Source: Chitinophaga sp. LS1
GTDB lineage: Bacteria; Bacteroidota; Bacteroidia; Chitinophagales; Chitinophagaceae
Assembly: GCF_034274695.1 (NCBI RefSeq)
Contig: NZ_CP128362.1
Span: forward strand, 5,954,501-6,018,500
Direction: 5' to 3'
Length of the DNA stretch: 64,000 nt
The notes under the pieces were generated by a model. It saw only the letters and a list, made by a program, of their open reading frames with translations, had not been told where the DNA came from and did no database searches. Position 1 is the stretch's first letter, and every line of letters starts with the position of its first letter. A program made the translations under genes and the position numbers. Below are positions 1 through 64,000 of the stretch, piece by piece.

Positions 1-582
1 TTCGTCCAGATTTTTGGCTTTGATCTGCTTCTGTTTGATATACGCAGTTTCAACTTTCTTGAGGCCGAACTTCACACGGGTAATAATGCCGGTTAGTCCC
101 ATACCACCGCAGGTAGCCCAGAACAGGTCGGGCAATTTGTCCTTCGAGCAGGTAAGGGTTTCCTTTTTACCAGTGATAACGTCCATATCGATGATGTGGT
201 TCGAGAACGAGCCTTCCGCATGATGGTTCTTACCATGAACATCGGAAGCTACAGCACCACCTACGGTAATAAACTTTGTACCGGGTGTGACAGGGAGGAA
301 CCAGCCTTCAGGCACTACGATCCGGAGGATCTGGTCTAAAGTGATACCCGACTGGCATTCAAAGACGCCGGTCTCAGTATCGAACTGCAACACCTTGTCA
401 AACTTAAGAGTGGAAATACTATTAGTAGCCAGCGAGGCGTCACCATAGCAGCGGCCGTTGCCGCGGGCAATGATGGAAGAATGTGAGGAAATCATGTCCT
501 CAACCTGATCTACCTGCGTAAATGTTGTCTCATCGCAGGAGATGATGGGGTAGTTGCCCCAGTTTGCTAACCGTTTTTCCAT
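1..582 (-). CDS. DprE1-like FAD-dependent oxidase (N-terminal part)
   Basis: Only the first 194 residues are in the window; the C-terminus lies beyond base 1. The visible part is a PCMH-type FAD-binding domain. It contains the segment TVGGAVASDVHGKNHH, very close to the FAD/substrate region of mycobacterial DprE1, which oxidises decaprenyl-phosphoryl-ribose at C2'. The ATG (580-582) overlaps the stop of the upstream UbiA-family gene as TAATG, so the two are probably translationally coupled. In the known pathway UbiA makes the polyprenyl-phosphoribose, DprE1 oxidises it and DprE2 reduces the product; a dprE2 would be expected just past the left edge. The family assignment is strong. The exact lipid substrate in this organism is inferred. 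Confidence 0.85.
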   Translation of the reverse strand, partial: MEKRLANWGNYPIISCDETTFTQVDQVEDMISSHSSIIARGNGRCYGDASLATNSISTLKFDKVLQFDTETGVFECQSGITLDQILRIVVPEGWFLPVTPGTKFITVGGAVASDVHGKNHHAEGSFSNHIIDMDVITGKKETLTCSKDKLPDLFWATCGGMGLTGIITRVKFGLKKVETAYIKQKQIKAKNLDE

Positions 583-1469
583 TACTCAAAAAAACTTTTG
601 TTAGTGGGTAAATAAATAAGCACATAAAAACTCAGCACCCACAGGAGTATGGTTAATTGTATGAAACGGTCTTTGTATAGGATTTTGGTAGGAGAACCTG
701 TATTGTTCTCTACATATGTTATTTGCAAATATCGTAATAATCCGCCAATTACGAACAGGCAGGTATAGTAAAGACGGTATGTCTTGAAGCGGATCATGGT
801 TTCTGGTGCCATGGTATACATGAGGTAAGCCACTATGATCACGGCCGAAACCAGTGCCAGCATGACGTTCATGAAGTCCAGGTTGTAACCGGCGGCGGCT
901 TTTCGCATTTCCTGGCCAGTGCTGGTTTTGATCAGCACATCGTCGCGGCGTTTGGCTACGGCCATAAAAAGTGCCAGCAGGAATACCATTATCATGAGCC
1001 ATTCAGATACCGCTACATTGGCAGCCACCCCGCCTGCCTTGACACGCAATACAAAGCCGATGGATAGTATCAGGATGTCGAGGATACTGATGTTTTTTAA
1101 TCCGAAGGAGTATAGCAGGTTGATAATGAAGTAAATACCTGTTACAAACAGGAATTTGGGTTTCACATACCACGCTAATAAACCTCCTATCAGCAGGCAA
1201 AGTACAAAGAATACGAGCGCCATTGGTTTGGAGACAGCACCTGATGCAATAGGGCGTTTGCACTTAACAGGATGGCGACGATCGGCCTCCACATCATTAT
1301 AATCATTGATAATGTAAATACTACTGGCGATGAGACTAAATGCAAAGAAACCGAGGAGTACTTCGACAACTTTGGCATAGTCGAAAATTTCGCCAGCAAA
1401 GAAAAGGGGTATGTATAAAAACAGATTTTTTGCCCAATGGGAGGGTCTTAATAATTTTAAATATTGCAC
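582..1469 (-). CDS. UbiA-family polyprenyl-phosphate phosphoribosyltransferase-like protein
   Basis: This is a 295-residue polytopic membrane protein of the UbiA superfamily. The first Asp-rich motif NDYNDVEADRRHP lies near residues 56-68, and a second conserved segment DILILSIGFVLRVKAGG lies near 130-146. Its position directly upstream of a DprE1-like gene, with a 1-base TAATG overlap, points to the Rv3806c-type function: transfer of phosphoribose to a polyprenyl phosphate. Other UbiA roles, such as quinone prenylation, cannot be excluded from sequence alone. The start is a GTG (1467-1469), followed at once by the typical LKLLRPSHWAKNLF N-terminus seen in this subfamily. It is transcribed divergently from the GT-C-like gene at 1609. 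Confidence 0.85.
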   Translation of the reverse strand: MQYLKLLRPSHWAKNLFLYIPLFFAGEIFDYAKVVEVLLGFFAFSLIASSIYIINDYNDVEADRRHPVKCKRPIASGAVSKPMALVFFVLCLLIGGLLAWYVKPKFLFVTGIYFIINLLYSFGLKNISILDILILSIGFVLRVKAGGVAANVAVSEWLMIMVFLLALFMAVAKRRDDVLIKTSTGQEMRKAAAGYNLDFMNVMLALVSAVIIVAYLMYTMAPETMIRFKTYRLYYTCLFVIGGLLRYLQITYVENNTGSPTKILYKDRFIQLTILLWVLSFYVLIYLPTNKSFFE

Positions 1470-1555
1470 GGGGATAAGTTCTTAATAACCGTGCCAATAT
1501 ACGATGGTTTATGGAACAACTGCGTGAAAAAAAGCAATTTTACGGTTAATTCTCC

Positions 1556-1563
1556 TATTTTTG
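1556..1563 (+). promoter_or_regulatory. Candidate Bacteroidota -7 promoter element
   Basis: TATTTTTG matches the TAnnTTTG -7 consensus of Bacteroidota. It lies about 45 bases before the ATG at 1609 and supports that start over an in-frame TTG at 1561 that would overlap the promoter. No clear -33 TTTG was seen. Confidence 0.45.
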
Positions 1564-1608
1564 GTCCGTTCAATACAATTTTACACTCGTTTTTATCCCC
1601 GTTTTTGT

Positions 1609-3300
1609 ATGCCGTCAACTTATGCTCCGTTCAGCCGAAAGAGCGCTTTTGTTACAGAAATTGTAATCATTATCGGCGTGGCGTTGTTCCCCCTTTTCGT
1701 TCCCTTACCATACAGGGTCAATATCTTTTTGTCCTGGGAAGGGGCTTATCGTATTTCCCAGGGTCAGGTACCTTATCGTGATTTTGGGTTGCCATTAGGG
1801 TATGGTTTCTGGATTGTACCTGCATTGTTTTTTAAAATCTTTGGGCCGCAACTGGTGACTTTGGTGAAGGCGCAGGTGTTTATGAACATTCTGGCAGGGA
1901 TCTCTTTCAGGTCTATCCTGAAAAGTCTGGATGTAAAACCGGTGATAAGGATCCTTTCTGTGTTGTTGTTTGTCCTGTCGTATTCTTTCTTCAATTTCTG
2001 GCCATGGTACAACCAGACGGTGATTGTGTATGAGTTGGTCGGACTGGCGTTTTTGTTCCGTTTCCTGATGGGACCACAGGGCCGGGTTAAGTTCCTGCAT
2101 CTTTTTTTAGCCGCCCTGTTCACCTTCCTGTCCTTCTTTACCAAACAGGATGGCGGTGGTCTGGCATTGTTGCTGTCGCTGGCGTTGTTGACCTATAATA
2201 GCTTAAATCAGAAGCGCTTATGGGATGTACCTTTATATGTTGCTTTCTATGGTATAGTAGCTGCGATCTTTATTGGTCCGTTTATTCACTATGGATTTGG
2301 ATACTGGTTTAACCACGGACAGGCGCCGCATAATAGTCGTTTGTCATTGTATGATATTGTGTCAGAAGTGTTGTACCAGTCACAATGGATTAAGTTCTAT
2401 ATCGTGATGATGGTGATCGTGTTGCTGCCTGCGTTTAAACAATTCAAAGCTTACTGGCAGGATAGACAGGCAATGCTGTTTACGCTGTTAACTTTAGGTA
2501 TACTGGCAGAATCGGCTATCTTTCAGGTAACTAGCTACACCCCGCCTGATAATAATATCTTCTTCCATGCATTCGCATTTGCATTTATTGCGTCCCGCTT
2601 AGTGGATCAGTTGCACATTGACCTGAGTAGAAAACCGGCATTTGCAGGTGCGGCATTACTTGTGTTGCTATGGTGGTCAGGTACCTTCTGGAAATATATG
2701 GATAAGGTAACGAGCCGGTTGTTACCACATGATGAATCGGTGAATAAACTACCGGCGTTACATGCGGATACCTCTTTTGCCGCATTTGAGCCAATGGTGA
2801 GTAAAACGGGGGAGAATGTGGTGTCTCGTAACAACTATATGATCGAATGGGATACGACAGATGTTCCGACTTCCAAATGGGTATTCTCTGATCTGAAAGC
2901 GTTTAAAGGAATTTATATGCCGCCACAAACGGTGGAGGGCATGCGGAAACTGATGGATATGCCTGTGGTGAAGAATAATAAAGGACATCTTAAAGTATTG
3001 AACATGACTGAGTTAACTCCGTTGGCCGCAGAAATGCCTTATACCCCGGAAACGGGTAGCGATAGTCCGCTCTGGTATCATTTGGGTGTAGGGATGTTCA
3101 ATAAACAGCTGAGTGTGTTTACCCAAAAGGTGAGGAACCAGTATTATGATGTGGTGTTGTATGAATATGCGCCGGAGAATAATAACTTCTTCCCGTTTGC
3201 TTTGCGGTATGAGCTGGAGGCGCACTATAAGAAAGCGGATGTGTTTTTGGCGCCGAGAAGGCCAACGCATGCCATTATAGAGGTGTATGTGAAAGAGTAA
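1609..3300 (+). CDS. GT-C-like polytopic membrane glycosyltransferase candidate
   Basis: The protein has about 563 residues with many hydrophobic segments in its first two thirds and a hydrophilic C-terminal domain. Near the N-terminus it has an acidic pair in SWEGAYRISQG, followed by VPYRDFGLPLGYGFWIVPALFF. This is the pattern of the first periplasmic loop of GT-C enzymes (PMT/ArnT/arabinosyltransferase type) that use polyprenyl-phosphate sugars. It diverges from the UbiA-DprE1 pair, which would supply such a donor, so a role in transferring a polyprenyl-linked pentose to an envelope glycan is a reasonable inference. The ATG at 1609 is preferred to an upstream TTG because a promoter-like element overlaps the latter. 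The acceptor is unknown. Confidence 0.65.
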   Translation: MPSTYAPFSRKSAFVTEIVIIIGVALFPLFVPLPYRVNIFLSWEGAYRISQGQVPYRDFGLPLGYGFWIVPALFFKIFGPQLVTLVKAQVFMNILAGISFRSILKSLDVKPVIRILSVLLFVLSYSFFNFWPWYNQTVIVYELVGLAFLFRFLMGPQGRVKFLHLFLAALFTFLSFFTKQDGGGLALLLSLALLTYNSLNQKRLWDVPLYVAFYGIVAAIFIGPFIHYGFGYWFNHGQAPHNSRLSLYDIVSEVLYQSQWIKFYIVMMVIVLLPAFKQFKAYWQDRQAMLFTLLTLGILAESAIFQVTSYTPPDNNIFFHAFAFAFIASRLVDQLHIDLSRKPAFAGAALLVLLWWSGTFWKYMDKVTSRLLPHDESVNKLPALHADTSFAAFEPMVSKTGENVVSRNNYMIEWDTTDVPTSKWVFSDLKAFKGIYMPPQTVEGMRKLMDMPVVKNNKGHLKVLNMTELTPLAAEMPYTPETGSDSPLWYHLGVGMFNKQLSVFTQKVRNQYYDVVLYEYAPENNNFFPFALRYELEAHYKKADVFLAPRRPTHAIIEVYVKE

Positions 3301-3321
3301 CAATGATTAAATGAATTTTGA

Positions 3322-3356
3322 AGAGCTTGTATCCGGTGGATGCAGGCTCTTTCTTT
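3322..3356 (+). terminator. Rho-independent terminator
   Basis: A 13-base-pair stem (3322-3334 with 3338-3350, two G-U pairs) has a 3-base loop and is followed by a T-rich run. It lies just after the GT-C-like gene. Confidence 0.7.
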
Positions 3357-3434
3357 GAAAATGGTTTTCATTATCCGTTGGTGAATTCCCTCTTTCTTGA
3401 ATGTTTTATTAGGTTGAAATGCTAAATATTTTAG

Positions 3435-3442
3435 TATTTTTG
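3435..3442 (+). promoter_or_regulatory. Candidate Bacteroidota -7 promoter element
   Basis: TATTTTTG matches TAnnTTTG and sits 16 bases before the ATG at 3458. It supports that ATG as the start of the radical SAM gene and implies a very short leader. Confidence 0.45.
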
Positions 3443-3457
3443 GCTAAAGTGATTGTC

Positions 3458-4717
3458 ATGCAGGAAAGAGTTCATGAAAAACTATCCATACTGGCGGACG
3501 CTGCCAAATACGATGTGAGTTGTGCAAGCAGTGGCAGCGACCGGAAAAATACAAACAAGGGGCTTGGCAATACCCATCCAGGTATGGGTATTTGCCATTC
3601 TTATACACCCGATGGGCGATGTATCTCTCTCTTAAAGATCCTGTTAACCAATTACTGCATTTACGATTGTGCTTATTGCGTATCCCGCAAGAGCAACGAT
3701 ATCAAAAGGGCGGCCTTTACTGTACAGGAGGTCGTGGATCTGACGATCAATTTTTACCGAAGGAATTATATAGAAGGGCTTTTCCTCAGCTCGGGGATAT
3801 TTAAAAACCCGGATTATACAATGGAACGTATGGTGAGGATTGCCAAGGACCTGAGAACCATACACAAGTTCAATGGCTACATCCATCTCAAAGCCATTCC
3901 CGGTGCCAGCGATGAACTGATGAAGGAAGCAGGTATGTATGCTGACCGGTTGAGTGTCAACCTGGAACTACCTACTGAGGAAGGACTAAAATTATTAGCA
4001 CCTGAGAAGAAGCGGGCTGATATGATCCAGCCCATGAACTTTCTCAAAAATGAAATTATCCGGCTGGATGATGAACGCAAGGTGCTAAAAAAGGTACCCA
4101 CATTTGTACCCGCGGGCCAAAGCACACAGGTCATAGTGGGAGCAGGGAAGGAAACGGATAAGGATATCGTACACCTGGCCTCCCGGTTTTACCAGCAGTT
4201 TAAGTTGAAGCGGGTGTATTATTCCGGTTATGTACCCATCAGTAACGATGCCCGCTTACCAGGTTTACAAAGTCAGGTACCCATGATGAGAGAGAACCGG
4301 TTATACCAGGCGGACTGGTTAATGCGGTTTTATGGGTTCAATGCACATGAGTTACTAAATGACGCTAATCCTCACCTTGATACTGAGATAGACCCGAAAT
4401 TATCCTGGGCATTGCGGAACATGCACTTTTTCCCGATAGATATCAATACGGCCGATAAAATGCTGATCGCCAGAATTCCGGGCATCGGAATGAACAGCGT
4501 GAACAAGATCATCGCAGCCCGTACTTTTAGTGCGCTGGGGTGGGACCAGTTACAGCAAATGGGGGTTCAATTAAACCGTGCTAAGTACTTCATTACGTGC
4601 AAGAAAGGTGCGATGGAGAAGAAGGATTATACTTCCGGACAGATCAGGCGACAGATCTTACATCAGTCACATAGCAAGTACCTAAAACTACATACTCCTC
4701 AACTTTCTTTATTCTGA
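3458..4717 (+). CDS. Radical SAM protein, putative DNA modification/repair family
   Basis: This 419-residue protein matches the family usually annotated as putative DNA modification/repair radical SAM protein (TIGR03916). The N-terminus QERVHEKLSILADAAKYDVSC is typical. The [4Fe-4S]/SAM motif is CIYDCAYC (CX3CX2C) near residue 65. A helix-hairpin-helix DNA-binding element, IPGIGMNSVNKIIAAR, lies near 338-353. The last five residues are QLSLF, the consensus bacterial sliding-clamp (DnaN) binding pentapeptide. I chose the ATG at 3458 because homologues begin there and a promoter-like element lies just upstream. The next gene starts after a single base, and the two are normally paired. The substrate lesion is unknown; a link to replication-associated repair is inferred from the HhH and clamp motif. 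Confidence 0.9.
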   Translation: MQERVHEKLSILADAAKYDVSCASSGSDRKNTNKGLGNTHPGMGICHSYTPDGRCISLLKILLTNYCIYDCAYCVSRKSNDIKRAAFTVQEVVDLTINFYRRNYIEGLFLSSGIFKNPDYTMERMVRIAKDLRTIHKFNGYIHLKAIPGASDELMKEAGMYADRLSVNLELPTEEGLKLLAPEKKRADMIQPMNFLKNEIIRLDDERKVLKKVPTFVPAGQSTQVIVGAGKETDKDIVHLASRFYQQFKLKRVYYSGYVPISNDARLPGLQSQVPMMRENRLYQADWLMRFYGFNAHELLNDANPHLDTEIDPKLSWALRNMHFFPIDINTADKMLIARIPGIGMNSVNKIIAARTFSALGWDQLQQMGVQLNRAKYFITCKKGAMEKKDYTSGQIRRQILHQSHSKYLKLHTPQLSLF

Positions 4718-4718
4718 T

Positions 4719-5450
4719 ATGGAGATTTATCTATATGATGGTTCGTTTGAAGGGTTCTTAACGGCCGTGTTCGATAGTTATAAAAAACAGGGGGTGATCA
4801 GGAAGGAAAATGCCTTCGTTCCGGACATGTTTGCTACCACAATTTCAGTGCAAACCGACCTGGAAAAGGCAGATCGGGTCTGGATGGGTCTTAGCAAAAA
4901 ACTATCAGCAGATGGGTTACATCAGTTTTTCGCTGCTTTTCTCTCAGAAATAGATGTTATTGAAGATCAATTGTTAAACTATGCGCGTTATATATTTGAA
5001 AATCAGTTTACTATAGAGCATGATTTCGGTAATGCTTTTGTGCTGTTTGTTGCCCAGACGGCTCGCAAGGTGCATAGAGAGAAGCATCGAATGGAGGCTT
5101 TTGTACGGTTTCAATTGACGAAAGATGGTATTTATTTCAGCCTGGTTGCCCCGGACTATAATGTGCTTCCTTTAATCATCCGGCACTTTAAAGAGCGATA
5201 TGCAGATCAGTGTTGGATGATTTATGACAGGGTGAGGAACTATGGAATTTATTATGATTTGGAGAAGGTGGATACTATTTGGATGGAGATGGATAAACAG
5301 GAGGGGATTTGGGATCCGAATGAAAATGACTACCAGGCATTGTGGCAAACTTATTATAAAGGGGCGAATATCGCGGGTAGGGTAAACAGGAAATTGCAGT
5401 TACAGCATATGCCTAAAAGGTATTGGAAGTATTTGCCGGAATTGCGGTAA
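4719..5450 (+). CDS. TIGR03915-type DNA metabolism protein (DUF4130)
   Basis: This 243-residue protein starts one base after the stop of the radical SAM gene. It begins MEIYLYDGSFEGFLTAVFDSY, the hallmark N-terminus of the TIGR03915/DUF4130 family. That family is almost always adjacent to the TIGR03916 radical SAM protein and is sometimes fused to a uracil-DNA-glycosylase-like domain. A conserved C-terminal region around RDPE-type segments is replaced here by ERYADQCWMIYDRVRNYGIYYD and PKRYWKYLPELR. No signal peptide or membrane segment is visible. The enzymatic role is not established. The fixed pairing suggests it acts with the radical SAM enzyme on damaged DNA bases. Confidence 0.85.
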   Translation: MEIYLYDGSFEGFLTAVFDSYKKQGVIRKENAFVPDMFATTISVQTDLEKADRVWMGLSKKLSADGLHQFFAAFLSEIDVIEDQLLNYARYIFENQFTIEHDFGNAFVLFVAQTARKVHREKHRMEAFVRFQLTKDGIYFSLVAPDYNVLPLIIRHFKERYADQCWMIYDRVRNYGIYYDLEKVDTIWMEMDKQEGIWDPNENDYQALWQTYYKGANIAGRVNRKLQLQHMPKRYWKYLPELR

Positions 5451-5520
5451 ATCGCTTTTCATTTATTTAAGGGTTGGGTAGCTTCTGTATTTATTATGAC
5501 TTATCAATAGGCTGAATGTT

Positions 5521-5748
5521 GCCCATTTCCCTTAATCAACTAATCAAATAAACTCAACTGGTTGTTATTAAGACTATGCCCATTTCCCTTAATCAACTAA
5601 TCAAATAGACTCAACTGGTTGTTATTATGACTATGCCCATTTCCCTTAATCAACTAATCAAATAGACTCAACTGGTTGTTGTTATGACTATGCCCATTTT
5701 CCTTAATCAACTAATCAAATAAACTCAGCTGGTTGTTTTTTTGGGGCG
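5521..5748 (-). repeat. 57-bp tandem repeat covering and extending past a gene's 3' end
   Basis: Units begin at 5521, 5578, 5635 and 5692, exactly 57 bases (19 codons) apart, with only a few substitutions. The fourth unit contains the last codons of the DUF763 gene. Read on the minus strand in that gene's frame, every unit encodes NNQLSLFD followed by TAG. The three downstream copies are therefore in-frame duplicates of the clamp-motif tail plus its stop codon. The units are contiguous with no spacers, so this is not a CRISPR array. Confidence 0.95.
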
Positions 5749-6916
5749 GTTTCTCCTTCCCAAATATCGTTCTCCCTCCATGTCTCCATGAATCTTTCCG
5801 CTCCCGCTCAACCACCTCATCAAACCGCTCGTTCGGTATAAAATCCTTTTCCAATTGTTGTGACAACACCGACAACTTCCTGATCGCATCCTGCTTATCA
5901 TTCTGCCCAATTTTCGCCTTATTCACTGCCTCCCGCATCACACTGATCGTTTCATCATACACATTCACCGGCACCGGAAACGGATGTCCATCCTTTCCAC
6001 CATGTGCAAATGAAAACCTGGCCGGGTCGGTAAACCTGGAAGGGGTACCATGTATCACCTCACTTACCAAAGTCAGCGATTGCAATGTTCTCGGACCCAC
6101 ACCTTCCATTAGTAACAGCGTCTCAAAATCCATCACCTGTCTTTCATGGGCCACCGCCAGCACGGCACCTAACCTTTTCAAATCCACATTCTCCGCCCGC
6201 ACATCATGGTGCGAAGGCATGGTGAGCTTCCGGATCTCCGGCAATAGCTGTTCAGGTGAAGCCTTCACCAGTTCAATGAGCCCCTCCTTCGTCGGCATAG
6301 CCGCCTTGTCAGTCAGGTTCAAAATCAGTCCCTGGTTCTTACCATATATAAAGGAATGCGGTGTCTCTGTAAAATTGCGCACCGTTGCCGAATGCCAGTG
6401 GTACCTACGCGCCATGCCATTTCCATCATTCATGCCTTGCTGTACCACTGCCCAATCTCCTTCACTGGAAACAATAAAGGAGTGGAGATATAACTGAAAG
6501 CCGTCCTGCATGGCTGTATTATCTACCTTAGCCGCCAGCTTACTATGTCTTACCAATTCATGGCCCGGTAACCCGGTTTTGTCTGCAATGATGAGCAACT
6601 CCTGCGGTGTGGCCCGGGAATGCTTTCCTTTACCACCACAGATATATATACCCAGTTCATGCGCTTTAGGGTTTAATGCCTTTTTCAAAGCCCCCATCAC
6701 AGAAGTCGTGATCCCCGAAGAATGCCAGTCCATTCCCAATACACATCCCAATGCCTGAAACCAGCAGGGATCGCTCAATCGTCTCAATACCTCCGCCTTA
6801 CCATAGTCAGCGACAATAGTTTCAATAATAGCCCCACCCAGCAGGCTCATTCTGGCCGCCAGCCAGGGTGGTACTGACCCATAATGTAATGGAAGATCCG
6901 CATACGCACGTGACAT
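5711..6916 (-). CDS. DUF763 domain-containing protein
   Basis: This 401-residue protein begins SRAYADLPLHYGSVPPWLAARM, characteristic of DUF763. The family is found in bacteria and archaea, has no firmly assigned activity, and is often near DNA-repair genes. A central segment, LLLMEGVGPRTLQSLTLVSEVIHG near residues 266-289, resembles a helix-hairpin-helix DNA-binding element. The C-terminal end is NNQLSLFD, a sliding-clamp-binding consensus. The gene's 3' end is part of a 57-bp tandem repeat, and readthrough of its TAG stop would add up to three more copies of that motif. It lies 3 bases after an MgtC-family gene on the same strand, and convergent with the radical SAM pair. Confidence 0.85.
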   Translation of the reverse strand: MSRAYADLPLHYGSVPPWLAARMSLLGGAIIETIVADYGKAEVLRRLSDPCWFQALGCVLGMDWHSSGITTSVMGALKKALNPKAHELGIYICGGKGKHSRATPQELLIIADKTGLPGHELVRHSKLAAKVDNTAMQDGFQLYLHSFIVSSEGDWAVVQQGMNDGNGMARRYHWHSATVRNFTETPHSFIYGKNQGLILNLTDKAAMPTKEGLIELVKASPEQLLPEIRKLTMPSHHDVRAENVDLKRLGAVLAVAHERQVMDFETLLLMEGVGPRTLQSLTLVSEVIHGTPSRFTDPARFSFAHGGKDGHPFPVPVNVYDETISVMREAVNKAKIGQNDKQDAIRKLSVLSQQLEKDFIPNERFDEVVERERKDSWRHGGRTIFGKEKPPQKNNQLSLFD

Positions 6917-6919
6917 AGT

Positions 6920-7588
6920 CTACAATGGATTTATTTGCATTTCGAATTGACAAATGTCGGGATTATTCTGAAGGTAATGACTCATTTCTTTCATATCCGC
7001 CGGGTTGCCTTTGATTTCAAACCGGTTTTCAACGATGTTTTGATTACGAGACACCATCAAATGGCTGTGGATCACATTAAAACGCTTAAAAATGGACGGG
7101 AAATCAAGGTCCTTCGTCTGAGAAACATCAAAGGAGATGGACACCATTTTCTTCTGCCTGATCTTTGAAATCCTCCTTTCAATCACTTTCAAACCCTGCA
7201 GGACGATCAGCACCAATATGAGTGCAATTGTCACCAACGTATAGTGACCCATGCCCACCCCAATTCCCAGTGCGGCTGCTATCCAAATGGTAGCAGCGGT
7301 CGTAATACCATCAATACTGTAAGTGCCTTTGAAAATAACCCCCGCACCGATAAAACCCACACCTGTGAGAATATTGGAAGCCACCCGATCCGGACTTCCC
7401 GGCATTCCCAATTCCACCGAAAGAATGGTGAACAGGGTACTACCCACACAAATCAACGTGAGTGTGCGCATCCCCGCCGCCTTGTGATGAAATTCCCGCT
7501 CCATACCCAAAAGGGCTCCTGTGACACAGGAAACTACTACTTTGAGTATAGTAGGCAACTCAATTAATTGAAATAAAACGTTTTCCAT
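6920..7588 (-). CDS. MgtC/SapB family membrane protein
   Basis: The protein has 222 residues with four to five hydrophobic segments in the first 140. The signature GALLGMEREFHHKAAGMRTLTL is near residues 20-41, and GVGFIGAGVIFK is near 76-87; both are MgtC-family hallmarks. The cytoplasmic C-terminal part (about 145-222) resembles the ACT-like tail of long MgtC proteins. Family members are linked to Mg2+ limitation and F-ATPase control, but the role here is unknown. The gene ends 3 bases before the DUF763 ATG on the same strand, so they probably share a transcript. Confidence 0.9.
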   Translation of the reverse strand: MENVLFQLIELPTILKVVVSCVTGALLGMEREFHHKAAGMRTLTLICVGSTLFTILSVELGMPGSPDRVASNILTGVGFIGAGVIFKGTYSIDGITTAATIWIAAALGIGVGMGHYTLVTIALILVLIVLQGLKVIERRISKIRQKKMVSISFDVSQTKDLDFPSIFKRFNVIHSHLMVSRNQNIVENRFEIKGNPADMKEMSHYLQNNPDICQFEMQINPL

Positions 7589-7683
7589 AACCTGTGCTAA
7601 TTAATGAGGTGCGCGTTGGCACAATTATTTCGAATAAAAGGAGTATTCAACATTATTTGTTCATCCTGACAATCTGGTTAATC

Positions 7684-7938
7684 ATGAAAATGCAAAAAAA
7701 AGACCTGGGCACACAAGCGATCAATTTCCGTCTCGCAGTTTGTAAAGTTTGTATAACCGCCTGTTTTGCTATAGCGTTCAGTCTCTTTCTCTTTGCGTGT
7801 GAAAGCGGCAAAGGTACGGGGTCTAATGATAGCAGCGCAACTTCTGTAAGTAATGATACGACTACCACTACACCAATAGATACAGCGACTATGCCAGTTG
7901 ATTCATCCGCACATCCCGATTCAACAATGAATCACTAA
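7684..7938 (+). CDS. Small Ser/Thr-rich lipoprotein-like protein
   Basis: About 84 residues. A hydrophobic stretch (CITACFAIAFSLFLFAC) ends in a lipobox-like LFAC followed by ESGKGTG, so lipid attachment is likely. The mature part is almost entirely Ser, Thr, Asp and Pro, like a flexible linker, and resembles the small lipoprotein 80 bases downstream. Possible ATG starts are 7684 and 7690; the reading frame is open back to 7594, but that extension adds no signal-like sequence. Function unknown. Confidence 0.55.
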   Translation: MKMQKKDLGTQAINFRLAVCKVCITACFAIAFSLFLFACESGKGTGSNDSSATSVSNDTTTTTPIDTATMPVDSSAHPDSTMNH

Positions 7939-8017
7939 GCTGATGCGTTTACGCTACTAATTGTGGAAAATAATTCCTTCGAAAATATTGATATTCTTTA
8001 TAATATAAAATAATTGT

Positions 8018-8254
8018 ATGAAAAAGGTATATATTATTTTAATAGCCGGAGGTGCATTCATTGCATCGTGTGGAAATGGTAAAAACTCCGGTACTGATTC
8101 TACTACAACAACTGTAGATACTTCGATGACCGGTATCAACCCTGATACGATCCCGGCGGCAGATGTGCCGGCAGGCGCGCCAAATCCGGGAGAGGATTCA
8201 TCCCGCTATGGCACCGGTACACAGGACAGCTCTAGAAACAGAAGGCCCCAGTAA
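8018..8254 (+). CDS. Small Thr-rich lipoprotein
   Basis: 78 residues. KKVYIILIAGGAFIASC is a compact signal peptide with lipobox ASC at residues 16-18, followed by GNGKNSGTDS. The mature tail is rich in Thr, Asp, Pro and Gly with no recognisable domain. It is similar in composition to the preceding gene, so the two may be distant duplicates. A strong terminator follows 9 bases after the stop. Function unknown. Confidence 0.7.
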   Translation: MKKVYIILIAGGAFIASCGNGKNSGTDSTTTTVDTSMTGINPDTIPAADVPAGAPNPGEDSSRYGTGTQDSSRNRRPQ

Positions 8255-8262
8255 GTAAATGA

Positions 8263-8295
8263 TAAATGACGGAACCCTCCGTCATTTATTTTTTT
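8263..8295 (+). terminator. Rho-independent terminator
   Basis: A perfect 11-bp stem (8263-8273 with 8278-8288) has a 4-base loop and is followed by a run of T residues. It ends the small lipoprotein gene. Confidence 0.9.
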
Positions 8296-8474
8296 ATAGC
8301 CGGCCATAATTGACAATAAATACAAGTGAATTTGGTTAATAGGCGCTTCTGCTTCGGCGGGAGCGCCTTGCTTTTGGAAATTTCCCCCCATATTTGTACA
8401 ATATTTACTTCTCCACCCCGTCATAACCTATATCAGCTCCCTGTAATTTAAAATTGTACTTCGCAATTAATTCT

Positions 8475-10241
8475 ATGGAACAACACCAGAACGTTAAGAA
8501 AGCATCGTTTAAAAAGACCTTTCGCTTATATAAATACATCAGGCCCTATTGGCCCATGTTCAGCGTAGGCATGTTATTATTATTTATTACCAGTTTATCG
8601 AACCTCGCATTTCCACGTTTATTGGGCGACCTGGTAGACAATGGTTCTCATTCGAAAGACATTTCGGCAATCAACCACACGGGACTATGGCTTATAGGGT
8701 TACTTTTAGTGCAGGGTATCCTGGGGTATTTTAGGATCAACATTTTTGTCCGGGTCACGGAACGCTCGCTGGCTTCCCTTCGCCAACATGTGTACAACCA
8801 CCTGATCCGCCTGCCCATGAGTTTTTTCCTGAACCGCAGGGTGGGAGAACTGGGCAGCCGTATTTCTTCTGACATCTCTCTGCTACAAGAGACGTTTACT
8901 ACCACCGTCGCCGAATTTATCCGGCAGATCATTATTATTGTCGGGGGGATCGCATTGCTGGTACACACTTCTGCACAGCTGACGGTGCTGATGCTGGGCA
9001 CCCTGCCGGTAATTGTGATCCTTGCCTGGTTGTTTGGCCGCGTGGTGCGCAAATATTCCAAACAGGCTCAGAGCCAGGTAGCAGAAGCGAATACCATTGT
9101 GGAAGAAACCCTGCAGGGGATATTGAATGTAAAGGCATTCGCCAATGAGTTTTTTGAAATGCGGCGATACCAGCACAAAACTGCTGAAGTAGCAAAAACC
9201 GGTATTAAAACGGGTACTTACCGGGGCGCATTTGCCGCCTTTATGATCCTGGGCGTATTTGGAGCAATCGTCGCAGTGATATGGAGAGGTGCGGTGTTAA
9301 TTGCTATGGGTACCCTGCAGCCAGGCTTACTGATCTCCTTTGTTTTGTACTCTACCTTTATTGGTGCATCTGTAGCCGGACTGGCTGAAGTATATGCCAC
9401 CATTCAAAAGACCCTGGGTGCTACCGAACACCTGCTGGAAATTCTCGACGAACCGGCAGAACCTATTACCGATAGTGCGCTGATTGCTGAAAAAGATCAC
9501 CTGAATGGGGAAATCTCTTTCAATCACCTCGCTTTCCGTTACCCATCCAGGGACGACCTGAATGTATTGCAGGATATCTCTTTCGACATCGAAGCCGACC
9601 AGCAAATAGCTTTGGTAGGCCCAAGTGGTGCAGGCAAGAGTACCATCGCCTCTTTATTATTAAGATTGTATGAACCGGCCGGCGGCAGCATCTCATTCAA
9701 TGGCCGTGATGCGGCAGACTTCCCATTGTCTGCATTGAGGAGCCAGATGGCTATCGTACCACAGGATGTATTTCTATTTGGCGGCACCATCCGCGAAAAC
9801 ATCGCTTATGGCAAACCGGAGGCCACCCCGGACGAAATCATCGCCGCGGCAAAACAAGCTAACGCGTGGGAATTTATACAACGCTTCCCGGAAGGACTGG
9901 ATACCGTAGTAGGAGAGAGAGGTATTCAATTATCCGGCGGACAGCGGCAAAGGATTGCCATTGCCCGGGCTGTGCTGAAAGATCCAAGGATCCTGATACT
10001 GGACGAAGCGACATCTGCACTGGATTCTGAGTCAGAAAAGCTGGTGCAGGATGCACTCGAAAAACTGATGCGCGGTCGTACTTCAATAGTAATTGCCCAC
10101 AGGCTGGCGACTGTACGCCAGGCAGATAAGATTATCGTGCTGGATAAAGGCCGCATTATAGAGCAGGGCACGCACCAGGAATTGCTCACGGTAGATGGGG
10201 GATTATATAAAAGCCTGAGTGAAATGCAGTTCACCCATTGA
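8475..10241 (+). CDS. ABC exporter half-transporter (fused TMD-NBD)
   Basis: About 588 residues, the normal length for an MsbA/LmrA-type half-transporter that works as a homodimer in the inner membrane. Residues 1-320 form the six-helix ABC_membrane domain. The nucleotide-binding domain has Walker A GPSGAGKST near 382, a Q-loop VPQDVFLFGG, signature LSGGQRQR near 485 and Walker B ILILDEATSALD near 506, with the H-loop IAHRLAT. The ATG at 8475 is preferred; an upstream in-frame TTG at 8454 adds only a few unlikely residues. The substrate (lipid, peptide or drug) cannot be told from sequence. It stands alone and ends at a strong hairpin. Confidence 0.92.
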   Translation: MEQHQNVKKASFKKTFRLYKYIRPYWPMFSVGMLLLFITSLSNLAFPRLLGDLVDNGSHSKDISAINHTGLWLIGLLLVQGILGYFRINIFVRVTERSLASLRQHVYNHLIRLPMSFFLNRRVGELGSRISSDISLLQETFTTTVAEFIRQIIIIVGGIALLVHTSAQLTVLMLGTLPVIVILAWLFGRVVRKYSKQAQSQVAEANTIVEETLQGILNVKAFANEFFEMRRYQHKTAEVAKTGIKTGTYRGAFAAFMILGVFGAIVAVIWRGAVLIAMGTLQPGLLISFVLYSTFIGASVAGLAEVYATIQKTLGATEHLLEILDEPAEPITDSALIAEKDHLNGEISFNHLAFRYPSRDDLNVLQDISFDIEADQQIALVGPSGAGKSTIASLLLRLYEPAGGSISFNGRDAADFPLSALRSQMAIVPQDVFLFGGTIRENIAYGKPEATPDEIIAAAKQANAWEFIQRFPEGLDTVVGERGIQLSGGQRQRIAIARAVLKDPRILILDEATSALDSESEKLVQDALEKLMRGRTSIVIAHRLATVRQADKIIVLDKGRIIEQGTHQELLTVDGGLYKSLSEMQFTH

Positions 10242-10245
10242 TCCC

Positions 10246-10285
10246 ATATAAGAAAGATGCAGTGCAAACTGCATCTTTCTTATAT
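10246..10285. terminator. Bidirectional terminator hairpin
   Basis: An 18-bp perfect stem (10246-10263 with 10268-10285) has a 4-base loop. It lies between the convergent ABC exporter and thioesterase genes and ends immediately before the thioesterase stop. Confidence 0.85.
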
Positions 10286-10286
10286 A

Positions 10287-10763
10287 TTAGAGATAAGGCT
10301 TCATCTCTTCTTCAATATTCATCCTCAATGCCATGAGCTTTTTAGCATAAGCTTCCATTTCAAGTGCGGCAGGTGTTTCGGGATGCCATTTGGGTACGGG
10401 AACCGTCTTGCCGTTATCATCTACGGCAGCGAACACCATTACACAGTGGGTAGTTTTGATCCTGTCATGCTGGCGGGGATTGCCTGCTGACACGTTTATG
10501 GCGATATGCATACTGGTGTTACCGGTGTAGATCACAGTCGCATTAATTTCTACCATGTCGCCTATCTGGATAGGACGGATAAAACGAATACCCCCAACAT
10601 ACACAGTCACACAATACTGACCGCTCCAATTAGCTGCACATGCATATCCTGCCTGGTCAATCCATTTCATCACGGCGCCCCCGTGAACCTTTCCGCCGAA
10701 ATTAACATCCGATGGCTCTGCGAGGAAACGCAGGGTCACTGTGTTACTGATTGTATCTATCAT
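10287..10763 (-). CDS. Acyl-CoA thioesterase, hotdog fold
   Basis: About 158 residues from the ATG at 10761-10763. The conserved segment NFGGKVHGGAVMKWIDQAGYACA (residues about 18-40) is the active-site region of the YciA/cytosolic acyl-CoA hydrolase family. It is followed by VGGIRFIRPIQIGDMVEI and the C-terminal hotdog strands. It should hydrolyse acyl-CoA thioesters in the cytoplasm. An open frame extends upstream to 10847 but overlaps the terminator of the preceding gene, so the shorter start is chosen. Confidence 0.85.
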   Translation of the reverse strand: MIDTISNTVTLRFLAEPSDVNFGGKVHGGAVMKWIDQAGYACAANWSGQYCVTVYVGGIRFIRPIQIGDMVEINATVIYTGNTSMHIAINVSAGNPRQHDRIKTTHCVMVFAAVDDNGKTVPVPKWHPETPAALEMEAYAKKLMALRMNIEEEMKPYL

Positions 10764-10797
10764 AGTGCGCGATTTGAATATTGCAAGATACTCATAA

Positions 10798-10834
10798 ATA
10801 AAAAAGCAGCGCCCCCAAATATTAAAGGCGCTGC
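10798..10834 (-). terminator. Rho-independent terminator of the outer-membrane receptor gene
   Basis: An 8-bp GC-rich stem (10806-10813 with 10827-10834) is followed on the minus strand by a T-rich tract. It lies 90 bases downstream of the barrel gene stop. Confidence 0.7.
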
Positions 10835-10923
10835 AAAAACTACACAAACAAATTGATCGCTGACGCTTGCCTGTCAGTAATCAGAAATCATTATATTAAT
10901 AGGACAAAACAGTCATAACGAAA

Positions 10924-13395
10924 TTAGAAATCACCATTCCCTCCCTGTTCTTCTCCTTTCTTATTCTCTTTCTTTTTTCCTGCGTCAATCTTACCAAATC
11001 TCCAGGACACATTCAAACGCGCTTCGCGGGTAGCACGCTTGCGATAATATTCCTGCTCAGAATAATCAGTATTTGTATAATTGATACTCCGATCTGTATT
11101 GAAAATATCATTGATACCCATAGACACCACCAGTGATCTGTCTTTCAGGAACTCCTTGCGCAGCGCCGCATCCACGGTATATTTTCCGGCTCTTTCTCCC
11201 TGAGCCATAATCTGTTTGGACTCATAGATGCCAGTAACCTGTAAGGTCGTTCTATACGGCAATTTGTAATTTGTATTGATCTTACCAAAGAAGATAAACC
11301 CTGAATTTGTCAGGTTCGTCTGCAGGTTGGAAGCATTGATCTTCGTTTGCGCCATGTTCAGGTTCGTAGTCACATCCCAGTCTTTGGTCAACTGGTTACG
11401 CACGGTAAACTCCGCACCATATGCATTCCTAGTATCTGCATTCACAGGGTAAGTCAATACGACTTTCTGTGCTACACCATTCACGGTAATGGTAGTATCA
11501 GATGAGTAATCGGTGATCGCATTCTTTGTATTACGGAAATATAAAGACACCATTACATTGTGCTTTCGATTGAAATCTTTCAGATAGCTAAACTCAAATG
11601 AATTGGTGAATTCAGGTTTTAATGTCGGGTTACCACGACTTGCACTCTGTGCGGTGTAATTCAGGTTAGGCAACAGGTCCCTGAACCATGGACGACGTAC
11701 ACGACGTGTGTAATTCAGCTGCAGCTCATGATCACCTTTGAACTTCTGAGACAGAAACATACTGGGAAACAGGCTGATAGGGTAGCTGATCTTATAATTA
11801 CTTTTAGTCGTGCTGGTCATATCACCACTGTAATAGGACTGTTCACCTCTCAAACCACCCATGTAACCAAAGCTTCCCAACTGACCGGAGTAGCTGATGT
11901 AACCTGCGTTGATGGTTTCTTTGTAATGATAGTTATTAGAGAGTGAGCTATCAAAAACGTAGTCTCCGGTAGCATTGTTCAGTCCCATGGTAGTCAGCGT
12001 ATTATTAAAGATACGGCTGGTGGTACGCAAACCTGCTTCAACCTTTGAGTTTTCAGACAGCGGATTTACGTAGTCAATCTGACCCGTCACATAAGTGGTG
12101 TTACCACCACCATACGCATATCGTTTAGCAGGGGCGGTGGGTGTATCGATTGCAACATGATCCAACGTATAATATTGTAATGAATAATCACTACCATCAT
12201 TGCTGGTGGCGTAGTTGTAATTGAAATCAGCCGTCAGCTCGTGACCCTGTTTTGCGAAAGTATGTTTATACCCCAACTGACCGGCATAGTTGCGGAAGTT
12301 GTGATTGTCATTGTCCACACCTGAACCATATCTTACCTGCTCTTTGCCGGTGTTCAGGTTGTACAGTGTCAGGTTATTATCATCACGGAAATCGCCTGCG
12401 TTGATGCTGGTGCTGATGCTAAAAGTATTACGGTTGTCCATGAACCAGTCAAAGCCGATACGGCCATATTGAAACTTACGGCTCTGGTCACCATTTTCAT
12501 ATTGGTCCAGGTAAGTAGTCGTATCTGTACCGATGTTCTTACGGAACAGGTGTTCTTTAGAAGAACCTTTACGGGAACGCACATTATAACTCAGGGAGAG
12601 ATTGAACTTTTCACGGCGGATACTGAAATCGAAACCGCCATTCGCACCACCCAAAGAAGAAATACCTGCGTTCACCTGTCCGTTGATGCCAGCTTTCCTG
12701 TTTTTCTTCAATACTATATTTAATATACCACTCACACCTTCCGCATCATATTTTGCAGATGGGTTGGTGATCACTTCGATATTCGCAATAGCATCCGCAG
12801 GAATCTGATCCATGGTCAGGGTAGTAGGGCGGCCGTCAACAAAAATGGTCGGAGAACCATTCCGGACAGTCACATTACCGTCAATGTCTACACTTACCGC
12901 CGGTACCTGTTTCAAAACGTCGGTGGCGGTACCGCCTACGCTGGAAATATTTTTTTCCACATTGAAAACGCGCTTATCAATCGCCATGGTGTAAGCGGGC
13001 TTTTCACCTACGATCTCTACAGCAGCCAATACTTTCGCATTAGTGCCGAGCTTGATATTGCCAACATCAATAATATTATTTTTTGATGTTAAGGCAATTG
13101 CTTTATAAACGGTAGAATAACCTATGAAATTTACCTTCAATAAATACTTTCCTGTAGGAATTACAGGGAAATTAAAATCGCCGTTTGGTTTCGAGAGCAT
13201 ACCGGTCACTACGCTGGAATCGACGGAGCGCAGGATGGCAACGGAGGCATACTCGATGGGAGCATTGGTTTGTTCATCCATCAATTTTCCCTGAATAGAC
13301 CCATTTTCAGGTGATTGTTGGTTGTTTTGTTGAGCATAAGAAAATGATAGAAATGACAGCGTCATTCCCATAAATAACGAGACAAATTTGTGCAT
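10924..13395 (-). CDS. TonB-dependent receptor-like outer-membrane beta-barrel protein
   Basis: 823 residues. A signal peptide (about 1-21, ending FSYA) is followed by a carboxypeptidase-D regulatory-like Ig domain (about 34-115), a plug-like domain (about 130-230, with VLKQVPAVSVDIDGNVTVRNG and IEVITNPSAKYDAEG) and a C-terminal beta-barrel of the OMP_b-brl_3 type. This architecture is very common in Bacteroidota, and unlike SusC it usually has no SusD partner; none is seen here. A Lys/Glu/Gly-rich tail (KKKENKKGEEQGG) follows the barrel. The substrate is unknown. It stands as a single gene with its own downstream terminator. Confidence 0.9.
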   Translation of the reverse strand: MHKFVSLFMGMTLSFLSFSYAQQNNQQSPENGSIQGKLMDEQTNAPIEYASVAILRSVDSSVVTGMLSKPNGDFNFPVIPTGKYLLKVNFIGYSTVYKAIALTSKNNIIDVGNIKLGTNAKVLAAVEIVGEKPAYTMAIDKRVFNVEKNISSVGGTATDVLKQVPAVSVDIDGNVTVRNGSPTIFVDGRPTTLTMDQIPADAIANIEVITNPSAKYDAEGVSGILNIVLKKNRKAGINGQVNAGISSLGGANGGFDFSIRREKFNLSLSYNVRSRKGSSKEHLFRKNIGTDTTTYLDQYENGDQSRKFQYGRIGFDWFMDNRNTFSISTSINAGDFRDDNNLTLYNLNTGKEQVRYGSGVDNDNHNFRNYAGQLGYKHTFAKQGHELTADFNYNYATSNDGSDYSLQYYTLDHVAIDTPTAPAKRYAYGGGNTTYVTGQIDYVNPLSENSKVEAGLRTTSRIFNNTLTTMGLNNATGDYVFDSSLSNNYHYKETINAGYISYSGQLGSFGYMGGLRGEQSYYSGDMTSTTKSNYKISYPISLFPSMFLSQKFKGDHELQLNYTRRVRRPWFRDLLPNLNYTAQSASRGNPTLKPEFTNSFEFSYLKDFNRKHNVMVSLYFRNTKNAITDYSSDTTITVNGVAQKVVLTYPVNADTRNAYGAEFTVRNQLTKDWDVTTNLNMAQTKINASNLQTNLTNSGFIFFGKINTNYKLPYRTTLQVTGIYESKQIMAQGERAGKYTVDAALRKEFLKDRSLVVSMGINDIFNTDRSINYTNTDYSEQEYYRKRATREARLNVSWRFGKIDAGKKKENKKGEEQGGNGDF

Positions 13396-13543
13396 GATCC
13401 AAATAACTTTTCTAATGTTAGCCTGTAACTACAGCTAAAAATAAATGTTTTATAAAAAGTTTCCTGCGATAATGGATGAATGGCGAACATGATTGATGTA
13501 TCTTTACTGCCGGACCGTTACAATTTTCGAATAGCAAATTTTT

Positions 13544-14305
13544 ATGTCTAACGCCTACCAGCCAGATTGGGATTTATACACTTGTCACATAGATGACCAC
13601 CCGGCCATTATAGGGCTAGACCTCGACCTACGGCGATTCGCACCGCTGAACAGTAAACCGCATGCTATTTATGTGTCTGTATATTTGAATACTCCCCGGG
13701 CCGATGGGTTTCCACAGGGAGAAGAGTTTCAAGTGTTGGGTGAAATTGAGGACAGCCTGGTCAAAGGATTGGAAACAAAACTGAATGCACACTTTGTGGG
13801 CAGGACGATTTCCAATGGTGTAAGAGATTTTTATTTTTATTCCGGTGACACAACATTATATGATAAGCATATAGCTGATGTGATGATCGGATTTCCTAAT
13901 TATCAATATGATTTTGGAGTAAAGGAAGATCGTACCTGGGAATTGTATTTTGATTTCCTGCTACCTGATAAGGTAGAGTTCCAGCGTATACAGAACCGTA
14001 AGGTGCTGCGCACGCTGAAACAACATGGGGATATTGAGGAAAAAGCCAGACACATTGATCACTATATTTATTTCAATTCGGAAGAAGATAGGGAGCGATA
14101 CTGGCAGCAGATCAGCAAAGAAGGATTTGTTGTGCAGCAGCGTAACCTGAGTGGCAATGAAGAACGGCCTTACAGCCTGCATGTATCCAGACATGACTGT
14201 ACAGATGAACGAAGCATCAATGCTGTCGTGCTTTTGTTGTTTGAACTGGCACAAGCGATCAATGCAGACTACAATGGCTGGGAAACGACGGTTGTAAACA
14301 GTTAA
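13544..14305 (+). CDS. DUF695 / RraB-like domain protein
   Basis: 253 cytoplasmic residues. Residues about 1-130 match DUF695 in pattern (DWDLYTCHIDDHPAIIGLDLDL; YVSVYLNTPRADGFP). The C-terminal half (about 145-245, with RNRKVLRTLKQHGDIEEKAR-like sequence and YIYFNSEEDRERYW) resembles the RraB family, named for an E. coli inhibitor of RNase E. Whether the RNase-related role is kept in Bacteroidota is unknown. It is a single gene closed by a strong terminator. Confidence 0.75.
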   Translation: MSNAYQPDWDLYTCHIDDHPAIIGLDLDLRRFAPLNSKPHAIYVSVYLNTPRADGFPQGEEFQVLGEIEDSLVKGLETKLNAHFVGRTISNGVRDFYFYSGDTTLYDKHIADVMIGFPNYQYDFGVKEDRTWELYFDFLLPDKVEFQRIQNRKVLRTLKQHGDIEEKARHIDHYIYFNSEEDRERYWQQISKEGFVVQQRNLSGNEERPYSLHVSRHDCTDERSINAVVLLLFELAQAINADYNGWETTVVNS

Positions 14306-14334
14306 TCTGTTTCCGATAGTCCATTTATTGGATC

Positions 14335-14368
14335 AAATCGCTTATGTCTAAGGCATAAGCGATTTTTT
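14335..14368 (+). terminator. Rho-independent terminator
   Basis: A 12-bp stem (14335-14346 with 14354-14365) has a 7-base loop and a T run. A hairpin with a very similar stem ends the M1 peptidase gene at 46973. Confidence 0.9.
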
Positions 14369-14455
14369 CGCGTGTGTAGGTTCGGGATTTTTATTTAGAT
14401 TACTTACAACTGTTGTATGCTCTTTGCTAAGAAGGGCATATAAGTTATTATACGA

Positions 14456-16453
14456 GTGGGAAATCGATCAAAAATATTGTTACACTTTCTGGTTTGCTGT
14501 TGCCTGACTATGCCGTTACTCATTCGGCATGCATATGGCAGCACGCGAAAGGATACGGTTATTATTCCATACTATTTATACAGGGTTTCCACCCTGAGGG
14601 ATACCCTTCCACCCAGATTATACAAACCGATCGCAGATACGATCCCCATTCCGTTATTTAAACCCAAACCGCCTTCCAGAAACTGGTTCCATCGTGTGGC
14701 GGAGTATAGAGATTCCCTGCGTCGCAGAGATTACCGCGACTCCCTGATCCGGAAAATGACCCGGCAAAATGCACCGGAACCACCTACTACAGACAGCAGT
14801 ATTATTAAGAGTGAACAGTATTTCATTCCTTTTACCGGGAGGGTGATCCGGGATATCTATTATCGTAAGGTTAATGTATTCGGTCCGCAGAACATACGGG
14901 ATACGGCGTTTACGACTTCTATGAAGCTGATCAAACTGGCCAACCGCCTTCACTATAATACGGAAGAATGGGTGATACGGCAGGCATTGTTCTTTAAATC
15001 AGGCGATACCCTGAACCCTTACGAAATGTCGGACAATGAGCGTTATCTGCGTAGCCGGCCGTATATGCAGGATGCCCGCTTGTATATTATAAACGCCGGC
15101 GCCAGCCCGGACTCACTGGATCTATTGGTGGTGACCAAAGATGTATTTGAATATGGTGTTGATGTCGGCGAAGCCAGTACTTCGGCCGTGAGAACCACCA
15201 TTTATAATAATAACCTGTTTGGTGCCGGTCAGGAATTGCGGGTCGGCGCCTATTGGAAGAATAGCTACAATCCGCCCTGGGGATCGGAGGTAAAGTATAC
15301 GAAATACAACGCTTTGGGCACTTTTGCCGATGTCTCGCTGGGGTATACGACACTCAATAACTATTTCCCCCTGGATTCTGGGGTATTTGAAGGCGCTTAT
15401 TATTTAAATATCAACAGGCCACTCTATAACTCTTCCGCCGATTGGGCAGGTGGGATCGGTTTGAGAAGGAGCTTCTCTATTAATGCCCGTGAGCAACCTG
15501 ATACCATTTACAGGGATTACAAGTATGAATTGCTGGAATTATGGGGAGGGTACAACCTGATCAAACAGGACAAACATAACCTGAACAATCAGCGTCCTAA
15601 CCTGGCTATTCTGCTGGCACATTCCAACCAGATGTTCCTTAAAACGCCCAGGCAACCAATTTATAAGTACGATCCTATTTATAATAATCACCGTTATTAC
15701 CTGGCGCAGGCCATTGTATTCCGGAATGAGTTCTTCAAGTCTACCCATTTCTTTGGGTTTGGCAGAACCGAGGATATTCCACTCGGGTACAATGCGAGTG
15801 TAACCTCCGGTTGGGAAACATGGAAAGGACGTACCCGGGCTTATGCCGGTATTGAAGGACAGAAGTTTTGGGTTACAAAACTGAAAGGGATCTTTAACGC
15901 CCAGATCGGGATAGGTACTTTTTATCAGAATGGCAGGTCAGAAGATGCTGTTATTCATACCAAACTGGAATATTATAGTCGTTCATTCAGGTTGGGAAAG
16001 GGCCGGTTCAGGGAATTTGCCTATTTTGATTACCTGGGAAACCCTAACCCCTATTTTTATAAACCCCTGCAGTTAAATATGGAGCATGGGATCTATGGAT
16101 ATAAAGGAGTTCCACTGACTGGTTATCAAAGAATAAATCTGAGATCTGAGACGGTGTATTATAGTCCGCTGAAAGTGCTGGGCTTTAAGTTCAACTGGTT
16201 TACCACCCTGCAGGCCACCCAGCTTACGATCAATAGTAACAATGTCTTTAAGAATCCCATTTATGGCGGGGTTGGACTAGGCTGTAGAATCAAAAATGAA
16301 AACCTGCCGCTTAATACACTCCTGTTCGATATTAATTATTTCCCCAATGCACCGGCACCTGTAAAACCTGTTTACTTTGAAATTACGACGACGGTGGATT
16401 TCAGGTTTGATATCTTTACGCTGAAGATGCCGAATTTTATCAATTTCAGGTGA
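14456..16453 (+). CDS. BamA/TamA-type outer-membrane protein
   Basis: 665 residues from a GTG start, with a signal peptide (hydrophobic 8-27, ending in HAYGS). Residues about 130-215 form a POTRA-like region (IRDIYYRKVNVFGPQ; ALFFKSGDTLNPYEMSDNERYLRSRPYMQDARLYI), and the rest alternates strands as in a 16-stranded Omp85 barrel. It is most likely a TamA- or Bacteroidota-specific Omp85 relative that inserts or exports outer-membrane material. Its 3' end overlaps the convergent FdhF-like gene by 8 bases. No substrate is evident. Confidence 0.75.
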   Translation: MGNRSKILLHFLVCCCLTMPLLIRHAYGSTRKDTVIIPYYLYRVSTLRDTLPPRLYKPIADTIPIPLFKPKPPSRNWFHRVAEYRDSLRRRDYRDSLIRKMTRQNAPEPPTTDSSIIKSEQYFIPFTGRVIRDIYYRKVNVFGPQNIRDTAFTTSMKLIKLANRLHYNTEEWVIRQALFFKSGDTLNPYEMSDNERYLRSRPYMQDARLYIINAGASPDSLDLLVVTKDVFEYGVDVGEASTSAVRTTIYNNNLFGAGQELRVGAYWKNSYNPPWGSEVKYTKYNALGTFADVSLGYTTLNNYFPLDSGVFEGAYYLNINRPLYNSSADWAGGIGLRRSFSINAREQPDTIYRDYKYELLELWGGYNLIKQDKHNLNNQRPNLAILLAHSNQMFLKTPRQPIYKYDPIYNNHRYYLAQAIVFRNEFFKSTHFFGFGRTEDIPLGYNASVTSGWETWKGRTRAYAGIEGQKFWVTKLKGIFNAQIGIGTFYQNGRSEDAVIHTKLEYYSRSFRLGKGRFREFAYFDYLGNPNPYFYKPLQLNMEHGIYGYKGVPLTGYQRINLRSETVYYSPLKVLGFKFNWFTTLQATQLTINSNNVFKNPIYGGVGLGCRIKNENLPLNTLLFDINYFPNAPAPVKPVYFEITTTVDFRFDIFTLKMPNFINFR

Positions 16454-18941
16454 TTGATTTTTTTATTTTTATGATCACCAGCTTGGAAGTAGGCGTATTA
16501 CTTTTATCTGCCACGCTATCCAGCGGTACGAGTGCATTTGTCTCCGGAAAGTAAGTGGCTGTGCACCTTTCAGGAATATCGTACAGGACCACTAAAAAGT
16601 TCCTCACTATTCTTTCTACACCCCCAAATTCATTGTATAAGTCCACCTTATCTCCACCTTTTATTCGATGCTTCGCCGCTTCGGCTTCGTTCATGAGTAT
16701 CACACGACGCTCCTGGTAGATACCTCTGTACCGATCGTCCAGACCATAAATAGTGGTATTGAACTGGTCGTGGCTCCGGATGGTCATCATCATAAATTCA
16801 TCGTCATTTAAGGCAGTTCGGGTCACAGGGGCCACATTAAAGTTCGCCTTCTGGTTAGTGGTATTGTATTTTCCTTCTCGGGCGCCGTTGGGCAGGTAAA
16901 ATCCACCGGGGTGCCGTACCCGTTGGTTGTAATTATCAAATCCCGGAATGACCCTTTCCAGGTCATCACGGATATAATCATAGTGACGGGTGTAGCGTGG
17001 CCAGTCGACTACAGAGCGGTCTTTTAAAGCGGCCATGGCCAGCCGGCACACGATCACGGGTTCACTGAGTAGCTGGTCAGAAATGGGCGGCAGATTGCCT
17101 TTGGACATTTGAACGACTCCCATAGAGTTTTCGCAGGTCACGAATTGTCGTTCCCCATTTACGATGTCTTTGTCACTACGGCCGAGGGTGGGTAAGATAA
17201 TGGCCTCTCTGCCATGTACCAGGTGACTTCTGTTCAGTTTTGTAGATACGTGTACGGTCAGGTTACAGTTGCGTAACGCATTGGCAGTCTGCACGGTATC
17301 GGGTGTGGCTGAAAGGAAGTTGCCACCCATGGCGAAGAATACCTTGCCTTTGCCATCGCGCATGGCGCGGATAGCGGCGACTACATCCCAGCCATGTTCC
17401 CTGGGTGGGTTGAAACCAAATACGTCCTGTATTTTATCTAACAGCGCCTTCGGCGGTCTTTCGAAAATACCGACGGTACGATCACCCTGCACATTGCTAT
17501 GACCGCGTACCGGGCAGGTGCCGGCGCCGGGTTTGCCGATGCTGCCTTTTAACAATAGCAGGTTGACGATTTCTTTGATGGTGTCAACGGCATTTTTGTG
17601 TTGGGTGAGTCCCATGGCCCAGCAGGCAATGATTTTCTTTTTATGTACTAAAGCATTGACGGCAGCTTTTATTTGTGATAAGGGTACACCGCAGTCATTG
17701 ACTAACTGATCTAAGTTTTGTTCCTGTAAATGGGCGATGTAGGCTTCGTATCCGCTGGTGTTGTTTTGAATAAATTCAGGGTCGAATACGGTGCCGGGGT
17801 GGGTTTCTTCTTCTTTTAACAGTAGCAGGTTGATGGCTTTAATTAAGGCCATATCACCATTGATCTTTACCTGCAGGAAAATATCTGTGAGGTGACTATC
17901 AATGTGGAGCATCCCTTTCACCGTTTGCGGATTCATGAATCCGAGCAGGCCGGTTTCTTTTAATGGATTCGCAGAGATAATGGTCACACCTTTTGCTTTT
18001 GCCTTTTGCAGGGCAGTGAGCATGCGGGGGTGATTGGTACCGGGATTTTGTCCTAAAATAAAAATCACCTCGGCTTCGTATAGGTCATCGAGTGTGACGG
18101 AGCCTTTGCCGATACCGACAGATTCGATGAGGGCGACACCACTGGATTCGTGGCACATGTTGGAACAATCAGGGAGGTTGTTGGTACCATATTCCCTGAC
18201 GAATAATTGATATAGAAAAGCCGCTTCATTGCTGGTACGGCCGGAGGTATAAAAGATGGCTTCATTGGGAGAGGACAACGCATTGAGATGAGTGCCGATT
18301 TTTTCGAATGCCTTGTCCCAGCTGATGGGGGTATAATGGGTGGCGCCTTCGGCGAGGTACATGGGCTGAGCCACCCGACCTTTTTTGCCGATTTCGTAGT
18401 CGGTGAGGGTGGCCAGTTCAGCTACGCTGTTTTGAGCGAAGAAGGTGGCGTCCAGGCGTTTGGTAGTAGCTTCTTCAGCGACGGCTTTGGCGCCGTTTTC
18501 ACAATATTCGGCTATCCCGGATCGCTCATCGTCGGGGTCAGGCCATGCACATCCGGGGCAGTCGAAGCCATTTTTCTGATTGAGTTTGTTTAAGGCTTTG
18601 AAACCCCTGATGGCGTCCATTTCAGCGAGAATGTGCTGCATGGCGTGGATGACTGCGGGTAGACCGGCAGCGGAGGATTGGGGTTTGCCAAGGCGGAAGT
18701 GTCCTGTGAAGGTTTCCGGGTTTTCGGCGTTGGGTGGGTTCAGTGGAAGGGAATTGGTATTAAATGAATCTGGATTCCCATTGCGGGAGCTTGCTGTGGA
18801 TGAATCCGGGTTTCCAGCGTTGGATTGTTCCCCATTGCGGGAGCTTGCTATGGATGAATCTGGATTTCCAGCGTTGGATCGTTCTTCATTGTTGGAGCCT
18901 GCTATTGATGATTCCGGGTTTTCAGCATTGGTCTTGTTCAT
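16446..18941 (-). CDS. FdhF/YdeP-family molybdopterin oxidoreductase
   Basis: 831 residues. After a low-complexity N-terminus (about 1-75) comes the YdeP-type segment GFDCPGCAWPDPDDERS (about residues 123-139), then a large molybdopterin domain and a C-terminal molydopterin-dinucleotide-binding domain (FMMMTIRSHDQFNTTIYGLDDRYRG). YdeP-type proteins resemble formate dehydrogenase H but their substrate is not settled; acid resistance has been linked to E. coli YdeP. The ATG overlaps the fdhD stop as ATGA, a coupling that supports this start and pairs the enzyme with its sulfurtransferase. The N-terminal extension consists of 54-bp DNA repeats and is probably disordered and dispensable. Confidence 0.88.
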   Translation of the reverse strand: MNKTNAENPESSIAGSNNEERSNAGNPDSSIASSRNGEQSNAGNPDSSTASSRNGNPDSFNTNSLPLNPPNAENPETFTGHFRLGKPQSSAAGLPAVIHAMQHILAEMDAIRGFKALNKLNQKNGFDCPGCAWPDPDDERSGIAEYCENGAKAVAEEATTKRLDATFFAQNSVAELATLTDYEIGKKGRVAQPMYLAEGATHYTPISWDKAFEKIGTHLNALSSPNEAIFYTSGRTSNEAAFLYQLFVREYGTNNLPDCSNMCHESSGVALIESVGIGKGSVTLDDLYEAEVIFILGQNPGTNHPRMLTALQKAKAKGVTIISANPLKETGLLGFMNPQTVKGMLHIDSHLTDIFLQVKINGDMALIKAINLLLLKEEETHPGTVFDPEFIQNNTSGYEAYIAHLQEQNLDQLVNDCGVPLSQIKAAVNALVHKKKIIACWAMGLTQHKNAVDTIKEIVNLLLLKGSIGKPGAGTCPVRGHSNVQGDRTVGIFERPPKALLDKIQDVFGFNPPREHGWDVVAAIRAMRDGKGKVFFAMGGNFLSATPDTVQTANALRNCNLTVHVSTKLNRSHLVHGREAIILPTLGRSDKDIVNGERQFVTCENSMGVVQMSKGNLPPISDQLLSEPVIVCRLAMAALKDRSVVDWPRYTRHYDYIRDDLERVIPGFDNYNQRVRHPGGFYLPNGAREGKYNTTNQKANFNVAPVTRTALNDDEFMMMTIRSHDQFNTTIYGLDDRYRGIYQERRVILMNEAEAAKHRIKGGDKVDLYNEFGGVERIVRNFLVVLYDIPERCTATYFPETNALVPLDSVADKSNTPTSKLVIIKIKKSIT
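18778..18939 (-). repeat. 54-bp tandem repeat in the N-terminus of the FdhF-like gene
   Basis: Three units start at 18778, 18832 and 18886, each 54 bases (18 codons), the third being the most diverged. They encode repeated NAGNPDSSIASSRNG-like Asn/Ser-rich peptides directly after the start codon. Confidence 0.9.
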
Positions 18942-19738
18942 AACGCAATTTTTTCCTGTCCATGATAAATATTAAAACGCCCTTCTCTTAAGAAGCCGAT
19001 CAGGGTGATATCCCATTCTTTTGCCATTTTTACAGCCATGCTGCTGGGTGCGCCTACAGCAGCTATGACGGGGATACCTGCAACGGCGGCTTTTTGAATC
19101 AATTCAAAACCGGCTCTGCCGCTGAGGAGCAATCCATATTGGCTAAAATCGAGATCTTGTTTTATGCCAATGCCAATCAATTTATCCACTGCATTGTGCC
19201 TGCCGATATCTTCTTTTATGTGCAGCAAAGTTCCCTCCGTATTGAATAAAGCAGCAGCATGTAAGCCGCCGGTATTATCAAATACTGCTTGCTGGTTACG
19301 TAATGACGCTGGCAGTTCATGCAAAATAGCGGCGGGAACCTTGATAAGGGAGGTAGTTTTGGAGACAGGCGTATAAATCGCATCCAGGTCTGTTTTACCA
19401 CAAACCCCACAACTTGCATTCGCCAGGAAATTTCGCTGTGCGGGTTGTAAAGAAGGCGTGATGCCTGGTTGTAAAGTGACGGTGGCGACGTTATTATTAT
19501 AATAAATGGTTTTTATTGCTGCGTATTGGGTAATGATTCCCTCAGTAAATAAAAAACCGGCGGCGAGTTCCTCATCTTGTCCGGGCGATCGCATGGTCAC
19601 TGTAATACTTTGCTGCTGACCATTATGCACCAGGCGTATTTCGAGGGGTTCCTCGGCTGCCAGGGCATCTTCAGTAGCAGTGACAAGTGTATCCGTTACC
19701 CTTGTAATGTGCGCGTAGGATATGGCGGGATTTGACAT
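18938..19738 (-). CDS. fdhD: FdhD formate dehydrogenase accessory sulfurtransferase
   Basis: 266 residues, normal length for FdhD. The catalytic loop SCGVCGKTDLDAI carries the CxxC pair near residues 111-114. The C-terminal nucleotide-binding part includes KEDIGRHNAVDKLIG and LLLSGRAGFELIQKAA, both family hallmarks. FdhD moves sulfur from a cysteine desulfurase to the molybdenum cofactor, a step required to activate formate-dehydrogenase-type enzymes. Its stop overlaps the ATG of the FdhF/YdeP-type gene, so the two are made together. The ATG lies just after a short divergent intergenic region. Confidence 0.95.
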   Translation of the reverse strand: MSNPAISYAHITRVTDTLVTATEDALAAEEPLEIRLVHNGQQQSITVTMRSPGQDEELAAGFLFTEGIITQYAAIKTIYYNNNVATVTLQPGITPSLQPAQRNFLANASCGVCGKTDLDAIYTPVSKTTSLIKVPAAILHELPASLRNQQAVFDNTGGLHAAALFNTEGTLLHIKEDIGRHNAVDKLIGIGIKQDLDFSQYGLLLSGRAGFELIQKAAVAGIPVIAAVGAPSSMAVKMAKEWDITLIGFLREGRFNIYHGQEKIAL

Positions 19739-19849
19739 ACTTCGAAGTTACAGAAATCTCATGGTTGGCGTGCCAGTCCCTTCGGTGTTGGTACGTTTTT
19801 TTCACTGTCATTTTGTACTTTCGGGACTCATTAATCAAAAACAATCTAT

Positions 19850-20710
19850 ATGCGTTGGCAAAACAGACGACTCAGCGATAACGTGGAAGATCGCCGCGGC
19901 GGCGGCGGTGGTGGGGGTATGAGGAATATCGGTATCGGTGGCGTTATCATCATCGTTGTACTGGCACTCATTACCAAACAAAGTCCACAGGCGTTATTAA
20001 ACAAGGTATCGCAAAGTACCGGTGGTGGTACTGAGCAAACAACTTCTCAGACTGTGACGAAAGCCAGTGATGAGGAAGCGCGTTTTGCATCAACAGTTTT
20101 GGCCAATACAGAAGATGTATGGACGGAGCTGTTCAAGGAAATGCATAAGGAATACGAAGCGCCTAAAATGGTATTGTTTTCAGATGTAGACGAGTCAGGT
20201 TGTGGTACGGCACAATCAGCGATGGGACCGTTTTATTGTCCTGCAGATGATCGGGTGTATCTGGATCTGAGCTTCTTTAATGAAATGGAGACACGGTTCA
20301 AGGTAGTGGGGGATTTTGCTAAAGCCTATGTTATTGCACATGAGGTAGGGCATCACATTCAAAACCTGCTGGGTATAAGTAGAAAGATGCAGGCAATGCG
20401 TTCACAGCTGAGTGAAAAGGAATATAATAAACTGTCAGTAAAACTGGAATTGCAAGCGGATTTTTTGGCGGGGGTGTGGGCACATCATGCGCAGAAAATG
20501 GATAATATATTGGATCCGGGAGATATTGAGGAAGCGTTGAATGCAGCAAGTGCGGTGGGTGATGATAAGTTGCAGGAAGCGGCGAATGGTAGAGTGGTAC
20601 CGGATGCGTTTACGCATGGAACTTCAGCACAGCGTATGCGGTGGTTTAAGAAAGGGTTTGATACCGGGGATATTAAAGATGGGGATACGTTTAATGCGAG
20701 TAATTTATAA
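19850..20710 (+). CDS. YpfJ-family neutral zinc metallopeptidase
   Basis: 286 residues. The N-terminus RWQNRRLSDNVEDRRG and a Gly tract are followed by one membrane anchor (IGIGGVIIIVVLALIT, about residues 27-42). The catalytic zinc motif HEVGHH lies at about 164-169, and a downstream conserved segment LELQADFLAGVWAHH supplies the third ligand region. This matches the YpfJ/neutral zinc metallopeptidase family (PF04228) in order and length. The protease domain should face the periplasm. The physiological substrate is unknown. Confidence 0.92.
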   Translation: MRWQNRRLSDNVEDRRGGGGGGGMRNIGIGGVIIIVVLALITKQSPQALLNKVSQSTGGGTEQTTSQTVTKASDEEARFASTVLANTEDVWTELFKEMHKEYEAPKMVLFSDVDESGCGTAQSAMGPFYCPADDRVYLDLSFFNEMETRFKVVGDFAKAYVIAHEVGHHIQNLLGISRKMQAMRSQLSEKEYNKLSVKLELQADFLAGVWAHHAQKMDNILDPGDIEEALNAASAVGDDKLQEAANGRVVPDAFTHGTSAQRMRWFKKGFDTGDIKDGDTFNASNL

Positions 20711-20880
20711 TTGTAATAAAGGCCTGAGGAACATTGTTATGCGGGTAATTACTGGTTGGATATAATTTAAATAGAGCCGTAGATTTTGTTATGCAAAGAA
20801 TTGCTTATTGGATATAATTTTTAATAAAACCAGAGATTTTGTTATGCTAGGAATTTCAGGTTGGATATAATTTAAAATAA
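20711..20880. repeat. Imperfect AT-rich ~60-bp repeats
   Basis: Three degenerate copies of a unit containing TTGTTATG and GGATATAATTT occur at about 20735-20770, 20788-20825 and 20838-20875. They are non-coding and lie between a protease gene and a convergent histidine kinase gene. Confidence 0.6.
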
Positions 20881-20881
20881 A

Positions 20882-20918
20882 AACCAGAGATACTTTTTAA
20901 TATAAGTAATCTCTGGTT
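20882..20918. terminator. Hairpin between convergent genes
   Basis: A 10-bp stem (20882-20891 with 20909-20918) with an A/T-rich loop lies between the metallopeptidase and histidine kinase 3' ends. It probably serves as a terminator. Confidence 0.55.
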
Positions 20919-20950
20919 AAATATAATTGACATGAAAGCCGCTGATATTT

Positions 20951-22975
20951 CTAATGTGAATAATCTCTTGTTGGCTGTAAAATAATCGTCCTACCATAGG
21001 CATTGGTTTCCTCTTCTTCCGACAACGGAAGTGTGAAGTGGAAACTGGTGCCTTTCTCTTTGTAACTTTGAAACCAGATCTCCCCATTGTTTCGTTGAAT
21101 AAAATCCTTTGATAATGGCAATCCCAGTCCACAACCTTTCTCATTTTGTGTACCAGTTGTAGAATAATAAATATTGGAGAAAACTTTGGATTGATCTTCG
21201 GAAGGAATTCCAATTCCATTATCTTTTACCATCACTTCCACCTTATCCGGCGATAGCCGGTAATCAATGACAATACTTCCGTTTTTTGGCGTAAACTTAA
21301 TAGCATTACTAATCAGGTTACGCAGCACCATGCGGATCATATCCTTATCTGCAAATACATGGATCACAGGCGGCAGGTAGTGATTTAACTGAATATTCTT
21401 TTGTCTGGCCAGGGTTTGCAGCAATTCGAACTCGTTGTTCAACAAAACCGTGATATTAAAATCATCGGGCATTACCCGAATTCCTTTCATCTGGCTATTG
21501 GCCCATTGCAAGAGGTTATCCATCATGGAAGAAGTATTTTTCATATCTCTCCACAGTTCATCTACGAACATGTTAAATTGTTCCTGCGACATCTTTTCAT
21601 CCCTCAGCAAGAACAACATTCCTTCCAGGATACCCAGTGGTGCCCGAAGATCATGAGAGATCACAGAGAAGATTTTATCCTTTACCTGGTTGCCACTTTC
21701 CAGGGCTGCATTCTGATCCAGAATGATCTGGTTTTGTTGTTGAACGCGACGATTCCGGCTGTTTAACTGGCTATACAGGTCCTTTTGTCTTTTGAACATG
21801 CGGTATAGCAATACGGTGATGGTAGCAAGTGCCATGAATAATGCAATACAAAAAATTACAAGAATCTGTTGTTGCCTGATGGTAGCCAGGTGTAGCAGCT
21901 GTTCTTTTTTCAGCAGTTCATTTTCATGTTGTTTCTTTTCTGACTCGTATTTCTCTTTGGAATTGGCGATGAAGCGGGATTTTTCGGTACTAAAGAAGTC
22001 CTCGCTCAGGGCCTGGAATTCCTTGTAGTTTTCCAGTGCCTGGGCAAAGTTCCCCCTGGCTGAGTCCAGCATGGAACGGTACCGGTAATAGATCATTTCA
22101 TTCCGGGTGTTCTGCATACTTTTATTGAGCCGGGCTGCGTTTTGCAGGTCTTCTTCAGCGGCAGTAAAATCTTTCAGGAATGTATTTGTCTGAGCCATGT
22201 TCAGGTACGACTTTACCACCCCCTGAATATTGTCTGACTCTTTATAATATTGGGAAGACATGGTGTGGTATCTAAGCGCCTCCTGATAATTTCCTTTTAC
22301 AGAGAGGATAATTCCAATATTTTCATAAGCATAGGCCAGTCCGCGGTGGTCGTTGAGGGCGAGCTTGATCCTTTCGGAAGCATAGAGAAAGTGGAGGGCG
22401 GAGTCCCATTCTTTGAGCACCATATAACTGGTCCCAATTCCGTTCAGGGTTTTACCTATTTCGGCCTTGTCATTTTCTTTCTGTTTGATAGCCAGGGCTT
22501 TCTTCTGGTAAATTAAACCTTGTCTGGGTTGTTGCTGTTCGATCAGGATATTGCCGAGATCAGCATTGAGTATCCCGGTAGCCTTGAGGTCATTCAGCTG
22601 TTCCGCCAGTTTGAGGGCTTCCAGTGTCAGGTCCATCTGTTTTTCCAGGTTGCCTTTAGCATTTTCGGCCAGGGCGAGGTTGCGGGTAGCCCACAACTTA
22701 CCAGGCAGATAGTATAGGCTATCGCTGATATAAAAAGCTTCTTTTGCGTAAGTCTCTGTCAGGGAAGGAACCTGGGTAAAGAGAAAACGGCTTAATTGAT
22801 TGAGTATGTTGACACGGGTGGTATCTTTTGTAGGATGGGCGGCCAGCACTTTTGTCAGACTATCAGTCAATTGTGATTGCGCCATACTTGCCACCGGCTT
22901 CGTAAAGAACAATGCCAGCATCAATATCAATAAGGTGTAAGGGGCAGATCTCCTTCTCTGCCAGAAAGTATTCAT
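20951..22975 (-). CDS. TPR-containing sensor histidine kinase
   Basis: 674 residues. A signal peptide (about 12-32) leads into a periplasmic region of about six TPR repeats (60-340), a coiled segment, one membrane helix (about 372-396, ILVIFCIALFMALATITVLLY), a coiled-coil linker, and a HisKA domain with phospho-His in VISHDLRAPLGIL (about residue 438). The HATPase_c domain has N-box NLISNAIKFT and G-boxes DNGIGIP and GCGLGLPLS. This is the common Bacteroidota TPR-sensor kinase layout; the signal is unknown. No response regulator gene is adjacent, so the partner is encoded elsewhere. Confidence 0.92.
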   Translation of the reverse strand: MNTFWQRRRSAPYTLLILMLALFFTKPVASMAQSQLTDSLTKVLAAHPTKDTTRVNILNQLSRFLFTQVPSLTETYAKEAFYISDSLYYLPGKLWATRNLALAENAKGNLEKQMDLTLEALKLAEQLNDLKATGILNADLGNILIEQQQPRQGLIYQKKALAIKQKENDKAEIGKTLNGIGTSYMVLKEWDSALHFLYASERIKLALNDHRGLAYAYENIGIILSVKGNYQEALRYHTMSSQYYKESDNIQGVVKSYLNMAQTNTFLKDFTAAEEDLQNAARLNKSMQNTRNEMIYYRYRSMLDSARGNFAQALENYKEFQALSEDFFSTEKSRFIANSKEKYESEKKQHENELLKKEQLLHLATIRQQQILVIFCIALFMALATITVLLYRMFKRQKDLYSQLNSRNRRVQQQNQIILDQNAALESGNQVKDKIFSVISHDLRAPLGILEGMLFLLRDEKMSQEQFNMFVDELWRDMKNTSSMMDNLLQWANSQMKGIRVMPDDFNITVLLNNEFELLQTLARQKNIQLNHYLPPVIHVFADKDMIRMVLRNLISNAIKFTPKNGSIVIDYRLSPDKVEVMVKDNGIGIPSEDQSKVFSNIYYSTTGTQNEKGCGLGLPLSKDFIQRNNGEIWFQSYKEKGTSFHFTLPLSEEEETNAYGRTIILQPTRDYSH

Positions 22976-23079
22976 TATCGGTACAAATTATTTTCTTAGG
23001 GTCACCTGAATGCTGTGCTAAAATTATAAAAAAATTGGATGCAAAGTATATTTACTGGAATCGTTGTAACTTTCCCCCC

Positions 23080-23358
23080 ATGAAACCGACAGTTACAATC
23101 GAATATTGCCCCAAATGTGGGTGGCTGATGAGAGCAGCCTGGATGGCACAGGAATTATTGACCACATTTGCAGAAGAGCTGCATGGCGTGACCCTGAGGC
23201 CCAGTGAAGTAGGCGGTAGCTTTATTATTTATGTGAATGACGAGGTGCTGATAGACCGTAAGGTGATTGGACATTTCCCTGAAATTAAAGAAGTTAAACA
23301 ACAGGTAAGAGACAAAGTCGCCCCTGAGAAAAGCCTGGGTCACTCAGATAGAAAATAA
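23080..23358 (+). CDS. SelT/SelW/SelH (Rdx)-family protein
   Basis: 92 residues. EYCPKCGWLMRAAWMAQELLTTF carries the CxxC redox motif at residues 8-11, followed by a thioredoxin-like fold ending in GGSFIIYVNDEVLIDRKVIGHFPEIKEVKQQVRD. This is the Rdx family; it has Cys rather than selenocysteine at the second position, as in most bacteria. It is presumed to be a small thiol oxidoreductase, exact role unknown. The ATG at 23080 fits homologue length; upstream in-frame extension has no conserved sequence. The next gene starts 7 bases downstream. Confidence 0.88.
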   Translation: MKPTVTIEYCPKCGWLMRAAWMAQELLTTFAEELHGVTLRPSEVGGSFIIYVNDEVLIDRKVIGHFPEIKEVKQQVRDKVAPEKSLGHSDRK

Positions 23359-23365
23359 GAATAAA

Positions 23366-24529
23366 TTGAAGACACGTTCACTCTCTTGTACGGCTGTACT
23401 ATTTTTATTGTTGTGTGGATCCCTGAAAGCGCAGGATGATAAATCCATTGTCATAAAGGATACTTCTGTAGTTCATAAAAAAAGTTTTTTTCCATTGCCT
23501 GTATTGGGATATTCTCCTGAGAAAGGGTTGGAGATTGGAGCTGCTATGCTATATTCTTTTTATACAGATAAGAAAGATCCTTTATTGCGCAACTCCACGA
23601 TTAGTTTAATTCCTGCATTGACAACCAATAGTCAGTATAAGATAGAATTAAAAACCGATTTCTGGACAGATCATAATAATTGGCATTTCAAAAGTAATAT
23701 CCGTTATCATGATTATCCATTGTACTTCTATGGTATTGGGGATACCACCCGCAAGGCTGATGGGACGCTGTTGGGAAACCAGCGATACAAGGTTTTGGTG
23801 GAAGGGGAGAAGCGGCTTAGCGGGCATTTTTATGCGGGTATGTCTTTGCAGTACCAGCATGATGCTTATGAGCAGAATGAGAGTAAAGGGATTTATCCGG
23901 GGATGGCATTGACGGATAAAGATGGGGGGTATGTGACTTTTATAGGTGCGACGGGAATTTTTGATAACCGGGATAATCAGAATTATACGCACACGGGTTC
24001 CTGGGTGCGTTTGAATGTGGCATATGCGCCGTCGTTTTTGAGTAAACAAACTTTGTGGAAGATTGACGCGCAGGCGAAGCATTTTGTGCCCATTTCCCGT
24101 AAGAGTACGCTGGGAGTGAATGGGGTATTTAATTCATTGCAGGGTAGTTCTTTGCCGTTTTATTTATTGCCTGAGATGGGGAATGATCAGATGATGAGGG
24201 CGTATTATACGGGTCGCTACAGGGATCAGAATTATCTGGCTTTCCAGGCGGAGTACCGGTATTTTCTGGATCCGAAGATTCCCATCAATATCTGGTTTTT
24301 GCATATGCAGCCTAAGTTTGCCCTGGCGGCATTTGGGGCTACAGGAGCGGTGTTTAATAACCATGATTTTGGGCTGGATCATTTTAAGCCGGCTTATGGT
24401 ATGGGGGTTAGGTGGTTCTATGATGAGGGGTCAAAGCTGACCATACGGATTGATTATGCGTGGGGAGAGAAGCGGACAGGAGAGGACAGGCAGTCGGGTT
24501 TGTATTTGTCGCTGGCAGAGGCGTTTTAG
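23366..24529 (+). CDS. BamA/TamA-family outer-membrane barrel protein (POTRA-less)
   Basis: 387 residues from a TTG start placed 7 bases after the SelW-like stop. The start is supported by the signal peptide that follows at once (TRSLSCTAVLFLLLCGSLKAQ). The mature part begins FFPLPVLGYSPEKGLEIGAAMLYSF, the opening of a surface-antigen (D15/Omp85-like) barrel. It continues with alternating strands and aromatic girdles, with no POTRA domain. Such short barrels are frequent in Bacteroidota. Its function is unknown. The late sequence FGATGAVFNNHDFGLDHFKPAYGMGVRWF fits the final barrel strands of the family. Confidence 0.8.
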   Translation: MKTRSLSCTAVLFLLLCGSLKAQDDKSIVIKDTSVVHKKSFFPLPVLGYSPEKGLEIGAAMLYSFYTDKKDPLLRNSTISLIPALTTNSQYKIELKTDFWTDHNNWHFKSNIRYHDYPLYFYGIGDTTRKADGTLLGNQRYKVLVEGEKRLSGHFYAGMSLQYQHDAYEQNESKGIYPGMALTDKDGGYVTFIGATGIFDNRDNQNYTHTGSWVRLNVAYAPSFLSKQTLWKIDAQAKHFVPISRKSTLGVNGVFNSLQGSSLPFYLLPEMGNDQMMRAYYTGRYRDQNYLAFQAEYRYFLDPKIPINIWFLHMQPKFALAAFGATGAVFNNHDFGLDHFKPAYGMGVRWFYDEGSKLTIRIDYAWGEKRTGEDRQSGLYLSLAEAF

Positions 24530-24956
24530 ATAAAAGATAAGTAGTTAATAATCAGGTTCTATTTACATAAAATAAGCTGTATATAATCAGGTCACTGGCC
24601 TTAATAACTCTTTGTACCAACCTTAATAACACTTTGTACCAACCAGCCAGGTCTTCCAAAGGGCATCAAAATCAAACATATAATCCGTAAATAACCGGGT
24701 CGCGGCTAGTATGCAATCAGGTCACGGCTATAGTACGACTTCGTCACTACTAGTATACTATAAGGTCACTAAAAGGGCACTTGTATATCCAAGGGATATT
24801 GAGGTGCCCTTTTGATGTACTATTAGTACCGTAATGATGACGAAGCTACACCCTACTCATTGGCCATACTCAGTGGCATCTCAATGTTTTTTCTTTTTCA
24901 TTTAAATTCGTTAAATTGATAGAACACGTTAGTTTTCACCCAAATGTTCCACTAAA
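24530..24956. other. 427-bp intergenic region with a large imperfect inverted repeat
   Basis: No gene is supported here. A direct repeat containing TTTGTACCAACC occurs twice near 24608-24645. A hairpin with a perfect 10-bp core stem (24771-24780 with 24804-24813) sits inside a longer imperfect inverted repeat, whose outer arms contain CTTCGTCA (about 24738) and TGACGAAG (about 24838). It may be a terminator embedded in a small non-autonomous repeat element. Confidence 0.6.
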
Positions 24957-25964
24957 ATGAAAAACTTAGCCCTGTTTACCACGTTATTTCTGACGGTAGC
25001 AAGCTCGTACACCTTACACGCGCAAGACCAGAAAATAGCAGCGCCCTCAAAGTTTTATGTTAAAGTAGCCGGTGGCTATTTCTTCAGTGTTTTTCCTGGT
25101 GAGTTTCCCAAAGTGGGTCCTTATGAGCCACATGATGAGCAGAAATCGTATAATTCTTCGACAGGAACTACAACAACAGTTTCTGAAAAGGTCCTGACCG
25201 GATCGTATGGCGCAGGCAGCAGGGGAGGACTCTCCTTCGGCTGGAATATCAATCAGTACATCGCTGTGGAAGCTGCTTTTAATTACTATCACAGTAAGAA
25301 AAACCTTATGACCCGTGAGGTAACAGTACTGGCTGGTTCGAGTACGGAATTGGGTAAGATAGAATCGCATGGATATGTTAATGCGGTTGATTTTGCACCT
25401 GCAGTCGTGATTCATCCCGGTTTTGCCAGGGTCGATCCGTATGTACGTGTTGGATTTGTAGTGCCGTTGTGGGGTGAGTTGAATATCCATACAGATGCGA
25501 GTCAGACTGGTTCTGCGGTGGTTGGCGGTACGGCGGTGGTGACCAAGACGACGATTTCACGCGATGAGCGTGTAGATCCGAATATCACCGTTGGATTTCA
25601 GGGAGCTTTCGGGATTGTATTCCCGGTAGCGGCGAAGCTGGATGTATTCATTGAAACTGAGTACAGAAATATTCCGGTGCGCAGCAAGAAAAAAGAAGTG
25701 ACTGCGTATGATGAGACAACGAATATTCTAAGTTCGACTACGGGTCAGGTAATTGCAACCCAGCATCGTGGGCTGGATGATCTGTCTACGGCAGAAAGGC
25801 ATACAGAGTATCAGTCAACGCTGGATCAGAATTCTAATACGGCGGTGAGTCAGTCCGGTGCGACGGTGACGTATAAGGACGATAGTAAGCCTTCGAATGA
25901 TTTGAAGTCTTATATTAATATTGGCGGTTTGGGTGGTAATGTTGGGTTGAGATGGCGGTTTTAG
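24957..25964 (+). CDS. Outer-membrane beta-barrel protein
   Basis: 335 residues with a clear signal peptide (KNLALFTTLFLTVASSYTLHAQ). The mature chain starts FYVKVAGGYFFSV and shows alternating strand patterns with aromatic residues, and it ends GGLGGNVGLRWRF with a terminal Phe, as expected for a BAM-inserted barrel. It resembles the OmpW/outer-membrane-protein beta-barrel (OMP_b-brl) type. Thr/Ser-rich loops are probably surface-exposed. Function unknown. It overlaps the convergent FMN reductase gene by 4 bases at the 3' end. Confidence 0.8.
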   Translation: MKNLALFTTLFLTVASSYTLHAQDQKIAAPSKFYVKVAGGYFFSVFPGEFPKVGPYEPHDEQKSYNSSTGTTTTVSEKVLTGSYGAGSRGGLSFGWNINQYIAVEAAFNYYHSKKNLMTREVTVLAGSSTELGKIESHGYVNAVDFAPAVVIHPGFARVDPYVRVGFVVPLWGELNIHTDASQTGSAVVGGTAVVTKTTISRDERVDPNITVGFQGAFGIVFPVAAKLDVFIETEYRNIPVRSKKKEVTAYDETTNILSSTTGQVIATQHRGLDDLSTAERHTEYQSTLDQNSNTAVSQSGATVTYKDDSKPSNDLKSYINIGGLGGNVGLRWRF

Positions 25965-26494
25965 GAGATTAAACTGGTTACAATTTTAACGAGATCTGCT
26001 TTAAGTGTATTGTCAGTAATATTGCCGGCAGCATCGATTTTCGTACGTACGGTTGGTATAGTAAGGATACGATCGTCTGTAATTGTTGCCGTCATCACTT
26101 TTAATGTTTGTACCAGTGAGGCATTTGCTTTGTCACCACCGGTCATCATAGGTGAAGCACTGATTACGGCTGTAGGTTTATCAACAAATTCTCCGCTGGA
26201 AACGATCCAGTCCAACGCGTTTTTTAGCACGCCGGGTATGCCAAAAGCATATTCCGGTGTGCATACGATTACAGCATTTGCTATGCTGAGTTGTGCGCGT
26301 AAATCCGCTACAGTAGCGGCTGGCGTAGATCCTTCATAATCCAGTTCAGGGCTAAAATACGGCAACTGATCTAAGCCTTCATATATCGAAAATGAAATGC
26401 CCGGCCATTCTGCTAATTGCGGGATGGCCTTTAAAATGTTTGTATTTGAAGAGGTTGGGCGCAGGCTACCGGAAATACACAAGATCTTAAACAT
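25961..26494 (-). CDS. NADPH-dependent FMN reductase
   Basis: 177 residues from the ATG at 26492-26494. FKILCISGSLRPTSSNTNILKA is the flavodoxin-like phosphate-binding start (GSLRxxSxN), and VIVCTPEYAFGIPGVLKNALDWIVSSGEF is the second FMN-binding segment of the family. It should reduce FMN or quinones in the cytoplasm with NAD(P)H. An open frame continues nine codons upstream, but the family motif begins right after the chosen Met. Confidence 0.92.
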   Translation of the reverse strand: MFKILCISGSLRPTSSNTNILKAIPQLAEWPGISFSIYEGLDQLPYFSPELDYEGSTPAATVADLRAQLSIANAVIVCTPEYAFGIPGVLKNALDWIVSSGEFVDKPTAVISASPMMTGGDKANASLVQTLKVMTATITDDRILTIPTVRTKIDAAGNITDNTLKADLVKIVTSLIS

Positions 26495-26572
26495 ATACCT
26501 AACAATTTTGTAAGCACGCACAAGGAGGTGCTATCACGAATAACTTAGTCGTGGAACAAAAGTAAGAAACAC

Positions 26573-26727
26573 ATGGTATTAGGTTTGCATCATGTTGCGA
26601 TTCGTGCGAATAATTTTGATGAGACGATTCGGTTTTATACGGCGCTATTGGGTTTAGTGTACAAAAAACCTGGGCGCTGCCGGCATTTAATCTCATGCAG
26701 GCGGCAATGATTCCCTTTACTATTTAA
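26573..26727 (+). pseudogene. VOC (glyoxalase)-family remnant
   Basis: From the ATG at 26573 the translation VLGLHHVAIRANNFDETIRFY is an unmistakable VOC/glyoxalase N-terminus. The frame then breaks in an A-rich stretch near 26662-26672. A neighbouring frame continues TWALPAFNLMQAAMI, consistent with the next strand of the family, before a stop at 26725. The rest of the approximately 120-residue domain is missing. This is a frameshifted and truncated gene. Confidence 0.75.
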
Positions 26728-26820
26728 GGCTTATAATTTATATTATGTTAAATAGATAATTTCTTTATGGGATAGGGTTTGTTCCCATTTTACAGGCTTT
26801 ATGCCGACTTATTCCCGCTT

Positions 26821-27090
26821 TCATGAATGTTTTATTCGGGTAACAGAATCCTCGTATATGCAATTCTGATTTTTTTCTTCTGTGGTAATGAAATGAAACT
26901 CCCTGTTTATCTTGTCCGGCGTGTAACCATAATCGAGTAATTGCTGACATAGATAAGTAATCAATTAATCTCCTTGTATACCATATGCCGCTATTACTTT
27001 TTTAGCTCCTTTGAATGGCGTGTCTTCCAGGTTTTGTCCAAACGTGATACTACAGCATAAGATGAACAATGGTAATAATAAATATTTCAT
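26821..27090 (-). pseudogene. Small secreted protein interrupted by an in-frame stop
   Basis: From the ATG at 27088-27090 there is a signal peptide (KYLLLPLFILCCSITFGQ), then NLEDTPFKGAKKVIAAYGIQGD and a TAA at 26965-26967 (codon 42). The same frame stays open after the stop for another 47 codons (LITYLCQQLLDYGYTPDKIN...) to a TGA at 26821-26823, with plausible protein-like composition. It is probably a nonsense-mutated gene, next to an IS element. Function unknown. Confidence 0.6.
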
Positions 27091-27120
27091 CTGAATGGGT
27101 TTGACCCAATTTAACATTTT

Positions 27121-28037
27121 GAAGTTGTTTAGTCTTTTAATTTTTTACAAAAGAGGACTAAGATTGCGATCCATTGTAATGCTCTCCAGTTAGCCGCTTT
27201 TGTTTCAAATCTAATTATTAATGCTTTGAAGCTATCCATCCAGGCATTTGCTTGTTCGATCTTGTAGCGTCTTTTATATAATTGATCATCAAAGTATTGA
27301 TATGACTCACTGGTTTGCTTGCTATTACGGGAATTGGTAGCGATATTAGCTTCCAATTCCTTTTCCATACAGTATTCTCTGAATTCTCCTCCATCAAATC
27401 CTGCATCTGCATTTAAGAACAATCCTTTCGTATTTATTGTAGCCTCTTCGAGGGTGGTTAGCATTTCTTCAAAAGTTGAAACAATATTATAAAGATCATT
27501 GTGATTGCCGGATTGTGGCTCGCTTACACTAAGTATCTGGCCTTGATTGTCACTCAAAAACAAACTATTACTCGTTTTGCATGATTTTCGACCCTGATAG
27601 CCTACTGCATAGCCTCCTCGCTTCGATGGTGTATGACTTCCATCTAATTGAATCGAAGACAAATCAAGGATTTGGCGATTTTCCTTTAAAAGATTTATCC
27701 AGATAAGTTTCCACGATCCATCGCTGCTCCATTTATTAAAGTAGTAATACACGCCTTGCCACGTAATTTCACCATTGGGGAAATATTCTTTAATACTTAA
27801 TTCTCGCCACTGACAGCCCGTTTTTAACCGTTTTAATATCAAGCTTACTACTTTCACCAAATCCACTTTTGACTTATATCCTCGCTTTCCTATACTTAAA
27901 TGCGGCAATATCCATTTTCTTATTATACCTTCGCTTATGATTCCCAGGGTAGTATCTTTTGGTTCGCAAAACAAAGATCAACTATTCCTGGGTTTCGTGT
28001 TTGTATAAAGACAATTCAATAAAGACTAAACAACTTC
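27121..28037 (-). mobile_element. IS5-family-type insertion sequence
   Basis: A 917-bp element bounded by 17-bp perfect terminal inverted repeats (27121-27137 and 28021-28037, GAAGTTGTTTAGTCTTT and its complement), enclosing one DDE transposase gene. The flanks on both sides are T-rich (TTTT/TTTTT), so a short target duplication of 3-4 T is possible but cannot be fixed exactly. The element seems structurally complete. Confidence 0.88.
27129..27974 (-). CDS. IS5-family DDE transposase
   Basis: 281 residues, normal for small IS5-group elements. The N-terminal DUF4096-type region (KRGYKSKVDLVKVVSLILKRLKTGCQWREL) is followed by the catalytic domain. The likely DDE residues are in QLDGSHTP (about residue 110), LNADAGFDGGEFREYC (about 188-203) and the Y/C-terminal KRRYKIEQANAWMDSFKAL (Glu near 238). 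No frameshift is needed. The start is not ATG-certain; ATG-like starts near 27972 fall just inside the right inverted repeat. It catalyses transposition of this element. Confidence 0.92.
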   Translation of the reverse strand: MFCEPKDTTLGIISEGIIRKWILPHLSIGKRGYKSKVDLVKVVSLILKRLKTGCQWRELSIKEYFPNGEITWQGVYYYFNKWSSDGSWKLIWINLLKENRQILDLSSIQLDGSHTPSKRGGYAVGYQGRKSCKTSNSLFLSDNQGQILSVSEPQSGNHNDLYNIVSTFEEMLTTLEEATINTKGLFLNADAGFDGGEFREYCMEKELEANIATNSRNSKQTSESYQYFDDQLYKRRYKIEQANAWMDSFKALIIRFETKAANWRALQWIAILVLFCKKLKD

Positions 28038-28102
28038 TTTTTAAACTTTTCATCAAAGGTTACCTTTTACCGGTTCGGAGTATAAAAAGAAAACACATTC
28101 TT

Positions 28103-28990
28103 ATGCGTCCTTATTGTTACCTGGTGGTCCCCGCCATGACCCTCTATGCCTGTTCTGCAGGTAGTAGCTATCGCAGTACACTGGATAGTACTGTCGCTCA
28201 GGATTCCAACTCCTATACGGAAACGGTGGAAGCCGCAGCAAAGTCCGGCGAAGAAGTGCCGGCACTCAATTCCCCTTCACGTAAACATGTTAGAACGGCT
28301 GATGTAAATTGTCGTGTAGCCAATGTATTTAGTGCCGCTACTACACTCGAACATGCTACAAACAAACTCAATGGTTATGTGGTGGAAAGTACGCTTTCAA
28401 ATGAATTTGGAACCTCACAGGATCTACCTTATAAAGGCGATTCCATGAAACATGTACAGCTCTTTACTGCGGTGGCAAACCTAACTATGAAAGTACCTGT
28501 CGAAAAGCTGGATTCGCTTGTGAGCACACTCACCAATGTTGCTACTTTTGTGAGTGCACGTACGTTAAAGGATGATGATAAAACACTGGAATACCTGGGA
28601 AATTCCATGAAGAATCAGGTCCCTGTGCCTACAGTAGCCGTGACAAAAAAGTCTGATCCGATAGCAACTGCAACTTACCAGGAGACTAAAAGTAATGAAA
28701 CGATAGACCGGAAGATTGCAAATTTTGCTATTCTGGACGATGCGAATTTCGCGACTTTAACTGTGAAATTATCCCAACCACAACAGGCAGATATGCAAAT
28801 TGTCGTAAACCCTGAAAGTGCCATCCGTGCAGGGTTTGGAACAGAGCTGCTGACAGCGTTGGGCACGGGTGCAACAGCTCTGCGTAATGTGTTTTTGTTC
28901 CTGCTGCAATTATGGCCTTTTGTATTGTTGACAATTGCAGGTGTAATTGGATATAAGAAAATATCTGCACGGAAAGTAGTTGCTAAGTGA
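28103..28990 (+). CDS. DUF4349 lipoprotein
   Basis: 295 residues from the ATG at 28103. A lipoprotein signal (LVVPAMTLYAC, Cys near residue 17) precedes a Ser-rich linker and a DUF4349 domain (about 60-250, with VRTADVNCRVANVFSAATTLEHATNKLNGYVVES). A C-terminal membrane helix follows (LFLLQLWPFVLLTIAGVIG). The open frame extends upstream into the IS inverted repeat, but that part has no signal-like sequence. DUF4349 proteins are envelope proteins of unknown function. The IS element ends only 65 bases upstream of the start and may have altered its promoter. Confidence 0.82.
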   Translation: MRPYCYLVVPAMTLYACSAGSSYRSTLDSTVAQDSNSYTETVEAAAKSGEEVPALNSPSRKHVRTADVNCRVANVFSAATTLEHATNKLNGYVVESTLSNEFGTSQDLPYKGDSMKHVQLFTAVANLTMKVPVEKLDSLVSTLTNVATFVSARTLKDDDKTLEYLGNSMKNQVPVPTVAVTKKSDPIATATYQETKSNETIDRKIANFAILDDANFATLTVKLSQPQQADMQIVVNPESAIRAGFGTELLTALGTGATALRNVFLFLLQLWPFVLLTIAGVIGYKKISARKVVAK

Positions 28991-29149
28991 TGCTGCTGTG
29001 TATTTAAATACAAAAATTCAGGCAACCGCCAGGTGAATATTAATAAGTTTAAAGAACAAAATGAATTACACCGAAAGTGGCCACTAACATGCTTTTAAAT
29101 ACCCAAATATTATATCGTCATCTATGTATCTGAAAACAAAAAACAGTAA

Positions 29150-32098
29150 CTACACCAACGCAGCAAACAACACCTCTGCCGGATGCAATGCTGTCTTGCC
29201 AGTACCATCCAATATCTGATGACGGCAGCTGGTACCAGGTGCAGCTATTATCACATCATCCGCCTGACTTCTTACAGCAGGAAACAAAACAAGTTCCCCT
29301 ATCTTCATCGAAGTTTCGTAATGATCTTTATCAAAGCCAAATGATCCAGCCATTCCACAGCAACCGGAATTAATCACCGTTGCCTCATAATGCGCCGGCC
29401 ATGACAGCACTTTTTTGATATAATTGACCGAGGACAACGCCTTTTGATGGCAATGCCCATGGATCACGATCTTACGCGCATCACTCCTGAAGGACTCTTT
29501 GCGAATACGGCCTTCATCCATTTCTGCTGATAAGAACTCTTCAAACAATTTCACCCTGGATGCTAATCCTTTTGCTTTCTCTTTCAGTTCCCCTGAAAGC
29601 AGATCGATATACTCATCCCTGAAAGTAAGGATGGCTGAAGGTTCCAGCCCGATCAAAAAATGTGGCTGGTCAATCAGGAACGATAATAGCTGCACATTCT
29701 TTGCTGCAATTGTTTTGGCTCTCTTTACCAAACCCTTTGACAAATGCGTGCGGCCGCTTTCAATATGATCTGGTATGATCACCTCGTAATCCAGTGCTGT
29801 CAACAGTTCTATACAACGCTGTCCGATATGTACATCGTTGTAATTGGTAAATTCATCACAGAACAGGAAGACTTTGTGTGTGAAAGTTTTGCCAGCTTGT
29901 TGTTGCCTGAACTGCTTGTACCAGGCGCGTAATGTTTGAGGCTGTAATGCAGGAACATGGCGCTCCGGCGCCATGTTCATCATGCCTTTGAGTATGCCGG
30001 AAGTAAATTTATTGGAGAAGGCGAAATTGTATAAACCAGGTGCGACGGACGCCATTTTGCTGAGGAAAGGGAACTCTCCTATCATCCGCGCTTTCAAAGG
30101 CGTACCGTTGGTATCGTAATACTGTTGCAGGTATTCTGCTTTCAGCTTGGATACATCCACACTGGATGGGCATTCTGCTTTACAGCCTTTACAGCTGAGA
30201 CAGAGATCCATAGCATGACCAATCTCTTCATGATTGAAAGCCTGTGCTGTATTATCCTGAGCAAGGAACTGACGTAATACATTCGCTCTTGCACGGGTTG
30301 TATCTTTTTCAAAACGGGTGGCCATATAGCTGGGACACATTGTACCGCCCGCGAAATGCGTTTTACGGCAATCGCCTGAACCAGAGCATTTTTCTGCTAG
30401 TGATAAGATGCCATTGGTTTCAGAGAAATCAAAGTATGTTTTTATCTTTCCTCCGGCTGCAGGTTGCTTGAAACGGAAGAACTGATCCATGGGTGGCGGA
30501 TCGATAATCTTACCCGGATTAAAGAGATATTCAGGATCGTATAATAGCTTCACCTGTTTGCAGCAATCATAACATTTGTCCCCCATCATGAAGCGGATAA
30601 ATTCGCCGCGCAAACGACCATCGCCGTGCTCTCCACTAAGGGAGCCTTTGTATTTTTTCACAATGGCGGCGGTCTTTTCCAATACTTCACGGAACTGCTT
30701 TCTGCCTTCTTCAATTTTTAAATTGATGATAGGTTCTACGTGTAGTTCACCGGCGCCAGCGTGTGCGTAGTAAGAGGCTTTCAATCCCATGGATTTGAGC
30801 ATTTCCTGCAGGTCGTCGATGTATTCAGGCAGATCTTCCGGTGCTACTGCACAGTCTTCGATGAGGTTCACGGGTTGTGCATCGCCTTTAATATTGCGGA
30901 GTAAGCCGAGACCTGATTTACGCAGGTTCCAGGCCTTATTGATATCGTTGCCGCGCAGCAATGGATAAGCGTACCCTAAATTTTTTGCTTTGACTTCGTT
31001 AATGAAGGCGCTGGTTTGTGCCTGTAATGCTTCTTCTGTATGACACATAAACTCAACCATGAGAATCGCTGCCGGCTCACCTTCCATAAAGAAGCGGTTT
31101 TGCTGATGCTCAGGGTGGCCTTTTGTAAAGTTCATGATCACGTCGTCCACGAGTTCTGAAGCCGTGACCGGGTGTCTGACAGCGATGAGGTTTACCTGTA
31201 GCGACTCTTTCACGCTGGTACAGTGTACGGCTACCAACCCGTTCACCTTTGGAGGCGCATCCAGCAATTTGAGTTTTGCTTCAGTCACGAATGCCAAAGT
31301 ACCTTCTGAGCCGGCAATCAGGTGAGAGAGGTTGAATGGGGCAGCACCACCGTAAGGTGTTGTATCAAGAAGGGCATCGAGTGCATAGCCACTATTCCTT
31401 CTTTTTACAGTACGGGTAGGATAGCCATCCCGGATGGCCTGCTGATTTTCTTTATTGGAGAGCAGGGCGTGCATGGTTCTGTAAATACTGCCTTCCAGGT
31501 TGTTGAGCAGCATTTTATGCTGTAAGCCCTGTGTGTCTATATCTTCAAATATAGTGGTCTCGCCATTGCCGAGGACAACTTCGACTGAATGGAGATTGTC
31601 GCGCGTAGCGCCCCAGACCATGCTATGCAACCCACAGGAGTTGTTCCCGATCATGCCACCGATCATCGCACGGTTAGAGGTGGAGGTTTCCGGACCGAAG
31701 AAAAGCCCATAAGGTTGCAATAGTTCGTTCAAAACGTCTCTTTCGATACCCGGTTCCACCCTGACCCATTTTTCCTCCTTATTGACCTCTAAAAGGCGAT
31801 TCATGTAGCGGGAAACGTCTACGATCAGACCTTGTCCTACTACCTGACCTGCCAGAGAGGTACCTGCGGTGCGGGGAATGAGGGGAATCTTGTGGGTTTT
31901 GCTGAATCGGATCAACGCAGCGATATCGGCTTTGTTCTTTGGCAGTGCGACACCCATTGGGTATTCCTGGTATACGGAGGCATCTGTAGAGTATGCCATG
32001 AGTATGGTGCGGTCCAGAGAGTTTTCTGAGAAGTAGAGATCGCCTGCCAGTTGTGGTTTGAGTTCCTTAAAAGCCTGCTTGAGTTGTTCCTTGATCAT
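29150..32098 (-). CDS. FAD-linked oxidase / Fe-S dehydrogenase fusion (YdiJ/GlcD-like)
   Basis: 982 residues. The order is: FAD_binding_4 domain (about 45-270; TAGTSLAGQ, GMIGNNSCGLHSMVWGATRDN), FAD-oxidase C-terminal domain (about 290-540; HAGAGELHVEPIINL, GEHGDGRLRGEF), two ferredoxin-type clusters (CSGSGDCRKTHFAGGTMCPSY near 590 and CLSCKGCKAECPSSVD near 640), and a C-terminal CCG domain (HGHCHQKAL; SGCCGMAGSFGFDKDHYE). This is the fused layout of YdiJ-like D-2-hydroxyacid (D-lactate or D-2-hydroxyglutarate) dehydrogenases that pass electrons to the respiratory chain. The precise acid is not predictable. It is a single gene. Confidence 0.93.
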   Translation of the reverse strand: MIKEQLKQAFKELKPQLAGDLYFSENSLDRTILMAYSTDASVYQEYPMGVALPKNKADIAALIRFSKTHKIPLIPRTAGTSLAGQVVGQGLIVDVSRYMNRLLEVNKEEKWVRVEPGIERDVLNELLQPYGLFFGPETSTSNRAMIGGMIGNNSCGLHSMVWGATRDNLHSVEVVLGNGETTIFEDIDTQGLQHKMLLNNLEGSIYRTMHALLSNKENQQAIRDGYPTRTVKRRNSGYALDALLDTTPYGGAAPFNLSHLIAGSEGTLAFVTEAKLKLLDAPPKVNGLVAVHCTSVKESLQVNLIAVRHPVTASELVDDVIMNFTKGHPEHQQNRFFMEGEPAAILMVEFMCHTEEALQAQTSAFINEVKAKNLGYAYPLLRGNDINKAWNLRKSGLGLLRNIKGDAQPVNLIEDCAVAPEDLPEYIDDLQEMLKSMGLKASYYAHAGAGELHVEPIINLKIEEGRKQFREVLEKTAAIVKKYKGSLSGEHGDGRLRGEFIRFMMGDKCYDCCKQVKLLYDPEYLFNPGKIIDPPPMDQFFRFKQPAAGGKIKTYFDFSETNGILSLAEKCSGSGDCRKTHFAGGTMCPSYMATRFEKDTTRARANVLRQFLAQDNTAQAFNHEEIGHAMDLCLSCKGCKAECPSSVDVSKLKAEYLQQYYDTNGTPLKARMIGEFPFLSKMASVAPGLYNFAFSNKFTSGILKGMMNMAPERHVPALQPQTLRAWYKQFRQQQAGKTFTHKVFLFCDEFTNYNDVHIGQRCIELLTALDYEVIIPDHIESGRTHLSKGLVKRAKTIAAKNVQLLSFLIDQPHFLIGLEPSAILTFRDEYIDLLSGELKEKAKGLASRVKLFEEFLSAEMDEGRIRKESFRSDARKIVIHGHCHQKALSSVNYIKKVLSWPAHYEATVINSGCCGMAGSFGFDKDHYETSMKIGELVLFPAVRSQADDVIIAAPGTSCRHQILDGTGKTALHPAEVLFAALV

Positions 32099-32182
32099 AC
32101 CGTAAATTTACAGCTTCCAATTTAGAACATTCATGCAGAAAAATGCAAGAAAGTTTCGTAAACCGGCATAAAACAGCAAAAA

Positions 32183-32231
32183 AATAACCGCCGTTGATTG
32201 TAGATACCTTCGGCATCAGCAATCAACGGCG
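32183..32231 (-). terminator. Rho-independent terminator of the esterase gene
   Basis: A 12-bp perfect stem (32189-32200 with 32220-32231) is followed on the minus strand by a T-rich run. It lies about 40 bases past the stop of the gene at 32270. Confidence 0.9.
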
Positions 32232-32269
32232 TAAAGGGATGGCCTGCGGCCGGCTTTAAAGATCAAACA

Positions 32270-33346
32270 TCACCATTTTATATTTTTACTGATATACGCG
32301 ATCAGTTCATTTGCCATTGCCTCCTGTTCCTTTGCATTTGGATGCCCCGGTGTGTCCTTATAAGGGAAAAAGCAGGTATGGATCTTCGCATCATGCAATC
32401 CGAGTACCGCTTCCTTTATGTAGCCCGGCCATGGTGAACCTTTCCGTGTTGCATCCATATTGCCCAGTGCACAAATGATCTGTGCTTTCGGATGTTTATC
32501 CCGGATCTTTTTCACCAGGTTACTATAAGCCGCTACTATCGTCTTTGCATCCGGCGCCTTATCACCAAATTTCGCTTTGAATTGTTCATGTTCCGGTTTT
32601 GCGACCAGCCAGCTATCATTCTGAAATAAATTTATCACGATCAGATCAGGCGTATAACTACTAAAATCCCATTTGCTTGCAGCATCCGTGGCATCAGTAC
32701 GGTCGTACATTTCAGGCATGATCAGGGGGAACCAACTGATAAGGACTCCTATTCCACTCTTTGCCACTAAATGATATTCAGCATTAAAATGTCTTGCTGT
32801 CAGCGATGCATAGCTGATATAGGCATTCTCGTACGGACCTGTACCTCTATCCTTGCCACTGCTGTCTTCTACCGCATACCCACAGGTAATGGAATTGCCA
32901 TAGAACTCGATCTTCCTTTTTTTCGCAACAGGGGCTTGTAAAAGCGTACCATCCACTTCAAAATTATACAACCATGTTTTACCCATGGCCCATTCTGTGC
33001 GCTTAAAGAGTACTAAGGTATGATTCCCGTTTTTCAATCCACTTACTAGCGTATATGTATGTACGGTACTATCAGGCTGTAGTTTACTGATCACTTTTCC
33101 ATCTACCACTACATTATAATAATTATCTCCCCGCTCATCTTTCAGCTTTACCTTCACCCCCGTTCCTTTAAAATTTATACTTGCCGTTGTTGCCGACCAG
33201 GATAGCTGTGCACTATTATCTGTCTGGATGACACGACCCATATAGTGTATGTGTGGGTCATTACTTTTAATGGTTGAAAATTTTTCCTGTGCTTGTAACT
33301 GTATGGTCATCATACAAATCAGGAACAGGCAAAAGTGTTTTTTCAT
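32270..33346 (-). CDS. SGNH/GDSL esterase, CE2-like two-domain
   Basis: 358 residues with a signal peptide (about 1-19, ending LQAQ). An N-terminal jelly-roll domain (about 30-140; IHYMGRVIQTDNSAQLSWSATTASINFKG) is joined to a SGNH hydrolase domain with nucleophile Ser in EFYGNSITCGYAVEDS (block I, about 147-162). The later blocks include VINLFQNDSW and a C-terminal GHPN that supplies the catalytic His. This is the carbohydrate esterase family 2 arrangement, so deacetylation of acetylated polysaccharide outside the cytoplasm is likely. The gene is single. Confidence 0.88.
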   Translation of the reverse strand: MKKHFCLFLICMMTIQLQAQEKFSTIKSNDPHIHYMGRVIQTDNSAQLSWSATTASINFKGTGVKVKLKDERGDNYYNVVVDGKVISKLQPDSTVHTYTLVSGLKNGNHTLVLFKRTEWAMGKTWLYNFEVDGTLLQAPVAKKRKIEFYGNSITCGYAVEDSSGKDRGTGPYENAYISYASLTARHFNAEYHLVAKSGIGVLISWFPLIMPEMYDRTDATDAASKWDFSSYTPDLIVINLFQNDSWLVAKPEHEQFKAKFGDKAPDAKTIVAAYSNLVKKIRDKHPKAQIICALGNMDATRKGSPWPGYIKEAVLGLHDAKIHTCFFPYKDTPGHPNAKEQEAMANELIAYISKNIKW

Positions 33347-33408
33347 AATAAATGGATTTGTCGGAGAGGGAAATTAAGAGAGAATCTTTAAATTTCGGAA
33401 ATAAATAT

Positions 33409-33416
33409 TTATTTTG
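33409..33416 (+). promoter_or_regulatory. Candidate promoter of the retron operon
   Basis: TTATTTTG, followed by CCGC, matches 7 of 8 positions of the TAnnTTTG -7 element and lies 32 bases before the ATG of the WGR/HEAT gene. A TTTA about 20 bases upstream could serve as a weak -33 box. Confidence 0.35.
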
Positions 33417-33448
33417 CCGCAGTTATATATATAAATTGTTGTTAGCTC

Positions 33449-36400
33449 ATGAGATTTGTTAAGCAAACCGTGCTTTACTTTAAGGAGGGGACATCTGACA
33501 AAACTTACGAAATAGACCTATGTGAAACTGGCCCCGGACAATACATTGTGAACTTCCGCTATGGTAAGCGTGGAGCTGCACTCAAAGAAGGTAGTAAAAC
33601 TGCAACCCCCGTTTCTCTGGAGGAAGCTACCGCTATTTTCGATGCATTGGAAAAGGAAAAACGTAGCAAAGGATACACCGGCGAGCAGGATGGTGTCGCC
33701 ACCACCGCTTATACCAGTGTCGCTGTCGATGATGTGACTGACCCTGTCCACAAAGTAATACTGAAACGACTGGACGATGCCGTGACCGGCAAACAATCCT
33801 ACAAGACAAAATGGTCCACATCCCGCGTGATCTGGGCTGCCGGTGAACACAAGATCCGTGCAGCCGCTCCGGTTATTCTGCGCCTGATTGAAAAAGGCAA
33901 CGCTATGCAGCGTTACGCTGGTATCTGGGCATTGGGCAGATGTGGGGATCCGGCTGCCGTGTCGTTGGTCAGTTCCTATATAGATAATAGTACTTACCCG
34001 CAATACCTGCGACAGATGGCTGCCAACGCAGTCCTGCAACTCCTGTCAGGCGAAGAACGCACGACTTTTATTGCGCGCTCCCTGCATGCCCTGCCACCTG
34101 AGTTCCAGGATGCCATCAATGCTAAGGATTTATATGCCCTTACGCAACTGCTGGACCAGCGGGTGATGCAGCTCAATGAGCCTGGTTACCAGTTGCTGGA
34201 AGACCTGTATATTGTAGCTGCTGATATTGTTCCTGTAAGGCAACTCCTCTATGCTTTATTCGCCGCTTTACCTTTACGTCCATCTTACTTCCGGCATATC
34301 CGCCACTTATATAAACAGGCGGAACTGCGGGATGATCATGCATTGACGGCGCTCTTTTCTGTGCGCTTTGAAAGGGAAAGACAACTGTTCAGCACCTCCG
34401 GAAAACCGCCTGCGGAACTGAAAAAGCCGATGAGTAAACTGGCCTATTCCAACCGTACCCGTCGTCATTTCAGGAACAGGACCCTGCGCCACCTGCAGGA
34501 ACTCGGACAACGTACGGATGTTGAATATGTAAAACTGGCTACAGCCCTGTTATTACAATATGACGGGAATGTGTATAAAGAAGCCGCTTACAGCAGAAAC
34601 GTGTATCAATATGATGCTACTACCCGCCGTTATATTACCCGGGCTATCCGTTATCCAGCTAATTCCAACGCGGTTTACCTGAACTATATTTTAAGAGGTA
34701 ACCAGGTGGATCTACAGCTCGTGGGTAATAATTCCCGTTGGGAATTTAAGGATCCCGAAGCGGGAAAACCTGCGGCGCAGTCTAAACCGGAACCACCTAA
34801 AAAAGAAGGCTTCCTCAACCAGATCGCCGGTATCTTCAAAACGCCTAAAAAGGACGAAGGTATACAGCCAAAAGAATCACTGGAAAAGGCGGTCAAAGAA
34901 AATGACGAACCGCACAGCGATATTCCTTTCCGTTCGCTCTGGCACCAGTTACCACAGGCATTCATCCAGCTGCTTATCAGTAGCCGTATGGAAGAGATTC
35001 ATGCCTTTGCGTATTCGGAATTACAAGCCAGTCCGCAGTTCGAATCACTCAAAGAAAAGATAGATGCCAATGTCATTGCCGGTCTGCTGATCAATCCATT
35101 CCAGATCCCTCAGCGTTTCGGTCTGTCTCTGGCTATAGAAAAATATAATCCTGCTGCTCCTTCCCTCCCACTGTTTGTGGCGATGATAAACAGCCCATTT
35201 AATGAAGCCCGCGAACTGGGTATTGAATGGATCAAAACGCATATCGAATTCTGTGTTCAGGATACTGAATTTGTCACTGCCCTGATCTTTGCGGCATATG
35301 ACGATGTGAGACAAATAGCCATAGACCGCCTTTCTACCACACTCTTACCACTGGATAAGAGCCGCCTGGTAGTAGGTAGAGCAGTGAGCGTATTACTGGA
35401 ACAGCGTCAGCCAAATGAGGCCGTATACAATCTGCTTACTAAAGGTTGCCGTGTATTAGAACAATACTCAGTCGCCGCATTGCAGGAAGTGGATGCAAAG
35501 ATCGTGGAAGACTTATTGAAATCAGGTATTCCACCAGCAGAAGCATTTGGTGTACGCCTCCTGTTACTGAAAAAAGGCCCTGTTCAGTTATCTGACGAAT
35601 TGATTGTAAGCATCCTTGAAAATGCCTACCAGCCTGTAAGAGAAGGTGGTATTGCGATATTAAGCAGTATGGGTAATGCTGAACTTATTTCCCGTCCTGC
35701 TTTGTTATTGCAAACCTGCATCGCTTCTTACTCAGATGTACGGCAGGGTATTCGTCCTGTGCTGGCAAGGCTTGTAAAGGACTACAACGACCTCGCTGTA
35801 TGGCTGGTGAACGAACTCGTGCCTTTGCTCATGCGAAAAGAAACTTCTGAAGGGTTGCACAATGACATCGCTAATATTCTTGGCAATGAACTCGTGGGGC
35901 ACCTGCATGATATCGATAAGGCTACTGCTTTAAGACTCACCTATTCCAACTACCGCGCTACACAGGCATTTGGTGTACTTGTATTGGAAAAATATATTCC
36001 ACCTGCAGAATTAACCCTCAAACAGGTGATCGCTACCGGCAATCATGAACTGAGAGAAGTACGTGAATGGTGCTGGCGTTTTTATGAGCAGCAACTTCCA
36101 CGTATCCGCTACGAGAGGGACGATGCTATCGGTTTACTGGATGCAAAATGGGATGATACCCGCACATTCGCCATGCAGTTTTTCCGTACCCACTTCAGGG
36201 ATGAAGACTGGTCGCCGGAAACCCTCGTTGCCATTGCAGACAGCGTGAACCCAATCGTACAGGCTTTTGGCAGGGAATTGCTGACCCGTTTCTTCAAAGC
36301 AGAAGACGGTCTCAACTACCTCCTGAAACTCAGTCAGCACCCGGGCGTAAGTATGCAAACCTTTGCGACCAACTACCTGGCTCAATATGCAGCTGGTGAA

Positions 36401-36682
36401 CCGGATCGCTTGCGGGAACTTGAGTTTTATTTCCGCTCTGTATTATCCAGGGTGAATAAAGCAAGAGTGGCCAAAGAACGCATCTTTGCATTCCTGGAAC
36501 AGGAAGCCCTGAAATCGGACGAAGCTGCGCAATATATTGCGGTGATCATTGCACATATCTCTGCAACAGTGGCTATTGGCGACAAAGCACGTTGCATTCA
36601 GATCATGCGCAACATCCACGAACAATATCCGGATATTACGCTGCCTGTTCAATTTATTGCTATTCCTGAGCATTCATCTTAA
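33449..36682 (+). CDS. WGR-domain and HEAT/ARM-repeat protein (retron accessory)
   Basis: 1077 residues, no signal peptide. Residues 1-78 form a WGR domain (TVLYFKEGTSDKTYEIDL; NFRYGKRG at 35-42 in place of the WGR core, with the Trp replaced by Tyr). WGR domains bind nucleic-acid ends in PARPs and occur in MolR-type bacterial proteins. From about 90 to the end it is helical, with degenerate HEAT/ARM repeats (for example AGIWALGRCGDPAAVSLVSSYI), interrupted by a Lys/Pro-rich loop near 447-480. It is the first gene of a run with a SWIM protein and a retron RT, starting 11 bases before the SWIM gene. I recall ARM-repeat plus WHSWIM proteins as the accessory pair of type XIII retrons. It probably acts as a sensor or effector scaffold; no catalytic motif was seen. 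Confidence 0.85.
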   Translation: MRFVKQTVLYFKEGTSDKTYEIDLCETGPGQYIVNFRYGKRGAALKEGSKTATPVSLEEATAIFDALEKEKRSKGYTGEQDGVATTAYTSVAVDDVTDPVHKVILKRLDDAVTGKQSYKTKWSTSRVIWAAGEHKIRAAAPVILRLIEKGNAMQRYAGIWALGRCGDPAAVSLVSSYIDNSTYPQYLRQMAANAVLQLLSGEERTTFIARSLHALPPEFQDAINAKDLYALTQLLDQRVMQLNEPGYQLLEDLYIVAADIVPVRQLLYALFAALPLRPSYFRHIRHLYKQAELRDDHALTALFSVRFERERQLFSTSGKPPAELKKPMSKLAYSNRTRRHFRNRTLRHLQELGQRTDVEYVKLATALLLQYDGNVYKEAAYSRNVYQYDATTRRYITRAIRYPANSNAVYLNYILRGNQVDLQLVGNNSRWEFKDPEAGKPAAQSKPEPPKKEGFLNQIAGIFKTPKKDEGIQPKESLEKAVKENDEPHSDIPFRSLWHQLPQAFIQLLISSRMEEIHAFAYSELQASPQFESLKEKIDANVIAGLLINPFQIPQRFGLSLAIEKYNPAAPSLPLFVAMINSPFNEARELGIEWIKTHIEFCVQDTEFVTALIFAAYDDVRQIAIDRLSTTLLPLDKSRLVVGRAVSVLLEQRQPNEAVYNLLTKGCRVLEQYSVAALQEVDAKIVEDLLKSGIPPAEAFGVRLLLLKKGPVQLSDELIVSILENAYQPVREGGIAILSSMGNAELISRPALLLQTCIASYSDVRQGIRPVLARLVKDYNDLAVWLVNELVPLLMRKETSEGLHNDIANILGNELVGHLHDIDKATALRLTYSNYRATQAFGVLVLEKYIPPAELTLKQVIATGNHELREVREWCWRFYEQQLPRIRYERDDAIGLLDAKWDDTRTFAMQFFRTHFRDEDWSPETLVAIADSVNPIVQAFGRELLTRFFKAEDGLNYLLKLSQHPGVSMQTFATNYLAQYAAGEPDRLRELEFYFRSVLSRVNKARVAKERIFAFLEQEALKSDEAAQYIAVIIAHISATVAIGDKARCIQIMRNIHEQYPDITLPVQFIAIPEHSS

Positions 36683-36693
36683 ACCCTGATCAC

Positions 36694-38340
36694 ATGTTAT
36701 TCAATTATAGATATAGCGGCAGTACGCAGGTATATAGCAATGCTACATCAGCAGGAATTTCATTTTCACCTGATACCCGGCGTGAGCCTACTTTCTTTAA
36801 CGGAAAGCTACACAAGAAACTCGCTTTCAGGGAAGCCATTTCTGCATTGCATGATGTAGTAGTGTCAGATCTGCGATTCAAGCCAAAAGATAAAACAGAA
36901 TATAAAGCTTGGGCTGCTCAGCAGGAAGATGTATGGCTGGCTGAATTCATGGGGAATTATGATGCAGCTGCTGCTCAGAGCAAAATAAAACTGATTCGTG
37001 AAGAGCTGAGCGCTGTGAATGCAGAGCGGGATAAACTGATGGCTCCTTATTACAAATCCCGCCGTAATTATTTCGATTACCTGTACCAGAAAGACAAAGA
37101 TGCCTGGTTTGTACTGGATCCTGTGATCAGCGTACATCCGGATGAAATCTTTTTCGAGTGCTTTAGCCAGGATGAATCTGCCTACGGTAAACTGAGCGCC
37201 AGTTACAACGTATTCAAAGAAGTCAACGAATTTCAGTGTGGTACGACCAACATTGACTATTCCGCAAACCTCTATAATGAGTTCCAGAAAATACGTGATT
37301 ACAAGGAGACGACCTTTACGGTGGATCCTTCCGGTTTTGCTGTGCAAACGACAAAAGAAGAACTCTTCAAAGAAGTAAAAATAGACCTGCCGGATAGCTG
37401 GGTCAGAGGTTTCCTGCAGGTAAGTTCTGCCATGACCTTACCCGCTGCCAGCTTTGATCTGCATCCTATGGATGTCTATAACTTCTGTCAGCAACTGCGT
37501 CGTTTCAAAGAAAAGAAAGGGCCCCGTTCTATTCGTTTTATTCTGGAACCCGGCCAGCCAGTCAAAGCCATCTTTGATCCATGGGGTACAATGATCGTTT
37601 GTGCGAGATCTGTATACACCGGTGCGCAGCGCAAAGAGATCTGTATATGGGGACGTCGTCGTCTTTTAATATTAGAAAGACTTATTCCAGTAGCAAAGAA
37701 ATTCACCGTTCACCTCACTGGTAATGGACTGCCGTCCTTCTATATCGCTGACCTGGGAGATATGCAGTTCACACTGGGTTTATCCGGTTGGACGGCCAAC
37801 GATTGGTCACGTTGCGGACAATTTGATCTCATGGCGCCAAGAGGCACTGTAGATGATGCGACGAAACAAATTATTTATGGCGACCTGCAACAGCATTGGT
37901 TTGGTACGCCCGAACAGATAGCTGCGCGAACCGGTACTCCGAAAGCTTCGGTACTGGCGGCATTGGGCATCTATACACAGGCAGGGAAAGCCATTTACGA
38001 TTTACATTCAGGTTATTATCGCCTGCGTGAACTGAGCCGTGATCCATTGCCACTGGATGCATTACGTTTCTCCAATCCCGCAGAAGCCGCTGCCAGCAGG
38101 ATTGTGGGCAAAGTGAAGTTCACCGCGAAGGATGTACCGGGTGTAGGTGTACAACTGGAAGGTTCTATGCCGGCACAAAATCGTTCATACCGCCCCGTTA
38201 TAGTGATTGATGCAGATGAACGCATGGCTTCTGCCCATTGCGACTGTAATCACTACCAGATGAACAAGTTGCACAAAGGCCCCTGTGAACACATGCTGGC
38301 ATTGAGAATGGCATACGAACAGGAAAAACAAAAAGTATAA
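36694..38340 (+). CDS. Winged-helix / SWIM zinc-finger protein (retron accessory)
   Basis: 548 residues, cytoplasmic. Near residues 390-445 there is a winged-helix-like region (IYGDLQQHWFGTPEQIAART, then TPKASVLAALGIYTQAGKAIYD). The C-terminus carries a SWIM zinc finger with ligands Cys516, Cys518, Cys531 and His533 (HCDCNHYQ...GPCEH). SWIM fingers bind DNA or protein. The order wH-SWIM is the feature I recall as WHSWIM of type XIII retrons. It starts 11 bases after the WGR/HEAT stop. About 125 bases after its own stop begins the retron ncRNA, so the proteins, RNA and RT form one unit. Whether it is toxin, nuclease-free adaptor or regulator is unknown. Confidence 0.85.
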   Translation: MLFNYRYSGSTQVYSNATSAGISFSPDTRREPTFFNGKLHKKLAFREAISALHDVVVSDLRFKPKDKTEYKAWAAQQEDVWLAEFMGNYDAAAAQSKIKLIREELSAVNAERDKLMAPYYKSRRNYFDYLYQKDKDAWFVLDPVISVHPDEIFFECFSQDESAYGKLSASYNVFKEVNEFQCGTTNIDYSANLYNEFQKIRDYKETTFTVDPSGFAVQTTKEELFKEVKIDLPDSWVRGFLQVSSAMTLPAASFDLHPMDVYNFCQQLRRFKEKKGPRSIRFILEPGQPVKAIFDPWGTMIVCARSVYTGAQRKEICIWGRRRLLILERLIPVAKKFTVHLTGNGLPSFYIADLGDMQFTLGLSGWTANDWSRCGQFDLMAPRGTVDDATKQIIYGDLQQHWFGTPEQIAARTGTPKASVLAALGIYTQAGKAIYDLHSGYYRLRELSRDPLPLDALRFSNPAEAAASRIVGKVKFTAKDVPGVGVQLEGSMPAQNRSYRPVIVIDADERMASAHCDCNHYQMNKLHKGPCEHMLALRMAYEQEKQKV

Positions 38341-38419
38341 AAAAATATAGCAGGGAATAGCAGAAAATTGAAGAAAAGAAAGTATCTTTAATCCCGTAAT
38401 AAAACACTTCATGAAAGTT

Positions 38420-38456
38420 GGATTCACCAACATGGATGAAAACAATTTTTCAGAAA
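38420..38456 (+). repeat. Short dispersed repeat, copy 1
   Basis: GGATTCACC-AACATGGATGAAAAC-type 37-base element, about 80% identical to a second copy at 42499-42535. It lies just downstream of the SWIM gene and 9 bases before the retron ncRNA a1 repeat. Confidence 0.6.
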
Positions 38457-38464
38457 TAAAGTTC

Positions 38465-38701
38465 TTTGTAAAGAGGAAATAATTGCACTTGCGCCCGTAA
38501 AAGGGACGAATGATGTTTCGTCATTCAGGTAACATGACTATACATGCTTCACTAAATGCAATCTTTACTTTGGGAGGGGCGTACTAGTAGTGATTTTACA
38601 GTACTTGCCCCAGGGGCCCTAAAATCACCACTAGTACGCCCCTCCCTGGAGTTGATTGATTTAGTCAAAGGCTTGCACGAAGGCCATTTCCTCTTTACAA
38701 A
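38465..38701 (+). ncRNA. Retron msr-msd non-coding RNA
   Basis: The region has the layout of a retron ncRNA. The a1 repeat (38465-38480) and a2 repeat (38686-38701) are 16-base perfect reverse complements that would pair the ends of the RNA. Just inside a1 is a short msr-type hairpin (38508-38513 with 38521-38526, 7-base loop, or an alternative stem 38505-38510 with 38517-38522). Then comes a very long msd-type hairpin: 38572-38598 pairs with 38620-38646 with a single A-C mismatch (26 of 27), extendable by five pairs around a one-base bulge, and capped by a GC-rich apical stem at 38607-38617. a2 ends 62 bases before the RT start codon. Which G is the branching residue is not resolved from sequence. 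Confidence 0.9.
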
Positions 38702-38763
38702 TTAACCTCTCTCTTCTGCTCCCCTGCTTACATTCATTCATCATTTTTATCTGAACTGGAATT

Positions 38764-40257
38764 ATGTCAGCAGGTTTGACCCGTCAACAATTATATGATA
38801 AGATCCGTGCTTCTTCTAAAGAAGAAGTAATTCTGGAAGAAATGATACGCCTTGGTTTCTGGGCGAAAAATGAACAGGTACCTAATGTACCCGAAACATT
38901 TATTCGTAAAGAAGGTGAGCTGCGTAGAGAATTGAACGACCTCCTTAGCGAACAAGCCAAATACAGAAATAAACAACAGGTACTCACGGACATGCGTAAA
39001 GCCCGCATGGCTGCCGCCAAGGCAAAACGTGCTGAGACCAAAAAACGGAATGAAGAGAAACGCCAGCAGCGCGCCGCAGCCTGGGCAGAAGAAAAGTCGA
39101 AATCTATCGTCTATCTCGGTGAAGACGTTTCTGCAGGATTAAATAAAACCTCCTCCAATACTGAACTGCTACAGCGCTTCGGCCTCCCGCTGCTTCATGA
39201 TGCCGTACAGCTCTCCGCAGCTATGGGCATTACCCTCGGTAAACTACGTTTCCTGGCATTTGACAGGAAGGTAGGTACTATCTCCCATTACAAGCGCTTT
39301 TACCTGCCTAAGAAGTCAGGTGGCCGCAGACTGATCTCTGCTCCTATGCCACAACTAAAAGCTGCACAGTACTGGGTGCTGGAAAATATCCTGTATAAGG
39401 TACCCAACAGCGAAGCCGCACATGGTTTCGTGCCGGGCAAATCCATCGTGACCAATGCAACTAATCACGTAGGTCAGGATGTGGTGATCAATATCGATCT
39501 GAAAGACTTTTTCCCGACAATTGAATATAAACGTGTGAAAGGGCTCTTTATAAAACTTGGTTACAGCGAACAACTGGCCACTATTCTCGGCCTGCTATGT
39601 ACTGAGCCCGAAGTAGACCAGGTAGCCCTGGACGGCCAGGAATATTTTGTGGCCAATACTCCCCGGCACCTGCCACAGGGTGCGCCCAGCAGTCCGGCCA
39701 TCACAAACCTTATTTGCTATGGTCTGGACAAGCGTTTTGAAGGTCTGGCTAAAAAGTTTGGGTATACCTACTCCCGCTATGCAGATGATATGACTTTCTC
39801 TACCAAAGGCGAACCTGCCGACAAGATCGGTCAGTTACTCTGGTCAGTAAAGCAGGTCGTGAAAGAAGAAGGCTTCCACCTCCATCCTGATAAGTTGAAG
39901 GTAATGCGCAAAGGTGACAAACGGGAAGTAACCGGTATTGTGGTGAATGAGAAACTGAGCCTGGACAGGGATACCCTCCGTAAATTCAGGGCCTTGCTCC
40001 ACCAGATCAGCGTATCCGGATTGGCTAATAAAAAATGGGGCAATGGAAACATCATTAGCAGCATAGAAGGTTTTGCCAACTATGTAGCCATGGTAAAACC
40101 CGAAACCGGACGCCTGCTAAAAGATAAAATCAGGTTACTCCTGAACAGGGACGATATAAAATCCCAGGCACGCACTTTGATGACGGGTGCACCGGCTCCT
40201 GCTTCTGAAAAAAATCCGCCCCAAAAAGGAGATGATAATTGGTGGAATGTGGTGTAA
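38764..40257 (+). CDS. Retron reverse transcriptase
   Basis: 497 residues. Residues 1-130 are an N-terminal extension with a basic, helical, probably coiled-coil part (about 48-115). The RT domain follows: retron-specific NAxxH as NATNH at 231-235, motif A IDLKDFF at 244-250, PQGAPSSP at 304-311, catalytic YADD at 339-342, and the retron VTG motif at 389-391 within REVTGIVVNEK. NAxxH and VTG distinguish retron RTs from group II intron and DGR RTs. The C-terminal tail is Pro/Asp-rich. It should copy the msd part of the upstream RNA into multicopy single-stranded DNA linked to RNA. It is closed by a terminator at 40279. Confidence 0.95.
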   Translation: MSAGLTRQQLYDKIRASSKEEVILEEMIRLGFWAKNEQVPNVPETFIRKEGELRRELNDLLSEQAKYRNKQQVLTDMRKARMAAAKAKRAETKKRNEEKRQQRAAAWAEEKSKSIVYLGEDVSAGLNKTSSNTELLQRFGLPLLHDAVQLSAAMGITLGKLRFLAFDRKVGTISHYKRFYLPKKSGGRRLISAPMPQLKAAQYWVLENILYKVPNSEAAHGFVPGKSIVTNATNHVGQDVVINIDLKDFFPTIEYKRVKGLFIKLGYSEQLATILGLLCTEPEVDQVALDGQEYFVANTPRHLPQGAPSSPAITNLICYGLDKRFEGLAKKFGYTYSRYADDMTFSTKGEPADKIGQLLWSVKQVVKEEGFHLHPDKLKVMRKGDKREVTGIVVNEKLSLDRDTLRKFRALLHQISVSGLANKKWGNGNIISSIEGFANYVAMVKPETGRLLKDKIRLLLNRDDIKSQARTLMTGAPAPASEKNPPQKGDDNWWNVV

Positions 40258-40278
40258 ACACTAGCTTCTACTCCGGAA

Positions 40279-40309
40279 AAACGCTTTTACACAGGGAAAG
40301 GCGTTTTTT
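40279..40309 (+). terminator. Rho-independent terminator of the retron
   Basis: A 10-bp stem (40279-40288 with 40297-40306, one G-U pair) with an 8-base loop is followed by a T run. It closes the retron operon 22 bases after the RT stop. Confidence 0.88.
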
Positions 40310-40695
40310 TGTTGTTTAAACAACATTTTCTTTTTGTTAACAGATCATTAACTATTTCCTCTCACAATTGAACTATTTTGCGTCATCAACTGTTAATTTT
40401 TTAGTTGATCACACAAGCGAACTATCCTCTAATTTCGTTATCAAAAAACTATCAGCATAGTAATCTCCGTTATCACAAAACAAATCACAATGAAAAAACA
40501 TAGCAATGGGGGTCCTTTTATTACCTAAACTGTACAAGCAATTGTAGCTATCCACCCCAAAATTAATCAGTTTCAGCTCATTGCCTGCTTCTTAACTCTG
40601 ATACACCATCTCATGGACTGGATTTACTGTACAAGCCGGGAACTTGTCGGTAAGTCTACGAAATGTTATGTTCCGTTAATTTAAAATATCGGTAC
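40310..40695. other. Intergenic region between the retron and a hybrid histidine kinase
   Basis: No gene is supported. A 14-base perfect palindrome lies at 40311-40324 and a 7-bp hairpin at 40385-40391 with 40403-40409. CTGTACAAGC occurs twice (about 40531 and 40628). A 12-codon ORF (about 40490) is too short to call. Upstream regulation of the kinase gene may lie here. Confidence 0.5.
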
Positions 40696-42492
40696 ATGAA
40701 CCTACTACAACGAATCGTTACCACTGGTTGCAGTAACGTGAAGGCAACTTCATTGCAGGAGGTTGAAGACACACAACGAATTATCCGCTTCGTGAATACA
40801 TTGTGTCTGACCTGTGCTGCTATGTCCTTATCCCTCAGTTTGTGCTGTCACTACCTGATTGGAAACCAGATCATTGTGTGGCCAGCCTTCGCAGAAGCCG
40901 CTGCCTTTGTCACTATCATTTGCGTGAACTGGGTGGGAAGGCATACCCTCGCCAGCATTCTCCTGATCATCGTCAGCAATGTGACCATTCAATATTACAG
41001 CGCCGTCATGGGGCGGGTCACAGAATTTCATCTTCTATTTATTTTCCTGATTGGTTTATCATTGCTATTATTTCAGCGACCTTTTCTGAGAAGGTTAGCT
41101 ATTGGTATTACTATTGGGTGTTTTATGGCCGGCGAAATCAATATGTACTTTGGTTTCTATCCGCCTGCCATAAATTTTTCCACTGTTTTTCCTGTTGAAT
41201 TCGTGATTCGCTGGGCGACCATTCCATCCATCCTGATCCTGGATATGATGGTGTTCACCTTTTATATTAAGAATGCAGATAGACTACGGAACCGCGAAAT
41301 GACACAGGTACGGAAAATGCTGGAAACAGTCAGGCTACAAAATTCGGATCTGGAAGAGCTCACGGCCAAACTGGCCAGGGCTACAGATGCCAAGACTGTT
41401 TTTGTACGTGAAACCAGTCACGAGATCCGGACCCCGCTGAATGCCATCTTTGGTATCAGTCAGCTTTTGCAACTCAAAGTAGCGCAGGACAGAAGCCTCG
41501 CTCCCATCCGGCTGCTGGCCGATCACCTCTACGCCGCCAGTTTTAATACCAGGGAAATCATTAACAATGTATTAGAGTTTTCACGGATCGAAGCCGGCAA
41601 GGCCGATACGGCGCAAAACTCTTCGCTGGATATCAGGGAATGGCTGGACAATGTGGTGAATATACACCAATATATAGCAGGGGTTAAAATGGTCCGGATC
41701 CGGTATAATATATCAGAAGAAGTACCGGAATTCCTTTTCCTGGACAAAATGTTGCTCACGAAGATGATCAATAATCTCCTGTCAAATGCGATCAAGTTCA
41801 CAGCGAGTGAGAGCAATGTCTCCATTCATATTTTCCCTAAAGGAGAACGGTTGAATATCACCGTGGCCGATCAGGGAGAAGGGATCAGCGAAGAGAGGCA
41901 GGCTACTATTTTTGATGCCTTTGTATCAGAGCGGAATATATTCCTGGAAGGTACTGGTTTGGGCCTGCACATTACGCGTCACCTGGCGGAAGCTATGGGT
42001 GGCACTATAGATGTGAAGAGTCAGATAGGCATTGGTACGACCTTCACGGTATGTCTGCCGCTGGAAGGTGCAGCAGGCTTGCCGGGTAAAGACCTGAAAG
42101 ACTGGCCGGAAAGAATGATGAACCTGAATGCCGCCAGCATCCTGATTATAGAAGATGATAAAATGAGTCAGATGGTTTTATCACGGTTCCTTTGTAGTTT
42201 GGGTAGCAGGGTTACGCTGGCCAGCGATGGTGTGGAGGGCATGCTCCTGGGCAGGGCTTCAAAACCGGATATCATTATCCTGGATGCGCATATTCCGGGC
42301 ATGAGCGGCAAAGATACACTTACTCATATTCGCGAAGATGATGTACTGAAAAATGTGCCGGTCATCATCGCCAGTGGAGATGCGTTTAATGAAGCCAGTG
42401 AAGAAATGATCAATGCAGGGGCGAATGAATACCTGGTAAAACCTATTGAGTTCAAGGCATTGCATGCCACGCTTACGAAATATATTGAATAA
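40696..42492 (+). CDS. Hybrid sensor histidine kinase with receiver domain
   Basis: About 598 residues from the ATG at 40696 (an upstream in-frame ATG at 40663 adds 11 residues). Six hydrophobic segments (residues about 34-190) form a membrane sensor with little periplasmic mass. A coiled linker leads to HisKA (RETSHEIRTPLN, phospho-His about 242). HATPase_c follows (NLLSNAIKFT, DQGEGISEE, GTGLGLHI). A C-terminal receiver domain has phospho-Asp about 530 in IIILDAHIPGMSG and a conserved Lys in YLVKPIEF. There is no output domain, so signalling passes to another protein. It is a clear paralogue of the gene at 47104. Confidence 0.92.
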   Translation: MNLLQRIVTTGCSNVKATSLQEVEDTQRIIRFVNTLCLTCAAMSLSLSLCCHYLIGNQIIVWPAFAEAAAFVTIICVNWVGRHTLASILLIIVSNVTIQYYSAVMGRVTEFHLLFIFLIGLSLLLFQRPFLRRLAIGITIGCFMAGEINMYFGFYPPAINFSTVFPVEFVIRWATIPSILILDMMVFTFYIKNADRLRNREMTQVRKMLETVRLQNSDLEELTAKLARATDAKTVFVRETSHEIRTPLNAIFGISQLLQLKVAQDRSLAPIRLLADHLYAASFNTREIINNVLEFSRIEAGKADTAQNSSLDIREWLDNVVNIHQYIAGVKMVRIRYNISEEVPEFLFLDKMLLTKMINNLLSNAIKFTASESNVSIHIFPKGERLNITVADQGEGISEERQATIFDAFVSERNIFLEGTGLGLHITRHLAEAMGGTIDVKSQIGIGTTFTVCLPLEGAAGLPGKDLKDWPERMMNLNAASILIIEDDKMSQMVLSRFLCSLGSRVTLASDGVEGMLLGRASKPDIIILDAHIPGMSGKDTLTHIREDDVLKNVPVIIASGDAFNEASEEMINAGANEYLVKPIEFKALHATLTKYIE

Positions 42493-42498
42493 AAAAGG

Positions 42499-42535
42499 GG
42501 ATTCACCCACAGGGATGAAAACCATTTTCAGAGAA
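42499..42535 (+). repeat. Short dispersed repeat, copy 2
   Basis: About 80% identical to the element at 38420-38456. It lies 7 bases past the hybrid kinase stop and directly before a terminator. Confidence 0.6.
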
Positions 42536-42569
42536 AAGAGGCCGTATTACTCATGATACGGCCTCTTTT
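42535..42569. terminator. Bidirectional terminator
   Basis: A 13-bp stem (42535-42547 with 42556-42568), loop of 8, lies between the convergent kinase gene and the secreted protein gene. Confidence 0.88.
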
Positions 42570-42591
42570 ATTAGGTACCACCCTTTTCTGC

Positions 42592-44181
42592 TTAGAATTG
42601 CACCCAGGCAATATTTGCAGTTTTTGTCTCCCCCTTTCTTGTGATCAGCAGCGTCACATACTGGCTTTTCTCCTGCTTAAAATCACTGGCACCCAGCATG
42701 GTATAGTAGCCTTTGTAGGTTTCAGGGGCACCAAAGAGGAACATCCTTTCGCCGGCACTATTATAACACACGGTATTGGCATCGGTAAGGTAGCGCAATG
42801 CTTTCTTATCGGTATACACACCACCCGGATCCAGGTATTGCAGGTAATCATTGAAAATGATAAACTTACCACGTGCTGTGGTCAGGTAATCGAATGACAG
42901 GTAAGGCGTGGTATTCAGGGCCTGAATCCTGTTGCGGAACATCCATTGCCCTTTCTTTCTGCGGTGCAGGAACATAGGGTCATAGAGACCATTCGCTACC
43001 TGCATCTTGATTTGCGCCATACCTGATTTTACCGCACCTGCGCTATCCAGGGTCATGATACCAATATCATTCATATTGGTATGCATATTATTCCAGGCAT
43101 TGGCATTGCCGGAACTGAACAGACTTGTATTTTCCAGCAGCAATGTGGCAGTACCGTCATCCGCTGTCAATAGCTGCTGCGGTACACCTGAATAAGTAGC
43201 GCTGATCTGATCCGGCGTTACTGCCTGATGCCGATATTCTTCTAATGTGCCGGCATCCAGGTAACTGAGCGTCATAGCTACACCTGGGGTTTTGGTTCCT
43301 TTGCCGGTAGCATTGGTTAGTAGTAATACGAGTTTCTGAGCCGCAGGTATATACTGGATATTTGCATGGATGTCCTGCATATTCGATGTGTAAGGTAGCA
43401 GCTGGTGCTTCACCTCTGTATTATGAATACCTGATACGGCTACCATGCAGGCAGTATCCTTTGGATTCTTGCGGATGCGCAAAGGAGCTGTGACCAGATA
43501 TACCTGATCGTTGTGCACGGCCATGTCCAGGTATCCGTGATAAGGGTAATCTGCTGAAGGCAGGTAAGTAGTACTATGCCCAATTTGCTGATGATCAGGG
43601 GAATACTGATAAACCTGTACCCGTTCGCCTGGCGTTTCCTTCCGATCCATTTCACCGCCGGCAAATGCAGCAATGGCATAATAGCCGCTACGCGGGTCTT
43701 TGGCCACATAGAAATCGTGTGAGGCAAAGTTGTCCTGTACGACAACATCCCTGTGCTGGATAGTAGGCAGTTCGCCTAACTGATCTTCCTTTACTAACTG
43801 ACCGGTTTTGCCATCCAGTATCAATCTGTATAGACGTGGCTTGTACTTAACCAGTTGCTGGAGAAAGATGACTACCTGGTTGTTTATTTCATAGATACCA
43901 TCTATTTCTGTGTCATTCAATGCGTTTATATCGAACAGTTGACCAGTTACCGTATCGGTTGTAGCTATCTTGTGCTTTGCATCGTACATGTTGACGATAA
44001 TACCTGCTTTTTTATCAAAGTGCAGGTAAGCTGTATAACTGTTGTTGAGGAGTAGAATCTTATCAAATCCATCTCCTGGTTCAGGGAAGTTATTGCTAAG
44101 TTGTACTTGTGGTACCTGCGCGGAAAGTTGTGATGCAAATAACACGGCAAGAAGGCTGGTGCCTTGCCAGAAATATCTCAT
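42592..44181 (-). CDS. Secreted protein of unknown function
   Basis: 529 residues from the ATG at 44179-44181, which gives a proper signal peptide (YFWQGTSLLAVLFASQLSAQ); the longer frame to 44244 would add non-conserved residues. The mature part shows repeated strand-turn patterns of about 45 residues (for example LLNNSYTAYLHFDKKAGIIVNMYDAKHK and DIHANIQYIPAAQKLVLLL), consistent with a beta-propeller, but I do not recognise the family. It is convergent with the hybrid kinase and divergent from the M1 peptidase. Function unknown. Confidence 0.7.
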   Translation of the reverse strand: MRYFWQGTSLLAVLFASQLSAQVPQVQLSNNFPEPGDGFDKILLLNNSYTAYLHFDKKAGIIVNMYDAKHKIATTDTVTGQLFDINALNDTEIDGIYEINNQVVIFLQQLVKYKPRLYRLILDGKTGQLVKEDQLGELPTIQHRDVVVQDNFASHDFYVAKDPRSGYYAIAAFAGGEMDRKETPGERVQVYQYSPDHQQIGHSTTYLPSADYPYHGYLDMAVHNDQVYLVTAPLRIRKNPKDTACMVAVSGIHNTEVKHQLLPYTSNMQDIHANIQYIPAAQKLVLLLTNATGKGTKTPGVAMTLSYLDAGTLEEYRHQAVTPDQISATYSGVPQQLLTADDGTATLLLENTSLFSSGNANAWNNMHTNMNDIGIMTLDSAGAVKSGMAQIKMQVANGLYDPMFLHRRKKGQWMFRNRIQALNTTPYLSFDYLTTARGKFIIFNDYLQYLDPGGVYTDKKALRYLTDANTVCYNSAGERMFLFGAPETYKGYYTMLGASDFKQEKSQYVTLLITRKGETKTANIAWVQF

Positions 44182-44332
44182 AGGTAAAAAAAAGGTTATG
44201 AATGTAAATGTATAATTAATTTCCCAAATGTTTAATGAGAACATACTGATTGTTTGCCCTTTATCCTTTTTTACTTGTCCTTTCGCCCCTTTTATTATAT
44301 TTATGCATTATTATTAACAATTGAATGATATA

Positions 44333-46933
44333 ATGAGAAGCAACAAGTTCTTACTTTTTTGTCTGTTAGGAGCAAGTCTGGCGGGTCCTGCATTAGCACA
44401 GACAGAAGCCCCCAAATACGATCCGCACGCGGCTTTTAATCCACTATTCTACTCTTCAAACGGCAATGAGTACCGCAGCGCTTCCGGTGCTCCTGGCCAC
44501 AAATACTGGCAAAACAGGGCAGATTATGTCATCAATACTACCCTGGATACGGGTACGCACAGATTGACTGGTTCCGTAGCCATTACCTACACCAATAACA
44601 GCCCTGATCAGCTACCTTTCCTGTGGTTACAGCTGGATCAGAACATTTTCAGGGAAGATAGCCGTGGTTCTGCTACCGCAGTAGTCACCGGTGGTCGTTT
44701 TGCCAACAAGAGCTACACCAAGGGTGATGAAATCAAATCGGTGAGTGTAGTGAGCAATGGCAAGGCTACCCCTGTCAGGTATTTAATCAGCGATACCCGT
44801 ATGCAGATCTTCCTGCCTAAGCCACAGGCTGCGAATGGCGCTGCATTACAGATAAAAATTGAGTATGCTTTTGATATTCCGCAATACGGTACTGACCGTA
44901 TGGGGCGCTTAACTACCCAGAATGGCTGGGTGTACGAGATAGCCCAGTGGTATCCACGCATGGAAGTATACGACGATGTACTGGGTTGGAACAGCATTCC
45001 TTACCAGGGAGCGGCAGAGTTCTACCTTGAGTATGGCAACTTCGACTACAAGATTACCGCACCTGCAGGTCTGGTCATAGTAGGTAGTGGTGAACTGGTG
45101 AACAGCGCCCAGGTACTGACTGCTAAAGAACAAGCGCGTCTGGCACAGGCTTATAAAAGTGATAAGACTGTGATGATCAGGGATAGCAGCGAAGTCGCAA
45201 AGCCTACTGAATCACGCAAGGGGAACCTGACCTGGCACTTTGTATGTAAAAATGCAAGAGACGTGTCCTGGGCAGCTTCCAAAGCATTCGTATGGGATGC
45301 GGCACGACTGAAACTGCCAAGTGGCCGTAAGGCACTGGCACAGTCAGTATATCCGACGGAAGCGATCAGGCGTCCGAACGGCTGGTTCAGATCTACTGAA
45401 TTTGTAAAAGGTTGTATCGAGTTTTACTCCAAACAATGGTTTGAATTTACTTACCCTGTAGCCACCAACGTAGCTGGTAGCATTAGTGGTATGGAATATC
45501 CGGGTATCGTATTTTGTTCCTGGAGAAGCACCGGTTCCGGTCTATGGGGTGTAACCGATCACGAATTCGGTCACAACTGGTTCCCGATGATCGTGGGTAG
45601 CAACGAACGTAAATATGCCTGGATGGATGAGGGCTTTAATACGTTCATCAACCAGGGTTCTACTGAAGCATTTAACAAAGGAGAGTACTACACACCGATG
45701 CAGGTACAGAATACCGGCCGTGGCATGTTTGGCACAGATCCTATCATGACAATTCCGGATGTGATCCAGAACAGTTACCTGGGTACGGCGGCTTACTACA
45801 AACCGGCTGCTGGTCTGACTATTTTGCGTGATTATATTCTTGGCAAAGAGCGTTTTGAATTTGCATTCCGCACTTATATCAATCGCTGGGCTTTCAAGCA
45901 CCCGACTCCATGGGATTTCTTCCGTACGATGGAAAATGCAGCTGGTGAAGACCTGAGCTGGTTCTGGCGTGGTTGGTTCCTGGAAAACTGGGCACTGGAC
46001 CAGGCGGTAAAAGATGTAAAATATGTAAGCGGTGATCCTGCCAAAGGCGCCCTGATCACTATCGAAAACCGTGACCAGCTGGTAATGCCGGTTGTACTGG
46101 CCATTACCGACAGCAATGGCAAAACAGATACCGTGAAACTGCCTGCTGAAGTTTGGCAACGTTCCGGTACCTGGACATTTAAATATAACTCTGTTACCAA
46201 ACTGACAGGGGTAGTGATCGATCCTGCGAAAGGCTTACCGGATATAGATCCTTCCAACAACGTATGGAAAGGTGAAGTGCGTAAAGTAGCGACAGGTACC
46301 ACCGCAACAGATGTGATCAATCGTTATTTTGCTGCGATCGGAGGTATGGACAAACTGAATGGCATTAAGGATCAGTCAATGTCTGCTATGGGTAGTGTAC
46401 AGGGTACAGAAATATCCATGACAAAGAAGTACAAATCTCCTGATAAGTACTACATGGACATCTACATTGCTGCCATGGGTGCACATGCAAGCCGCCTGAT
46501 CATCAATGGCGACAGCGTGGTTGCTGAACAAATGGGTAACAGGATGCCGGTAGATGCAGACATGAGGAAAGAACTGAAAGGTAGCCTGGAACTCTTCCCT
46601 GAAAGGGAATACCTGAGTGATGGCGCTAAGCTTGTGCTGTCTCCTGACTTCGAACAGGTGAATGGCAAGGATGCCTATAAAGTAACTGTGACTGAACCCG
46701 ACGGCGAAGTGATTGAACTGTATTTTGATGCGGCTAGTTATTACAAGGTGAAGTCCATCAACAAGCAGGGCGACCAGATAACCGGTATGCTGGAATTCAG
46801 TGATTACAAAGACGTTAGCGGTATTAAATTCCCATTCACCCTTGTCAATACAATTGGTGGCAATCAGCAGATCAATTTTAAGGTGAACGAGGTGAAGGTA
46901 AACAGTGGTCTGAATGATAGCGAGTTTAAATAA
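44333..46933 (+). CDS. M1-family metallopeptidase with extra C-terminal domain
   Basis: 866 residues from the ATG at 44333, giving a signal peptide ([22 protein letters not shown]). Residues about 60-250 are the N-terminal beta domain of M1 peptidases. The catalytic motif is HEFGHNW at 410-416 with the third zinc ligand Glu433 in WMDEGFNT (HEXXH-X18-E). After the helical domain (to about 640) there is an extra region (about 660-860; [37 protein letters not shown]) that resembles the outer-membrane lipoprotein carrier-like domains attached to many Bacteroidota peptidases. It probably acts in the periplasm or outside the cell on peptides. It is a single gene with a downstream terminator. Confidence 0.93.
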
Positions 46934-46972
46934 TTTAATATCTAACTCGTTTTAAATATAGTAATTTGCATG

Positions 46973-47005
46973 AATCGCTTCTGCCTATGGTAGAAGCGAT
47001 TTTTG
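46973..47005 (+). terminator. Rho-independent terminator
   Basis: A 10-bp stem (46973-46982 with 46992-47001) with a 9-base loop is followed by a T run. The stem sequence is nearly the same as that of the terminator at 14335. Confidence 0.88.
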
Positions 47006-47103
47006 TATGTAGCATTTATATATAGTTCGTTATATTGCAGCAAATTGATAAAGCTCAACTAATTAGGATGAGTTTGGCCGTGCTGTAATAAACACGAAAG
47101 CGA

Positions 47104-48846
47104 ATGCATATCAGAGACACACTTACAACTATTACACACACTGGAGCGCAAGTGGATGACCTGGATCTGCGAACACGTATTATCAAGGTGAATACGATAT
47201 CGCTGATCATTGGGTTGTTAGTTACTTTTTTTGCATGGTTCTTTTATGCTATTTCGGGGAAAATGGAAATCCTTATCGCGGCTTCGCTGGAGGGGTTTGC
47301 TTATTTTTCTATTATATGGATAAACAGTAAAGGTAAATATGATCTTGCTGCCCTTTTGGCCCAGTTAATTCCCAATATCGCTACACTTTATTTTGGTATT
47401 ATATTATCGGCTGTGATAGAAGCAAGTCTGCTGGCTATTTTTCTGATTGGTACCAGTTTTCTCATTATCAAAGACACGAAGTACAGGATAATATCAGTTG
47501 CATTGACCATGGCTGTAGTGATATTACTGCAGGTCAATGATGAGATACATTTGATAAAGCCATTGACCTTTGGTATCACCAATCAGCGTATTATTCACTT
47601 CTCTGCTGTTGTAGTTGTATTTAGTCTCAATATACTTATCATCGCATTTTATGTGAACCAGAATGACATATTGGTGGCGGAGCTACGGGAAAGAGGGAAA
47701 AAGCTGGAAAAGGCCAATGACTACAAGAGCGTGTTCGTGCGGGAAACCAACCACGAAATCCGCGTACCGCTGAATGCCATTCATTCTATCAGTCAGCTAT
47801 TAGTCATACAAAGTAAGCAGCAGCAAGAGCTTGCGCCTATCCGTGCTACGGCGGAACACCTGTGTGCGGCGAGCTATCACGCACTGGAAATTATCAATAA
47901 TGTACTGGAATTATCAAGAATCGAAGTTGGTAAGATCCATGAGGTATTCAGGGAACCGTTTGATGTCAAAAACTGGATTGATAATATTGTGATCACCAGT
48001 CAGTATATCGCAAGAAATAAAGGGGTGAAAATCGCGCTGGATTACGACAGGCAGCAGATGCCTGCACAGATCTGCAGTGACAAAGTGAAACTGACACAGA
48101 TCGTTAACAATATCCTTTTCAACGCCATTAAATTTACGGCTGATAACTCTACTATATTCATCCAGGTGTCTACCGAAAAGAACATTTGTTATATCCGCAT
48201 CCAGGATGCGGGTCAGGGTATGGATAAGGAGCAGCTGGAAAAGATCTTCGATCCGTTTTTCACCGGTAAGAGTGATTTCTCAAATGGTACCGGGTTAGGG
48301 TTGCATATTGCGCGTTACCTGGTAAGTTTGCTGGGAGGCGCGATCACAGCGGACAGTTCACCGGGGAAAGGGACTTTGTTCTGTATTGCCTTCCCGCTGG
48401 TAGCCTTTGAAGGGAATAAACCCGCACAACCGGTGATGACGGAAATGCCGCCCCTGCCCTCTTTTACGAACATCCGCATGATGATCGTGGAAGATGACCA
48501 GATGAGTCAGATCTACCTGACGCGTTATTTGTCAAGTCTGGGGTGCCGTCTGCAAACGGCTTCTACCGGTCAGCAGGCATTGAATGTGATGCAGGAGCAG
48601 CCACCGGATATCATACTGCTGGATAGCCATCTGCCAGATATGGATGCACACACGTTACTGAAGCAATTAAAAGTTATACCCCATTTAAAAGATATTCCCG
48701 TTATTATCACCACAGGTGATGTATTTGAAGAAGCCAGGGATGCGCTATTGAATGCAGGCGTAGCCGGCTATGTTACAAAACCCATCGATTTCAATGTACT
48801 GACCCAGGAGATCAATAACTGTCTCAAGCTTCCCGCCCTGTTTTAA
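47104..48846 (+). CDS. Hybrid sensor histidine kinase with receiver domain (paralogue)
   Basis: 580 residues. Six hydrophobic segments (about 30-185) are followed by a short linker, HisKA (RETNHEIRVPLN, phospho-His217), HATPase_c (NILFNAIKFT, DAGQGMDKEQ, GTGLGLHI) and a receiver domain with phospho-Asp507 (IILLDSHLPDMDA) and the conserved Lys in YVTKPIDF. Domain order, motif wording and membrane layout closely match the kinase at 40696, so the two arose by duplication. It lies 208 bases upstream of a terpene synthase gene on the same strand. A shared transcript or control of that gene is possible but unproven. Confidence 0.92.
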   Translation: MHIRDTLTTITHTGAQVDDLDLRTRIIKVNTISLIIGLLVTFFAWFFYAISGKMEILIAASLEGFAYFSIIWINSKGKYDLAALLAQLIPNIATLYFGIILSAVIEASLLAIFLIGTSFLIIKDTKYRIISVALTMAVVILLQVNDEIHLIKPLTFGITNQRIIHFSAVVVVFSLNILIIAFYVNQNDILVAELRERGKKLEKANDYKSVFVRETNHEIRVPLNAIHSISQLLVIQSKQQQELAPIRATAEHLCAASYHALEIINNVLELSRIEVGKIHEVFREPFDVKNWIDNIVITSQYIARNKGVKIALDYDRQQMPAQICSDKVKLTQIVNNILFNAIKFTADNSTIFIQVSTEKNICYIRIQDAGQGMDKEQLEKIFDPFFTGKSDFSNGTGLGLHIARYLVSLLGGAITADSSPGKGTLFCIAFPLVAFEGNKPAQPVMTEMPPLPSFTNIRMMIVEDDQMSQIYLTRYLSSLGCRLQTASTGQQALNVMQEQPPDIILLDSHLPDMDAHTLLKQLKVIPHLKDIPVIITTGDVFEEARDALLNAGVAGYVTKPIDFNVLTQEINNCLKLPALF

Positions 48847-49054
48847 TCTCTCTACTTGCCGTATCTTCACGTTATATAATGTTGGTTTACAACCCGTAGT
48901 ATGCTGTCAAATACTCAGCCTTCACCAGGCTCATAGTCGTTTATGCCGTACTTATACTTTTGAATGTCTTCTCTTGTGCTACTGCGGAGTTCCGCAGCAC
49001 TATCAGCAACTAATCCAGGCTTGTTTTTCTTTCACTCATAAAACACACACAAGT

Positions 49055-50029
49055 ATGAAGACTATTAACGTTCCGCAGCTTTACTGTCCTTTTGAGTCAA
49101 GGATCAGTCCATTTGTAGACAAGGTAGACAGACACACTACCAATTGGCTACACCGATTTCAGCTCCTGTCAGGGGAGGAATTGTACGGGAAGTACGCGAA
49201 CTACAAGTTTGCCTGGATGACCTGCAGGACTTATCCGGATGCAGATTACGATTTTCTTTGCGCGGCCAACAATCTGAACTCCCTGCTGTTTGTTATGGAT
49301 GATTTGCTGGACCATGCTTCATCAGAGACCGCAGGTTATAGAACCGCGGATTATGTACAAGGTATCATTGGGGGTTTTGTAAATGTATTACGACTCAACA
49401 AGCGGGTGCCTGTTTCTGTAAACCCGATCATGGCGGCATTCAGTGACTTTTGGGAAAAGATGCGCCGGTTGAGCAGTGCCTCCTGGCAATGCCAGTTTAC
49501 CCTTAGTTTGAAGGCGGTGTTTGAAGCGGGCATGTGGGAGATCGAAAACTCCCGTGCACAGCGGCATCCGAGTATGTTGCAGTACATGAAAATGCGACCT
49601 TATTTTGCGGCTGCCAACCTGGCTACGGATCTGCTGGAAGTAGCTACTAAACAGAATCTGCCCGTTTTTGTGTTGCAAAATGAAGATTTCCAGCGCCTGG
49701 TAGAACTGGCGCGCAGAACCATCTGCTGGTCAAACGACCTTTTCTCGCTCTCTAAGGAATTGGAACATGGGGATGAGCACAACCTGGTAGTAGTTATTGA
49801 ACACGAAAGAAACATTTCGCTGGAACAGGCCATAGAAGAGACCGCCCGGATACACGACCGGGAGATTGCACAGTTCAATGAATTAAAGGCACAGTTACCT
49901 ACTTTTGGTATCAGGATCGATACTGCCATCCAGGACCACCTGGATGCAATGGGCACCATGCTAAGAGGGTTTATGGACTGGTCAATTTATGACACAGCAA
50001 GATATGAGTTCAATTATGTAACGGAATAA
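49055..50029 (+). CDS. Class I terpene synthase
   Basis: 324 residues from the ATG at 49055. The aspartate-rich motif is DDLLD at 82-86, the NSE triad is NDLFSLSKE at 227-235, and a C-terminal Arg-Tyr pair lies at 316-317, the usual bacterial terpene cyclase set. An effector-like Arg is present in the middle region (RPYFAAANLA). It should cyclise farnesyl or geranylgeranyl diphosphate to a hydrocarbon or alcohol. Product and prenyl length cannot be predicted. No cytochrome P450 or prenyl-diphosphate synthase is adjacent, so this is a stand-alone cyclase. The frame is open to 48974, but the family starts at KTINVPQLYCPF. Confidence 0.92.
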   Translation: MKTINVPQLYCPFESRISPFVDKVDRHTTNWLHRFQLLSGEELYGKYANYKFAWMTCRTYPDADYDFLCAANNLNSLLFVMDDLLDHASSETAGYRTADYVQGIIGGFVNVLRLNKRVPVSVNPIMAAFSDFWEKMRRLSSASWQCQFTLSLKAVFEAGMWEIENSRAQRHPSMLQYMKMRPYFAAANLATDLLEVATKQNLPVFVLQNEDFQRLVELARRTICWSNDLFSLSKELEHGDEHNLVVVIEHERNISLEQAIEETARIHDREIAQFNELKAQLPTFGIRIDTAIQDHLDAMGTMLRGFMDWSIYDTARYEFNYVTE

Positions 50030-50043
50030 GGTTACACTATTTT

Positions 50044-50073
50044 GCGAAAACCCGCTTCAAAGCGGGTTTTCGC
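50044..50073 (+). terminator. Rho-independent terminator
   Basis: A 13-bp stem (50044-50056 with 50061-50073) with a 4-base loop lies 14 bases past the terpene synthase stop. Confidence 0.85.
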
Positions 50074-50285
50074 TATGTTCTGCCCGCTTGATTATCAATA
50101 TTTTTAAGTTATAGCTAAATTTGTTTTGGATGATGTTTAATATTATTTTATATATTTAATGTTATTGTAACGCGGGAATAATAATCCCTTCCCGCTATTG
50201 TAGCGATTGGTTCCCCTGTTTCCCAGGTTGCCCAGGTATAAAATTTTGTAAACTTTAGAAAGTTTTAATCATATAATCCTGCATC

Positions 50286-51341
50286 ATGAAAGTATCTGCT
50301 ATCAGTTTTCCCAGCGTGTTCGAGTCTGCGTATGGTAACACAGAAAACTCCTCAAAAGACCTGTTGAATGGTTTAAAAATCAAAAAAGACGATAACTGGT
50401 ACATAGTTGGTAACCTCGCCAGAAGAGGCGGCATCAACCCGGGGCGTATTACGAATGCGGCTCCCCAGGAAGATGACTATGAAATACTCTTCAAAGCCGC
50501 GCTGGTTAATGTATTGGACAAGGTGCAACAACCCTTGTCTATCACCATGGGATTTCCATTCTCTACCTATAATATTTACAAGGCCGCCGCAGAACAATTC
50601 CTGAGTAAAAGACATTTTCTGATAGAATATGATACGCAGACTTTCAACAACAAAGGCACGATCAAAAAAGGGATGCTGGATATTGAACGTTTTGAAGTGA
50701 TTCCTGAAATAGTGGGTGGTATTATTGGTTTGAAGAAGACCCTGAATGAGCCTAAGAATGACAACTTTATTGCAGTGAGCTTTGGATTTGGTACTATCGA
50801 AGGAGGTCTGGCTACAGCCGATGGTTTGATAAACCGTACCTGCTTCAGTTCTCACGGTATCAAATATGCCATTAACAACCTTGCCCGTGAGCTGAATAAA
50901 ACATATTACCTGGATATGAAAAATGAGCATCAGCTGGATGATGCTTTCATGAAGGGTTCCATCTTTACCAACCGCAAACGCATTGACCTCAAAGAAACGC
51001 GTAAAGCCCTGCTGAAGCAGTATTACAAAGAAGTAGTATCTCCGCTGATGCGTAATTATTTCACAGACCAGGATTTTGAAACCTGTAGCAAGATCTACCT
51101 GATGGGTGGCGGTGCACATTATCGTGAACTGACGGATTGCTTCCTGGAAGAATTTAAGGATTTTATTCCTGTAGATGTGGCGCCAGATCCTGAAAACCTC
51201 GTGAGTATAGGTTACCTTTATAACTCACTGCGTATCTCAGATGATAAGCATCAGCGTAGTGTGGGCCTGGATCTGGGCAATGCCTCCTCTATCATTTCTG
51301 TGTTTGAAGATGAAAATATATCTGCGGTTTCAAAAATATGA
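50286..51341 (+). CDS. ParM/Alp-like actin ATPase, apparently circularly permuted
   Basis: 351 residues. It contains an actin-fold core: WYIVGNLARRGG (39-49), as in ParM/Alp proteins; a phosphate-2-like motif FGFGTIEGG (166-174); an adenosine motif LMGGGA (272-277); and the usual C-terminal ending DPENLVSIGYL (301-311). The N-terminus starts at KVSAISFPSVFE, the strand that normally follows phosphate-1. No phosphate-1 motif precedes it. That motif (SVGLDLGNASSII, 325-337) instead lies after the normal C-terminus, within the same uninterrupted frame. I read this as a circular permutation of the actin fold. The stop overlaps the start region of a bactofilin gene, which suggests joint function in a cytoskeletal structure. 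The filament role is inferred. Confidence 0.8.
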   Translation: MKVSAISFPSVFESAYGNTENSSKDLLNGLKIKKDDNWYIVGNLARRGGINPGRITNAAPQEDDYEILFKAALVNVLDKVQQPLSITMGFPFSTYNIYKAAAEQFLSKRHFLIEYDTQTFNNKGTIKKGMLDIERFEVIPEIVGGIIGLKKTLNEPKNDNFIAVSFGFGTIEGGLATADGLINRTCFSSHGIKYAINNLARELNKTYYLDMKNEHQLDDAFMKGSIFTNRKRIDLKETRKALLKQYYKEVVSPLMRNYFTDQDFETCSKIYLMGGGAHYRELTDCFLEEFKDFIPVDVAPDPENLVSIGYLYNSLRISDDKHQRSVGLDLGNASSIISVFEDENISAVSKI

Positions 51342-51786
51342 TGTGTCTGCAATAATTGAAATACTCAAAAACGCCTTCCGGAAAGGCATGTTCGTGATAC
51401 CGAAAGAAGTGTCTGTACAGGGCGCTATCGAATCTCCGATTCCGGGCCGTATAGATGGCACTGTTCGTGGCGATGTGCGTACAGACGGGTTGCTGACCAT
51501 AGGCAATACCGCCATTATAAGAGGTAATGTGTACGCGACAGATCTGATCCACTTCGGCAAAGTATATGGTGATATCTTTATCACCAATAAGGCGGTGATA
51601 AGTAATAAAGCCTATATAAAGGGCGATGTGACGGCATTGATATTGGAGCTGGAAGAAGAAGCTGTAATAGAAGGGGCGATCCGAAAACATGTAAATGATC
51701 TGGAGAACGCGGTACCCCTGGATACCGAGCCAGAACCGGACCTACCTATGCCTGTGGAAGAGGAAAAGCCGACCAGTTGGTTTTAA
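51310..51786 (+). CDS. Bactofilin
   Basis: About 158 residues if the ATG at 51310 is used, overlapping the actin-like gene by 32 bases; a later ATG at 51388 would give a core of about 132. The central DUF583/bactofilin right-handed beta-helix is visible as short repeats (GRIDGTVRGDVRTDGLLTIG; IRGNVYATDLIHFGKVYGDIFI; AVISNKAYIKGDV). These are followed by an acidic, Pro-rich tail ending KPTSWF. Bactofilins polymerise into non-nucleotide-dependent filaments and scaffold cell-shape or envelope enzymes. The overlap with an actin-like ATPase gene makes coupled translation and a joint structure likely. Confidence 0.88.
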   Translation: MKIYLRFQKYDVSAIIEILKNAFRKGMFVIPKEVSVQGAIESPIPGRIDGTVRGDVRTDGLLTIGNTAIIRGNVYATDLIHFGKVYGDIFITNKAVISNKAYIKGDVTALILELEEEAVIEGAIRKHVNDLENAVPLDTEPEPDLPMPVEEEKPTSWF

Positions 51787-51869
51787 AATATTGAAGGGAA
51801 GGGGTATCAAAAATAAATAATCCTTCTCAGAATTACTTAAAGGACTACCTATCTTCATTAGGTACCCGA

Positions 51870-51899
51870 ACAAAAGGAGGCCGTACGGCCTCCTTTTGT
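51870..51899. terminator. Bidirectional terminator
   Basis: A 13-bp GC-rich stem (51870-51882 with 51887-51899) with a 4-base loop and flanking A/T runs lies between the convergent bactofilin and flavin oxidoreductase genes. Confidence 0.88.
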
Positions 51900-52976
51900 T
51901 TAATGTCTGGGTTTAGCTCTTTCGTACTGAACCGGCCATTTTAAAGACTCATCTTTTAACTGATGGGCTGCATGGAGCGGGAAGTAAGGATCTCTTAGTA
52001 ATTCCCTTGCTAAGAACACCAGGTCTGCTTTGCCTGTACTCACGATCATTTCGGCTTCTTCGGCAGTGGTGATGAGGCCTACGGCTCCTGTTGGGATGCC
52101 GGTTTCTTTCTTTATATGATTAGCAAATTCGGTTTGGTATAATGGGCCTACCGGGATCTTCTGACGGGTATCGAGGCCACCGGAGGAGGTGTCGATTAAG
52201 TGCACGCCAGCATCTTTCAGGATGGCTGCCAGTTTGGTAGATTCTTCCAGGTTCCATCCACCTTCTACCCAGTCGGTTGCAGAAATGCGGACCAATAATG
52301 GGTTATCCTTTGGCCATACTTCCTGAACAGCGCTCACTATTTCTGTGAGCAGTCGGATCCTGTTTTCAAAGCTACCGCCATATTCATCGGTCCGGTGGTT
52401 ACTGAGTGGTGACAGGAACTGGTGCATGAGGTATCCGTGGGCACCGTGAATTTCGATCACTTTAAAGCCTGCTTTTAGGGTACGTACAGCCGCTGCTTTG
52501 AAATCGGCAATCACCTTGTCGATTCCCTCCTTATCGAGTGCTTTGGGCTGTCCGTAGGTGTCAGAAAACGGAATGGCGCTGGGGGCCATGATATTTTCCC
52601 AACCACCCTGCTCCGCGGGTACCAGTTTCATGCCTTTCCAGGGTTCTGTCGTACTGGCTTTTCTGCCGGCATGGGCCAGCTGTACACCGGCAATGGCGCC
52701 ATGGGCGTGGAGGAAATCTACAATCTGTTTTAGCTTTTCGATGTGTTCATCTTTCCAGATGCCCAGGTCTGCGGGGGAAATGCGGGCTTCCGGCGATACG
52801 GCGATCGCTTCTGTGAGGATCAGGCCTGCGCCACCTACTGCCCTGCTGCCCAGGTGTACGAGGTGCCAGTCATTGGCAAAACCGTCTTTGGAGCTGTATT
52901 CGCACATAGGACTTACCACAATCCTATTTCTTAATGTAACTGCGCCAATCGTTAGCGGCGTAAATAGTGCTGCCAT
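51900..52976 (-). CDS. Old Yellow Enzyme-family NADH:flavin oxidoreductase (YqjM-like)
   Basis: 358 residues, a TIM-barrel FMN enzyme. SPMCEYSSKDGFANDWHLVHLGSRAVGGAGLILTEA (about 22-57) carries the Cys in SPMC that is typical of YqjM/NamA rather than classical OYEs, and HGAHGYLMHQFLSPLSNHRTD (about 177-197) holds the substrate His pair and FMN-binding Arg. It should reduce activated alkenes such as enones and other electrophiles, using NADPH, in the cytoplasm. It is a single gene. Confidence 0.92.
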   Translation of the reverse strand: MAALFTPLTIGAVTLRNRIVVSPMCEYSSKDGFANDWHLVHLGSRAVGGAGLILTEAIAVSPEARISPADLGIWKDEHIEKLKQIVDFLHAHGAIAGVQLAHAGRKASTTEPWKGMKLVPAEQGGWENIMAPSAIPFSDTYGQPKALDKEGIDKVIADFKAAAVRTLKAGFKVIEIHGAHGYLMHQFLSPLSNHRTDEYGGSFENRIRLLTEIVSAVQEVWPKDNPLLVRISATDWVEGGWNLEESTKLAAILKDAGVHLIDTSSGGLDTRQKIPVGPLYQTEFANHIKKETGIPTGAVGLITTAEEAEMIVSTGKADLVFLARELLRDPYFPLHAAHQLKDESLKWPVQYERAKPRH

Positions 52977-53103
52977 AATATTGCTCTTCTTTAGATCTGT
53001 AATTTAAATAGAAACGATTTAAAATAGCGGGATCAATGACTAAGGAAACCCGGGAATTCTATAAAGATAATTTCAAGAGGGAATGTAATCCTTATGAAAA
53101 ACA

Positions 53104-53133
53104 AATATCCCGGCCTTTGGGGGCCGGGATATT
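53104..53133 (-). terminator. Rho-independent terminator of the cold-shock gene
   Basis: A 12-bp stem (53104-53115 with 53122-53133) is followed on the minus strand by a T-rich run, 25 bases past the stop. Confidence 0.9.
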
Positions 53134-53158
53134 CCTTTCAGTGTATGAAAAAGCAAGC

Positions 53159-53362
53159 TTAGTCGATACGTCTAACGTTAACTGCGTTTAATCCTTTTCT
53201 ACCTTCCTGCACTTCGAACTCCACGCGGTCGTCAGCCTGGATCTCATGGATTAAACCGTTTACGTGAACAAAAGTCTCTTTATTGGATTCATCATGTTTA
53301 ATGAAGCCGTAGCCTTTTGTCTCGTTAAAGAACTTTACAGTTCCTTGAAATTTGTTTGTCAT
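53159..53362 (-). CDS. Cold-shock domain protein (CspA-like)
   Basis: 67 residues, one OB-fold. RNP1 is KGYGFIKHD (about 16-24) and RNP2 is ETFVHVNGL (about 29-37). It binds single-stranded RNA or DNA as an RNA chaperone in the cytoplasm. The N-terminus NKFQGTVKFFNETKG is typical of Bacteroidota Csp proteins. It is a single gene with its own terminator. Confidence 0.95.
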   Translation of the reverse strand: MTNKFQGTVKFFNETKGYGFIKHDESNKETFVHVNGLIHEIQADDRVEFEVQEGRKGLNAVNVRRID

Positions 53363-53434
53363 TTGAAAAAATTAAAAATTTGTAAAGGATAAAGGTAGTT
53401 CTTTCAGATACGCGGACCAAATATTAATTTTCAA

Positions 53435-54538
53435 TTATTTACCAAGTGCCACATTTATATCCTTGTACATTACTCTGAAACAGCGGCTGGTACTCATCAA
53501 AGTATCATTGGGTACTTTTCGGCCGTAATACTCGTCCATAAAGGATTCCGCGTTGGACCAGACGGTCTGCATCATACCCTGATAACGGTCTTTCATTTCG
53601 GGTGTAGCAGCATTTCTAAATTCTATCATATCTTTTAGTTGTTGCTGGGCAAATGCTGGTTTTCTCCAAGGACAGGTAATAATATTGAGGCCTTTGATGG
53701 CAAAATAAGCCGGTGTTTTCTCCGGACGATCGTAATGCCAGTCACAGATCATCACGTCTTTTGGGATCAGGTCTATGGCGCGGTAGGTATTGTTCATACT
53801 GGCCTCCCACATGCCCAGACCGGTCGTTTTGCCATCCAGCAGGCGATCGCCCCATATCCATAACTGGCGGCCCTTTTCTGCCAGGTGGTTGCGCAGGGTG
53901 GATACTTCGCCGGCAAAGAGTTCGGCCTTGTCCCTGCCACCGCAACGGGGGCATTTCTCCTCTCCTATATAGAATACTTCGTCCATGCCCGCATGAAAGG
54001 CGGTGGTTTCGAATACATCACAGAGTTCGTCTATGATATCGAAAACGACCTTGTGCAGCCCCGGCGCCAGTGGACAATAGCTTTTACAATAGAGACCGTC
54101 GGGGTTTGGCCATACATATTTCTCAGGCATTTTTACCCAGGGTGTTTCGTCAAACTGCGGGTATTTTACAAGAAGGGCATTGACCTCTCCTGCCCAGGAT
54201 TGATGGCCTAACAGGTTGAACTGTGGAATTAAACGAATGTGATTTTTCTTACATACAGCTACCACCTTTTTGATGTCGGCTTTGGTCAGAGCGTTTCCGG
54301 TGCGGAATTCCGGGTGGCTTTCGTATTGGTAATTGTAGTCGATGCGGAGGACCAGGGTATTCACCTTGCGGGGTGCCAGTTCCTGGTCGATGAATTGAAT
54401 GAATTCGTTCAGGCCAGCTGGTGAGGGCGCCCCGATGCAGAAACCGCGAACGGGGAGAATGCTGTCTGGCGGAGTTTGAGAATAGGAAACGTGTCCTATA
54501 ACGCAGCATAACAGGGTAAAGAAGATGACGTTTTTCAT
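53435..54538 (-). CDS. GH20-like glycoside hydrolase
   Basis: 367 residues from the ATG at 54536-54538, which begins a signal peptide (KNVIFFTLLCCVIGHVSYSQ). The remainder is a TIM barrel. Its Asp-Glu pair in FHAGMDEVFYIGEEKCP (about 180-196) matches the catalytic pair of GH20 enzymes, which use substrate-assisted catalysis on N-acetylhexosamines. The segment LIPQFNLLGHQSWAG fits an earlier barrel strand. Compared with typical GH20 proteins it lacks the N-terminal GH20b domain, so the substrate is uncertain. It is exported and may act on host or microbial glycans. Confidence 0.75.
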   Translation of the reverse strand: MKNVIFFTLLCCVIGHVSYSQTPPDSILPVRGFCIGAPSPAGLNEFIQFIDQELAPRKVNTLVLRIDYNYQYESHPEFRTGNALTKADIKKVVAVCKKNHIRLIPQFNLLGHQSWAGEVNALLVKYPQFDETPWVKMPEKYVWPNPDGLYCKSYCPLAPGLHKVVFDIIDELCDVFETTAFHAGMDEVFYIGEEKCPRCGGRDKAELFAGEVSTLRNHLAEKGRQLWIWGDRLLDGKTTGLGMWEASMNNTYRAIDLIPKDVMICDWHYDRPEKTPAYFAIKGLNIITCPWRKPAFAQQQLKDMIEFRNAATPEMKDRYQGMMQTVWSNAESFMDEYYGRKVPNDTLMSTSRCFRVMYKDINVALGK

Positions 54539-54620
54539 ATTGATAAAATACAAAATAGTCTTATCTCCGATAAAGAAATTACACCAACGGAAAGGCTGGA
54601 AACATAAATTACAGATTTTG

Positions 54621-55430
54621 TTACATTTTCAGGTCAATCGCTCCTCTTATTTCGGTAGAGATCTCTCCTATCGTTGCATTGCCCTTGCTATTCTGTCCTG
54701 TATATACCTTTACGAAACTGACCGAAGACAAGGTGACCTTATTTCCATTATCATCCACTGCATCGGCAATATCAAAGCTATTATACCCACTGGTGCCATA
54801 GTCACTGGTCCAGTTATCCGCATAGCCATACGCAAACCCGGTATTGATATATAGCCCGGCACTATCCTTCAGGGTAGCTGGTAGTTTCATGCCTGTAAAA
54901 GACATGGAATCCCGTGCGGAGATAAAAGACGGATAATATACCTGCGTATGATATACATTGATTGAGACGGTGCCTGAGTCACCCTGGTTGTCTTTCCACT
55001 TTACATCTGCATAGCCACCGGGATTATAGTAAGTGATTTTGTAGTTCTTTACGGCATTGGTATATTGATCACCTGCTATTGTATACCAGGCATCATCCGG
55101 TAATCCATTTCCATTTACATCCTGACTTACCATTACGATACCTGGTTCTGACAGGCTTTCGATGGTATTGCTATAGATGCCGAATTTTGACACGCCATGA
55201 TCAAATCCGAATACGACATAGCCTCCAAATGCACCCAGGGTAAGCACATTTTCTGTACTACCTACCAGCTTTTGCGCAGCTGCGCTATCCCCGATACTTG
55301 TATTTACAAACTGGCCGGGGGCGGGTTTGTATTCAAATATTGTGCTGATGTATTTACTGGTCGTGTTTGTGCCTGTGTTTTCTTTTTTACATGCAGTAAA
55401 AGCTAATAAGATAAATAACCACTTCTTCAT
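54621..55430 (-). CDS. Surface lipoprotein of the B12 uptake operon
   Basis: 269 residues. A short lipoprotein signal (KKWLFILLAFTAC, Cys near 14) is followed by KKENTG. The mature domain is strand-rich (NGNGLPDDAWYTIAG; YNPGGYADVKWKDNQGDSG) with an Asp-rich calcium-loop-like stretch VNGNGLPDDA. It is the last gene of a tight minus-strand operon behind a cobalamin riboswitch, next to BtuG/BtuB-like genes (3-base gap to the next). In Bacteroidota B12 loci an extra surface lipoprotein that binds cobalamin (BtuH-type) is often found in this position. That identity is suggested by context only. Confidence 0.7.
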   Translation of the reverse strand: MKKWLFILLAFTACKKENTGTNTTSKYISTIFEYKPAPGQFVNTSIGDSAAAQKLVGSTENVLTLGAFGGYVVFGFDHGVSKFGIYSNTIESLSEPGIVMVSQDVNGNGLPDDAWYTIAGDQYTNAVKNYKITYYNPGGYADVKWKDNQGDSGTVSINVYHTQVYYPSFISARDSMSFTGMKLPATLKDSAGLYINTGFAYGYADNWTSDYGTSGYNSFDIADAVDDNGNKVTLSSVSFVKVYTGQNSKGNATIGEISTEIRGAIDLKM

Positions 55431-55433
55431 AAA

Positions 55434-56531
55434 TTATTGAATATAGGTGATCACTGAAGGAATATTACCGGTTGTAACACTCCATTTTTTAGCACCTGTC
55501 TTATCAAAACAATACAATATACCTGGCAGTAAATAATCCTTTACATCAGTAATAAGTATATCTCTTGTAACCGGATCTACTGCTATGCCATAAGGTGTTG
55601 TAATTGCCTGGTTCTGAATGAACCCATTGCTTACAATTGATTTCGTTTTTACATTCACTATGCCATAACCAATGGTATTTGCGCCTGTAATATTACTCCA
55701 TTGTACGCTGATGATATAGGCAGAATCGCCCTGAATGGCGAGGTTGCTTACAGCCAGGCTAAGTGAATCTGTCACCGCATCTTTCGTTGTGCTGACTATA
55801 AACAGTTTTGATGGAATATTATCATAATTTCCACGGGAGGTCACATACAGGTTGCCATATCCATCTGCTTTTACATGCTGCAGGTTGATAGCAACATCAA
55901 TGGTGTGGGTTACGGTAAATGAGCTCAGATCTATTACTGATAAGGTGCGGTCATAATTAGAAGATGTATAGCCGCCGGAGTTCGCCACATACAATTTACT
56001 GCCTGTTACCGCCATTTCTTCCGGCTGGCGACCTACGGTCACCGTGCGCAATACTTCGAAAGTGGAGGTATCTGCTTCTGCTACAAACCCCGATCCATCT
56101 GTACTGCCACTTGCGGCCGCGTAAGAACTCACATACGCCTTGCCGTTATAAAAGGAAATATACCTGCAGCTCCGTACGCTGATTTCACCCAGGTGTTTGG
56201 CGGTATGTTTATCCATCACTTCTACCCTATCCGATCCATTGATCACCGCATATAGCTTGTTGCCATATACTTTCATATCATTGCCTACATCTCCTAATTC
56301 CTTTACTATGGAAGGATTAATTTCTCCATATATATTCAGGTTGTAATCGCCTTTGGCGCCATTAAAATAATCGAGGGAGGTCTGGTTCAATCCCATATTT
56401 CCTTCATTTAATAAATAGAAGGAACTTTGGTTTGTATCATCCGTAACATGCGTAGCCTCGCTGGAACTGCTGTCAGTACCACTCTTTCTACATGCACTTA
56501 ATACCAGTAAGACGAAGATCCACTTTCTCAT
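55434..56531 (-). CDS. BtuG-like surface lipoprotein, second copy (DUF5074 beta-propeller)
   Basis: 365 residues. A lipoprotein signal (RKWIFVLLVLSAC) is followed by a Ser-rich linker and a YVTN-like seven-bladed beta-propeller pattern (FYLLNEGNMGLNQTSLDYFN; VYGNKLYAVINGSDRVEVMD; KLYVANSGGYTSSNYDRTLSVIDLSSF). This is the DUF5074 type to which B12-capturing BtuG proteins belong. BtuG sits on BtuB and passes cobalamin to it. It lies 5 bases after the BtuB-like gene. A first BtuG-like gene precedes BtuB in the same operon, so the operon has two candidate capture proteins. Confidence 0.85.
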   Translation of the reverse strand: MRKWIFVLLVLSACRKSGTDSSSSEATHVTDDTNQSSFYLLNEGNMGLNQTSLDYFNGAKGDYNLNIYGEINPSIVKELGDVGNDMKVYGNKLYAVINGSDRVEVMDKHTAKHLGEISVRSCRYISFYNGKAYVSSYAAASGSTDGSGFVAEADTSTFEVLRTVTVGRQPEEMAVTGSKLYVANSGGYTSSNYDRTLSVIDLSSFTVTHTIDVAINLQHVKADGYGNLYVTSRGNYDNIPSKLFIVSTTKDAVTDSLSLAVSNLAIQGDSAYIISVQWSNITGANTIGYGIVNVKTKSIVSNGFIQNQAITTPYGIAVDPVTRDILITDVKDYLLPGILYCFDKTGAKKWSVTTGNIPSVITYIQ

Positions 56532-56536
56532 ATCAG

Positions 56537-58477
56537 TTAAAAATTTACACTGGCAGTCATACGATAATAACGTCCCGGCATGGGATAGTTATAAATTACA
56601 TCGTAGTACTGGTTGAATACATTATTGATTTCTCCTGTCAGTTTCAGCTGACGGTTATGCCATGACACAGACAGGTCATGCGTATACCAGGGTTCTATAT
56701 AATACTCCGGAATATTGACGCTACCATAGTAACGTGCTCCTACATACACAAAGCTATAATTCAGGTCCCATGCCTTCCAGGACAGGTTGGTGGTAAAAGA
56801 CCCGCTGTGTAAGGGTACGTATACGATCTGTTGATTATTATTGTCCGTTGCTTTCTGATAAGTATACTTGAGCGAGAAGTTTGTTCCAATTTCTCTGAAG
56901 AAGCGTGGCGAGGTCTGCACACCCGCATCTACGCCATAAATATTCACTAATCCGATATTCTGCATTTGCCAGCGGAAGAGTTTACCCGGCACAGCTACGA
57001 TCTTATCAGTCACCCTGCTGTAGTAAGCATCTGTCTGAATAGCAAAGTATTGCCACCAGCCGGCGGAGGTCTTTGTATAACTGGCTCCTATATCATATTG
57101 TTTGCTATATTCAGGTTTCAGGGTGGGATTGCCCGTGGTGGTGTAATAAAGATCATTGAAAGTAGGCATGCGGAAGATGTGCTTATAAAATGTCCTGATC
57201 CTTAAAGACGGATCTGCGAATGGTTGCCAGGAGGCAATGACAGTGGGCGTATAAGCTCTTCTATTGCCACCACTGGTATAGAGCTTTGTACTTTCATTGA
57301 TGATACTCGCTAATACACTTCCCTGCAGATCGATCCTGTTAAAATGTAATTGAGTAGCGCCTGCTACCAATGTGGTGACCCTTGTAGGAATAGAGAAGTG
57401 ATCAAGGTTCACAGCGGTCATCTGGTTCACCTGGAAATCGGCGGAGAGCGCAACATCCCACCAGTCTTTGATACGGTATTGATTGGCAGCAGATAAATAA
57501 TATTCGTGCTGGCGGAACCGGTTCATAAGCGGCCCACTCGTAGTTACAATCGTAGTATCGAGATAGCGTACATAATCCAGCATATACTTGCCGTTCAGCT
57601 GCATGCTGTACCTGCCGGATTTTTGGTTATAGCCTCCCTGTATAAATGCATTTCGATCCCACTGACGCTGTCCGTTTTCAAAATGCCCTTTCACAATGGG
57701 ACCTGGCAGGCCACGGGCGGAGTTATAATAATAACCCTGTACGTGCCAGTTACTGCTATCTTTGCCATTGCCATATACACCTGCTTCTACGCGCCAGGCA
57801 TCGATGTCTCCATTCTTTCGTACAGCAGTGGTGTCATAATCATTATAGCGATAACGGAATTTGTATTGTCCGTCTGCATGGGTCCATTCTGAGCTGACAA
57901 TAGCTGCTATTTTATTTGACAGTTTTTTTTCTATTCTCATGGAAGGATTGATCAATCCAAAACTACCGGTCTTAAAGCCTGCTTTACCATGTAGGGTTTC
58001 AGCTCCCTGAAAGACAGGTTTTCTGGATTGCAAATAAATAGAGGCTGCTGAAGCAAATCCTTTTGCAGGTTGGAAGATTACGCCTTTCTGGGCGTTGTAG
58101 AGGTCTATTTGTTCAATATTGTCAAGGGAAAACCGCCCTAGATCTACTGTGCCGTTTTGTGCATTGCTTAGTTGAATGCCATCATAAAATACACCCAGCT
58201 GGTTGGTACCCATGCTATGTACATTGAGCGTTTTGAGGCCGCCTATGCCACCATAATCTTTGATCTGAACACCTGAGAAGAACCGGGCAGCATCTGCCAC
58301 GGAGAGGCTATTCATTTTTTCCAGTGCCTTGCCGCTGAGGGTTTGAACGGGCGTAATCGCACCGGGTTTGGCAGAGAAGATCGTAATCGTCTGTAAGGTA
58401 TGAGTCGTATCATTTTGCTGTGCCTGTAAATGCAGGCACAGCAAAATGAAGCTTATTATAAAACTGGTTGTCTTCAT
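56537..58477 (-). CDS. BtuB-like TonB-dependent vitamin B12 receptor
   Basis: 646 residues, close to BtuB length. A signal peptide (about 1-19, ending LHLQAQ) leads into a plug domain (about 30-150; LSVADAARFFSGVQIKDYGGIGGLKTLNVHSMG and QLGVFYDGIQLSNAQNGTVDLGRFSLDNIEQIDLYN) and a 22-strand-type barrel ending RYYRMTASVNF with terminal Phe. The cobalamin riboswitch upstream and BtuG-like genes on both sides identify the likely cargo as cobalamin. Gaps are 1 base upstream and 5 bases downstream, so it is co-transcribed. Confidence 0.9.
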   Translation of the reverse strand: MKTTSFIISFILLCLHLQAQQNDTTHTLQTITIFSAKPGAITPVQTLSGKALEKMNSLSVADAARFFSGVQIKDYGGIGGLKTLNVHSMGTNQLGVFYDGIQLSNAQNGTVDLGRFSLDNIEQIDLYNAQKGVIFQPAKGFASAASIYLQSRKPVFQGAETLHGKAGFKTGSFGLINPSMRIEKKLSNKIAAIVSSEWTHADGQYKFRYRYNDYDTTAVRKNGDIDAWRVEAGVYGNGKDSSNWHVQGYYYNSARGLPGPIVKGHFENGQRQWDRNAFIQGGYNQKSGRYSMQLNGKYMLDYVRYLDTTIVTTSGPLMNRFRQHEYYLSAANQYRIKDWWDVALSADFQVNQMTAVNLDHFSIPTRVTTLVAGATQLHFNRIDLQGSVLASIINESTKLYTSGGNRRAYTPTVIASWQPFADPSLRIRTFYKHIFRMPTFNDLYYTTTGNPTLKPEYSKQYDIGASYTKTSAGWWQYFAIQTDAYYSRVTDKIVAVPGKLFRWQMQNIGLVNIYGVDAGVQTSPRFFREIGTNFSLKYTYQKATDNNNQQIVYVPLHSGSFTTNLSWKAWDLNYSFVYVGARYYGSVNIPEYYIEPWYTHDLSVSWHNRQLKLTGEINNVFNQYYDVIYNYPMPGRYYRMTASVNF

Positions 58478-58478
58478 A

Positions 58479-59537
58479 TTAATGGAACACGACCATGGCT
58501 GGATACAGATTGTCCGTGTAGGAAATTGCAGATTTTAAAGTTGCGTCTGCGGCGCTGTAAGTATAAAGTGTATTGTTAGCGTCCCCATAGAAACCTCCTG
58601 TTGTGATCAGTACAAGGGTGTTTTTCGCTGCGTCGTAACCAATACCTTTACCATAGAAGTAGTGGTCAGCTGGCAGGGTGATATAAGCGCTGCTCAGGGA
58701 GCTGTTGTTGCCGGAAACATAGCGGTATACCTTCTGGTCATCGCTCAGCACATAGACCGCATTCTCCTGGGTAGAAGCGACGATAGAGCTGCTGGTGAAT
58801 ACCCATTCGTTATAGCGAACATTAAACGAGGTGGTGATCGTATCGACCTTCAGTGTAGACGGATCGATTTTGAGCAGGGCATTTGTTTGCGCAGCATATA
58901 TGTAGCCATCTTGACCCTGGGCAAAACCAGCTATTGCAGTACCTAAATTCTTTGCTATGGAGTAGTCGCTGGTCTTCAATGCTACGATACCGTCGTTAGC
59001 AGTTAATGCAAATACATAGTTGCCTGATTTGAGCATATCGCTAACGCTACCACTTACACCTGTGATTTTGGTACCCACGCTCAGGGAAGATAAGGTTACC
59101 GGATAGATACCATCGTCTGTACTGAGCAGCCCATTGCTATTGTCAATACCGATGAATGCATGACCGCTAGCCGGCAAACCTGCATTTCTGGCGCTTTCTT
59201 TCAGGGAATACTCATCAGCGGCTACCAGTGGACCGCCATAGTTGGTTACCAGGTAAAGTTTTCCATTATAAATGGTGCCATATTCGAGGGTGGTGGAGGT
59301 CGTTGCCAGCGGGCTGGATGGGTTCACTGCCAGGTAATTGTCCTGCGAAAGGGTATCCGCATTATAGCTGCGGAAGCTCAGGTCTCCTCCTTTGGAACCG
59401 AAGTTGCCTTCATTTAAAATGAAATAACCATTGTCATAAGTGCCTTTGGAGATAACTGAAGTATTATCATCTTTTTTACAAGAGACTACGAAGAATACGG
59501 CGAATGCTAACAGGAGCGTGTGTAATTTTCTTTGCAT
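58479..59537 (-). CDS. BtuG-like surface lipoprotein (DUF5074 beta-propeller)
   Basis: 352 residues. A lipoprotein signal (RKLHTLLLAFAVFFVVSC, Cys near 20) is followed by KKDDNTS and a beta-propeller pattern beginning NGYFILNEGNFGSKGGDLSFRSYNADTL, close in pattern to the second copy at 55434. It is the first gene behind the cobalamin riboswitch and lies 1 base before the BtuB-like gene. It should sit on the outside of the outer membrane and capture cobalamin with picomolar-type affinity, as known for BtuG. The affinity itself is not shown by sequence. Confidence 0.88.
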   Translation of the reverse strand: MQRKLHTLLLAFAVFFVVSCKKDDNTSVISKGTYDNGYFILNEGNFGSKGGDLSFRSYNADTLSQDNYLAVNPSSPLATTSTTLEYGTIYNGKLYLVTNYGGPLVAADEYSLKESARNAGLPASGHAFIGIDNSNGLLSTDDGIYPVTLSSLSVGTKITGVSGSVSDMLKSGNYVFALTANDGIVALKTSDYSIAKNLGTAIAGFAQGQDGYIYAAQTNALLKIDPSTLKVDTITTSFNVRYNEWVFTSSSIVASTQENAVYVLSDDQKVYRYVSGNNSSLSSAYITLPADHYFYGKGIGYDAAKNTLVLITTGGFYGDANNTLYTYSAADATLKSAISYTDNLYPAMVVFH

Positions 59538-59654
59538 GCTGTTTTAATAATTGTAATAGTTGAAAGGTTCCCGACGGAATAGATCATTCAGCATGATAAG
59601 CGTAATATCATTGTATATCCCGAAGCTTTTCACCCGAAAGCGCTGAATGGATCT

Positions 59655-59825
59655 ATTGCATCGTGGCAGGTCTTCTGGCTCCCTGATTTTCCGGCGGCCT
59701 TCCCATCCATGGTGGACAGTGGCATAGAGTAGAACCGGAAATAATACTCAGGTTACAGCTACGGGGATAGCTCCGGTTTTGCACCGGATTCCCTTTTAAG
59801 CCTATCTAGTGACAGGCACCAAATG
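59655..59825 (-). promoter_or_regulatory. Cobalamin riboswitch
   Basis: On the minus strand this region has the B12-box AGCCAGAAGACCTGCC near the 3' end (about 59663-59678), and the conserved core GGGAATCCGGTGCAAAACCGG leading into GCTATCCCCGTAGCTGT (about 59755-59795). A TGCCTG...AGGC closing arm is present near 59800-59822. These are the defining elements of the adenosylcobalamin riboswitch. It ends about 120 bases before the BtuG-like ATG and should repress the B12 uptake operon when cobalamin is plentiful. Confidence 0.93.
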
Positions 59826-59911
59826 CGGCACAAACCTACACTATGGGGGTGGAATAACCAAATTGAAACGTTTTTTCGCCTATCTTGCCGCAAATTTTTA
59901 AATAATCCGTT

Positions 59912-61693
59912 TTGCTGAGACAACTTTTCCTGTTTGTGGTCCTGCTTTGCGGCGTTATGTGTAGCTATGCCCAGGGGAACCTGAGTAAGACTGTATCAGT
60001 CACCATGACCCGCCAGCCGATATCTTCTGTACTGGACGCCATTGAAATTCAGGGTAATTTTCATTTTTCTTATGTACGGGAAATGGTGCATGCCGATAGT
60101 CTTGTGTCGGTACGCGCCAATCACAGGACTGTGAAGCAGGTACTGGACCAGTTGTTCCAGGGCAGTGTTGCTTATAAGGATGCGGGCAACCAGTTGATGC
60201 TGCAGCCGAATAAGGAGAAGTGGTTCTATGTGAGCGGACATATTACGGATGGCAGTAATGGGCAACCACTGAATAATGCGAGTGTGTATGAAGGGGTGCA
60301 GCTGATTTCGACTATGACAAACGATCAGGGGTATTACCGGCTGCGGCTCAGGGAGAAAGAACGGCCAATGCCTGTGATGCTTACGGTGAGTAAGGAATTA
60401 TATAAAGATACAATTATGATGGTGGCGAGCGGGTATGATCAGGACATCAGTGCGAGTATCAAGCCTGCGGCACCAATCACGTTGGGTATAGTGGATGTGA
60501 ACCAGTATTCGAGAGTGAGTGATACATGGTTTGGAAAGGTGTTTTTAAGTTCCAAACAGCGTATGCAATCTCTGAACTTAAGCAGATTCTTTGCAAATCA
60601 GCCTTATCAGACCTCTTTATTACCCGGGTTGGGTACCCATGGTAAGTTGAGTTCCCAGGTAGTAAATAAGATATCGGTGAATTTTATTGGGGGGTATACG
60701 GCCGGGTTAAATGGGGTCGAAATATCCGGTGCTTTTAATATAGATCAGAAAGATGTGAGATTTGCCCAGTTTGCCTCACTTTTTAATCTGGTGGGTGGTA
60801 AAATGGAAGGCGTGCAGATAGCTGGTTTGCATAACCTGGTCATTGATTCAGTAAAAGGTCTGCAGGCAGCGGGTATCAGCAATATTACAACAAAGGGATT
60901 TGTCGGTGTACAACTCTCTACTACTTATAATGGTGCGAATGGTGAAACCCGGGGATTGGGCGCTTCAGGGATTGTGAATATTTATAGGAAGAATAGTTAT
61001 GGTGTGATGATGGCGGGGGTTGGAAATATGAATACAACGACCATACAGGGTGTGCAGGCAGCTGGGGTGTTCAATATGGCAGAAATGCTGAAAGGTGTGC
61101 AGGTGGCTGGTGTTGTCAATGCGGCTGATACTACCGAAGGTGTGCAGGTAGCAGGCCTCATCAACGTTACGCGGGTATTGAAAGGTGTGCAGGTAGGTGT
61201 GGTGAATTATGCAGATTCGTCTGATGGGTATAGTATTGGCGTGATTAGTATTGTGCGCAGGGGGTATCATCAGTTATTGGTATATAATACAGAGCTGTTG
61301 CCGTTCAACCTGGCGTTTAAGTCAGGGAATAAAAAGCTGTACAGCCTGATTATAGGAGGAGCAAGTTTTATGGAAGGGTCGAAGGCGTACAGTTTTGGGT
61401 ATGGTATTGGAAAGTCGTATAAAGATTATAGTGTAGAGATTACGGAGCAGAATTTGTACCTGGGGAGTTGGGAGATGGTAGGTACGATGGCACGGTTGCA
61501 GACGGCGTGGAATAAGGAAATAGGTAAAAACGCCAGGATCTTTATAGGGCCAGCGTTTACCTTATATTTTAATAGTAAGGATGCAAATGTGGAAGGGTAT
61601 AAGAGCCGGCTGCCGGGCCCATATGGGGCATTTAAATTTAATGACAACCTACGTTATTGGTTTGGCTGGCATGTGGGCTTTAGTTTCTTCTAA
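59912..61693 (+). CDS. STN-domain protein with carboxypeptidase-regulatory domain and LA_2272-like surface repeats
   Basis: 593 residues from a TTG start, which begins a signal peptide (RQLFLFVVLLCGVMCSYAQ). Residues about 25-100 form an STN/secretin-N-type domain (VSVTMTRQPISSVLDAIEIQGNFHFSYV). A CarboxypepD_reg-like domain follows (about 112-190; VSGHITDGSNGQPLNNASVYEG). Residues about 265-440 are tandem repeats of about 20 residues of the form GVQ-(V/I)-AG-(V/L)-x-N, resembling the LA_2272 surface repeat. The C-terminus ends as a barrel-like strand (WHVGFSFF). It is probably an envelope or surface protein; function unknown. It is divergent from the B12 operon. Confidence 0.75.
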   Translation: MLRQLFLFVVLLCGVMCSYAQGNLSKTVSVTMTRQPISSVLDAIEIQGNFHFSYVREMVHADSLVSVRANHRTVKQVLDQLFQGSVAYKDAGNQLMLQPNKEKWFYVSGHITDGSNGQPLNNASVYEGVQLISTMTNDQGYYRLRLREKERPMPVMLTVSKELYKDTIMMVASGYDQDISASIKPAAPITLGIVDVNQYSRVSDTWFGKVFLSSKQRMQSLNLSRFFANQPYQTSLLPGLGTHGKLSSQVVNKISVNFIGGYTAGLNGVEISGAFNIDQKDVRFAQFASLFNLVGGKMEGVQIAGLHNLVIDSVKGLQAAGISNITTKGFVGVQLSTTYNGANGETRGLGASGIVNIYRKNSYGVMMAGVGNMNTTTIQGVQAAGVFNMAEMLKGVQVAGVVNAADTTEGVQVAGLINVTRVLKGVQVGVVNYADSSDGYSIGVISIVRRGYHQLLVYNTELLPFNLAFKSGNKKLYSLIIGGASFMEGSKAYSFGYGIGKSYKDYSVEITEQNLYLGSWEMVGTMARLQTAWNKEIGKNARIFIGPAFTLYFNSKDANVEGYKSRLPGPYGAFKFNDNLRYWFGWHVGFSFF

Positions 61694-61742
61694 GAATTTC
61701 TTTCGTACTGGCGATGGCTACCAATTTCTCCTTAAAATTCAG

Positions 61743-61750
61743 TAAATTTG
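61743..61750 (+). promoter_or_regulatory. Candidate Bacteroidota -7 promoter element
   Basis: TAAATTTG, followed by CCGC, matches TAnnTTTG and lies 32 bases before the aguB ATG at 61782. Confidence 0.5.
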
Positions 61751-61781
61751 CCGCTTCTTTTTCAAATTTAAACACTGGTAA

Positions 61782-62657
61782 ATGTCAAAAGTCAAAGTAG
61801 GTTTTGTGCAAATGAATTGTACGGCCAATAAGGCGGAAAACCTTGCCAAAGCCATCGAGCAGGTAAAAGTTGCCGCATCCAAAGGTGCACAGATCGTTTG
61901 TTTACAGGAGCTGTTTACCTCCCTGTATTTTTGTGATGAAGAGAATTACGACAACTTCTCTCTCGCGGAGCCTATTCCTGGTCCATCTACAGATGCCCTT
62001 CAGAAAGTAGCTGGTGAACTGGGCGTGGTGATCATCGCCTCCCTCTTTGAAAAAAGAGCTGCTGGCCTGTATCACAACACGACTGCTGTACTGGACGCTG
62101 ACGGATCTTACCTTGGCAAATACCGTAAAATGCATATTCCGGACGATCCGGCTTACTACGAAAAATTCTATTTCACCCCTGGTGACTTAGGCTATAAAGT
62201 TTTCAAAACCAAATTCGCCACCATCGGTGTACTTATCTGCTGGGATCAATGGTATCCTGAAGCTGCACGTATCACCGCGCTCATGGGTGCCGAAATACTG
62301 TTCTACCCTACCGCTATTGGCTGGGCAACGTCTCAGGACGAAGCAACCAATACAGAGCAATACAATGCATGGCAGACTATTCAGCGTAGCCACGCTGTTG
62401 CAAACGGTATCCACGTAGTTAGCGTGAACCGTACCGGTTTTGAGCAGGAAGGCCGCATGAAATTCTGGGGTGGCTCCTTCATCTCCAATCCGTTTGGTAC
62501 CATCATCTATCAGGCTTCGCACGAAGAAGAAGAGATCCATGTGGAAGAACTGGATCTGTCTGTAACTGACAGATACCGTACTCACTGGCCTTTCATGCGC
62601 GACAGAAGAATCGACTCTTACGGCAACATCACTAAAAGATTTATCGACGAAGCATAA
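61782..62657 (+). CDS. aguB: N-carbamoylputrescine amidase-type carbon-nitrogen hydrolase
   Basis: 291 residues, nitrilase superfamily. The catalytic Glu is in QLFTSLYFC-adjacent LQELFTS (about 41-47), the Lys in YRKMHIPDD (about 115-123), and the nucleophile Cys in IGVLICWDQWYPEAAR (about 150-165). These and the length match AguB, which hydrolyses N-carbamoylputrescine to putrescine. The stop overlaps the ATG of the agmatine deiminase as TAATG, which makes the pair an agmatine-to-putrescine pathway. Confidence 0.93.
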   Translation: MSKVKVGFVQMNCTANKAENLAKAIEQVKVAASKGAQIVCLQELFTSLYFCDEENYDNFSLAEPIPGPSTDALQKVAGELGVVIIASLFEKRAAGLYHNTTAVLDADGSYLGKYRKMHIPDDPAYYEKFYFTPGDLGYKVFKTKFATIGVLICWDQWYPEAARITALMGAEILFYPTAIGWATSQDEATNTEQYNAWQTIQRSHAVANGIHVVSVNRTGFEQEGRMKFWGGSFISNPFGTIIYQASHEEEEIHVEELDLSVTDRYRTHWPFMRDRRIDSYGNITKRFIDEA

Positions 62658-63706
62658 TGAACGGACTACCAACGCTGAAACAGCAGGGATACTTCTTCCC
62701 TGCCGAATTCCATCCTCATGTGGCTACATGGTTGAGCTGGCCTCATAAAGAAGCTAGCTGGCCAGGTAAGATCGACGCTATCTATCCTTACTACAGCCAA
62801 TTTGTAAAATACCTGGCAGAAAGTGAGCTGGTGCGCATCAACGTGGCAGACGATGTTATGAAAGCCGCAGCAGCTGCACACCTGCAAAAAGCAGGCGTTC
62901 AAATGGACAAAGTGGAATTCTTCCTGCATCCTACGAACGACGCCTGGTGCCGTGATCATGGTCCAGCTTTCCTGATCAATCCAACAGCTGCAGAAAAGAA
63001 GGTGATTGTAGACTGGGGCTATAATGCCTGGGGGGGTAAATATCCTCCGTTCGACAAGGACGATGTGATCCCTACCCTGATCGCTAATCATTATAAATTA
63101 CCGGTATTCCACCCTGGCATCGTCATGGAAGGTGGTTCTGTAGAATTCAATGGGAAGGGAACGGTATTGACCTCCACCTGCTGTCTGCTGAATGAAAACA
63201 GGAATCCGCACCTGACGCAGGCCCAGCTGGAAACTTACTTGCAGGACTATTATGGTGTGGACAAGGTACTGTGGGTAGCGGAAGGCATTATCGGTGATGA
63301 TACAGATGGTCATATTGACGATACTGTTCGCTTCGTAAACGAAGATACCGTGCTTACTGTGGTAGAAAGTAACAAACAGGACGAGAACTACGACCTGCTG
63401 CAGCAAAACCTGCAACAGTTAAAGCAGATGCGCCTGTTGAATGGCAAACAACTCAACGTAATTGAGTTGCCAATGCCAGATGCAGTTGTGTTCGAAGACC
63501 AGCGTCTGCCGGCTTCCTATGCTAATTTCTATATCAGCAATAAACATGTTATTGTTCCAACTTATCGTTGTGCACAGGATGATAAGGCCCTCCGGATTAT
63601 CCAGGATTGCTTTAAAACCCGTGAGGTAGTTGGTATCGATTCGACCGAGATCATCTGGGGACTGGGTAGTTTTCACTGCCTGAGTCAGCAGGAACCTCTG
63701 GTATAA
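62657..63706 (+). CDS. aguA: Agmatine deiminase
   Basis: 349 residues, peptidyl-arginine-deiminase fold. FPAEFHPHVATWLSWPHKEASWPG at the N-terminus is typical of the family. Catalytic residues are visible in NDAWCRDHGPAFLI (Asp/Arg/Asp near 95-108), in GDDTDGHIDDTVRFV (His near 220), and in a C-terminal Cys in YRCAQDDKAL or LGSFHCLSQQ (the family nucleophile is in the latter). It converts agmatine to N-carbamoylputrescine. The start overlaps the aguB stop by one base. Confidence 0.95.
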   Translation: MNGLPTLKQQGYFFPAEFHPHVATWLSWPHKEASWPGKIDAIYPYYSQFVKYLAESELVRINVADDVMKAAAAAHLQKAGVQMDKVEFFLHPTNDAWCRDHGPAFLINPTAAEKKVIVDWGYNAWGGKYPPFDKDDVIPTLIANHYKLPVFHPGIVMEGGSVEFNGKGTVLTSTCCLLNENRNPHLTQAQLETYLQDYYGVDKVLWVAEGIIGDDTDGHIDDTVRFVNEDTVLTVVESNKQDENYDLLQQNLQQLKQMRLLNGKQLNVIELPMPDAVVFEDQRLPASYANFYISNKHVIVPTYRCAQDDKALRIIQDCFKTREVVGIDSTEIIWGLGSFHCLSQQEPLV

Positions 63707-63716
63707 AATTCTTGTC

Positions 63717-63753
63717 AAAAAGGCGCTGTTGCCTCGCAACAACGCCTTTTTTT
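63717..63753 (+). terminator. Rho-independent terminator
   Basis: A stem of about 15 bp (63717-63731 with 63737-63751, one mismatch) has a 5-base loop and is followed by a T run. It closes aguBA. Confidence 0.88.
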
Positions 63754-64000
63754 AGGCCCAAACATATCCCTGAATTCCGCTATGTGATTGACTTCCAATG
63801 TCATCTAATTGTTAAAAAACAGGAGCGGCCCCAACCTGGCTATTCCTTTTAGAACTGCACCACCGTTGCAGATCCCCTGATTGGCGCAATCGCCCCGTTC
63901 GCAGTCAGATTGATCCCTTCACATTTCTTTCACATTTTCAGTGCTACCTTTGTCATGTCCTAATATTTCAGTGTATTATCCTTATTAAAAGAACCTAACT
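63754..64000. other. Terminal intergenic stretch
   Basis: No convincing gene, RNA or repeat was seen in the last 247 bases. The right edge may be the upstream region of a gene beyond the window. Confidence 0.5.

What the first reader, a model, noticed from the sequence alone, without database searches (positions are those of the whole stretch)
33449..40257. Complete retron locus with WGR/HEAT and WH-SWIM accessory proteins and a readable ncRNA
Four parts lie in one orientation: a WGR + HEAT/ARM protein, a winged-helix/SWIM protein 11 bases later, a non-coding RNA, and a reverse transcriptase with NATNH, YADD and VTG motifs, closed by a terminator. Established knowledge: retrons are tripartite anti-phage systems, and I recall ARM plus WHSWIM proteins as the accessory pair of type XIII, one of the least studied types. 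How it senses phage and what kills the cell is not known to me. Inference: the ncRNA-msDNA or its RT complex restrains one of the two accessory proteins, and phage interference releases it.
Basis: partly seen in the sequence, partly recalled or inferred. Interest (0 to 1): 0.92.

Follow-up and report, generated by a model that had tools for sequence, protein, structure and literature searches.

The report
Type XIII retron with clamp-like partner
This is a complete bacterial anti-virus element (a type XIII retron): a reverse transcriptase, its template RNA and two partner proteins; the template's stem evolves as if the DNA copied from it is what matters, and one partner is predicted to look like the ring-shaped clamp that holds DNA polymerases on DNA.

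Summary
Window 33449-40311 is an intact type XIII retron of a Chitinophaga-type genome: WGR-HEAT gene, SWIM gene, ncRNA, RT, terminator-like hairpin. All three proteins match PADLOC type XIII models. RT, SWIM and ncRNA occur in the same 44 of 78 same-genus genomes, mostly at two chromosomal neighbourhoods. The ncRNA shows strong covariation and is found in 74 of 84 type XIII RT loci from several phyla.

Type XIII is a known kind. How it acts is inference: msDNA probably restrains a DNA-binding pair.

The parts
33449..36682 (+). CDS, 1077 aa: N-terminal WGR domain (about residues 11-81) then a HEAT-type solenoid of about 1000 aa; no catalytic domain recognised
   Evidence: WGR_XIII; WGR, HEAT_2; AlphaFold2 mean pLDDT 85; HEAT-type proteins
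36694..38340 (+). CDS, 548 aa: SWIM_XIII protein
36793..37803 (+). codons 34-370 of the SWIM protein: predicted PCNA-like sliding-clamp fold with a helical insertion at about residues 60-140
   Evidence: prediction only; no sequence match
37855..38028 (+). codons about 388-445: probable winged helix
   Evidence: helix/strand order; weak HTH/WH Pfam hits in a few relatives
38206..38307 (+). codons 505-538: SWIM zinc finger; C516, C518 and C531 invariant in 34 aligned sequences, H533 in 90% or more
38462..38705 (+). retron ncRNA (msr-msd)
   Evidence: (271.9 bits at 38462-38703)
38465..38480 (+). a1
   Evidence: compensatory G-C/A-U change in 7 of 40
38508..38526 (+). msr hairpin GAATGATG-TTT-CGTCATTC
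   Evidence: compensatory in 12 of 40
38551..38665 (+). minimal msd: region enclosed by the helices with the A.C (DNA-like) signature
38572..38646 (+). long msd stem-loop; constant GGGAGGGG base, hypervariable apical arm 38585-38594; own A.C deviation A38589.C38629 (read from the sequence)
38686..38701 (+). a2
38764..40257 (+). CDS, 497 aa: retron reverse transcriptase, type XIII
40274..40311 (+). intrinsic terminator-like hairpin

Best explanation
A complete and probably working type XIII retron. SUPPORTED BY SEQUENCE: a structured ncRNA sits upstream of the RT; its main msd helices (within 38551-38665) are under selection as the reverse-transcribed DNA strand, so the RT very likely makes a branched msDNA with a long DNA hairpin; RT, ncRNA and the two accessory genes form one unit. 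PREDICTED: the SWIM protein is a PCNA-like clamp followed by a winged helix and a zinc finger; the WGR protein is a WGR domain (nucleic-acid-binding in other proteins, recalled) on a large HEAT scaffold. INFERRED: in the resting cell RT-msr-msDNA and the two proteins form a complex in which the msDNA hairpin fills the DNA-binding surfaces of the clamp/winged-helix protein. A phage DNA-binding protein that competes for the hairpin, or a phage nuclease that destroys it, frees the pair, which engages chromosomal or phage DNA and stops replication and growth. Step by step: retron type XIII 0.97; msDNA made 0.9; clamp fold real 0.8; msDNA restrains the pair 0.5; DNA blockade by the freed clamp/HEAT pair rather than an unrecognised enzyme 0.3.
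For: Type: PADLOC models for all three proteins. Unit: same 44 of 78 same-genus genomes for RT, SWIM and ncRNA; WGR-SWIM-RT order in 43 of 43 fetched same-genus loci; of the 66 loci with all three genes, 65 have the ncRNA, the exception (L104) being a deletion. msDNA: main msd helices A.C 32, G.U 3 against msr plus a1/a2 A.C 20, G.U 84 in 29 aligned ncRNAs (with the linker pairs 32 and 23, p 1.1e-6); alignment-free, in 39 units of loci outside that alignment, A.C 19, G.U 4, 17 units against 2. Clamp. No enzyme or membrane family found for either accessory. Restraint logic by analogy: in a preprint on retron-Kva2, type IX (abstract and passages seen, PMC13405049), a winged-helix accessory binds msDNA, and a phage helix-turn-helix protein, D5, binds the msDNA in a similar manner and so unleashes the HEPN effector.
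Against: I found no experiment on this type. The clamp model has mean pLDDT 64.7 and pTM 0.49; a sequence-profile comparison with DnaN gave 0.2% probability (poor DnaN alignment) and Pfam shows no clamp family. The linker pairs inside the msd are G.U-rich (20 G.U, 0 A.C, 47 other), against a simple all-DNA reading of that stretch; with them the per-sequence count falls from 20:1 to 14:8. An RT-free SWIM plus DUF6493 pair lives in the same genome, so such pairs are not obviously toxic when unrestrained. A same-species strain lost SWIM, ncRNA and the RT 5' end together and has no assembled WGR 5' part, which fits several models. The invariant polar residues of the SWIM protein could be an unrecognised active site.
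Confidence: 0.45

Rival explanations
1. Type XIII retron whose killing activity is an unrecognised enzyme: the invariant polar residues in the SWIM protein form an active site (for example a nuclease) that msDNA restrains; the clamp resemblance is only architectural.
For: Dense invariant polar residues D142, H148, D150, E155, D160, E161, R201, E227, K229, R238, R321-R323, N369, D370 in 34 aligned sequences from several phyla; retron effectors are often enzymes or membrane proteins (passage of PMC13405049).
Against: No enzyme family in PADLOC, Pfam or NCBIfam; the 50 structural matches shown are clamps.
Confidence: 0.25
2. msDNA activates rather than restrains: the msDNA hairpin is loaded into the clamp-like protein as a guide or substrate, and the RT-msDNA-clamp-WGR complex itself recognises phage replication intermediates and blocks them.
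For: Accessories look DNA-binding (WGR, winged helix, SWIM, clamp fold); WGR has the lowest identity of the three proteins in 43 of 43 loci; some relatives multiply ncRNAs with different stems.
Against: The retron mechanism in the paper seen here is restraint of an effector; of three msd patterns scanned in viral contigs two gave no hit and one a single 19-mer hit.
Confidence: 0.2
3. The strand asymmetry reflects an antisense RNA hairpin read from the minus strand, not reverse-transcribed DNA.
For: An antisense transcript would show the same A.C excess in plus-strand coordinates (logic).
Against: The same ncRNAs lie next to a retron RT across phyla; the msr, a1/a2 and tail parts of the same RNA show the opposite, plus-strand RNA pattern.
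Confidence: 0.07
4. The locus is no longer used for phage defence in Chitinophaga but kept for a housekeeping task, since it is position-conserved.
For: 25 of 44 same-genus loci share one chromosomal site and 17 another downstream neighbourhood; the 44 gene sets are full length.
Against: 34 of 78 same-genus genomes lack it; a same-species strain has lost it; low WGR identity; patchy spread over phyla.
Confidence: 0.15

Closest known systems
Retron type XIII (classification of Mestre et al. 2020, recalled; that paper is not held) as modelled in PADLOC-DB 2.0.0
   Same: RT_XIII, WGR_XIII and SWIM_XIII match over nearly full length, HEAT-ARM_XIII more weakly; one gene cluster
   Different: Nothing seen in this window departs from the type. 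The predicted clamp fold, the DNA-strand signature and the ncRNA arrays of relatives appear in no paper I found (searches; term look-ups in PMC12548924, PMC9090908 and PMC8867640), but the key papers on retron types and RT-DNA that I tried are not held
Retron-Kva2, type IX (PMC13405049; abstract and passages seen)
   Same: RT, ncRNA and two accessory proteins, one with a winged helix
   Different: Type IX has a HEPN RNase; no HEPN or other enzyme family was found here
Retron Ec86 and Ec67 RTs
   Same: Closest solved relatives of the RT by sequence (E 1e-63 and 6e-56)
   Different: Different accessory proteins (recalled); our RT has about 130 N-terminal residues outside that match
RT-free SWIM plus DUF6493/7824/7825 gene pair
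   Same: SWIM paralogue found by the SWIM_XIII model (E 3e-49 in the own genome), next to a large partner gene
   Different: No RT hit in the neighbourhood and no ncRNA hit there; the partner belongs to other Pfam families, no WGR hit
PCNA / DnaN sliding clamps
   Different: No sequence similarity (6-13% identity); extra helical insertion, winged helix and zinc finger

Membership tests
Retron (any type) | RT of the retron kind with NAxxH, YxDD and VTG motifs | tested here: met
   that these motifs define retron RTs is recalled
Retron (any type) | Adjacent ncRNA with a1/a2 pairing, msr hairpins and msd stem | tested here: met
Retron (any type) | Production of branched msDNA (RT-DNA) | not testable with these tools
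   Only indirect: A.C/G.U asymmetry
Retron (any type) | Anti-phage activity | not testable with these tools
   needs bench work
Retron type XIII | RT matches the type XIII RT model best | tested here: met
   634.8 bits against 313.7 for the next model
Retron type XIII | HEAT/ARM-type accessory protein (here with WGR) | tested here: met
   WGR_XIII 1176 bits, residues 1-1074; HEAT-ARM_XIII 97 bits
Retron type XIII | Winged-helix/SWIM accessory protein | tested here: met
   SWIM_XIII 784.7 bits, residues 1-545; the winged helix itself only by weak hits and predicted structure
DNA sliding clamp | Clamp fold | tested here: met
DNA sliding clamp | Sequence-profile match to clamp families | tested here: inconclusive
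   No clamp family among the Pfam matches listed for 20 members at E up to 5; HHalign to DnaN 0.2% (only 4 of its 12 DnaN rows were full-length)
DNA sliding clamp | Ring oligomer around DNA | not testable with these tools
   no complex prediction available

The most novel reading that the evidence does not exclude
Type XIII retrons are clamp-based: their SWIM accessory is a sliding-clamp homologue that msDNA hairpins occupy, and the msDNA hairpin is an evolvable DNA bait. Some lineages multiplex it, one RT serving an array of two to four ncRNAs that share a scaffold but carry unrelated DNA hairpins, so that several phage DNA-binding proteins can be sensed by one effector pair. The window holds the single-bait form.
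Probability: 0.3. Interest if true: 0.87.

Novelty: new member of a known kind. Interest (0 to 1): 0.62.

Why it matters
I found no experimental work on type XIII. The predicted clamp fold suggests what the accessory pair might do and which domains to mutate. If the A.C against G.U comparison holds on retrons with sequenced RT-DNA, it tells from alignments alone which helices of a retron RNA act as DNA and roughly where the msd lies. The arrays, if they make several msDNAs, would be multiplexed retrons, of interest both for how retrons sense phages and for making several DNAs with one RT.

Tried and rejected
Considered and rejected: pseudogene or decayed retron (the 44 same-genus gene sets are full length). 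Another RT class such as a group II intron or DRT (NCBIfam group II and Drt2 scores far below their cut-offs). Phage- or plasmid-borne element (no phage record and one plasmid record at E 1e-60). msd stem copied from phages: three patterns of 19-20 bases scanned in viral contigs, two without a hit, one with a single 19-mer hit, which may be chance.

Led nowhere or weak: DnaN profile comparison (most of its DnaN rows were read in a wrong frame; not redone). No PCNA profile was made. Pfam at E up to 5 listed no clamp family; the structure comparison lists only some matches, so other folds for the rest of the SWIM protein are not excluded. No RT tree was built. L213 (G238) shows several long inverted repeats but only hits of 13-14 bits besides one R1 match; left unresolved. 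Literature: searches listed no paper on type XIII; one search listed general retron papers, of which I looked up terms or passages in PMC12548924, PMC8867640, PMC9090908 and PMC13405049. Mestre 2020 and Khan 2024 are not held.

Choices that bear on counts: the msd group leaves out the pairs between its two main helices (alignment columns 157-162 with 260-269), a split I made after seeing the pair table; with them in, msd is A.C 32, G.U 23. In one search I dropped units under 35 bits, 2 of 70 units with stems under 12 Watson-Crick pairs, L212 (the same sequence as L135), L214 (orphan msd) and 20 units of Chitinophaga loci already in A4. At least one of its 68 stems is not an msd (L125 5555-5760 is an a1/a2 helix), and L166 looks irregular. 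29 of the 68 units belong to loci also in the alignment. Relatedness of sequences was not modelled; the counts are cells or units, not events.
Full report
WHAT IS THERE. Three genes and one RNA lie on the + strand: WGR-HEAT 33449-36682, SWIM 36694-38340, ncRNA about 38462-38705, RT 38764-40257, with a terminator-like hairpin at 40274-40311. PADLOC names the three proteins as type XIII with near full-length matches. Pfam gives WGR, HEAT_2 and RVT_1 above cut-off and SWIM just below it. The best solved relatives of the RT by sequence are retron RTs Ec86 and Ec67. The window lies in an 8.67-Mb single-contig genome; the best-matching named contigs for the RT are of Chitinophaga and of [Flexibacter] sp. 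ATCC 35208.

SPREAD AND INHERITANCE. Of 78 same-genus genomes (own included), 44 have a full RT_XIII (E below 1e-180); the same 44 have a strong SWIM_XIII and the ncRNA (44 of 79, the extra genome being a same-species strain without it). I fetched up to 20 kb around the other 43 plus four same-order loci. In 43 of 43 the order is WGR, SWIM, a 337-472-nt gap, RT, with full-length genes. Flanking genes put 25 of 44 loci at one site, 17 at positions sharing a downstream neighbourhood, and 2 elsewhere. So within the genus it seems inherited largely in place. Identity to the window proteins is lowest for WGR (median 52%), then RT (70%), then SWIM (76%), in that order in 43 of 43 loci. By profile search 56 are WGR-SWIM-RT, 8 RT-WGR-SWIM, 2 SWIM-WGR(inverted)-RT, 3 SWIM-RT and 11 RT alone, several of these cut by contig ends. 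In phage records there was no match and in plasmids one at E 1e-60.

A NATURAL LOSS. In the same-species genome G479 (whose contig equals L104) window 36802 is joined to 38960; most of SWIM, the ncRNA and the first 65 RT codons are gone, and the first 2.3 kb of WGR is not assembled either. The element seems dispensable.

THE ncRNA. Forty distinct Chitinophaga ncRNAs (242 nt as cut in the window, 239-246 nt in the 39 others) give 83 pairs, 20 with changes on both sides. 98.6% of cells are paired; sliding partners by 1-3 columns gives 40-45%, and double-change cells fall from 217 to at most 37. One of five measures, further pair types, does not exceed the column shuffle (41 against 41.3) (the structure was derived from this alignment, which favours it). 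a1/a2, two msr hairpins and the msd stem show compensatory change. The msd stem has a near-constant base (mean majority identity 0.98) and a hypervariable apical arm of 10 bp (0.52 on the 5' side). A covariance model built on these (R1) finds the ncRNA next to type XIII RTs of several phyla, E from 1e-59; it also hits the ncRNA's own opposite strand, because the RNA is largely self-complementary. A sequence HMM finds it in 74 of 84 loci; the ten without are L104 (deletion), L129, L133 and L148 (contig ends close to the RT), and L085, L131, L140, L162, L176, L181, in which no accessory pair was found nearby either. That HMM was trained on the 29 sequences of A7, seven Chitinophaga ones and eight hand-cut units of L125 and L135, so those match by construction; R1 had found several of the arrays before. 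Rfam at gathering score names no family for it in the window.

WHICH STRAND IS SELECTED. If a hairpin works as RNA, the tolerated deviation is G.U. If its DNA copy is what works, the tolerated deviation in the DNA is G.T, which reads as A.C in the RNA. In the model-based alignment of 29 ncRNAs (A7) the two main msd helices have A.C 32 and G.U 3, while a1/a2 plus the msr helices have A.C 20 and G.U 84 (Fisher p 1.5e-14; 1e-9 after dropping columns where G.U is the majority); by sequence, msd A.C exceeds G.U in 20, the reverse in 1, 8 ties, and msr G.U exceeds A.C in 26, the reverse in 1, 2 ties. Against it: the pairs between the two msd helices, set apart after I saw the table, are G.U 20, A.C 0, other 47; with them the msd has A.C 32 and G.U 23, p 1.1e-6, and the sequences split 14 to 8 with 7 ties. 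Those columns pair poorly across relatives and may form an internal loop. The alignment is fitted to the structure and so leans towards G.U, against the result. An alignment-free count of the longest stem in 68 units gave A.C 31, G.U 8, and 26 units against 4; restricted to the 39 units of loci not in A7 it is A.C 19, G.U 4, and 17 against 2. Forty Chitinophaga stems gave 29 and 0. The window stem itself has one such A.C, at 38589.38629 (read). The p-values ignore relatedness. The tail hairpin between msd and a2 (G.U 17, A.C 2, other 26) looks RNA-like, which hints that copying may start upstream of it; this is speculative. An antisense RNA would give the same asymmetry and is the rival reading. 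No positive control with a sequenced RT-DNA was run.

ARRAYS IN RELATIVES. Upstream of the RT some loci hold several ncRNAs. With HMM hits of at least 35 bits L125 has 4, L135 4, L123 3, and L126, L132 and L171 2 each. R1 gives three full-length matches in L132; L123 has a fourth, partial hit at its contig start, and L127 a second, weak one of 20 bits. In further genomes L209 has 2 hits of at least 35 bits and a third of 29, and L210 has three R1 matches; L212 is the same sequence as L135. The seven named loci (Saprospiraceae and other Bacteroidota, and one Planctomicrobium) are all metagenome bins; L209 and L210 are unnamed. In L125 each unit has its own a1/a2. Its roughly cut 5' scaffolds are 76-89% and 3' scaffolds 84-89% identical between units, but the msd stems only 48-58%, against 49% on average (58% at most) for shuffled ones. 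Distinct a1/a2 and stems argue against an assembly artefact. The window has one ncRNA.

A WIDER FAMILY OF PAIRS. The own genome also has a shorter SWIM paralogue followed by a DUF6493/DUF7824/DUF7825 protein without RT, and pairs of similar gene sizes occur in other genomes (partners there not checked by Pfam). The type XIII pair may be a branch of a wider SWIM-plus-large-partner module that was joined to a retron.

HOW IT LIKELY WORKS. From type IX (PMC13405049, abstract and passages): a winged-helix accessory sits on msDNA, a phage helix-turn-helix protein binds the msDNA in a similar manner, and the effector is freed. In type XIII the analogous msDNA binder would be the clamp/winged-helix/SWIM protein, with WGR-HEAT as scaffold or effector. 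Multiplying msd stems then makes sense as multiplying baits. What stops the cell remains open; physical blockade of DNA by a released clamp-like pair is my best guess, an undetected enzyme the main rival.

VERDICT. The locus is an ordinary, intact member of a known type on which I found no experimental work; the insights beyond it concern the type as a whole.

Noticed in passing
L125 4989-6112, L135 5799-7498, L123 1-1111, L132 1512-3106, L126 1-798, L127 6309-7501, L171 4988-5583, L209 7482-8364, L210 8288-9847: Type XIII retron loci with two to four tandem ncRNAs per RT, with differing msd stems; in L127 the second one rests on a weak hit.
   Followed up: partly
G056:C11:1158677-1158752 (L204, L214): Orphan copy of the msd stem and its 5' flank, outside that genome's retron and matching no other part of the model; perhaps an msDNA-derived insertion or a relic.
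   Followed up: partly
window 38398-38461 and 42489-42544: Short dispersed repeats: 17 other places in the own genome for the first, tens for both in G479; one copy lies directly upstream of the ncRNA.
   Followed up: no
L104 1-1183 (G479:C260): Same-species strain with a deletion of window 36803-38959 (most of SWIM, ncRNA, RT 5' end); WGR 5' part not assembled.
   Followed up: partly
L086 6679-10718; also L087, L088, L089, L093, L096-L098, L100: RT-free two-gene unit: SWIM protein plus a partner of about 900-1000 aa (DUF6493/7824/7825 in L086; by size only in the others).
   Followed up: partly
L131, L140, L162, L176, L181, L085: RT_XIII relatives with neither ncRNA nor accessory pair found nearby; L131 has a 518-aa protein with a WGR-like start upstream.
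   Followed up: no
L213 (G238:C107): Three 17-19-bp inverted repeats about 240 nt apart, spaced about 760 and 960 nt, with one R1 match and only weak HMM hits.
   Followed up: no
window 59647-59838 (-): Cobalamin riboswitch, 115 bits.
   Followed up: no
window 38670-38685: Tail hairpin GGCTTGCACGAAGGCC between msd and a2 shows an RNA-type wobble pattern, unlike the msd helices; may mark where copying starts.
   Followed up: no
window 33449-36682: The WGR-HEAT protein has lower identity to its relatives than RT or SWIM in 43 of 43 same-genus loci.
   Followed up: no
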